DNA of 33,600 nucleotides from Chlorobiales bacterium (GTDB lineage: Bacteria > Bacteroidota > Chlorobiia > Chlorobiales > JACMJS01), in contig JACMJS010000116.1 of the NCBI GenBank assembly GCA_014380515.1, forward strand, positions 1 to 33,600, in the 5' to 3' direction. Shown here in pieces: positions 1 through 33,600 of this stretch. Each line of letters starts with the position of its first letter. Positions within the stretch are counted from its first letter, which is position 1. The notes beneath the pieces are model-generated. The model worked only from the letters and a program-made list of their open reading frames with translations. It was not told where the DNA came from and ran no database searches. The position numbers and the translations under genes are program-made.

Positions 1-1214
1 CGCCATAAATCACGACCGCCCGCGCCGAGAAACGCTGCCACCAATAAAATCAACGTGCTATACGGTTGATGAAAGTTGGTGATAAGCCCCGTGCACAGGT
101 GGAAGGCATCATCGGGCGCGATGAGCAAAGCGGTTTCACCCGTCAGCACATTTATCCGGCGTTCCGTCATCCATGCTTGTACCGCGGCTAATGATTCGCT
201 TGCCGACGGCAACGTTGCCGCCGCCAACCGGCGCGAATCCCATTGCTGCACGTTCAATTCGGCGTCTTCCCTTGCCGCTCCGTCGTTGCGCGCGAGCCGC
301 ACACCGAACCAGTACAGCGATTCCAGCGTCCGCAACGACGTTGTGCCAACAGCAACCACCGGCGCAGATGCCTTTGATAAATGTGCGGCAAGGATGTCGA
401 CCGTTTTTCGTGTAACCGCAATGCGCTCGCGGTGCATGAGGTGTGCGCGTAAATCATTTGCCTCGACCGGACGAAACGTACCCAGCCCGACATGCAGTGT
501 AACTTCTTCAATCCGAACTTGCTTTTCTTTCAGCCGCTCAAATATGTTTTCAGTGAAATGTAATCCTGCGGTCGGGGCGGCGACCGAGCCGTCGTGCTGC
601 GCATAGACGGTTTGATAGCGCGTTTTGTCCGCAGTCTCGTCTGCGCGTTTCAGATACGGCGGCAGCGGAATATGCCCGAAAGTACCCAGCACGGCGGCGA
701 ACGGCAAGGTTGCGGGCGTCCAGTCAAAGCGTACGGTCGCGTCCATTCCGTTACGTTCAAGCACCGTCGCCGTTACTGTTTGTGAATCTGTTTGAACCGG
801 CATCGCCGTAAGCACGTCACCCGCGCGAACGCCGCGCCCGCCGATGACGGCCTTCCATATACATGGAGATGGTTTGCCCAATACAAACGCTGCGTTGTCG
901 CTTGGCAGCACCGGCTCAATGCAAAGCACTTCCGCTTTGCCGCCGCCGGATTTCCGCATCATCACGCGAGCTGCGATGACGCGCGTGGCATTTCGTACCA
1001 GCAATGTGCCTGCGGGTAGAAGATCGGGTAAGTCGGTGAACCGGTGATGCGAGATCGATTGCGATGCGGCGTGAACGACAAGCAACTTGCTTTTATCCCG
1101 CTCCGGCAGCGGATACAATGCGATGCGTTCGGCGGGAAGATGATAGGTGTAATCAGCGAGAGCGATGCGGGGTAAATCGTCGGGTGTCAATGGTAGCGGT
1201 GGCATCGGCGGCAT
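1..1214 (-). CDS. queA: S-adenosylmethionine:tRNA ribosyltransferase-isomerase (QueA), 3' end cut by window edge
   Basis: QueA transfers and isomerises the ribosyl part of S-adenosylmethionine onto 7-aminomethyl-deazaguanine in tRNA, making epoxyqueuosine at the wobble position; it acts in the cytoplasm. I translated the minus strand by hand because the ORF runs off the window and is missing from the track. It gives 404 codons without a stop, beginning MPPMPPLPLTPDDLPRIALADY. Recognisable QueA stretches are LLVRNATRVIAARV, APTAGLHFTE, HVGLGTFRPV, VGTTSLRTLE and, near the cut end, LITNFHQPYSTLILLVAAF. E. coli QueA is about 356 residues, so this is a longer form; longer forms are, from memory, common in Bacteroidota. 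The start is the ATG at 1214; a second in-frame ATG three codons later (1205) is equally possible. No clear ribosome binding site is seen. It is read in the same direction as the small gene at 1259-1528, 44 bases upstream. Confidence 0.95.
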   Translation of the reverse strand, partial: MPPMPPLPLTPDDLPRIALADYTYHLPAERIALYPLPERDKSKLLVVHAASQSISHHRFTDLPDLLPAGTLLVRNATRVIAARVMMRKSGGGKAEVLCIEPVLPSDNAAFVLGKPSPCIWKAVIGGRGVRAGDVLTAMPVQTDSQTVTATVLERNGMDATVRFDWTPATLPFAAVLGTFGHIPLPPYLKRADETADKTRYQTVYAQHDGSVAAPTAGLHFTENIFERLKEKQVRIEEVTLHVGLGTFRPVEANDLRAHLMHRERIAVTRKTVDILAAHLSKASAPVVAVGTTSLRTLESLYWFGVRLARNDGAAREDAELNVQQWDSRRLAAATLPSASESLAAVQAWMTERRINVLTGETALLIAPDDAFHLCTGLITNFHQPYSTLILLVAAFLGAGGRDLW

Positions 1215-1258
1215 CAAGGTAAGCGGTAAATTGAGAGCGGCGAATTAAAAATTGCGCT

Positions 1259-1528
1259 CTACCAGTTTTGTTCGAGAATGCGCGGGTCGCGCGAGACCTC
1301 GATCACGTCGCCGCACTTCGTACATTGAAACGTAACCTCGACCGGACGCGCGTTGATGCCCGTCAGCAGCGACAGCCAACCCCAGAAATCATACTTGCGT
1401 TTCGCCTCGACCATATAATGATCCCGCGTATAACCGTCGCGGCAAGTCGCTTTCGGCGGCATCGGTTGCGGCGGGTTCTCCGCCAAAATTTTATGGGCTT
1501 CACCGAGCAAATCAGATTTATCGTCCAT
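1259..1528 (-). CDS. small hypothetical protein with a CxxC pair
   Basis: 89-residue soluble protein that I do not recognise. The C-terminal half reads FQCTKCGDVIEVSRDPR, a single CxxC knuckle in a beta-rich context like half of a zinc ribbon. A third Cys lies near residue 29 (PPKATCRDGY), so a complete four-Cys zinc site is not present in one chain. The middle is aromatic-rich (KYDFWGWLSLL). It lies 44 bases upstream of queA on the same strand, and its composition resembles real coding sequence better than the overlapping plus-strand ORF 1268-1753. It may be a small zinc-binding or dimeric ribbon protein; the function is unknown. Confidence 0.6.
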   Translation of the reverse strand: MDDKSDLLGEAHKILAENPPQPMPPKATCRDGYTRDHYMVEAKRKYDFWGWLSLLTGINARPVEVTFQCTKCGDVIEVSRDPRILEQNW

Positions 1529-1605
1529 CCTATGTTACGTTCAATCAGCGTTGAATCACGGTTTAACTCGGGCTTTTATCCGGTACTTTTCTTGGGTTAC
1601 CAAAA

Positions 1606-1845
1606 TCAGTTCATCAACTTTTTCTCGCCGTCGCCATTGGCTCCATTGGCCGTGAAGGGTTTCGTCAGCCGCTCGGTTGCGGCAAGTTCGGCTGCCCGTC
1701 CCGCCGCAATTCTTTCTTCGCGTTCTTCGCGTTTGGCTTCCTTGATCACATAGACCATCAGCGCGATGACGAGCGACGTACAGGTTAATCCGAATGCGAC
1801 AAGAATGCCGAAGATGAGACCTGAGTTTACCAACAGAACGTGCAT
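1606..1845 (-). CDS. small single-pass membrane protein
   Basis: 79-residue hypothetical protein. One hydrophobic segment spans roughly residues 9-33 (LIFGILVAFGLTCTSLVIALMVYVI). It is followed by a highly charged, probably helical stretch (KEAKREEREERIAAGRAAELAATERL) and a short polar tail. The layout is that of a small inner-membrane protein with an external N-terminus and a cytoplasmic helix, but no family was recognised. It is divergent from the OmpA-like gene at 2037 and is read toward the 89-aa gene and queA. The start is the first ATG. Confidence 0.5.
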   Translation of the reverse strand: MHVLLVNSGLIFGILVAFGLTCTSLVIALMVYVIKEAKREEREERIAAGRAAELAATERLTKPFTANGANGDGEKKLMN

Positions 1846-1877
1846 TGCGCGGATATGAGTTGAGTGAGAAGCGACAA

Positions 1878-1907
1878 CTGGATAAATATAATCCGTATTT
1901 AACTTTG
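1878..1907 (+). promoter_or_regulatory. candidate Bacteroidota-type promoter of the OmpA-like gene
   Basis: TAACTTTG at 1900-1907 fits the Bacteroidota -7 consensus TAnnTTTG exactly. A CTG (consensus TTG) sits 19 bases upstream at 1878-1880, which is the usual spacing to the -33 element. It lies about 130 bases before the ATG at 2037 in the divergent intergenic region. It was found by eye only. Confidence 0.4.
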
Positions 1908-2036
1908 CTTTAGCGGTATGTAAGAAATCAAATCGTCATCTTTCGTAACCTTATCTCGATCTCATTTGTTTTTCTCAGCCGTTGTTCAACGCATCTTTTC
2001 AACACTGTTTTTTCAACCTTTAATCACACCTTCGTT

Positions 2037-2816
2037 ATGAAAACCATTTTTCGTTTTTCCGCCGTGCTCATTCTCGCGCTATCGCTCGGTGCCTGCGTTT
2101 CCCTTCAGAAGTACAACGAACTCGAAGCCGAAAAGAATGCCTTGCAACGGCAGGCTGATTCGCTCGGCTTCGGCATCAAACAGCTTTCGGGCGACATTGA
2201 TAGTTTGGGCAGCGACTATCAAAAGTATAAATCAACTTCCTCAAAGGAACTTAAAAACCTTTCCGGCTCGCTCTCCGAACGCGAAAAGCGTTTGAAAGAA
2301 TTGGAGGAAAAATTGGCCGCCCGCGACGCCTCTATGGACAAGCTTCGCCAGACGCTTTCCGATGCGCTGCTCGGTTTTAAAGAGAGCGGATTGACGGTCT
2401 CGGTCAAAGACGGCAAGGTTTATGTTTCGCTTTCCAACCAACTGCTTTTCGCCAGCGGCAAAACGGAGATCAATAAAAAAGGTCAGGAGGCGTTGCTCGA
2501 TGTGTCGAAAGTGCTCGCAAAGCAATCCGACATCAACATCTTGGTCGAAGGCCACACGGATAATGCGCCCGTCGGCAATCTCGGCGCGATTAAAGACAAC
2601 TGGGATTTGAGCGTGCTCCGGTCGACGGAAGTGATTCGCTATTTAACGACCGAAGGTGCTTTGGATGCGAAGCGCATCACCGCTTCCGGCCACGCGGAGT
2701 TCATGCCGCTCACCGGCAACGGCAGCAGTGATGGCCGCGCGAAAAATCGCCGCACCGAACTCGTGCTCACGCCGAAGCTCGATGAACTCTACGACCTGAT
2801 GAAGAAAAACAAGTAA
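2037..2816 (+). CDS. OmpA-family outer-membrane lipoprotein with coiled coil
   Basis: 259 residues. A lipoprotein signal peptide ends in the lipobox LGAC, with the lipidated Cys at about residue 20. A heptad-like, charged coiled-coil region follows (about 25-110; KYNELEAEKNALQRQ, REKRLKELEEKLAARD). The C-terminal half (about 120-245) is an OmpA/MotB peptidoglycan-binding domain, with LLFASGKTEINKKG, ILVEGHTDNAPVG, a long helix NWDLSVLRSTEVIRYL, and RITASGHAEFMPL...GRAKNRRTELVL. The conserved Asp of GHTD and Arg of NRRTEL bind diaminopimelate in the family. The protein probably tethers the outer membrane to the cell wall. It stands alone on the plus strand, with its own promoter candidate upstream and a hairpin terminator immediately downstream. 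The lipoprotein plus coiled coil plus OmpA layout is common in Bacteroidota. Confidence 0.92.
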   Translation: MKTIFRFSAVLILALSLGACVSLQKYNELEAEKNALQRQADSLGFGIKQLSGDIDSLGSDYQKYKSTSSKELKNLSGSLSEREKRLKELEEKLAARDASMDKLRQTLSDALLGFKESGLTVSVKDGKVYVSLSNQLLFASGKTEINKKGQEALLDVSKVLAKQSDINILVEGHTDNAPVGNLGAIKDNWDLSVLRSTEVIRYLTTEGALDAKRITASGHAEFMPLTGNGSSDGRAKNRRTELVLTPKLDELYDLMKKNK

Positions 2817-2835
2817 GTATTTTTACATCATCAAC

Positions 2836-2868
2836 AAAAAAGGGTGAGCCGCGCGGCTTACCCTTTTT
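2836..2868. terminator. bidirectional rho-independent terminator
   Basis: A 9-bp stem GGGTGAGCC/GGCTTACCC (one G-T pair) has a GCGC-type loop and is flanked by an A-run on the left and a T-run on the right, so it can terminate on either strand. It lies between the convergent OmpA-like gene and the prolyl oligopeptidase gene. Confidence 0.85.
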
Positions 2869-2888
2869 ATTTTCTCACATTTACCGCC

Positions 2889-2940
2889 GTAGGGGCGATA
2901 GCGAGTTAAACGAACTGATGCTCTATCGCCTCGCCTCTAC
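2889..2940. repeat. imperfect palindrome GTAGGGGCGATAG / CTATCGCC...CTCTAC
   Basis: The arms GTAGGGGCGATAG and CTATCGCCTCGCCTCTAC are inverted copies, with a three-base insertion and one mismatch, separated by about 20 bases. It sits between the terminator and the prolyl oligopeptidase stop codon. It looks like a dispersed intergenic palindrome, but only one copy is visible here. Confidence 0.4.
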
Positions 2941-2963
2941 AGCGTCCGTCAATGTTGATATGA

Positions 2964-5135
2964 TTATTGATACTGCGGGACGACGCCGAGCACTTGAAAG
3001 AGAAAAGCGTAGACATCGGCCATCTCTTCAATTTGCTTGGCGGTAGAACTCGATCCGTGTCCCGACTTGGTTTCAATTCGAATCAATACCGGATTAGAGC
3101 CTTTATGTTTTTCCTGCAAGGCGGCGGCAAACTTGAACGAATGCGCGGGTACAACGCGGTCGTCGTGATCGGCGGTCGTGATGAGCGTTGCCGGATACGC
3201 GGTGCCCGGTTTCAAATTGTGTAGCGGTGAATACGCATACAAGGCTTTGAACTCATCGGCGTTTTCGCTTGAGCCGTAGTCCGGTTTCCAGTTCCAACCG
3301 ATGGTGAATTTGTGGAAGCGCAACATATCCATCACGCCGACGGCGGGCAAGGCTGCTTTGAAAAGTTCGGGTCGCTGCGTCATCACCGCGCCCACGAGCA
3401 AGCCGCCGTTTGATCCGCCTTCGATGGCGAGCTTTTCCGTTGAGGTGTATTTATTGGTCTTCAACCATTCGGCGGCGGCGATGAAATCGTCAAAGACGTT
3501 TTGCTTGTTCAATTTCGTGCCTGCTTCGTGCCACTTCTCGCCGTATTCCCCGCCGCCGCGCAAGTTTGCCATCGCAAATACGCCGCCCTGCTCCAGCCAC
3601 CCGATGCGTAAGGCACTGAAATACGGATTGAGACTGACGTTGAATCCGCCGTAGCCATAGAGCCGTGTCGGGTTTTGTCCGTCCAACTTCAAGCCTTTTT
3701 TGTGCACGATGAACATCGGAATTTTCGTGCCGTCTTTGCTCGGATAAAAAACTTGCTTGGTCTCAAAGTCTTCGGGATTGAATGCGACGTCCGATTTGCG
3801 GAACAACGTCGATGTTTTTGTTTTCAAGTTGTAGCTGTAGATCGCCAAAGGAAATGTGAATGAGGTAAAAGTGTAAAAGACTTCCGCATCGCCGCGCACG
3901 CCGCCGAAACCGCTCACGGTGCCGATGGCGGGCAAGGCGATTTCGTTTTCCCGTTTGCCGGTGTAATCATAGACATCAACGCGGTGGCTGACGTCTTTCA
4001 TGTACGTGATGAAAAGTTTTTTGCCCGCCGTCGCAATGCCATCGATGGGTTCGGACTTCTCCGGCAAAATTTCCGTCCAGTTTTTTTCATCGGGTTTATC
4101 GGGATCGATCTGCACGATGCGGCTGTTGGGCGCGTTGCGGTCGGTTGATGCAATCAGTTTATCGCCGTCGTTATCAACGATGTTGAAATTATCATCGAAG
4201 GTTTCGATGACGGGCTTGAAAGTTTTTTCCTTTTTCTTGGCATCGCGCACATAAACCGCCGTGCCTTTCTTACCCGTACCGCCGTCGTAAATGCTCAGGA
4301 TCGTGAAGCGTTCGTCTTCGGTTACACCGGCGAAGTGAAATCGCTGCGGATGTTGCTTGTCTTCATAGACAAGTTCATCGGTGCGCTGCGCGGTGCCGAC
4401 TTTGTGGTAATAAACTTTATGATTTTCATTCTTCGACGATAGCTCCGTGCCCTGTGCCGGTGCATCATAGCGGCTGTAGTAGAACCCCGCGCCTTGCCAC
4501 GCGAGGCCGGAAACTTTCACCCACTGTAGTTGATCGTCCAAGATTTTCCGCGAGGCGAGGTCCATCACCTTGTATTCCTGCCAGTCCGATCCGCTTTTCG
4601 AAATGCCGTAGCCCGCATACTTCGCATCGGCGGAAACTTCGAAGGCGGCGAGCCGCACGGTGCCGTCGGCACTCCATGAGTTCGGATCAATCAACACTTC
4701 GGGCGCGGCGTTGCCTTTTTGGATATAGAGCACCGATTGATTTTGAAGGCCGTCGTTCTTATAGAAAAACGTGTACTCCTTTTTCTTGAACGGCGCGGAG
4801 TACTTGGCGTAGTTGAAAATTTTCTCGAGCCGCGTTTTGATTTGCTGCCGGTAGGGGATTTTTTCCAAGTAGCCGAAAGTAACTTTATTTTCCTCCTCGA
4901 CCCATTTGGCCGTCGCCGCCGACGTGTCGTCTTCTAACCAGCGATAGGGATCAGCGACCTTCGTGCCGAAGTAATCATCCGTCTGGTCAACTTTTTTTGT
5001 TTGCGGATAAGTGAGCGATGCCGCTGTGGATTGGGGCTGCGAAGGCGAAGTCTGGGAAGCGGCGTCGGGCGTGATGAAAGCGGTGGTGAGTAACATGGAT
5101 AGTAAAATGAGATGAAGCCGGTTGAAGCGTGTCAT
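2964..5135 (-). CDS. secreted prolyl oligopeptidase (peptidase family S9A)
   Basis: Serine peptidase that cleaves short peptides after proline. The N-terminal signal peptide MTRFNRLHLILLSMLLTTAF suggests export to the periplasm. I chose the ATG at 5135 (723 aa) rather than the track start at 5174, because it places this signal at the very N-terminus. The order is: N-terminal peptidase segment (YPQTKKVDQTDDYFGTKVADPYRWLED), a seven-bladed beta-propeller (about 110-440), then the alpha/beta-hydrolase domain. Catalytic residues are visible: Ser in IEGGSNGGLLVG (residue 588 of the track ORF), Asp in TTADHDDRVVPAHS, and His in ETKSGHGSSS (706). NLRGGGEYGEKWH is also typical. Length matches the family (about 700). 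It ends beside the shared terminator and follows the lipocalin-like gene by about 40 bases. Confidence 0.95.
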   Translation of the reverse strand: MTRFNRLHLILLSMLLTTAFITPDAASQTSPSQPQSTAASLTYPQTKKVDQTDDYFGTKVADPYRWLEDDTSAATAKWVEEENKVTFGYLEKIPYRQQIKTRLEKIFNYAKYSAPFKKKEYTFFYKNDGLQNQSVLYIQKGNAAPEVLIDPNSWSADGTVRLAAFEVSADAKYAGYGISKSGSDWQEYKVMDLASRKILDDQLQWVKVSGLAWQGAGFYYSRYDAPAQGTELSSKNENHKVYYHKVGTAQRTDELVYEDKQHPQRFHFAGVTEDERFTILSIYDGGTGKKGTAVYVRDAKKKEKTFKPVIETFDDNFNIVDNDGDKLIASTDRNAPNSRIVQIDPDKPDEKNWTEILPEKSEPIDGIATAGKKLFITYMKDVSHRVDVYDYTGKRENEIALPAIGTVSGFGGVRGDAEVFYTFTSFTFPLAIYSYNLKTKTSTLFRKSDVAFNPEDFETKQVFYPSKDGTKIPMFIVHKKGLKLDGQNPTRLYGYGGFNVSLNPYFSALRIGWLEQGGVFAMANLRGGGEYGEKWHEAGTKLNKQNVFDDFIAAAEWLKTNKYTSTEKLAIEGGSNGGLLVGAVMTQRPELFKAALPAVGVMDMLRFHKFTIGWNWKPDYGSSENADEFKALYAYSPLHNLKPGTAYPATLITTADHDDRVVPAHSFKFAAALQEKHKGSNPVLIRIETKSGHGSSSTAKQIEEMADVYAFLFQVLGVVPQYQ

Positions 5136-5177
5136 GGCTGTAAATGATGGCGGTTGAAGTAAAGTTGCGAGCAAGCA

Positions 5178-5639
5178 TCATGTTTCGGTGCTCACCCGTT
5201 CCCAAGTAATTTCATGGCGGCGGGTTTTGAGACCGCTTTTCAAATCGGCACTCAGAACCAACTGCTCGTTCTTCACCGAAAGAAACCGCACTTGATCGGT
5301 GTGTAAAATCCACGTGTGCAAACTGCCCTCGACATGATGTGTAACCGCCTCGCCGCTTGGCTCAATGCTGAACTTGCCGAAGTAGGCGATGTATCCGTTG
5401 TAAGCCGCCCGAAGTTCGTTCGCGGTTTCTTTGCCCGGCCCTTCGTGCTTCGCTCGGTCGGGGTTCATAATCTGCGCCGACATCATGCCGGACGCATCGT
5501 AGATCAGCAGGCCGACGGGCGACTCGCTATAGGGATGCAAGGTTTCGCCGGAGAGCACGCGCACCGCGTATGAAACCAACTTCCACGCGCCAACGAGTTT
5601 TTCGCGCACGAGTGCCGAGACATCTATTGAATCTAACAT
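5178..5639 (-). CDS. lipocalin-like domain protein
   Basis: 153 residues that match, by pattern, the bacterial lipocalin-like family (Lipocalin_5 type). It has the N-terminal LVGAWKLVSYAVR, then SESPVGLLIYDASGMMSAQIMNP, then an alternating beta-strand pattern ending in LKTRRHEITWERV. These proteins fold as a single small beta-barrel and are thought to bind small hydrophobic ligands, but the ligand is not known. No signal peptide is seen, so it is probably cytoplasmic. It lies on the same strand as prolyl oligopeptidase (downstream) and fmt (upstream, 100-base gap). Nothing in the context fixes its role. Confidence 0.8.
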   Translation of the reverse strand: MLDSIDVSALVREKLVGAWKLVSYAVRVLSGETLHPYSESPVGLLIYDASGMMSAQIMNPDRAKHEGPGKETANELRAAYNGYIAYFGKFSIEPSGEAVTHHVEGSLHTWILHTDQVRFLSVKNEQLVLSADLKSGLKTRRHEITWERVSTET

Positions 5640-5739
5640 GACCCTGATGGTAAAGTATGGTGATGATAATGTTTCTTAAAATGTATTGACTTGTTCGCGG
5701 CTCAACGGGGACACACACTCAACCGGAACTCCTCAGAAT

Positions 5740-6705
5740 TTACTCAAACTTTTCAGAGCCGCCCGCGCGGTAGCCTCTTAAAAAATCAGCGGCGGCAAGA
5801 CGCTTTTTGCCTTCGATTTGCATCGACAGGATTTCAATATATCCGTCGCCGCACGCGGCGAAAAGTTTTTCGCCGCTCACGAGCCATGTACCTGCAACTT
5901 CTGACGGCGACGTTCCGCCGGACACCGCAACGAACGGGGTTTCCGCCAAAGCGGTTTGAAAAACTTTTACCGTTTTGCCCGCGAAGGTCGTCCATGCCGC
6001 CGGACGCAGGGCGAGGCCGCGAACGAAGTTGTGCGTGCGAACCGCATCCGCCGTCCAATCAATCTTGGTATTGTCCTTCGAGAGTTTCGGAGCTTTGGTA
6101 GCGAGCGCATTGTTTTGCGTGGTGAGTTGAAAGGTATTACTCTCAATCTGCTGCAAGGTTTCGAGCACCGCTTCGGCGCCGAGCACGGACAGGCGCGCGG
6201 CAAGATCGGTAGCGTTTTCCTGTTCGCCGATGTACATCCGCCTCTGCAAAATGATGTTGCCGGTATCGACTTTCTCCTGCAAAAAAAACGTTGTAACGCC
6301 GGTTTCTTTTTCGCCTTCGATGATCGCCCAATTGATCGGCGCCGCGCCGCGGTATTTCGGCAGGAGCGAGGCGTGCAGATTGAATGTGCCGGTGCGGGCG
6401 AGTGTAAAAATTTCTTGCGGCAAGATTCGAAACGCCACCACCGCAATGACGTCGGGCGATGCGGCTTTGACCGCTTCCAAAAATTCTACCGACTTTAAAT
6501 CTTCAACTTCAAACACCCGTAACCCCAAGTCCATCGCAGCCCGTTTGACGGGCGTCGGTTCGGGATCGCTGTTGCCGCGCGCACGCGGCTTATCGGGACT
6601 GGTTACAACGAGCACAATTTCATAACCCGCCGCTACGATTTTTTTTAGCGACGGCACCGCGAACTCCGGCGTGCCCATAAAAACAATTTTCACAACTGAC
6701 CGCAT
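5740..6705 (-). CDS. fmt: methionyl-tRNA formyltransferase
   Basis: Formylates the methionine on initiator tRNA using 10-formyl-tetrahydrofolate, in the cytoplasm. It has 321 residues, close to the usual 310-320. The N-terminal hydrolase fold begins VKIVFMGTPEFAVPSL. The formyl-transfer residues are seen as N109 and H111 (TFNLHASLLPKYRGAAPINWAI) and D147 (EKVDTGNI), matching E. coli N108/H110/D146. The C-terminal tRNA-binding domain covers roughly 205-315 (IDWTADAVRTHNFVRGLALRPAAWTTF). The track start is the ATG at 6705; a GTG four codons later (6693) would give the more usual start MKIVFMG. It follows def by 65 bases on the same strand, and the def-fmt pair is a classic translation-initiation operon. 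Confidence 0.97.
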   Translation of the reverse strand: MRSVVKIVFMGTPEFAVPSLKKIVAAGYEIVLVVTSPDKPRARGNSDPEPTPVKRAAMDLGLRVFEVEDLKSVEFLEAVKAASPDVIAVVAFRILPQEIFTLARTGTFNLHASLLPKYRGAAPINWAIIEGEKETGVTTFFLQEKVDTGNIILQRRMYIGEQENATDLAARLSVLGAEAVLETLQQIESNTFQLTTQNNALATKAPKLSKDNTKIDWTADAVRTHNFVRGLALRPAAWTTFAGKTVKVFQTALAETPFVAVSGGTSPSEVAGTWLVSGEKLFAACGDGYIEILSMQIEGKKRLAAADFLRGYRAGGSEKFE

Positions 6706-6770
6706 TTAAAGTGCGCGCGAAGAGCAAAGATATTTCGCCTCGGAACGCCTTGCATGGTGAACTTAATTTT

Positions 6771-7313
6771 TTACTTCTCGGCGAGCACGTATTCGGCTTC
6801 GATGTCGCCGCGTTTGATCGCTTGTAGTTCCTGTTTGATCTCGCGGCGGGTGCGGCTGTCGAGCCGGTCGATGAAAAGTTCACCGTTCAAATGTTCCATC
6901 TCGTGCTGAATGACGCGGGCGTTGAGGCCGTCGAACTTTTCCGTGTGTTCCTTAAAATTTTCGTCGCGGTATTTGAGCGTGATGATCGCAGGCCGTGTAA
7001 CCGTTTCGCGGATACCGGGCAACGAAAGACAGCCTTCTTCCATCGTCCGTTCGCCTTCCGTTTCCAGAATCATCGGGTTGATAATGACGAGCGGCGATTC
7101 ATCTTCGTAGTCGTCGATGACGGAAATATCAACGACGATCAGTCGCAACGAGACGCCCACTTGCGGCGCGGCAAGGCCGATGCCCGACGCTTGGTGCATC
7201 GTCTCGAACATATCTTCAACGAGCGTCTTCAACGCCGCATCCGATTGTTTGATGGGCTTGGCGACTTTGCTGAGGACTTCGTGTCCGTAAGTATAAATAG
7301 GAAGAATAGCCAT
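6771..7313 (-). CDS. def: peptide deformylase
   Basis: Metalloenzyme that removes the formyl group from the N-terminal methionine of new proteins. I take the ATG at 7313 (180 aa, MAILPIYTYGHEVL), which matches the family N-terminus; the track start at 7391 adds 26 unlikely residues. All three signature motifs are present: GIGLAAPQVG (44-53), EGCLSLP (93-99, metal-ligand Cys95) and QHEMEHLNG (136-144, ligands His137 and His141, catalytic Glu138). The C-terminal helix is charged and ends YVLAEK. It is followed by fmt on the same strand, and the two enzymes act at opposite ends of the formyl-methionine cycle. Confidence 0.97.
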   Translation of the reverse strand: MAILPIYTYGHEVLSKVAKPIKQSDAALKTLVEDMFETMHQASGIGLAAPQVGVSLRLIVVDISVIDDYEDESPLVIINPMILETEGERTMEEGCLSLPGIRETVTRPAIITLKYRDENFKEHTEKFDGLNARVIQHEMEHLNGELFIDRLDSRTRREIKQELQAIKRGDIEAEYVLAEK

Positions 7314-7439
7314 GGCGCGTAAGGTTGCGGTTATGAATAATAATTTTCGTTGCGGTGAGACTTTCAGATTGTTTCGAAGCCATCCGTCCAAACGAGCGGC
7401 CTTGTTTATTTCGTTCTTACTTTTTTTCGCTCCCGCTTT

Positions 7440-9986
7440 TCATTTGCGCGGCCTTTGTGCGGCCTTTGCGGATTTTGCGGTGAAGGCTCTGAGGCTGACG
7501 AGATCAACGGTATCCTGACGCGAGTTCGCCACCGCCAGCACCGTCTCCCCACCGGCTTCTACAAGCAGTGCGTCTTCCGCGTCTACATCGCCGAGCACTT
7601 TTACGGGCGGTTCAAAACTGGGTGTGCCCAAGCCTTCTGCGGATTTAATCCACACGGAAAGCGTGCCGTCGCGCCGGTTGCCGGTAAGCATATCGGGAAG
7701 GCCGTCGCCGTTGACGTCCAAAGCACCGAAGTAATCGGTTTTCGTGAGCGGCGTGAAATTATTTATTTCCTCGCTCGTGTCCAAGCGGCGCGACATCACA
7801 ACCGTTGCTCCCGATGCGGAAGCGGCGATGTAATCCGGCTTTCCGTCGCCATCGAAGTCGGCGCAGAGCAACCGGTGCGGCGGACGGTGCGGCACGGTGC
7901 GGCGGCGGAGCGGGATTTTTTTCGCCGCCACAAGTGCAAGTCCCGCATCCCCCGCCGCGCCAACTTGAAACGGCTGCACAACTTCACGGCCCGGCTCGGT
8001 GCCCGCCGTCCAAAGACTTAAAAAATACGTCGGCTCTTGCACATTTTTCAGAACGCTTCTCGGAAGGTTTTTCGGGAATGAAACGGCCAAAGATTTTTCA
8101 GGCGAAAGCATTGCGGAAGCGAGCAGCGGTTCGAGTTTGAAATTGGTTTTTGAATCCGTTTTCACTTCGGCGGTGAGATTGAAAAAGAGGTATTGCGGTT
8201 GCACTTGCAGATCGCCCGCGTCGTGCAGCATCAGGAGCGGTGCGGCTTGCGGCGGCTCGATGAGCGACGCACCCGTCAAATCGGTTACGAGCAACTTCGC
8301 CTCTGCTTGACGCTCCGGCACGGCGGCGGATTGCGTCAATTTAACCAGCATCATTTTTTCGCGCGTCCGGCTGACGAGCAGCAATTGCGTTTCAGGTTTC
8401 TCTCCCCATTTTTTTGCGGCATTGCCTAAACTTTTGTCGGTGATTTTTTCAGCCGGTGATTTTTGCAGCAGCCACATCCAGCGGGTTTCCATCGGCAAAG
8501 ACACGATGCGGCGGTGCATCCATAAAGACTCGAATCCAAACACCGAAAGCGATCTCGACTTTTCCGCACAGGCGTAGAGCGAAAACATTCGTCCTTCTGG
8601 CCGTCCTTCTGAAAGTTGCAGCGACTTGGGTTTCGATCCGGCGACAAGCCGCACGGCGTCCGTCAGCATGGTTTCAGCGGACGTCGTTGCATTGGGCTTC
8701 GGCGGCGTTGCAGTGTAAATGCAAAGTGTGTTGGATTGCGCATCGGAAAAAATCAGTTCGGGAAAACGGTCGTCGTCTATGTTTTCCACCGCAAAATCCA
8801 AAGCCGTGCCGCCCGTGCCAAGCGGGATGCGGCCTGTGAAACCGCCGTCATCTTTGCCCAAGAAAATCGAGACCGTCTGTTCCTCACCATCGAGGACGGC
8901 GATGTCCGGGAAGCCGTCCAGATTGAAATCGCGCAAAAGATTTTTGGCGGGCGCGGGTCCTGCGGCGAGCACGAGCGGCTCGATACCGGTGCCGACGCCG
9001 ACATCGAAAAGCACGACGAGTTGCCCCGCTTCCGGCTCATTTTCCGAGGCGATCTTTGATCCCGCGAGCGACAGCACGACTTCCGGTACGGTGTTTTGAT
9101 TGAGATCGGCGGCGGAGATGGCGGTGATCTCTGCACCGAAAGTAAACTTGACCGGCTCGGCAAGCGCGACGATGCGTTCGTTGCGAATGAAGAATAATTC
9201 TTTTGCGGTCGCGTCGGTGAGCACGAAATCCAAACCTTGTTCGCTGTCGGTGAAGTTGCCGAGCAAGAGGTTGCTAAAAGCCGATTGCGAAAAGCGTTTG
9301 ACTTCGCGCCGCAGACGCACGCGATCTTTCTGACGTTCGAGTTGCCGGAAACCTTGCACACCGCCCGCATCTCCGACGGCGAAGAGTTCCATTCTTCCGT
9401 CGGCGGCGGCATCATTGAGCCACATTTTTTTTGTGCCGGTTTCAACTTCAATCTCACCGCCTTGCGTGAGCCGCTCCGATTTGCCGCCGAGGCCGCCAAG
9501 GAAGAACCGGATTTTGGATGGCTTTGAAAAAAGCACGGCAAGATCATTGATGCGGTCGCCGTTGAAATCGGCAGCGGCGAGTTCGATGGCTTCCGAGCGC
9601 AGATCGATCTGGCGGGCGTCGCTGAACATCAGGTTGCCGAGGCCGTAGAGCACGGCGAGTTTCGTGGAGCGATCTTCGAGACCGGCGATGTCCGAGAGGC
9701 CGTCGCCGTTGAAATCCGCCACGACGATTTTCCTCAGCGGTTTCTGCAGCGCGAGGCTATGGCGATAGAAGACCGGCAGAAGATCGGAAGATTTATTTTT
9801 TTTGGGGTCGGTCGTTCTGAGCGAAGCGGATTTCACTTTCGGCAGTGTCGCCAAGGTTGGGTGTAATGCGGAGGCGAGACGGGTCGATGGCGGCGGGAAA
9901 GCGTCAGCAGGTGATGTCCAGCAGAGTTGCATCTGAAGCACCAAGGCGAAGCCGGAGTAAAGTATGCGGGAGTGAAGGCCGTCCAT
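7440..9986 (-). CDS. large secreted FG-GAP/VCBS repeat protein
   Basis: About 848 residues from the ATG at 9986 (MDGLHSRILYSGFALVL..., signal-like; the track start lies six codons further out). At least seven Ca-binding-type repeat loops occur in two blocks. The N-terminal block has DFNGDGLSD, DFNGDRIND, DLNQNTVPE, DFNLDGFPD and DDDRFPE. The C-terminal block has DFDGDGKPD and DVNGDGLPD. Several are followed by hydrophobic strands, as in FG-GAP beta-propeller blades. The stretch between them (about 420-690) lacks such loops and is unassigned. Proteins of this type are exported and used in adhesion or as scaffolds, often without enzymatic activity; none is visible here. No C-terminal sorting domain was recognised: the end FTAKSAKAAQRPRK is basic. 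It is on the same strand as def, 126 bases upstream of it. Confidence 0.85.
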   Translation of the reverse strand: MDGLHSRILYSGFALVLQMQLCWTSPADAFPPPSTRLASALHPTLATLPKVKSASLRTTDPKKNKSSDLLPVFYRHSLALQKPLRKIVVADFNGDGLSDIAGLEDRSTKLAVLYGLGNLMFSDARQIDLRSEAIELAAADFNGDRINDLAVLFSKPSKIRFFLGGLGGKSERLTQGGEIEVETGTKKMWLNDAAADGRMELFAVGDAGGVQGFRQLERQKDRVRLRREVKRFSQSAFSNLLLGNFTDSEQGLDFVLTDATAKELFFIRNERIVALAEPVKFTFGAEITAISAADLNQNTVPEVVLSLAGSKIASENEPEAGQLVVLFDVGVGTGIEPLVLAAGPAPAKNLLRDFNLDGFPDIAVLDGEEQTVSIFLGKDDGGFTGRIPLGTGGTALDFAVENIDDDRFPELIFSDAQSNTLCIYTATPPKPNATTSAETMLTDAVRLVAGSKPKSLQLSEGRPEGRMFSLYACAEKSRSLSVFGFESLWMHRRIVSLPMETRWMWLLQKSPAEKITDKSLGNAAKKWGEKPETQLLLVSRTREKMMLVKLTQSAAVPERQAEAKLLVTDLTGASLIEPPQAAPLLMLHDAGDLQVQPQYLFFNLTAEVKTDSKTNFKLEPLLASAMLSPEKSLAVSFPKNLPRSVLKNVQEPTYFLSLWTAGTEPGREVVQPFQVGAAGDAGLALVAAKKIPLRRRTVPHRPPHRLLCADFDGDGKPDYIAASASGATVVMSRRLDTSEEINNFTPLTKTDYFGALDVNGDGLPDMLTGNRRDGTLSVWIKSAEGLGTPSFEPPVKVLGDVDAEDALLVEAGGETVLAVANSRQDTVDLVSLRAFTAKSAKAAQRPRK

Positions 9987-10026
9987 AAAAATTTTTCCGG
10001 CCAAGATACGCCTTTCGCTCCGGCGT

Positions 10027-10058
10027 AAAAAAAGCGAGATGCTATATCCCGCTTTTTT
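10027..10058 (-). terminator. rho-independent terminator after the cyclase gene
   Basis: The hairpin AAAAAGCG-a-GAT / ATC-c-CGCTTTTT has an A-run on one side and a T-run on the other. On the minus strand it lies about 75 bases beyond the stop codon of the cyclase gene and ends in a run of seven T. Confidence 0.75.
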
Positions 10059-10134
10059 AATGATGACTTAACGCCAAGTTTGCCGCTCCGAAAACCTCAA
10101 TCGCTTTCGCGGTTATCTGAAATCTCCTGCGCCC

Positions 10135-13100
10135 TCAAACTTTCGCGTACTTTTTTTTTGACTCGTGCTTGGGTTGCTTGGATTCGCGTCCGGCTTTACG
10201 CTTCTCGCGCCATGTTTTGTAGGTCTCCGAGATTTCCTTGTTCTCCGGCTTGCTCAAAAAACCTTTCTTGAACTTCGGATCGCCGAAGTTTTTGCTTGTT
10301 TCCAGCAAGGCTTTGCGGGCGAGGTTCAAGTACATCTCGGCTTTCTTTTCGTCCTTACGGTGAATGGATTTGAAGATGCGAAAGTAAAACGCCTGCATAT
10401 CGAACTTCGTCGTTAGTTTTACCAGCAACTTTTCCAAACGCGGCATCATCGCCATTGCGTCATCGGTGTTCTGGAGGCAAATCATTTTGCGAACGAGAAC
10501 GCCGATGAGAAAATAAAAATCCGCCGGATCGTCATCCGACATGTTATCAAGGTACGTTTGTACGTACGGCAACGCTTCCAGATACCGGTTCTGATCGATC
10601 AGGAAATCGCAGATACCGTTGTAGTAGTACGGCCACAAGGTTGGGTCGTTGGTCGCAGTAGCGATGGCGTGCGCCTTCTCGAGATACAGACGCGCTTCGT
10701 CGAACCGTTTGAGTTCAAGTAAGACGCCGAAGAACCTGAAGTAGACAAAGAAACGTGTTCGATTTTCTTCCGAAACTTTGTTCTCGTTGATGAGATTCGT
10801 ATACAAGGTCTCGGCGGATTTGAAGTCGCCGATGGTGATATAAATATCAGCAAGGTTATTAATCGCGCTGCTCAGTTGGCTACGGTCGCCGATGAGTTCG
10901 GCCAACTCGTACAGCTGCATGTAGACTTCGTAGGCTTCCTTATAGAGCGTGTTCTGAATGTAAATCTGCCCCAAGTTCGTCAGCACTTTCAAGCGAAACA
11001 GTTTATCGCCGCTCCGGTCGGTGATCGCCAAAACATCTTTGTAAACTGTTGCAGCCTGCTCTTGCTGCCCCGTCCATGAAAGTGCCACACCGACGCCGCG
11101 CAAGCCTTTGGCTTCACTAACCAAGTCGCCGATTTCCTTGGCGCGGTCATACATGCGTTGAAAAAAGATTTTCACATCGTCCCAATTCTGCGCGTAAAAA
11201 TTGGCGGAAGCGATGTTCTCGCACGCTTTGATTTCGATCTGTGGGTCGTTTAGTTCTTCGTTGAGTACGAGAACTTCGCGGCCAATGCCGTCGGCTTGTT
11301 CGAGGGCACTGACGGTAACAAGTTGCCAGCCTTTCACATTCTTCGCTTCGGCAATCATCCGCTTGTCGTTGCGGCGTTCGGCAATCGCAAGAAGTTCATC
11401 AACGACTGCTGTATGCTGCTCTTTCGGACCCTGCAAGAGCAATACCTTTTCGAAATTTTTCAGCGTCTCAAACCGCGTGGGTTCAAGTTCGGCTTTGTCT
11501 TTCGTCAATGCCAACAGGTCTTCGGAGACATCGCGGACGCTGCGGAAATCGAACAACTTGTTCGCCCGTCCGACGGCCAGCACGCCGTATTTCAACGCCG
11601 CCTGTTCTTGCTCCGCTTTGCGGTGATGATAGTAAAGATCAAAACTGTAATCGTAAAGGTCTTGTCCGAAGTTTTGCTCGATGGCTTCGGCGACGGCTTT
11701 GTGGAGCGTCTTGCGGTTGTCGCGCAACAGACTTGAATAAACCGCTTCCTGCATCGCAGTATGTTTGAAGCCGAGAATGTCCTGCTTCTCGTAAATAAAT
11801 CCTTTCTCCGACGCTTCTCTGACAATCACCGGAATTTCTCCGGCGGCGATCCTAGCGAAACTGCTGCCCGCTTCTTCGGTTACTTTTTGCTCGACGCTTA
11901 CGGCCAAGTTTCGAACGAATTCTTTGCCCATCACTGCGCCGCACGCCAGAAAATCTTTCGCCGGTTTCGCAAGCAAATCGTAGCGCGTAATCACGAGCGC
12001 ATTAATTGTGGCGGGCAACTGAAAATTTTCTACGCGTACGAACGCGAGCCGTCCGTCCTTTTCCGCAATGACGCCCTGCGCCTGCATCGATTCGATCAGT
12101 TCCTCGATATAAAACGGATTGCCTTCCGACTTCTTGAAAATTTCATCCAACACATCCGCCGGAAACGCCAGGTTCACAATCGCGCGAACGAGTTGCTCGG
12201 TTTCTTGCCGCGTGAACGGTTTCAAATCAACCCGCGAGTAATCGGCACCTTGTTGCACGCGAGCGGGCATCGTGTAATCGAGCCTATGCAGCCCGAAGAT
12301 GAGCACGGGATATTTGGTCGTGAGGTTTTCGGCAAGGAAAATAAGTGCCTCTTCCGAGACGTCATCGATCCAGTGCATATCCTCGAACTGAATGAACAAG
12401 ATTCGCTTCAGTTTTTTGTTCGAGTATTCCGCGAGCGCGGTGAGGAATTGCCGCAGCGCGACATTGACGTCGGTTTTGAACGCATTGAAATCCGTCGTTC
12501 GCAACCGTTCGTCATCATACTCGGCGCCGACCAAGTTGCCGATGATCGGTTTATAGATCGAGAGATCGACCGACGTCTGGCCGTAGAGCGATTCGTACCG
12601 CTCTTCAAAAATTTTCTTGATCGTTTCTTTATTGCGTTCGCCTTCAACTTTGAAGTATCGCTTCAGCATCGTGGAGAACATCGCATAAGGCGGCTGGGAG
12701 AACGAGAGCGTGTGGCCTTTCAGAAAAATACCGCTCGAAACTTTTTCACCGTTGCGCCGCAAGAACTCGTAAATGATGCGCGATTTGCCGTAGCCTGCCG
12801 GGCCGGTGATGGAAATAAATTTCATCTTGCCCTGCGACTGCTTGAAGCGCGAGTAGATTTGCTCGAGGTTCGAGAGTTCCTCTTCTCTACCAATGTAGAC
12901 GGCGTCTTTCCGCGAGGCTTTTTCGCGTTCCCACCGCTCTTCGCGTTTGGTGTTAATACCGGTAACTTCGTAGGCTTCGAACTTTTCCGCTTTGCCTTTG
13001 AGCGCGAGCAGCATCGGCTCGGAATAGGAATAGTTGCCGCCCGCCTGCAAGCGCACTTCGTTGCTGACGAGAAAACTATCGTGATGCGCATTGACTTCCA

Positions 13101-14202
13101 GCCGCGCGGCGGTATTGACCACATCGCCCATCGCGGTAACGTTGCCCTTCTGATCGGGGGCGATGGTTACTTCGCCGACGTTGATGCCCATCCGCACGCT
13201 CGCTTTCACATCATATTCTTTCAGCATCGCGTTCATCGCAGGTACGTTCTCGATGATTTCCATCGCCGAAAGAATCGCGCGTTCGCAATCGGCTTCCGAC
13301 GCCTCGACGCCGAAGAGCACCATCATCGAATTGCCCTGATATTTATCGATGTAAGCGTTGTATTTCTTGACCACATCCGTCGAAAGTTCAAACACCGCAT
13401 CGGCGACGGCGGCATAAAGATCGGCGGAGAGTTTATCGCCGTTGGAGTGCTCCGCGCCCAGTTCCATGAAGAACACGGTTACAACGCGGCGTTCGCCCTC
13501 TTTCAATTGCGCGGTGGCCGTGAGTTGATTGCGGAACTGGGTTTCGTTGAACGGGTGATACGGCTTGCGTACGTCGTCGTTCGCAAAGTCTTCAATCGCC
13601 GTGCCGGGCAATTCCAAACCGTCTTTGACTTTGACGGGAATCGTCTCGCCCAGCCGGAACTTGCCCTGCGGGAGTTTTTCCAAAACTTCTTTGCTCACAC
13701 ACAGTCCCAACCGCGGAGCGAAGGCTTGGAAACGTTCGGCGAAAATCGGGACGTCGCCCGTGGCGGTCAGGTTGCCTTTTTGATCGGGCGCGATGTCGAC
13801 ATGCCCGACATGAATGCCGATACGCGCGGCAATCTCAACGCCGCGTTTCGCCAGTTCTTCGTTGATGGGATTAAACTGATCCAGCACCTCTAAGGCCGCC
13901 ATGACGTTGGATTCGCAGTCGCCGTCTTCGGTGTCGCTGCCGAGGCCGAAGATCGCCGTCATCGCGTCGCCTTGGTATCGGTCGACATATGCGCCGTAGC
14001 GTTTGACGACATCGGTGAAACTCGTGAAGCACGCCGCGATGACGTTCTTGACGGCTTCGGGGTCGCCCAATTTTTCCGACATGGTGGTAAAGCCGACGAT
14101 ATCGAGCGAGAAGATGCTCACATAGCGGTCTTTCGCCTCGCGCAGTTTGACAGCCGAAGCGAGGGTGCGGCTGAACTTATCAAGGTCTACGGTTTGAGCC
14201 AT
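10135..14202 (-). CDS. tandem class III cyclase - ATPase - TPR protein, soluble-adenylyl-cyclase-like
   Basis: 1355 residues, predicted to make cAMP from ATP. Domain order: cyclase domain 1 (about 25-205), cyclase domain 2 (about 238-415), an AAA-type ATPase beginning YIGREEELSNLEQIY (Walker A GPAGYGKS 467-474; Walker B ILFIQFED at about 601-608), then a long helical, TPR-like region (about 850-1310). Domain 1 keeps both metal-binding Asp (D34 in FSLDIVGFT; D79 in YQGDAMT) but has Ile153 in place of the transition-state Asn. Domain 2 has lost both Asp (E247, N291) but keeps Lys287, Thr356, Asn363 and Arg367 (GDVVNTAARL). Together they could form one composite active site, as in mammalian C1/C2 and soluble adenylyl cyclase (ADCY10), which shares this domain order. 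The Lys/Thr pair suggests ATP as substrate. There is no membrane segment, and the gene stands alone with its own terminator. A run of nine A lies near the 3' end. Confidence 0.9.
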   Translation of the reverse strand: MAQTVDLDKFSRTLASAVKLREAKDRYVSIFSLDIVGFTTMSEKLGDPEAVKNVIAACFTSFTDVVKRYGAYVDRYQGDAMTAIFGLGSDTEDGDCESNVMAALEVLDQFNPINEELAKRGVEIAARIGIHVGHVDIAPDQKGNLTATGDVPIFAERFQAFAPRLGLCVSKEVLEKLPQGKFRLGETIPVKVKDGLELPGTAIEDFANDDVRKPYHPFNETQFRNQLTATAQLKEGERRVVTVFFMELGAEHSNGDKLSADLYAAVADAVFELSTDVVKKYNAYIDKYQGNSMMVLFGVEASEADCERAILSAMEIIENVPAMNAMLKEYDVKASVRMGINVGEVTIAPDQKGNVTAMGDVVNTAARLEVNAHHDSFLVSNEVRLQAGGNYSYSEPMLLALKGKAEKFEAYEVTGINTKREERWEREKASRKDAVYIGREEELSNLEQIYSRFKQSQGKMKFISITGPAGYGKSRIIYEFLRRNGEKVSSGIFLKGHTLSFSQPPYAMFSTMLKRYFKVEGERNKETIKKIFEERYESLYGQTSVDLSIYKPIIGNLVGAEYDDERLRTTDFNAFKTDVNVALRQFLTALAEYSNKKLKRILFIQFEDMHWIDDVSEEALIFLAENLTTKYPVLIFGLHRLDYTMPARVQQGADYSRVDLKPFTRQETEQLVRAIVNLAFPADVLDEIFKKSEGNPFYIEELIESMQAQGVIAEKDGRLAFVRVENFQLPATINALVITRYDLLAKPAKDFLACGAVMGKEFVRNLAVSVEQKVTEEAGSSFARIAAGEIPVIVREASEKGFIYEKQDILGFKHTAMQEAVYSSLLRDNRKTLHKAVAEAIEQNFGQDLYDYSFDLYYHHRKAEQEQAALKYGVLAVGRANKLFDFRSVRDVSEDLLALTKDKAELEPTRFETLKNFEKVLLLQGPKEQHTAVVDELLAIAERRNDKRMIAEAKNVKGWQLVTVSALEQADGIGREVLVLNEELNDPQIEIKACENIASANFYAQNWDDVKIFFQRMYDRAKEIGDLVSEAKGLRGVGVALSWTGQQEQAATVYKDVLAITDRSGDKLFRLKVLTNLGQIYIQNTLYKEAYEVYMQLYELAELIGDRSQLSSAINNLADIYITIGDFKSAETLYTNLINENKVSEENRTRFFVYFRFFGVLLELKRFDEARLYLEKAHAIATATNDPTLWPYYYNGICDFLIDQNRYLEALPYVQTYLDNMSDDDPADFYFLIGVLVRKMICLQNTDDAMAMMPRLEKLLVKLTTKFDMQAFYFRIFKSIHRKDEKKAEMYLNLARKALLETSKNFGDPKFKKGFLSKPENKEISETYKTWREKRKAGRESKQPKHESKKKYAKV

Positions 14203-14351
14203 AATGCGTCGCGGTCAGGATAGGTTGATGAATACGCCAAGTACGGTGCCCGCAGCAGCAAAGCAGGACATGCGCGGTGCTTGCGGTGAAGTTAAGCATT
14301 GAGCAAAAGATATGAAACACCTTGACATTATTTAACGTCCGAACCGATGCC

Positions 14352-14368
14352 GTCCCGCGAGGCGGGAT
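14352..14368. repeat. short hairpin GTCCCGC-GAG-GCGGGAT
   Basis: A seven-base inverted repeat with a three-base loop lies in the 215-base gap between the YfiM-like gene and the cyclase start. It resembles the GTCCCGC/GCGGGAC arm of the repeat next to mcr. Confidence 0.35.
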
Positions 14369-14417
14369 GACGTTTCCGTTACTAACCGGGACGCGCCAGC
14401 AAAGCCGGAAGGGTTTG

Positions 14418-14852
14418 TTACCTCACAAGCATCACAAAAATTGCAAGCAAAATTCCTAAGCCATCGGCGAGCAAATCCTTCGGGCTGAAAATGTTCGCGG
14501 GATTCAGATCGTCCGCTACTTCCTTCGCAAAGCCGAGCATCGCCGCCGTGCCGATAGCGGCTGCGGTAGAAGCATCTTCGTCGAGATTTATTTTCGCTGC
14601 GAGATATTTCGCCGCGAGCGCGATCAGGAACGACGCTCCGAAATGCTTCACTTTATCTTCGCCCAGCCACGCATCGTTTTGCCACGCCGCCATTTTGCCC
14701 GATGTGTTTGGTAGCGTTGAATCGGAGAAGGAGTTCGGTGATTGGGACGGTGAAAAAGTTTCGAGCGTTACTTCACGGCTGAAAAACTTTTGCTGTGCGT
14801 GAAGCGAACCTGCTGGCAACAGGCAAAACATGGTCAGGACGCAAATTGCCAT
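14418..14852 (-). CDS. YfiM-like (DUF2279) exported protein
   Basis: 144 residues from the ATG at 14852. The track ORF starts at 15245, but its first 131 residues are low-quality sequence overlapping the neighbouring gene and a repeat. The chosen start gives a good signal peptide, MAICVLTMFCLLPAGSLHAQQ. The core GEDKVKHFGASFLIALAAKYLAA, then GTAAMLGFAKEVADDL and FSPKDLLADGLGILLA, matches the YfiM/DUF2279 pattern: a conserved DKxxHF near the membrane, a KE(x)D motif and two or three amphipathic helices. The family is predicted to be periplasmic or membrane-associated, with no established function. It lies downstream of the GldE-like gene with a TGTCATTCC repeat between them. Nine consecutive A lie just upstream of the start. 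Confidence 0.75.
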   Translation of the reverse strand: MAICVLTMFCLLPAGSLHAQQKFFSREVTLETFSPSQSPNSFSDSTLPNTSGKMAAWQNDAWLGEDKVKHFGASFLIALAAKYLAAKINLDEDASTAAAIGTAAMLGFAKEVADDLNPANIFSPKDLLADGLGILLAIFVMLVR

Positions 14853-14875
14853 GAACGATTGCAAATCTTTTTTTT

Positions 14876-14988
14876 TGTCATTCCCGCCATGCTGCTCCAA
14901 AGTTCCGCGTTTGCTGCAAGTCCCGCCATTGAAGCGGGATCGGGAATATTTCTTCGCAAAGAGAGATTCCGGGCGAGCCGGAATGACA
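14876..14988. repeat. dispersed palindromic repeat, TGTCATTCC family (copy A)
   Basis: The ends TGTCATTCCCGCC and GCCGGAATGACA are inverted copies. Inside are shorter arms (CCCGCC...GCGGGA and GGAA/TTCC). It fills the gap between the GldE-like stop codon and the YfiM-like start. Related copies are at 17269-17317 and 23229-23297. Confidence 0.65.
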
Positions 14989-15000
14989 CCTGTAAAGAAT

Positions 15001-16311
15001 TCACTCTTGCGACTCGGGTTGCTGCGGTTGGGGCGAGCGGGTAATGAGCACGCTCGTAATGCGGTTGCCTTCGCGCCGGTCGATTTCGATGTCGAGGTTT
15101 TCATATTTGATGTGCTCTTTTTCATCGGGGATATCTTCGGTGAGGCTGAGAATAAATCCGCCGAGCGTGTCGTAGCCGTTGCCTGTAAGCCGCAAGGGCT
15201 TGCCGAGAATCTCCGAAACTTCATCGATGCCCATTGAAGCATCAAACCAATCGGTGTGATCGTTTACTTTTTTGTGCATCACTTCGCTCGCGGTGGCGGC
15301 GTCCTGCACCTCGCCGATGATTTCCTCGATGACGTCTTCGAGCGTTACCAATCCCGACGTGCCGCCGAACTCATCAACGACGATGGCGATGTGCATTCGC
15401 CGGTGCTGGAAGTCGCGCAGAAGGTCGTCCAACTTTTTGCTTTCCGGCACGAAGATCGGCTGTCGGGCAATTGATTTCCAATCGAACTTTCCGGGCTTCT
15501 TGCGGCCTTGGATAAACTTGACCAAATCTTTCGCATAAATAATGCCGACGATGGTATCCAAGTCGCCGTCGTAGAGCGGGATGCGGGAATGGCTTTCTTC
15601 GAGCACGAGTTTGACCGCATCCTGAAACACGGCGTCGGTGCTGATGGCGTTCATGTCGGTACGCGGCGTCATTACTTCGCGGACGGTTTTTTCGCGGAAG
15701 TCCAAGACGCTATCGATGAGTTCTTTTTCGGAACTCTCCAAGCTGCCGCTCTGCAAACTGACTTCGGCGATGGCTTTGATGTCGTCGTCGGAAAGGTCTT
15801 GCGTCGGAAACAGGCGTCCGCCTTTGATGCGGCGGATGAGGGTCTCCAAAAACTTCGTCAGTTGGAAGATGGCTTCGGAGACGGGATAAAGCAGCGTTTC
15901 AATGACGGCGATGACGCCGCAGACGGCGAGGCTGAAGCGTTCGGCATTTTTGGCGGCGAAAATTTTCGGCGTGATTTCTCCGAAGATGAGCAGCAAAAAA
16001 GTTACCGCCGCGATGTCAAGGGTATATGCGCCGACTTTTTCGAAGTTGTAGCGCAGGATCAGGCGTTCGGTAATGACGGCGGCGACGATGGCGGCGAAGG
16101 CGTTGGCGGTGAGGTTGCCGATGAGAATCGTGATGAGCAGCCGCTTGGGTTTTTCAAGCACGGCGACGAGGCGCAGGTAGCCGGAATGCTGTTCCGACTT
16201 TTCTTTCATCGCCGGAAGACTGAGCGAAAAGAAGGCGACTTCCGTGCCGGAAAAAAATGCGGAACAAACAAGAAGCAGCACGAAGATGCCGATGAGGTGG
16301 CCGTGCTCCAA
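15001..16311 (-). CDS. GldE-like CNNM/CBS-domain membrane protein (HlyC/CorC family)
   Basis: 436 residues. The N-terminal CNNM (DUF21) domain (about 1-165) has several membrane segments: LIGIFVLLLVCSAFFSGTEVAFFSL, LLITILIGNLTANAFAAI and TFLLLIFGEITPKIFA. It is followed by a CBS pair (REVMTPRTDMNAIS to LVTLEDVIEEIIGEVQD, about 210-345) and a C-terminal transporter-associated (CorC_HlyC) domain (GYDTLGGFILSLTEDIP). Relatives are linked to Mg2+/Co2+ handling. In Bacteroidota the copy beside ssb is called GldE, but its presence does not show gliding, and no gldD is seen here. The track start is a TTG at 16311; an in-frame TAA ten codons upstream leaves only CTG or TTG before the first membrane helix, so a non-ATG start is likely. 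ssb is upstream on the same strand. Confidence 0.88.
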   Translation of the reverse strand: MEHGHLIGIFVLLLVCSAFFSGTEVAFFSLSLPAMKEKSEQHSGYLRLVAVLEKPKRLLITILIGNLTANAFAAIVAAVITERLILRYNFEKVGAYTLDIAAVTFLLLIFGEITPKIFAAKNAERFSLAVCGVIAVIETLLYPVSEAIFQLTKFLETLIRRIKGGRLFPTQDLSDDDIKAIAEVSLQSGSLESSEKELIDSVLDFREKTVREVMTPRTDMNAISTDAVFQDAVKLVLEESHSRIPLYDGDLDTIVGIIYAKDLVKFIQGRKKPGKFDWKSIARQPIFVPESKKLDDLLRDFQHRRMHIAIVVDEFGGTSGLVTLEDVIEEIIGEVQDAATASEVMHKKVNDHTDWFDASMGIDEVSEILGKPLRLTGNGYDTLGGFILSLTEDIPDEKEHIKYENLDIEIDRREGNRITSVLITRSPQPQQPESQE

Positions 16312-16322
16312 CAGATTTCCGG

Positions 16323-16415
16323 TCAGGCTCTCGATACGTTATCCGCTCCTTCTGCAACGGCCTTTGAGGTGCGCAGGATGCGACAACCGGTATGACAGGC
16401 GGTGCAATGATTCAT
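16323..16415 (-). CDS. possible small Cys-rich peptide
   Basis: 30-codon ORF reading MNHCTACHTGCRILRTSKAV..., too short for the ORF track except as the tail of a spurious longer ORF. It has three Cys and two His in eight residues (HCTACHTGC), a metal-binding look. It lies between ssb and the TTG-started GldE-like gene on the same strand, ending 11 bases before that start, so it could be a leader peptide. No Shine-Dalgarno sequence is evident, and it may be chance. Confidence 0.2.
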   Translation of the reverse strand: MNHCTACHTGCRILRTSKAVAEGADNVSRA

Positions 16416-16479
16416 CTGAGGTTCAAGTGATAGAGAAGGCTTCCGGCGGCAGGAAACACCGGCGGAAGCAACGGCAAAA

Positions 16480-17004
16480 TCAAAAAGGCAAATCATCTTT
16501 CTTTGGATCGGCTGTCGTGGCCGTAGCGGCTTCGACCGCTTTGGCGTCGATCGGTTTCGGCTTCGGCGCGGCAAATGCGGCAGGCGATGAGGCGGGTTTG
16601 GGACGGCTCGGACGTTCGTAATCGGACGACGCAGATTCATCGGCGTAGCTGCCGTTGGATGAACCGCCTTCGCGGTTGCCGAGCATTTGCATATCGGCGC
16701 AGACGACTTCGGTCGAGTAATGCTTTTTCTGTTCGGCGTCTTCCCAACTGCGCGTTTGCAACTTGCCTTCGATATAAACTTGGCGGCCTTTCTTCAAGTA
16801 TTGCTTACAGATTTCGGCGAGCTTGCCCCACACGACGATTTTATGCCACTCGGTTTTTTCGACCAAGTTGCCTTCGTTGTCTTTGTAACTTTCGCTGGTG
16901 GCGATGCTGAAGTTGGCGACCGGCTGGCCGCTTTGCGTGTAGCGCAGTTCAGGATCGCTGCCTAAGTTCCCGATGAGCATTACCTTGTTGAGTCCTTTTG
17001 CCAT
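16480..17004 (-). CDS. ssb: single-stranded DNA-binding protein
   Basis: 174 residues. Coats single-stranded DNA during replication, repair and recombination. The OB-fold covers residues 1 to about 110: [71 protein letters not shown] and [16 protein letters not shown] flexible Pro/Ala/Ser-rich linker (about 115-165) follows. The acidic tip DDLPF recruits partner proteins. Length and layout are standard. The GldE-like gene follows it; that pairing is frequent in Bacteroidota. A promoter candidate lies about 155 bases upstream. Confidence 0.97.
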
Positions 17005-17158
17005 TTCTCTGATCGGTTATCGTTGTGAAGTATCTGGTTCAGATTTTTTCGTATCGCTGCCGTCTTGCGATGTCCTTAGTGAATGTTGCGGCCTGCGGCA
17101 ATTTCTGCCGTCGCTGTGGGTGCACAATGTTTTACGGGTGAGTGCGGAGGTGTGCGGG

Positions 17159-17188
17159 CAAATCTACGAAACTAATTTTAAAATTCAA
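17159..17188 (-). promoter_or_regulatory. candidate Bacteroidota-type promoter of ssb
   Basis: On the minus strand, TTG (17186-17188) is followed after 19 bases by TAGATTTG (17159-17166), an exact match to the -33/-7 arrangement TTG-N19-TAnnTTTG. The spacer is A+T-rich. It lies about 155 bases before the ssb ATG. Confidence 0.5.
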
Positions 17189-17214
17189 TTCGAAGCGCGG
17201 CGACTTGATAAAAT

Positions 17215-17243
17215 AAAAAAGGACTTTTGCGCGAAAGTCCTTT
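17215..17243 (-). terminator. rho-independent terminator of the Fn3 lipoprotein gene
   Basis: Perfect 10-bp stem AAAGGACTTT/AAAGTCCTTT with a six-base loop. On the minus strand it is followed by T6 and more A+T, about 110 bases beyond the lipoprotein stop codon. Confidence 0.8.
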
Positions 17244-17268
17244 ATGCTCAGATGAGAACCCGAGCGAG

Positions 17269-17317
17269 TGTCATTTCCGCCCGCGACGTGCAAGTCTATA
17301 GTTTGACGGAAATGACA
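17269..17317. repeat. dispersed palindromic repeat, TGTCATTCC family (copy B)
   Basis: Perfect 11-base inverted ends TGTCATTTCCG / CGGAAATGACA separated by 27 bases. It is the shortest of the three clear copies in this window. Confidence 0.6.
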
Positions 17318-17355
17318 AAAAAGAAAAATGCGATTACATCGTTCGAGATGCGGCT

Positions 17356-18264
17356 TTACTTTTTTGAGGACGGCGCGCTTTTACCGCGAACAGCGACGCC
17401 GCTCGGCAAGCCGCTTTCCGGCATCTTCGGACGCGCTGCGCTGCGCAAGGCCGTGTTTCCGGTTTGGGTTTGATATGCCCAATCGAACGTGATGTTGTTA
17501 GCGGCTATCGATCTGATCCGAAGTTTCGCATAGCAATTGTCGTTCAATAGGAACACGTACGTGTGCCCGACAATCGCTTCGGCTTCTCCGATCTCCGACC
17601 AGCCCGTGTTGTTCGGGGCTTGAAAAATATCATCGAACGTATTCGTGTAGCCCATATCCTGAATGTCGGTGTCGGGGTTGCCGTTCATATCAAAGCGGTA
17701 GACTTTCAGAAATGGAATCGTCGCCGCACCGAAGATCTTGCGAACGAGATAAACATCCGCACCCGCCGTCGGGCTTAGATAATCCGCGCGCGTTGCCGTT
17801 TGAAAATCGAACGCATTTTGCAGGCTGCCCGAACCGATGTCAAAAATCTGCACGTTGAAACCTTCGGGACGCGGCGTCGCGGTGGCTTCGGCGATGGAAA
17901 GATCGCCCTCGTTGCCCGCCGCATCAAACGCGGCGACGGCATAGAAAACCGTTGCGCCGTTCGGGATGCCGGTGTGTAGAAAGATGTTTGAATTCGCCGT
18001 ATTGACGTTCGTTTGTCCAATGCGCGTGTATTGGCCGTCGTAACTCGAGCTTCGATAGACATAGTAACCGGCGAGATCGAATTCGGTGTTCGGATTCCAA
18101 TACAGTTCGGCGGATTGATTGAGGCTGTAGGCATAAAGCCCCGTCGGCGCGCCGGGCGCGGTGTTGTCAACGATTGGCTGGGGATCGGCAACGGTGTTGG
18201 AGTTGCAGGCTTGGAGAGAAAGCAAAGCAGCAAAGCAGAGTGCGGAGATGAAAATGTTTTTCAT
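17356..18264 (-). CDS. lipoprotein with a fibronectin type III domain
   Basis: 302 residues from the ATG at 18264, chosen because it gives a lipoprotein signal, MKNIFISALCFAALLSLQAC, with lipobox Cys20. The track start adds 50 residues without support. After the Cys comes a short polar linker, then an Fn3-like domain (about 35-125): APGAPTGLYAYSLNQSAELYWNPNTEFDLAGYYVYRSSSYDGQYTRIG...FYAVAAFDAAGNEGDLS. The remaining C-terminal part (about 130-280) looks beta-rich and was not recognised. The last 25 residues are basic and Ser/Pro-rich. It is probably anchored in the outer or inner membrane facing the periplasm or exterior; the role is unknown. It has its own terminator. Confidence 0.8.
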   Translation of the reverse strand: MKNIFISALCFAALLSLQACNSNTVADPQPIVDNTAPGAPTGLYAYSLNQSAELYWNPNTEFDLAGYYVYRSSSYDGQYTRIGQTNVNTANSNIFLHTGIPNGATVFYAVAAFDAAGNEGDLSIAEATATPRPEGFNVQIFDIGSGSLQNAFDFQTATRADYLSPTAGADVYLVRKIFGAATIPFLKVYRFDMNGNPDTDIQDMGYTNTFDDIFQAPNNTGWSEIGEAEAIVGHTYVFLLNDNCYAKLRIRSIAANNITFDWAYQTQTGNTALRSAARPKMPESGLPSGVAVRGKSAPSSKK

Positions 18265-18487
18265 AACAGGGTTCGTTTTGGTTAGTGCGTCGCGTCGCGT
18301 CATGGATATTCGCCCTCGCAACCTTTCATGCTGGCAAGGAAGATGCCAATAGTTGCATTGCGTTTGCATTGGGTTAAGCCAGTTGCGACGGAAATCGTTT
18401 GGACTTTGCCACATCCGAAGTCAAGATCATCGCAATGAAAACAGGACAGAGTTGTTTGGATTTGACTGCGCAGGGGAACGGGCAACT

Positions 18488-19252
18488 TCACACCGCAAGT
18501 CTATTGTGTTGCTTTCTGTGGGCGAGCCGGAGCCGGATGCGGATGGCGACGAACAGAATCACGAGCGACAGCGCAATCCATAGCACCGACCAAAATACGG
18601 GCGGCAGAAAAAACAGTTGTGCCACCGCATCCGCATCCGAGTGCCCCAAACTGTAGGTGCTTCGCTGTGCGCCAAGCGATAAACGCAGCAGCGTGATCAC
18701 ATCCGAGAGCGCGTTGAGGCCGGATTGCGCCGCCAGAAAATTCACGGTAAAAATATTCAGGGGTGCGCTTCCCTTCGCGCCGATCCAACCGATTACCGCG
18801 GCCAGCCCGAAGCAAACGGCGAACGAGAACACGTCGCGGATATAGAAAATCAAAACGAGCATCGCGCCCGATGCAATGACGATTAGCACCGTTCGCGCCG
18901 CCGTCCGAAACACGCTGAGCACAAGAAGAAGTCCGCCGAAAAACGCCGCACCCAAATAACCCGCGCTGCTGATCGCGCCGCGCAGCAATACATTCTCCAC
19001 GCCCTGATACTGCATGTATCCGCTCGCATCGGGATTGATGACGATGTGCATCACGCTGCCGCCCAGAAGCACGCTTGCCGCCGCGTGTCCCAGCTCGTGC
19101 ACGAAGGTGGTAAAAAAGCGAAACGGTAAGAGCGCATAATTTCCGTAGGGCACGAACACGAGCAGCATCGACGCGAGCGCCATTGACGCAACGAACCAGC
19201 CGCTCGTCAATACGCTTGGCGAATCCGGCGATGAGGTGATTGACTCTTTCAT
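18488..19252 (-). CDS. M50B-like membrane metallopeptidase
   Basis: 254 residues, with a short cytoplasmic N-terminus then about seven hydrophobic segments. The zinc motif FVHELGHAAASVLLGG (HExxH at about residues 52-56) lies directly after the first helix. A following beta-type segment, VMHIVINPDASGYMQYQG, then a small-residue helix AISSAGYLGAAFFGGLLLVL, match the M50B-like (YdhJ/peptidase M50B) arrangement. The distal Asp ligand is plausibly in NALSDVITLL. The family is thought to cut or bind membrane substrates; no substrate is known. It is read away from mcr's 3' end (same strand, 167 bases apart, with a repeat between). Confidence 0.78.
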   Translation of the reverse strand: MKESITSSPDSPSVLTSGWFVASMALASMLLVFVPYGNYALLPFRFFTTFVHELGHAAASVLLGGSVMHIVINPDASGYMQYQGVENVLLRGAISSAGYLGAAFFGGLLLVLSVFRTAARTVLIVIASGAMLVLIFYIRDVFSFAVCFGLAAVIGWIGAKGSAPLNIFTVNFLAAQSGLNALSDVITLLRLSLGAQRSTYSLGHSDADAVAQLFFLPPVFWSVLWIALSLVILFVAIRIRLRLAHRKQHNRLAV

Positions 19253-19284
19253 CGAACTTGTAGCGATGATTCAAAACAAAACCG

Positions 19285-19421
19285 AACCCCTGTCCCGCTT
19301 CGGCGGGACGTCCCCTTTACCAAAGGGGACATTGATAAATACGTTCGATTACTCGGTTGCATTTCAAATCCTTTGCATTTTAAACACTCTCCCCTGTTAT
19401 AAAGGGGAGCGCAGAGGGGTT
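19285..19421. repeat. AACCCCTCTG-ended palindromic element beside mcr (copy 1)
   Basis: 137 bases. The ends are inverted (AACCCCTG... / ...CAGAGGGGTT). It contains three hairpins: GTCCCGC-TTCG-GCGGGAC (19292-19309), GTCCCCTTT-ACC-AAAGGGGAC (19310-19330) and CTCCCCT...AGGGGAG (about 19388-19409). The first 37 bases on the minus strand differ at only one position from the element after moxR. Its terminal AA completes the TAA stop of mcr. Confidence 0.8.
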
Positions 19422-22400
19422 ACACGGTAATGGCATTGCCACGATAGATGCGCGAGCGGTAGCGCGAATCGTCGGGCGAAGGCAGCGGCGCCGAGGTCAG
19501 CAAGCACGCGATCACAAAGCGGTCGAGTTCCTCCGCAATTTCTTCCGGCGTCTGCGGCTTTTCGGATTTGGCGCGCCGTGTAAGATCGACTTGGTTCACC
19601 GCCGAGTGATGCACGCACCGCTCGTTCTCAACGCCGAGCGTAGCCGTCAAACTGTGCAGCGCAGTCTTGATAAAATTGGCGAGCGCGAATTCTTCGGCGG
19701 TCGATTGCTGCGACGTCTTCGGTGTAACCAGCACAAGTTGCAATTCGCCCAAGAGCGAACATTTCCGCGCGATTCGAAAATGATACGTCAGTTGATTTTC
19801 AACCAAGTCTTCGAAATCTTTTTCGTTGAACACGTTTTCCCAACTGCCGTTTTTCGTTGCCACGATTTGCTTGATTACAATCGGCTCGAAGGGCATCGAG
19901 ATCACCGCTTCCGGCCTGCCGAAATTTTTTACCGCTTCATCAATCGCTTCTTCAAGTTGCATTCCAATCGCTTTGACATGCAACCGGGCGGCCTTGACAT
20001 ACTCGCCGAACTTGCGCTGCAGTTGCTCGGCGGCGTAAGTGCTTTTCGTCAGCACCACGATTTGCAACACTCTGTACTCACCGATGTAAGCCGATACAAG
20101 CGCCGATATTTCATCGATCAAGTAATCGCCGAAGATGAAAATCGTTTTGCCTTCGAAGGCCGCGAGCCGTTCGGGTTTCGGCTTGCCGAACAGTTCGCCT
20201 TCCGGCACCGTGCGGTCGAAGCGCAAGCCGCCCGACGGATGAAAGGTCTCGCCGGAAATGTTGTCCGTCGCCAAGTAATGCACCGTCGAAAGCGCGACGT
20301 CCGATTCCGTCGGCATTCGCTTCAGGTAGAGCATCGAGAGAATTCCGTCGTTGATTTTTTTGGCTTCGCGCCGCAACTGATCGTAGGTAAAAAACGGTTC
20401 GGGCGGCAGCGGTAGGTTTTCGAGAAAAGATTCCGCGATGCCTGCGCCTTCAAGGTAGCAGCCCGTCCGCAGGCGGAGAATTAGTTTTTCGGCGATGCTC
20501 CGATCCATCAGGTGCGTGTAAGAATGGCTGAGGCTGTCCGCCGTTTTGTGAATGTGATGGGCGAGATTGGTGATGCGCTGATGGACTGTCGCCGCATTTA
20601 AAATTTCATCGATGCTGTTGTGCTGCATCGCAGCGAGAATGTCCGAAACCCGCGCGCCTTCGTCCATCGCTTTGATGGCGGAAGCGTACAGATCATTGAG
20701 CCGCTTCGTCGCCAGAATCAATCTGCCGCGGCGGTCGAACAAGCCCGGACGCTCCGCGGTGCCCTGCAAGCGAATGCCGTCGACGGGACCCGGCGCGATG
20801 GCGTTGATCAAAATTTCCGGTCCTAAAAACTTGGCGAAGGATTCGGCCATCGCGCGTTGCCCCGCCTTGCTGACGGCGTAATCGGCGCGGTTCGGATACG
20901 GCACGGCCACGTATTTTTCGCCGCCGAAATAGGAACTGATGTTGAGAATATGTCCGAAGCCTTGCTTCTTCATTGAGGGCAACACTTTTCGCATCAACGA
21001 AAAATTTGAAATCATGTTCGATTGCAATGTGTGCCGCCAATCCTTCACGCTCATATCAACGACCATCTGTTCGGCGCCCGAGATGCCCGCGTTGTTGATC
21101 AGGTAATCGATGCGCCCGAAGTTTTTCAAACTGAACTCGGTCAGTTTGCCGAGCGACGATTCATCGGCGACATCGATGCCGTCTAAAATCACGACCCGCT
21201 CTTCGGGACGCGAATATCCGATGCGCCGCAAGTCAATCAGAATCTGGTTTCGCTTTTCCTCCAATTCCGATTTGCGCCGCGCCGAAAGTACGACCCGTGC
21301 TCCCGCCGCCGCCAGCATCCGTCCGATTTCCCCGCCGATGCCTTGCGAACCGCCGGTGATGACGGCGACTTTGCCCAAGTGCATTCCATAGAGCGAATCG
21401 ATCAGGCCGGTCTTGGCGGGCTGCTCCAGATGCGCGGGCAGATACACGTTGATCGCCTCTAATTGTTTCGAAGTGTTGAGCACTTCCAAAACAAATCCGC
21501 TGGCGAGATCGAAATTATTTTCATCGCGGTTGGAATACCGGAGCAGTTGATGGGCGACGAGACCGAACTTGCGTTCGCCGTTGCGCTGCGCCGTTTCCGA
21601 TTCATCGCGCCAGATTCGAATCAGCTCTTCATTGGCCGAGCGCAAAATATCGTGATAGACCGACAAGCCGTAGGCGGGTGCGGAAACGAAAACCACGCGC
21701 GGGGTTTCGCGGAGTTTATGTTCCGTCGCCGCAAAAAATTTCGAGAGCGCGGAAGCGATGGAGATTGTGCCGGTGATTTCCTGATCTAAAAATTTCGTCG
21801 CGAGGTCGTCGCTGGTATCGAGCACGTAGGCATTCTGAAAATTTTTCTCGCAGCGCGGCAAGATCAGCACGTTCTCAACCGGTTGCGGCTCGCTGGCAAG
21901 CGTCGCAAAGAAAGATGCTTTCGAGACTTCATCGGCGGCGGAAAAATGACGGATGTCCAAGTGCGGATAATTTTCTTTGGCGCGCTCATAAAACACCGGA
22001 TGTTGAAAAACGAGAATTACACTCGACTTCGTTTCGATGAATCGGTTTGCAAAGGCAATGGCGTCCGAAATCTGATCGCCCGCGATGATGAGCGTGCGTT
22101 TGTCCGTGCCGTCGGAGATGCGGAGGCGCGGGCGGCTGGTCAGCGTCGTGCGGCTCTCGGCGTCGATCTGCATGCCGTTCGTAACCGCGAAGCCGTGCCC
22201 CGCGAAGGCTTTCGAGTCGTCGCTCGCCAAAAACAAAATCGTCCCGACGACATCTTCCGGCTTCGGAAATTGCTTGACGGCAACAGCGTCGCTATCGATC
22301 CCGGCTTCACCGCCGGGTTCATCGCGGCGGTTTAAAATCATGGTGTCAAAAAAATGTTGGGCGGTTGCACCGGCGGGTTGCGACTTCAATTTATCCATCG

Positions 22401-23115
22401 CGCCGAAAACGTTTCGAATCCGCTCGCTGTCGATGGGACCCGGAAAAACGGTGTTGAGCCGGATGGCTTTTTTCGATGTGCCCAGTTCGCGTGCCAGATG
22501 CAGCGAGAGACTGTTGAGCGCGGACTTCGGTACGCTGTAAGCGGTTCTGCCGAAATACGGCGTGCGTGAAAAAATCGTCGAGACGTTGATGATGCTGCCG
22601 CCGTGCTTCATCATGCCGAAGGCCGCGCGCGTCATCAGCCATGAAATGCCGAGCAGGTTTTGAACCGCATCCGAAACCGTTTCGGTATCGGCGACGCCTT
22701 GCGCACGCAACGCTTCCAACTGCTCCGCGGCGAAAGGCAGATTCGGCAAGATTTGTTTCGGCCCGACGCTGCCCGCGTTGTTGACGAGCACATCCAACTC
22801 ACCGAATTCTTTTTGTAAATCAGCGACGGCAAGATGCACGTCTTCGGGCTTCGACCCATCGAAGGCGCGGGTGTGAAGTGCAGCGGTCAGGTGCGACAGG
22901 CCGTTGGAAAGCAGCGATGATTTAAAGGTTTCGAGTTTCTCTTTGTTGCGTCCGGTGATGATGCAAGTTGCACCTTCGGCGAGAAACCGGCGTGTGAGGT
23001 GCGCGCCGATGTTGCCCGCGCCGCCGGTGATCAAGCAGCGTTTGCCCGCCAGCCGTCCGCCGCCAGCCGCTTCGGGCGTTTCAGGTTGAACCGATGTATT
23101 TTTTTTGCTCGCCAT
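19420..23115 (-). CDS. mcr: bifunctional malonyl-CoA reductase (3-hydroxypropionate pathway)
   Basis: 1231 residues, against about 1220 in Chloroflexus aurantiacus, and colinear with my recollection of that protein. It converts malonyl-CoA to 3-hydroxypropionate with two NADPH. In the family the C-terminal half makes malonate semialdehyde and the N-terminal half reduces it. N-half: TGGAGNIG (30-37), NNAG (112-115), NVSTIFS, Y193xxxK197, FPGPIDSERIR. C-half: TGGSQGIGG (587-595), NNAG (674-677), ILNISSYFGGEK, PYPNRADYAVSKAGQRAM with Y746 and K750, INAIAPGPVDG. Further Mcr-like blocks are ISGETFHPSGGLRFDRT, FALANFIKTALH, NQVDLTRRAK and the end RIYRGNAITV. The cofactor and Tyr/Lys residues of both halves are intact. 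The ATG at 23115 has a GGAGAG ribosome binding site seven bases upstream. Repeats flank both sides. No other gene of the pathway is in the window. Confidence 0.95.
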   Translation of the reverse strand: MASKKNTSVQPETPEAAGGGRLAGKRCLITGGAGNIGAHLTRRFLAEGATCIITGRNKEKLETFKSSLLSNGLSHLTAALHTRAFDGSKPEDVHLAVADLQKEFGELDVLVNNAGSVGPKQILPNLPFAAEQLEALRAQGVADTETVSDAVQNLLGISWLMTRAAFGMMKHGGSIINVSTIFSRTPYFGRTAYSVPKSALNSLSLHLARELGTSKKAIRLNTVFPGPIDSERIRNVFGAMDKLKSQPAGATAQHFFDTMILNRRDEPGGEAGIDSDAVAVKQFPKPEDVVGTILFLASDDSKAFAGHGFAVTNGMQIDAESRTTLTSRPRLRISDGTDKRTLIIAGDQISDAIAFANRFIETKSSVILVFQHPVFYERAKENYPHLDIRHFSAADEVSKASFFATLASEPQPVENVLILPRCEKNFQNAYVLDTSDDLATKFLDQEITGTISIASALSKFFAATEHKLRETPRVVFVSAPAYGLSVYHDILRSANEELIRIWRDESETAQRNGERKFGLVAHQLLRYSNRDENNFDLASGFVLEVLNTSKQLEAINVYLPAHLEQPAKTGLIDSLYGMHLGKVAVITGGSQGIGGEIGRMLAAAGARVVLSARRKSELEEKRNQILIDLRRIGYSRPEERVVILDGIDVADESSLGKLTEFSLKNFGRIDYLINNAGISGAEQMVVDMSVKDWRHTLQSNMISNFSLMRKVLPSMKKQGFGHILNISSYFGGEKYVAVPYPNRADYAVSKAGQRAMAESFAKFLGPEILINAIAPGPVDGIRLQGTAERPGLFDRRGRLILATKRLNDLYASAIKAMDEGARVSDILAAMQHNSIDEILNAATVHQRITNLAHHIHKTADSLSHSYTHLMDRSIAEKLILRLRTGCYLEGAGIAESFLENLPLPPEPFFTYDQLRREAKKINDGILSMLYLKRMPTESDVALSTVHYLATDNISGETFHPSGGLRFDRTVPEGELFGKPKPERLAAFEGKTIFIFGDYLIDEISALVSAYIGEYRVLQIVVLTKSTYAAEQLQRKFGEYVKAARLHVKAIGMQLEEAIDEAVKNFGRPEAVISMPFEPIVIKQIVATKNGSWENVFNEKDFEDLVENQLTYHFRIARKCSLLGELQLVLVTPKTSQQSTAEEFALANFIKTALHSLTATLGVENERCVHHSAVNQVDLTRRAKSEKPQTPEEIAEELDRFVIACLLTSAPLPSPDDSRYRSRIYRGNAITV

Positions 23116-23228
23116 AAAATTCTCTCCGCCGCTGTTGCCCTTATATTATTTAATGCTGTTGAAAATTTTTCACAGCCGAAGAAGTTACAGAATAGATGTC
23201 TTTCCTAATGGTCAAGACGGTTATTTTT

Positions 23229-23297
23229 TGTCATTCCTGCGAAAGCCGGAATCTCAAATTTCGCTTTCGAAGATTCCCCACTTTCGCGGGAATGACA
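23229..23297. repeat. dispersed palindromic repeat, TGTCATTCC family (copy C)
   Basis: TGTCATTCCTGCGAAAGCCGGAATC on the left and GATTCCCCACTTTCGCGGGAATGACA on the right form a long imperfect hairpin. A partial extra end (GACGGGAATGACG) follows at 23301-23313. It lies upstream of mcr, between it and the divergent gene at 23376. Confidence 0.65.
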
Positions 23298-23375
23298 TAA
23301 GACGGGAATGACGTAAGATTCTGGAAAAGATGTCCAACGACTTGTGATTTCAAAATCAAAACCAATCTCGCCCGA

Positions 23376-24047
23376 ATGCAAAAACGATTTTATTTTTTCA
23401 GTGTGATTTTGTTGCTGCTCGCAAGTGCAGCGGATGCTCAATCACAATCGAAGCCATCGCAGTCGAACGTCTTTTCGGAAACGCGGCTGCGTTCGCAGCA
23501 AACAGCGATGACGGTGCTCGGTGTGTGGGCGGGTATAAGTCTTGCGTCGGGTCTGGCACTGTCGCTACAGCAATCCAACACGGAGTTGCAATATGCGGGG
23601 TATCAAAATATCGGGTGGGGGGCGGTCAATGGCGCGATTGCCGTCTTTGCGCTCGTCGGCATCTCGCGCGATCTCGCCCTCGTTGGCGCGGCGGGCGGCA
23701 GCGAGCAACTTTTGCTGTTGAAAGAATTTTCGGAGGAGCAAACCTTCTCGAAGATTTTGCTCATCAACACGGGTTTAGACGTCGCTTACATGACGGCGGG
23801 CGGCTTGCTGATGTATGCAGCACGCAACGGACTGCAGCAGGGTGAAAAACTTTACGGCACGGGCGCGGGGATTTTACTTCAAGGCGCGTTCCTGTTCGTG
23901 TTCGATCTGGTGCAAGTCATTCTTTCCGGCAACCGGATCGGCACGGTGGAAGCCTATCTAACGCCGATGCTGGGAAATATACCATCGATCCCGTCCGGTT
24001 CCGTCGCCGCCACGACTATCGGCGCGATGCTGACAATCTCATTTTGA
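23376..24047 (+). CDS. exported/membrane hypothetical protein
   Basis: 223 residues with a clear signal peptide (MQKRFYFFSVILLLLASAADAQ) and about four hydrophobic segments: MTVLGVWAGISLASGLALSL, GWGAVNGAIAVFALVGI, ILLINTGLDVAYMTAGGLLMYA and GAGILLQGAFLFVFDLVQVIL. The order resembles a family of Bacteroidota proteins (DUF6992 in my recollection, weakly held), with the helix pair GAVNGAIA...INTGLDVAYM as the most distinctive part. No catalytic motif is seen. It is divergent from mcr with a 260-base gap and is followed 35 bases later by the hydroxyacid dehydrogenase, so the two may be cotranscribed. Confidence 0.7.
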   Translation: MQKRFYFFSVILLLLASAADAQSQSKPSQSNVFSETRLRSQQTAMTVLGVWAGISLASGLALSLQQSNTELQYAGYQNIGWGAVNGAIAVFALVGISRDLALVGAAGGSEQLLLLKEFSEEQTFSKILLINTGLDVAYMTAGGLLMYAARNGLQQGEKLYGTGAGILLQGAFLFVFDLVQVILSGNRIGTVEAYLTPMLGNIPSIPSGSVAATTIGAMLTISF

Positions 24048-24082
24048 CCCGTGTCTAAAAATCAAATCTTCGAACGTCTGAA

Positions 24083-25042
24083 ATGAAACGCAAAGTATTC
24101 GTCTCGTATCCGATTGCGCCTGCGGGCTTGGATTTATTGCAGCAGCACAACATTGAAATCACGATGCACGCCGATCACGTGCCGCTGACGCAGCCGGAGT
24201 TTATCAGGCAATTTCAGAATCACGATGCGGTCATTATGACGCTCGGCGAACAGGTTCACTCCGATGTGATCGAACTGGCGCTGCGCGGCAATCCGCCGAC
24301 GAAAATATTTTCCAACTACGGCGTCGGTTACAACAACATCGATGTTGCCTATGCGAAATCGAATCACATTTTCATCACCAACACGCCCGATGTTCTCACC
24401 GACGCCACCGCCGACGCTGCGTTGCTCTTGATGCTCGCCGTCGCCCGAAGATTTCGCACGGCGGAACATTTGATACGCGCGGGCAAGTTTCAAGGGTGGT
24501 CGACTTTGAAACAACTCGGCGTCGATTTGAACGGCAAGACGCTCGGCATCGTCGGCTTCGGGCGTATCGGACAGGCGGTTGCGTTTCGCGCGAAGGCGTT
24601 CGGCATGGAAATCATTTATACGAAACGCACGCCGCTTGAACTGCGCATCGGCAAGCAAGTCAGTTTCGAAACGCTGCTCAGGACGAGCGACGTCGTTTCC
24701 GTTCATACGCCGCTTACCGGCGAGACAGTGCATCTTTTTAGCCGTCGGGAATTTGAGATGATGAAGCCGAATGCAATTCTGATCAACACTTCGCGCGGGG
24801 CGGTGATCGATGAAAAAGCATTGGTAGTTGCGCTTCGGGAAGGAAAGTTTTTCGGTGTGGGTCTGGATGTATATGAACAGGAGCCGCACGTCTCGCCAGA
24901 ACTTTTCACATTTGAGAACGTGGTACTCTTGCCGCATATCGGCGCGGCTACGACCGAGACGCGAAACCGCATGTCGCTCATCTGTGCCGAAAACATTTTG
25001 GATTGCTTCAACAGCAGAACGCCGCGCAACTTGGTTTACTGA
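24083..25042 (+). CDS. D-2-hydroxyacid dehydrogenase, glyoxylate/hydroxypyruvate reductase type
   Basis: 319 residues, the usual length. Reduces a 2-oxoacid with NAD(P)H in the cytoplasm. It has an N-terminal substrate domain, then NAD domain LNGKTLGIVGFGRIGQAVAFRAKAFGM (GxGxxG, about 152-157), then VHTPLTGETVHLFS and MMKPNAILINTSRGAVIDE with catalytic Arg. Glu is in LDVYEQEPHVSPEL and His in VVLLPHIGAATTETR. After the GxGxxG strand the loop reads YTKRTPLE, where the basic TKR would favour NADPH. The motif FSNYGVGYNNIDV is common in glyoxylate reductases. Exact substrate is not provable from sequence. It lies 35 bases after the membrane protein gene and converges on the DUF4926 gene with a 12-base gap. 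Confidence 0.92.
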   Translation: MKRKVFVSYPIAPAGLDLLQQHNIEITMHADHVPLTQPEFIRQFQNHDAVIMTLGEQVHSDVIELALRGNPPTKIFSNYGVGYNNIDVAYAKSNHIFITNTPDVLTDATADAALLLMLAVARRFRTAEHLIRAGKFQGWSTLKQLGVDLNGKTLGIVGFGRIGQAVAFRAKAFGMEIIYTKRTPLELRIGKQVSFETLLRTSDVVSVHTPLTGETVHLFSRREFEMMKPNAILINTSRGAVIDEKALVVALREGKFFGVGLDVYEQEPHVSPELFTFENVVLLPHIGAATTETRNRMSLICAENILDCFNSRTPRNLVY

Positions 25043-25054
25043 AGTTCGAAGAAG

Positions 25055-25315
25055 TCAGTTTTTTTGGGGCGATAGTTTCGCAGTTGGCTCTTTGATGTCG
25101 TGATAGAGCACGATGAGTTTGTCCGGCTTTACAGCAATCATCGCATATGTTTGTCCGTCGTTGTCCGAAAACTCGACTTCAAAGGCTTCACCGTTTTTGT
25201 AGACTTCCACTACCGTTCCCACTTGCCCGCGCCGGAGTAAAATGGTTTTGTCTTCCGCAAAATGTTTGACCGTCATGGCTTCAGCCAGTGCGATGACATC
25301 TAATTCATTAATCAT
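25055..25315 (-). CDS. DUF4926 domain protein
   Basis: 86 residues from the ATG at 25315; the track uses a GTG one codon earlier. The pattern ELDVIALAEAM...LLRRGQVGTVVEVYKNGEAFEVEFSDNDGQTYAMIAVKPDKLIVL is characteristic of DUF4926, a small SH3-like fold with no established function. The ATG shares one base with the TGA stop of the DUF6883 gene (TGATG), so the two are translationally coupled. It is the last gene of the HicB/DUF6883/DUF4926 trio. Confidence 0.85.
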   Translation of the reverse strand: MINELDVIALAEAMTVKHFAEDKTILLRRGQVGTVVEVYKNGEAFEVEFSDNDGQTYAMIAVKPDKLIVLYHDIKEPTAKLSPQKN

Positions 25316-25668
25316 CACGGCCTCTCTTTTTTCATTTCTTTAATAAAAGTCGAAGTCAATCTCGGCGTGTCTGAACCCTTGTCAAGGATCCACGCACTGC
25401 GAACGGTTGCTGAACCTTTTTCAGTCGTCATTTCAAAATCAATGATGTATTTATCGTCGAACGCTGTAGTTTCTTCGAACTGTGCATCTGAATTGCGTGC
25501 GGCGGAATGCAGGGCGGCATGTAACACCGCCGCATTTTCAATCGTTATGTCCAGAGCCGCTTTAAAAACCCTCGCCTTATGCTTTCCTTTTTCGTGCTTA
25601 AAGTTGAGTGCGTACCCTTCGATTTTCGCGGTCGGCACAAGAGCCTTATCGCCATTCGGCAATTTCAT
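25315..25668 (-). CDS. DUF6883-like protein
   Basis: 117 residues. The opening LPNGDKALVPTAKIEGYALNFKHEKGKHKARVFKAALDI fits DUF6883, in which a conserved Lys-Gly-Lys-x-Arg stretch precedes a hydrophobic helix. The second half (DDKYIIDFEMTTEKGSATVRSAWILDKGSDTPRLTSTFI) matches the family's terminal strand pair and WI motif. Function is unknown. The family is frequently found next to DUF4926, as here. Its ATG lies inside the 3' end of the HicB-like gene (23-base overlap), and its stop overlaps the DUF4926 start, so all three are likely made from one transcript. Confidence 0.8.
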   Translation of the reverse strand: MKLPNGDKALVPTAKIEGYALNFKHEKGKHKARVFKAALDITIENAAVLHAALHSAARNSDAQFEETTAFDDKYIIDFEMTTEKGSATVRSAWILDKGSDTPRLTSTFIKEMKKERP

Positions 25669-25828
25669 TTTCAGTCAGCGTTTCAACATAGAATTCAACC
25701 GCTTCTTTGATGTTCGTCATCACTTCTTCGAACGTACGACCTTCGGTTTGACATCCATCTGGCTCCGGTGAATAAGCGTAGTAACCGTGTTCATCTTTTT
25801 CGATGACAATGCTGGCTTTGTAATTCAC
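25646..25828 (-). CDS. HicB-like antitoxin-family protein
   Basis: 60 residues: MNYKASIVIEKDEHGYYAYSPEPDGCQTEGRTFEEVMTNIKEAVEFYVETL matches the partial RNase-H-like HicB fold (beta-strand, D/E..GYYA..P.L.GC.T.G.T.EEA..NIKEA). There is no C-terminal DNA-binding domain, and no HicA toxin is found on either side. Instead it overlaps the DUF6883 gene by 23 bases in another frame. Orphan HicB proteins like this are common. The RDD gene is upstream on the same strand with only 15 bases between. Confidence 0.85.
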   Translation of the reverse strand: MNYKASIVIEKDEHGYYAYSPEPDGCQTEGRTFEEVMTNIKEAVEFYVETLTENEIAEWR

Positions 25829-25843
25829 TTTGCGGCTCCATTT

Positions 25844-26593
25844 TTACACGTGGCCTTTGATGGCGTTGTAATCTTTCATGACGGTTTCCAAAAACATTTT
25901 CGGCGGCATTTCGCTGCTGATGTTCATCTTGTGGCTGATGGCGGTCTTGGCTTTGAGGAGCAACAATTCTCCCTGATCGAATCCGTCGGCGCGGGCGGTG
26001 GTGAGTACTTCTTTGATGACGCTGAGATCACCGTCGGAAAGTTCGCCTGCCGCACTGAAGACGGGCGTGTAGGAATCATTGAGCCGCGCGAGAATCGTAT
26101 CATCGAGCGAGATGCGCGAGCGCAGTTTGATGACCGCCGTGCCCGCGGCAATGTCGCCCAGCCGTTGCCCTTTGCCGTTGATGACGACGACGAGAATCGC
26201 CACCGCCGGTGAGAACAAACCCGAATCAACGATCTTCAACATCCACCGCAGCAAATACGCGATGAACGACGGTTGCGAGCCGTCCAACTTCACCACTTTG
26301 ATTTGCCGGATTTTCTTGCCGAAACTTTGGCCGTCTAAAAAAATCTCGCAGAGCAAGTCGTAGAAAAATACCGGCATGTACAGCGCGAATACCACCACGC
26401 CGCCGATGTCGCTTTGGGTGAAATCACGGACGGCATCGTTGAAGAAAAGCAGGCTGATGCCGATGATGTAACCGGCAAGAATGAAGTAATCGAAGAGCGT
26501 GGCAACGACGCGGTCCCACACGCTTGCAATCTCATAGTCAATCTCTATATTTTGTGCGGTCTGAATCCCGATACTTTCCCTGACGCTTTCCAT
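25844..26593 (-). CDS. RDD-family membrane protein
   Basis: 249 residues. The RDD domain occupies about residues 22-165. It starts with the Arg of IASVWDRVVATLFDYFILAGYIIGISLLF (the R...D pattern giving the family its name), then VVVFALYMPVFFYDLLCEIFLDGQSFGKKIRQIKVVKLDG (the conserved GxSxGKxxxxxxV segment) and LLRWMLKIVDSGLFSPAVAILVVVINGKGQRLGDIAAGTAVIKL. Three hydrophobic segments are visible. The C-terminal part (165-249) is soluble. The family is poorly characterised; some members are transporters. It is divergent from the SpoIIM gene with an 85-base gap, an arrangement often seen with DUF58/MoxR clusters. Confidence 0.9.
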   Translation of the reverse strand: MESVRESIGIQTAQNIEIDYEIASVWDRVVATLFDYFILAGYIIGISLLFFNDAVRDFTQSDIGGVVVFALYMPVFFYDLLCEIFLDGQSFGKKIRQIKVVKLDGSQPSFIAYLLRWMLKIVDSGLFSPAVAILVVVINGKGQRLGDIAAGTAVIKLRSRISLDDTILARLNDSYTPVFSAAGELSDGDLSVIKEVLTTARADGFDQGELLLLKAKTAISHKMNISSEMPPKMFLETVMKDYNAIKGHV

Positions 26594-26678
26594 TATTCCC
26601 CGGCTACTTTTTTATTGAAGTTGAAATTGCCTCCAAGATAAGTCCGCTGATACTCAACTTGACTACCGCAAACCGCTG

Positions 26679-27755
26679 ATGCGCGAAGTTGCTTTCCTCA
26701 AACAAAACGCCCAGAAGTGGAAGTCCTTCGAGGCGATGCTTCAAAGCAAAAACGCATCCTCGCCCGATGCGCTCGCCGCTCTGTTTATCGAACTGACCGA
26801 CGATTTGAGTTACGCGCGGACGCACTATCCGAAAACCAAAACGACGGCGTATCTCAATACGCTTACCGCCCGCGTTCATCAAGCGATTTACCGCAGCAAG
26901 AAAGAACCGCGCGGTCGGCTGGCACGGTTTTATCTCTTCGAACTGCCGCGCCTGTTTCGCAACTCGCACAAAGAACTGCTGTATTCATTCATCATTTTCG
27001 CGCTGGCGGTTTTGATCGGCGTCGTTTCGGCGCTCAATGATTCGACGTTCGTGCGATTGATTCTCGGCGATAGTTACGTGAACATGACGCAGAACAACAT
27101 TGCCAAAGGCGATCCGCTCGGCGTTTACAAAGGCGGCAGCGAGCTGGAGATGTTCATCGCCATCACGTTCAATAACATTCGCGTTTCATTTTTCGCCTTC
27201 GCGGCGGGACTTTGCTTTTCCGTCGGCACGGCGATGTTGCTCTTCTACAACGGCGTGATGCTGGGCGCGTTTCAAACGTTTTTTTATCAAAAGAAACTGC
27301 TCGTCACGTCGTTGCTCACGATTTGGATTCACGGGACTTTGGAAATTTCCGCCATCGTCGTCGCGGGCGCGGCGGGCCTCGCCATGGGCAACAGCATTCT
27401 CTTTCCCGAAACGTTTTCGCGCTCGGAATCTTTCCGGCGCGGGGCGACGCAAGGCGTTAAAATCATTATCGGACTGTTGCCGCTTTTTATCACCGCCGGA
27501 TTTTTAGAGAGTTTCATCACGCGCCACTACGCCGAATTGCCGCTCGCCGTCAGCCTTTTCATTATTTTCGGATCGCTCGCGTTCATCGCTTTTTATTTCA
27601 TCATCTATCCGATTCAACTCGAAACACAAGCCAGCCGCGCATCTGCATCTCCGGCGGCGGAAACCTTGCCGCGAGCAAAGCCGAAACCGGCGGTATCGCT
27701 GCAAGCCAGCGAAGTTCCGGCAACCGCCAGTGCGGCGTTGGGCATCAATCCTTAG
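26679..27755 (+). CDS. SpoIIM-like (stage II sporulation protein M) membrane protein
   Basis: 358 residues. A soluble helical N-terminus (about 1-95; FIELTDDLSYARTHYP, LNTLTARVHQAIY) is followed by five to six membrane helices: LLYSFIIFALAVLIGVVSAL, MFIAITFNNIRVSFFAFAAGLCFSVGTAMLLFYNGVMLGAF, LLTIWIHGTLEISAIVVAGAAGLAMG and IIIGLLPLFITAGFLESFI. The NNIRVSFFAFAAG, NGVMLG and HGTLEISAIVVAGAAG motifs are typical of the SpoIIM/DUF95 family. Non-sporulating bacteria keep it in this RDD/DUF4129 cluster, so no sporulation role is implied. The C-terminal 45 residues are Ala/Pro-rich and probably disordered. It starts the plus-strand cluster that runs to the window end. Confidence 0.9.
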   Translation: MREVAFLKQNAQKWKSFEAMLQSKNASSPDALAALFIELTDDLSYARTHYPKTKTTAYLNTLTARVHQAIYRSKKEPRGRLARFYLFELPRLFRNSHKELLYSFIIFALAVLIGVVSALNDSTFVRLILGDSYVNMTQNNIAKGDPLGVYKGGSELEMFIAITFNNIRVSFFAFAAGLCFSVGTAMLLFYNGVMLGAFQTFFYQKKLLVTSLLTIWIHGTLEISAIVVAGAAGLAMGNSILFPETFSRSESFRRGATQGVKIIIGLLPLFITAGFLESFITRHYAELPLAVSLFIIFGSLAFIAFYFIIYPIQLETQASRASASPAAETLPRAKPKPAVSLQASEVPATASAALGINP

Positions 27756-27817
27756 AATCAGCATTTGAAATATTCGACGATATTTGAAATTTCCGGTTCA
27801 CTCAATCAACACACATC

Positions 27818-28747
27818 ATGGACGCATCCGAATTGCAATCCGCCTCGCGCACCGAAAGCCCGCGCATCGAGTTCCGCAAAACGCGCAACCTCGGCGACAT
27901 TATCAACATCACGCTGCTGTTCATGCGGCAGAATTTTAAACCGCTCGCCACGGCGATTGTTTATATCGCCGGGCCGTTCGCTTTGTTGACGGGCGTCGCC
28001 GCAGGTATCTATCAAGCCAACGTCCGCGATCTCGCCATCGGCGCGGGCGGCGGAAGTGCCGACCCCTTTGCTGCGTTCTCTCAACTTTTCAGCGTCGAGT
28101 ATTTTCTCATTATTCTTTTTTCCGTCCTTGAATCCACCGCACTTATCGCCATCGTCTATACCTACATCAATCTCTACATCGACCGACCGGATACCGAGCC
28201 GCAGGTGCAAGACATCTGGCAGGGCGTGCAGCAACATTTTCTAAAAGTCTTTTCCGCGTCGCTGCTCGCGGGCTTGCTGCTCATTCTCGGCATTGTGCTG
28301 CTGGTCATTCCGGGCATTTACATCAGTGTGCCGATTTCGTTTATCTACGTCATCATGCTGCGGGAAAACCGCAGCGTCGGCGAGGCGATCTCACGCGGCT
28401 TTGCGCTGGTGAGAGGCCACTGGTGGCAATCGCTCGGCGTGCTGGTCGTGGTCGGATTGCTCGGTTATATCGTCTCGTTCGTGTTCAGTCTTCCGGCGGG
28501 CGTGATCGGATTTGTCTCGGCGTTCAACAGCGTCCGCGAAGGCAGCGGCACCGGCGCAACGCTTTTTGAGCGTGCCCTCTATGTGCTGACGTCGATTATC
28601 TCGTCGTTCGGCACACTCATTTTTTACGGCATCGTTTATATCGCCACCGCATTTCAGTATTTCAATCTGGCCGAACGCAAAGAAGCGACCGGCCTGATGA
28701 ACAAACTTCAGGGCATTGATACGCCGCCCGCACCCAACACGTTTTGA
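27818..28747 (+). CDS. polytopic membrane protein of the SpoIIM/DUF4129 cluster
   Basis: 309 residues. A polar N-terminus (about 1-35) precedes about six hydrophobic segments: PLATAIVYIAGPFALLTGVAAG, YFLIILFSVLESTALIAIVYTYINLYI, VFSASLLAGLLLILGIVLLVIPGIYISVPISFIYVIML, SLGVLVVVGLLGYIVSFVFSL and LTSIISSFGTLIFYGIVYIATAFQYF. The IVLLVIPGIYISV and AISRGFALVRGHWWQSLGV patterns resemble the membrane domain of glycerophosphodiester phosphodiesterase-type proteins, but no phosphodiesterase domain is present. Function is unknown. The DUF4129 gene begins four bases after its stop. Confidence 0.75.
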   Translation: MDASELQSASRTESPRIEFRKTRNLGDIINITLLFMRQNFKPLATAIVYIAGPFALLTGVAAGIYQANVRDLAIGAGGGSADPFAAFSQLFSVEYFLIILFSVLESTALIAIVYTYINLYIDRPDTEPQVQDIWQGVQQHFLKVFSASLLAGLLLILGIVLLVIPGIYISVPISFIYVIMLRENRSVGEAISRGFALVRGHWWQSLGVLVVVGLLGYIVSFVFSLPAGVIGFVSAFNSVREGSGTGATLFERALYVLTSIISSFGTLIFYGIVYIATAFQYFNLAERKEATGLMNKLQGIDTPPAPNTF

Positions 28748-28751
28748 GAAC

Positions 28752-29675
28752 ATGCCTGTTTTTTCCTTTGAGATTTCCGCGATCCCCCTTCTCAAAAAAG
28801 GTTGGGTAGCGTTGATTGTCGCCGGGGTGCTGTGGCTTCCGCCGCAACCGGCGCCAGCCGCCGTGCCCGATTCCGCGTTCAAACCCGGCATCGCCGCGGA
28901 CTCCGCACAGGCATCTAAATCCGATTCCCTCGGCAGCCACGGTGAGCATGATTTGTTTTATTCCAACCCGGTCTACAATCGCTTCGATACCACAACGCTC
29001 ATTTTGCGGGCGGGCGACCCGCAGGTTCGAAAAGATTCCGCGGCCATCGCGCTGCGCCGTCCCGATGCGGCCAAACTTGAAGCGTTCCTCAACGACGGGA
29101 CCTTTCATTACGACCGTCAGCCGCCGCCGACCGCGACCTTCTGGCAACTCGTCCGCTACTGGCTATGGCAAACGTTTTTCGATCTCAGCCAGAATCAATA
29201 CTGGAGTCCGTTTTGGCGCATCGTCAGTTACCTCATCTTCGGTGCCGCCGCCGTGTTCGTCATTCTCAAACTCACGCAAACCGATTTGAAAGGGTTGTTC
29301 TACGGCGGCAAAGGCGGCTCGCTCGATTTCCAAACCATCGTGGAAGATATTCACGGCCTCGATCTTGACGCCCTCATTGACGAAGCGATCCAAAACAAAC
29401 AGTACCGCCGGGCGGTGCGTTATTGTTACCTGCGCGCGTTGAAATTGCTGAGCAATCAAAATCTGATTGTGTGGCGCGCCGATAAAACCAACCGCGACTA
29501 CATTTCGGAACTGCGCCAAAGCGACTTGCGCCCCGCGCTCGCCGATTTGACAAACCAGTTCGAGCATGTCTGGTACGGCGATTTCCCGATTGATGAACCG
29601 CGATTCCTGCGGGTGCGGGCACAGTTTGATGCCTTCACCAAAACCCTCGCGTCCGATCACCTTTCGCCCCGATGA
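28752..29675 (+). CDS. DUF4129 membrane protein
   Basis: 307 residues from the ATG at 28752, chosen because it lies four bases after the previous stop; the track start overlaps the upstream gene. A hydrophobic N-terminal segment (IPLLKKGWVALIVAGVLWLP) may be a signal or anchor. A polar region (about 35-130) follows, then one membrane helix (IVSYLIFGAAAVFVILKL). The C-terminal half is the DUF4129 domain: ALIDEAIQNKQYRRAVRYCYLRALKLLSNQNLIVWRADKTNRDYISEL...LTNQFEHVWYGDFPI. The AVRYCYLRAL and F...WYG motifs are typical. In related clusters the family is linked to transglutaminase-like or DUF58/MoxR proteins. It ends four bases before the DUF4350 gene. Confidence 0.87.
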   Translation: MPVFSFEISAIPLLKKGWVALIVAGVLWLPPQPAPAAVPDSAFKPGIAADSAQASKSDSLGSHGEHDLFYSNPVYNRFDTTTLILRAGDPQVRKDSAAIALRRPDAAKLEAFLNDGTFHYDRQPPPTATFWQLVRYWLWQTFFDLSQNQYWSPFWRIVSYLIFGAAAVFVILKLTQTDLKGLFYGGKGGSLDFQTIVEDIHGLDLDALIDEAIQNKQYRRAVRYCYLRALKLLSNQNLIVWRADKTNRDYISELRQSDLRPALADLTNQFEHVWYGDFPIDEPRFLRVRAQFDAFTKTLASDHLSPR

Positions 29676-29679
29676 ACCG

Positions 29680-31089
29680 ATGCTGAAAGGCCAACTCAAA
29701 TATATTCTTGTGCTTTTGCTGGCGATGGTGTTGCTGGTGGTCGTACAACTTTCCACGCCGCCGCCGCTGGATTGGTCGCCGTCGTTTTCGCGCGAAGATA
29801 AAATTCCCTACGGCAATTTTATTCTGTTCGCCTTACTTCCCGACGTCTTTCCCCGCACGGCGGTCAGCATTGTGCAAGATCCGATCTACACCGTGCTTAC
29901 CGGCGACACGATTGATGCCGAAGCCCGTCTGAACCGCAACTACGCGAGCGGTTCAGACGACGCTGACGACGCTTACGATGATTACCGCGATGCTGAACCG
30001 GATTCCGCAGCGACGTTTGATTCCGCTTCAACTCGCAGTTTGTTCCGCAGTAAATCAGCGATTACGCAACGCTCGACGACTTACATGTTTATCGGCGGCA
30101 ATTACGTCGGGAGTTTTCTGCCCGATAAACTTGATGTGGAATATCTCTTGCAGTTTGTCAGCGAAGGCAACACGGTCTTCATCGCCGCCCAGCGGTTTGA
30201 CGCGTCGTTTCTCGATACGCTGAGGCTGCGCGTCGGCAATTATTATGAAGTGGCCAATCTCGGCGTGAAGACGGATAATGCGGAAACGGGCGGAGGACTT
30301 TCACTCGAAAGCAAATTGGATTCGCTCGGCATTAATTTTATCAATCCTGCGCTGCGTGCGAAGAGCGATTACCGCACGCGGCGCACCGACGGCTCGCACG
30401 CCTATTTCACGCGGTTCGATTCGCTCAAAGCCGAAGCCCTCGGCATGAACAGCAAAGGCTATGTGAACTACTTGCGGCTGCGGTTCGGCAAAGGTTTTTT
30501 TTATCTCAACACCGTGCCCTACGCCTTCACAAATTATAACTTGATGATGGCACCGAACAGCGAATACGTCTTCAAAGCCTTGTCCTACTTGCCGGTGCAG
30601 CCCGTCTTGTGGGACGAATTTTATAAAGTCGGGCGGCGCGAATCACGAACGCCGCTGCGATATATTCTCTCGAACGAAGCCTTGCGGTGGGCATATTATC
30701 TGACGATTGCAAGTGCGTTGCTGTTCATCACGTTTGAAAGCAAGCGGCGACAGCGCATCATTCCCGTCGTTGCGCCGCCGCCGAATATGGCGGTGGAGTT
30801 CGTCGAAACCGTCGGGCGGTTGTATTATCAGAACGGCGATCACAAAGATTTGGCGACCAAGAAAATCACATTCTTTCTCGATGACTTACGTTCAAGTTAC
30901 ATGGTACGCACCACCGCTTTTGATGCAGAGTTTTATGAAACGCTGGCGCGCAAATCGGGCATCGCTGAAAGCGATCTCAAAACACTTTTCACGTTTATCA
31001 CGCAACAGGGTATGCGATCATCCGTCTCCGAAATTGATTTGAAACAACTGAGCGCGATGATCGATAATTTTTACAAAAAGTCGAATTGA
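29680..31089 (+). CDS. DUF4350 membrane-anchored protein
   Basis: 469 residues from the ATG at 29680 (MLKGQLKYILVLLLAMVLLVVVQL), four bases after the DUF4129 stop; the track start would overlap that gene. It has an N-terminal membrane helix. A DUF4350 region (about 30-290) follows: DKIPYGNFILFALLPDVFP and, after an acidic Asp-rich insertion (DDADDAYDDYRDAE), YMFIGGNYVGSFLPDKLDVEYLLQFVSEGNTVFIAAQRF. Then come GKGFFYLNTVPYAFTNYNLM and a second membrane helix (WAYYLTIASALLFITF). The cytoplasmic tail (about 370-469) has FVETVGRLYYQNGDHKDLATKK. It forms a unit with the MoxR and DUF58 genes, but a repeat element separates it from moxR. Confidence 0.85.
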   Translation: MLKGQLKYILVLLLAMVLLVVVQLSTPPPLDWSPSFSREDKIPYGNFILFALLPDVFPRTAVSIVQDPIYTVLTGDTIDAEARLNRNYASGSDDADDAYDDYRDAEPDSAATFDSASTRSLFRSKSAITQRSTTYMFIGGNYVGSFLPDKLDVEYLLQFVSEGNTVFIAAQRFDASFLDTLRLRVGNYYEVANLGVKTDNAETGGGLSLESKLDSLGINFINPALRAKSDYRTRRTDGSHAYFTRFDSLKAEALGMNSKGYVNYLRLRFGKGFFYLNTVPYAFTNYNLMMAPNSEYVFKALSYLPVQPVLWDEFYKVGRRESRTPLRYILSNEALRWAYYLTIASALLFITFESKRRQRIIPVVAPPPNMAVEFVETVGRLYYQNGDHKDLATKKITFFLDDLRSSYMVRTTAFDAEFYETLARKSGIAESDLKTLFTFITQQGMRSSVSEIDLKQLSAMIDNFYKKSN

Positions 31090-31090
31090 T

Positions 31091-31197
31091 AATCCCCCCA
31101 GCCCCCTTTAACAAGGGGGAGTTTGAATAGCGCGAGCATCGAATGGCACGCACATCGAACAATCGTTCCCCCCTTGTCAAAGGGGGTTAGGGGGATT
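31091..31197. repeat. AATCCCCC-ended palindromic element between DUF4350 and moxR
   Basis: 107 bases with inverted ends AATCCCCCCAGCCCCCTTT / AAAGGGGGTTAGGGGGATT. Inside each end is a hairpin (CCCCCTTT-AACA-AGGGGG and CCCCCTTGTCAAAGGGGG). The architecture is like the AACCCCTCTG elements but the sequence differs, so it is a separate subfamily. Confidence 0.75.
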
Positions 31198-31226
31198 AAA
31201 AATCTTATCACATAATCAACGTACCA

Positions 31227-32273
31227 ATGGACGCATCTACGCCGCAACCCGCCGAAACGCAACCTTCATCACCTCAAATAGAATCGCAACCGCAATCGCC
31301 AACAACGACGTTTGAAACGCGCACCGACCTTGCAGCCTTGCGGGACGCGGTGTTGCGGGTGCGGCAGGAGCTGCGCAAGATCGTCGTCGGGCAGGAGAAG
31401 ATGGCGGATTTGCTCATCGCCGCCGTGCTCTCGAACGGACACGTTTTGATTGAAGGCGTGCCGGGCGTCGCCAAAACGCTCACGGCCAAACTCATCGCCC
31501 GCACGCTCTCGATTGATTTTTCGCGTATTCAGTTCACGCCCGATCTCATGCCCAGCGACGTGCTCGGCACGGCGGTTTTCAATCCGAAGACGGCGGAGTT
31601 TTTGTTCAACAAAGGTCCCATTTTTTCGAACCTCGTGCTCATCGATGAAATCAACCGCGCTCCGGCCAAAACGCAGTCATCGCTGTTTGAGGTGATGGAA
31701 GAACGTCAAATCACGATTGACGGCACGACCTATCCGATGGCGCCGCCGTTTCTCGTCATCGCTACGCAAAACCCGATTGAGCAAGAAGGCACGTACCGTT
31801 TGCCCGAAGCGCAATTGGATCGTTTCCTTTTCAAAATCGAAGTCGGCTATCCGACGCCGGAAGAAGAAGCCGTGATCCTTGCCGAGTTTCACGGGCGCAA
31901 AAGTTTGAACCGGTTGGAATCAGTTGAAGCGGTTTTGTCGGCGTCGCAAATTGCGGCGTACCAATCGCAAGTGCGCGGGCTGCACATCGATGCGAACCTG
32001 ATTGGGTACATCGCGCAAATCGTTTCGAGCACGCGCAAGCACGGCGATATTTTTCTGGGCGCATCGCCCCGTGCGTCGCTCGCCATTATGACCGCATCGA
32101 AGGCACTCGCGGCGATGCGCGGACGTGATTTCGTTACGCCCGAAGATATTCAAGAGGCGGCCTATCCCGTGCTTCGACACCGCATCGCGCTCACGCCCGA
32201 AAAGGAAATGGAAGGCGCGAGCACCGAAGAAGTCATCGCCCAGTTGATTAAAAAAATCGATGTGCCGCGGTAA
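31227..32273 (+). CDS. MoxR-family AAA+ ATPase
   Basis: 348 residues. A chaperone-like ATPase that helps mature or assemble partner proteins, usually the DUF58/von Willebrand proteins encoded beside it. After a Pro/Gln-rich disordered start (1-30) comes the AAA+ core: KIVVGQEKMADLL, Walker A GVPGVAKT (77-84), Walker B NLVLIDEINRA (about 135-145), PIEQEGTYRLPEAQLDRFLF (sensor and Arg-finger region), and the lid FLGASPRASLAIMTASKALAAMRGRDFVTPEDIQ. All catalytic motifs are intact. Its stop codon TAA runs directly into a repeat element, and the DUF58 gene follows 158 bases later. Confidence 0.95.
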   Translation: MDASTPQPAETQPSSPQIESQPQSPTTTFETRTDLAALRDAVLRVRQELRKIVVGQEKMADLLIAAVLSNGHVLIEGVPGVAKTLTAKLIARTLSIDFSRIQFTPDLMPSDVLGTAVFNPKTAEFLFNKGPIFSNLVLIDEINRAPAKTQSSLFEVMEERQITIDGTTYPMAPPFLVIATQNPIEQEGTYRLPEAQLDRFLFKIEVGYPTPEEEAVILAEFHGRKSLNRLESVEAVLSASQIAAYQSQVRGLHIDANLIGYIAQIVSSTRKHGDIFLGASPRASLAIMTASKALAAMRGRDFVTPEDIQEAAYPVLRHRIALTPEKEMEGASTEEVIAQLIKKIDVPR

Positions 32274-32417
32274 CCCCTCTGTCTCTCTGGGACATCTCCC
32301 CTTTATAAAAGGGGAGAGTGAAAAAGAGAATCCTGAAGAATCTTGAAACATCTTCGCATTTAAAATCTTCGCACTTAAACCACTCTCCCCTTTTATAAAG
32401 GGGAGCGCAGAGGGGTT
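32272..32417. repeat. AACCCCTCTG-ended palindromic element after moxR (copy 2)
   Basis: 146 bases, inverted ends AACCCCTCTG / CAGAGGGGTT, and two hairpins built on CTCCCCTTT...AAAGGGGAG. On the minus strand its first 37 bases differ from the mcr-side element at one position (shared start AACCCCTCTGCGCTCCCC). Similarity continues more loosely for about 30 further bases. The first two bases complete the moxR TAA stop. Confidence 0.82.
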
Positions 32418-32431
32418 CACATCCTCAACCG

Positions 32432-33600
32432 ATGAAAGCATTTTTCAAAAGTCTTTACCTGACGCCGCGCCTCTTTGCCGCGCTCGGTCTCACCGTGTTT
32501 CTGTTCGTGCTCGGATTTTTTTTCAGCCTCGTCATCGCCCTCGCACAGGCCTCGCTCATCTTCATCGTGCTGCTCTTCATCATCGATCTGCTGCTGCTCT
32601 ACCGCACCGCCGACGGCATCTTCGCCCGCAGACACACACCGCAGCGGCTCTCGAACGGCGACGATAATCCCATCTATCTCGATCTCGAAAATTTTTACAC
32701 TTTTCCCGTTCGACTTGCGATTGTAGATGAAGTGCCGTTTCAGTTTCAACTGCGCAACGTGAATTTCAAACTTGAAATGCTCGCGCGAAGCAAGAAATCG
32801 ATTGCCTACAGCGTGCGACCGGTGCAGCGCGGCGAGTATAGTTTCGGCGCGGTGAATGTGTATGCAGAAAGTCCCGTCGGGTTGATTAGCAAGCGATACC
32901 GGATGGCGGAAGAGCGGCTCGTGCCGGTATATCCCTCGTATCTACAAATGCGGAAGTATGAACTGCTCGCGTTCTCGAAGCGGCTGACCGAAGGCGGCAT
33001 CAAGAAAGTGCGGCGGCTGGGACACACGATGGAGTTCGAACAAATCCGCGAGTATGTCAAGGGCGATGATTTTCGGACGGTGAATTGGAAAGCGACCGCG
33101 CGCTCGGGCGACGTGATGGTCAATCAATACCAAGATGAAAAGTCGCAGCCGGTCTATTCGGTGATCGATATGGGGCGGGCGATGAAGATGCCGTTTGAAG
33201 GTTTGAGTTTGCTCGACTATGCGGTCAATTCCAGTCTCGTGATTTCAAACATCGCGCTGCGCAAGTCGGATAAGGCGGGGCTGATTACGTTTTCAAATAC
33301 GATTGGCAGCCTCTTGCCCGCCGCGCGAAGCGGGACGCAGCTTTACCGGATCATGGAACTGCTCTACAATCAATCGACGCGGTTTTTGGAATCGGATTAT
33401 GAGATGCTTTATGCAACGCTCCGGCGGCAGGTGCATCAACGCAGTTTGCTGTTGCTCTTTACGAACTTTGAATCGCTCACCTCGATGAAGCGGCAGTTAC
33501 CGTTTCTCAAAAAGATTGCGCGAAGCCATTTGTTGGTAACGATTTTTTTTGAGAACACCGAACTGGGCAAGTTGCTCGGGCGCGCGGGGGCGGGCACGAC
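32432..33600 (+). CDS. DUF58 domain protein, 3' end cut by window edge
   Basis: 389 codons are open from the ATG at 32432 to the window edge; absent from the ORF track because it runs off. Two membrane helices are near the start (LFAALGLTVFLFVLGFFFSLVIALAQASLIFIVLLFIIDLLLL). A beta-sandwich region (about 75-180) follows. The DUF58 signature then reads LGHTMEFEQIREYVKGDDFRTVNWKATARSGDVMVNQY. A von Willebrand-like fold begins PVYSVIDMGRAMKMP; it has the first Asp but not the full DxSxS metal motif. The protein is probably the target of the MoxR ATPase just upstream. Membrane-anchored DUF58/MoxR pairs are linked to envelope or stress functions, poorly defined. Confidence 0.92.
   Translation, partial: MKAFFKSLYLTPRLFAALGLTVFLFVLGFFFSLVIALAQASLIFIVLLFIIDLLLLYRTADGIFARRHTPQRLSNGDDNPIYLDLENFYTFPVRLAIVDEVPFQFQLRNVNFKLEMLARSKKSIAYSVRPVQRGEYSFGAVNVYAESPVGLISKRYRMAEERLVPVYPSYLQMRKYELLAFSKRLTEGGIKKVRRLGHTMEFEQIREYVKGDDFRTVNWKATARSGDVMVNQYQDEKSQPVYSVIDMGRAMKMPFEGLSLLDYAVNSSLVISNIALRKSDKAGLITFSNTIGSLLPAARSGTQLYRIMELLYNQSTRFLESDYEMLYATLRRQVHQRSLLLLFTNFESLTSMKRQLPFLKKIARSHLLVTIFFENTELGKLLGRAGAGT

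Follow-up and report, generated by a model that had tools for sequence, protein, structure and literature searches.

Bacterial as well as eukaryotic soluble adenylyl cyclases (sAC) were the subject of a 2004 paper by Kobayashi, Buck and Levin (cited in PMC6660944). Chloroflexus is reported to possess enzymes with the sAC-type tandem layout. In human sAC (ADCY10) and in the sAC-type bacterial tandems, two cyclase domains are followed by a P-loop ATPase and a helical tail, and one predicted live site takes its metal ligands from the first domain and its Lys/Thr/Asn/Arg set from the second. Six bacterial proteins with the true sAC layout were found in this study, three of them in the same phylum as the bacterium considered here and the other three on plasmids of Leptospira, Ensifer and Microvirga. 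One of the plasmid-borne genes (L021, 2414–6607, plus strand; plasmid lbp2 of Leptospira borgpetersenii) adjoins a sphingomyelin phosphodiesterase gene. The layout itself is thus already known in bacteria, and what may be new at the locus described below is the independent origin of the tandem.

The window analysed, i.e., the whole stretch of 33,600 nucleotides, is an entire contig of a Chlorobiales genome (3.57 Mb, 420 contigs). It contains a 1355-codon ORF, and Pfam analysis bore out the order of two cyclase domains, ATPase and TPR tail that had been read from the letters. Two stretches of the product match the class III nucleotide cyclase family PF00211 (78.3 bits for the whole protein; cut-off, 21.9), and in a search of the bacterium's own genome each domain alone exceeded the same cut-off (48.3 bits for domain 1 and 33.2 bits for domain 2). 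The following AAA_16/STAND-like P-loop ATPase scores 60.8 bits against a cut-off of 32.6, so that both assignments lie above the curated thresholds. The coordinates of the predicted features are given in Table 1. On the opposite strand, a 710-aa open frame (11761–13893, plus) lies antisense to the cyclase gene; it is probably a codon-bias shadow and no gene.

Table 1. Positions in the window of the tandem cyclase gene and of the features predicted in its product.
Feature	Position	Strand	Remarks
Whole ORF, tandem class III cyclase–AAA_16 ATPase–TPR protein, 1355 aa	10135..14202	minus	ATG start, no internal stop
Cyclase domain 1, residues 21–208	13579..14142	minus	D34, G37, F38, T39 and D79 kept; catalytic Asn lost (I153); Lys replaced by Arg (R75)
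Inter-cyclase linker, residues 209–234 (26 residues)	13501..13578	minus	Low pLDDT in both AlphaFold models
Cyclase domain 2, residues 235–420	12943..13500	minus	Metal ligands lost (E247, N291); K287, T356, N363 and R367 kept
D34, metal ligand (human sAC D47)	14101..14103	minus	Alignment
D79, metal ligand (human sAC D99)	13966..13968	minus	Alignment
K287, adenine Lys (human sAC K334)	13342..13344	minus	Alignment
T356, adenine Thr (human sAC T405)	13135..13137	minus	Alignment
N363-x3-R367, NXXXR catalytic motif (human sAC N412/R416)	13102..13116	minus	Alignment
IAPDQKGN hairpin, domain 1, residues 137–144	13771..13794	minus	In place of the conserved GNxGS turn
IAPDQKGN hairpin, domain 2, residues 347–354	13141..13164	minus	
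AAA_16/STAND-like ATPase core, residues 437–635	12298..12894	minus	Walker A GPAGYGKS, 467–474; Walker B-like ILFIQFEDMHW from 601
TPR tail, about residues 930–1250	10453..11415	minus	Pfam TPR_12 and others, about 1030–1215

All of the active-site residues quoted in the first-pass annotation (D34, D79, I153, E247, N291, K287, T356, N363 and R367) were verified in the ORF translation, and their sites were assigned from the roles described for the human enzyme (PMC12867704, PMC12250328, PMC4506562). As a consensus reference, 30 single-domain cyclases were used, in which both metal Asp residues, the Lys, the Asn and the Arg are each conserved in 29 sequences, and the Thr in 23. Because this consensus is near-invariant, each of the losses observed is unusual. 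One composite site (site A: D34, G37, F38, T39 and D79 of domain 1 with K287, T356, N363 and R367 of domain 2) keeps the consensus at all nine positions. Its mirror (site B) keeps it at two of nine, both metal Asp residues and the catalytic Asn being gone; the replaced positions are E247, A250, E251, H252 and N291 in domain 2, and R75 and I153 in domain 1. The metal Asp residues are thus found only in the first domain and the Lys/Thr/Asn/Arg set in the second, as in sAC, and K287 and T356, at the base-binding positions, form the Lys/Thr adenine pair that CyaC and sAC also have, as had been proposed. In addition, R127 aligns with the PPi-binding K144 of human sAC.

The proposal of complementary losses, with one predicted live and one predicted dead site, therefore finds support in the alignment. 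The probability that the three losses originally named fall in one site by chance is 0.18 (six positions per site), and it decreases to 0.06 when R75 is added as a fourth loss. With nine positions per site, including those of the phosphate loop (G37, F38 and T39), all seven losses lie in one site with p = 0.002, a value that overstates the significance, as adjacent losses are not independent. By itself, the residue pattern is suggestive of a single-site enzyme, short of overwhelming.

Both cyclase domains lack the GNxGS turn, the glycines of which are 97% conserved among relatives. This near-universal turn is replaced in both by the hairpin IAPDQKGN, which is three residues shorter and is common and unique to the two domains. 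The Gly of the GGT[IV]DK motif is also replaced by Ala in both (A71 and A283). Loss of the turn from both domains could impair catalysis. The hairpin segments are nearly identical at the protein level, with randomised codons (9 of 19 the same; 8.6 expected from codon usage). As the codons agree at chance level, the likeness of the segments points to an old duplication followed by selection and to no recent conversion. Gene conversion as the source of the domain likeness is therefore not supported by the codons.

Phylogenetic analysis of 46 domains, with human ADCY10 represented in both sAC clades, placed all of the sAC C1 domains in one clade (support, 100/98) and all of the sAC C2 domains in another (98/91). 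The two domains of the Chlorobiales protein are sisters (95/95) and lie outside both clades; neither the grouping of its first domain with sAC C1 nor that of its second with sAC C2 was recovered, and sister support was 97/94 once the columns of the shared hairpin were removed. The two domains are also reciprocal best BLAST partners among the gathered sequences (38% identity, 108 bits; next best, 85 bits). A joint sAC origin, with both domains forced into the sAC clades, was rejected with the full alignment (AU test, p = 0.0115) and was borderline without the hairpin columns (p = 0.052). When domain 1 was constrained with sAC C1, or domain 2 with sAC C2, the p-values were 0.009 and 0.045 with the full alignment, and 0.16 and 0.19, neither rejected, with the hairpin columns out.

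Profile searches gave a similar result. A profile built from the two domains did not retrieve ADCY10 at E ≤ 0.01, its best matches being CyaB, Cya2 and CyaC; in the positive control, a profile from four bacterial sAC tandems retrieved both domains of human ADCY10 (E-value, 3 × 10−59). A 4-residue insertion in the beta2–beta3 loop, present in seven of seven sAC C2 domains and forming a DKG loop in the human and three bacterial members, is absent from the protein. Membership of the protein in the sAC family, and hence the kinship with mammalian sAC that had been supposed, is not supported by these comparisons. Of the resemblance to ADCY10, the architecture and the division of residues stood, but shared ancestry did not, nor did the bicarbonate residue (E156 in place of R176).

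The ATPase of the protein is nearest to ATPases that stand behind single cyclase domains (136–137 bits), followed by those of the sAC tandems (117 bits), although all of the matches ranked in this way are weak, at about 25% identity. ATPases of six single-cyclase ATPase–TPR proteins are among the nearest; such proteins are common on rhizobial plasmids and are present in the same phylum. Another gene collected (L019, 2201–6481, minus strand) encodes a kinase-like N-terminus, one cyclase domain, an ATPase and a tail; its cyclase domain is without both metal Asp residues and the NXXXR motif, and looks like a pseudo-cyclase. The open frame of a further cyclase match (L014, L025; G133:C38) is interrupted by a TAA codon, and the gene may be broken.

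No orthologs were detected by scanning genome and viral contigs with protein-derived patterns, or genome contigs with a two-domain pattern, scans that reach close relatives only. None of the 98 genomes searched from the order, or of the 394 from the phylum, holds a second copy, and no sAC relatives were found in the viral contigs. The claim of an independent origin would thus rest on a single sequence with no ortholog found, and conservation of the split site would accordingly be without support from relatives. Hundreds of IMG/VR contigs (L047–L126), which may be host sequence within the viral set, encode class III cyclase domains, many of them behind membrane segments; one of these contigs (L057) encodes a cyclase–ATPase–tail protein.

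Both cyclase domains fold in two AlphaFold runs (mean pLDDT, 82.8 and 73.1). The model of domain 1 best matches CyaC (2bw7; Z, 24.6; rmsd, 1.9 Å over 184 residues), and that of domain 2 best matches CyaB (3r5g; Z, 24.3; rmsd, 2.4 Å over 185 residues). The alignment rows matched domain 2 in one run and domain 1 in the other, and carried no inter-domain signal. In both models the placement of the domains differs from the sAC arrangement (two-domain superposition, rmsd 16–19 Å; pTM, 0.53–0.55), relative placement being poorly determined with rows that cover one domain each.

According to one alternative, judged rather unlikely, the tandem has lost cAMP synthesis and controls the ATPase/TPR part as a module that binds nucleotide or acts as a scaffold. 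The changes of the turn and of the GGT[IV]DK Gly in both domains, the weak Pfam match of domain 2 and the presence of many other cyclase genes in the genome are all consistent with such a pseudoenzyme, and there are degenerate class III domains with bound ATP (PDB 6yii, from its title). However, the retention of site A in full beside the loss of seven positions from site B is unexpected under decay without selection. Models lacking an sAC-like pairing within the chain, poorly determined as their domain placement is, would also agree with a functional site assembled from separate chains, one providing domain 1 and the other domain 2, in a domain-swapped or ATPase-driven oligomer. STAND ATPases commonly oligomerise. 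Such an arrangement is considered improbable, as human sAC pairs its domains within one chain (PMC4506562) and the linker between the domains plausibly permits the same here; sequence cannot separate the two modes of pairing.

The remaining alternative, a fast-diverged true member of the sAC family that gained its hairpin by exchange between its two domains, would account for the same domain order and C1/C2 division of labour, for the long branches in the tree and for the borderline test obtained without the hairpin columns. It is regarded as highly unlikely, since the sister support persists without the hairpin, the codons show no recent conversion, the C2 insertion is missing, and the two-domain profile fails to reach ADCY10. 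On balance, the protein is probably a single-site adenylyl cyclase of the cytosol that has converged on the sAC family and does not descend from it. By the same comparisons, its tandem of a live and a dead site before a STAND-type ATPase and TPR tail would likely represent a second, independent invention of the sAC blueprint, with a new hairpin selected in both halves.

For this convergent single-site cyclase, the following course may be proposed. A class III cyclase domain, probably already followed by an ATPase–TPR tail in the manner of the common bacterial proteins with one such domain, would have been duplicated in place, and the copies would then have decayed in a complementary way. The two metal Asp residues and the phosphate loop would come from domain 1, and the NXXXR motif and the adenine-binding Lys/Thr from domain 2; dimer-like packing of the pair would create a single ATP site alongside a dead one. 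Depending on a bound partner or the nucleotide state, the cyclase may be gated by the STAND-type ATPase and TPR tail, and the cAMP produced could reach some of the cell's own cNMP-binding proteins, which number roughly ten.

Besides this gene, PF00211 matches ten places in the genome, and ten cNMP-binding domains score above the cut-off, which makes cAMP signalling in the same cell plausible. The annotated neighbours of the gene are mostly housekeeping genes (deformylase, formyltransferase, SSB and CNNM), with no cAMP target among them. A Pycsar cyclase (PycC) was rejected, as PycC matches were weak, no cNMP-activated effector adjoins the gene, and its neighbours are housekeeping or unrelated. 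In the window, no match to Rfam elements was found, and promoter and terminator scans gave no more than the shuffle level. The window further contains a second tandem fusion, a 1231-aa ORF (19420–23115, minus) that matches short-chain dehydrogenase (adh_short) at two distinct places, and a cluster of SpoIIM, DUF4129, DUF4350 and MoxR-type AAA genes (26679–32273, plus).

K95 and R176 are the bicarbonate-binding residues of human sAC (PMC12867704). This pair is absent from the protein, which has R75 and E156 at the aligned positions; conservation of the bicarbonate site was considered and rejected, as both alignment and numbering place E156, and not R157, at human R176. A human-type bicarbonate switch is therefore unlikely, judging from the residues. 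The pair is not strictly defining, as it is also missing from most animal sACs outside the mammals, of which the two that were tested respond to pH instead (PMC12867704).

If the protein is active, symmetric bacterial domains before the same kind of ATPase–TPR tail have given rise to an asymmetric cyclase with a single site on more than one occasion. Such repeated origin would suggest that the layout is functionally favoured, e.g., because the pocket of a dead site becomes available to a regulator. An active enzyme would also provide a natural case in which to study the origin of sAC-like enzymes and whether a dead site can act as a sensor without the bicarbonate Arg.

Among known systems, the TOMM system kinase/cyclase fusion TIGR03903 resembles the protein in the cyclase–ATPase stretch (179.5 bits, far under the family cut-off of 705.75), but the protein lacks the kinase domain, and no TOMM genes were seen nearby. 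The six single-cyclase ATPase–TPR proteins mentioned above share a cyclase, an AAA-type ATPase and a helical tail with it, but differ in having one cyclase domain with a complete set of residues. The class III domains of Spirulina CyaC and Pseudomonas CyaB are the best structural match for each domain (Z about 24) and have the same Lys/Thr adenine pair; CyaC, however, is a symmetric homodimer with two sites, whereas the two sites of the Chlorobiales protein are unequal and lie on one chain. With ADCY10 and the bacterial sAC-type tandems, it has in common the order of domains and the predicted single live site; it is set apart from them by its probably separate duplication, the lack of the C2 insertion, another hairpin, E156 for R176, and no profile match to ADCY10.
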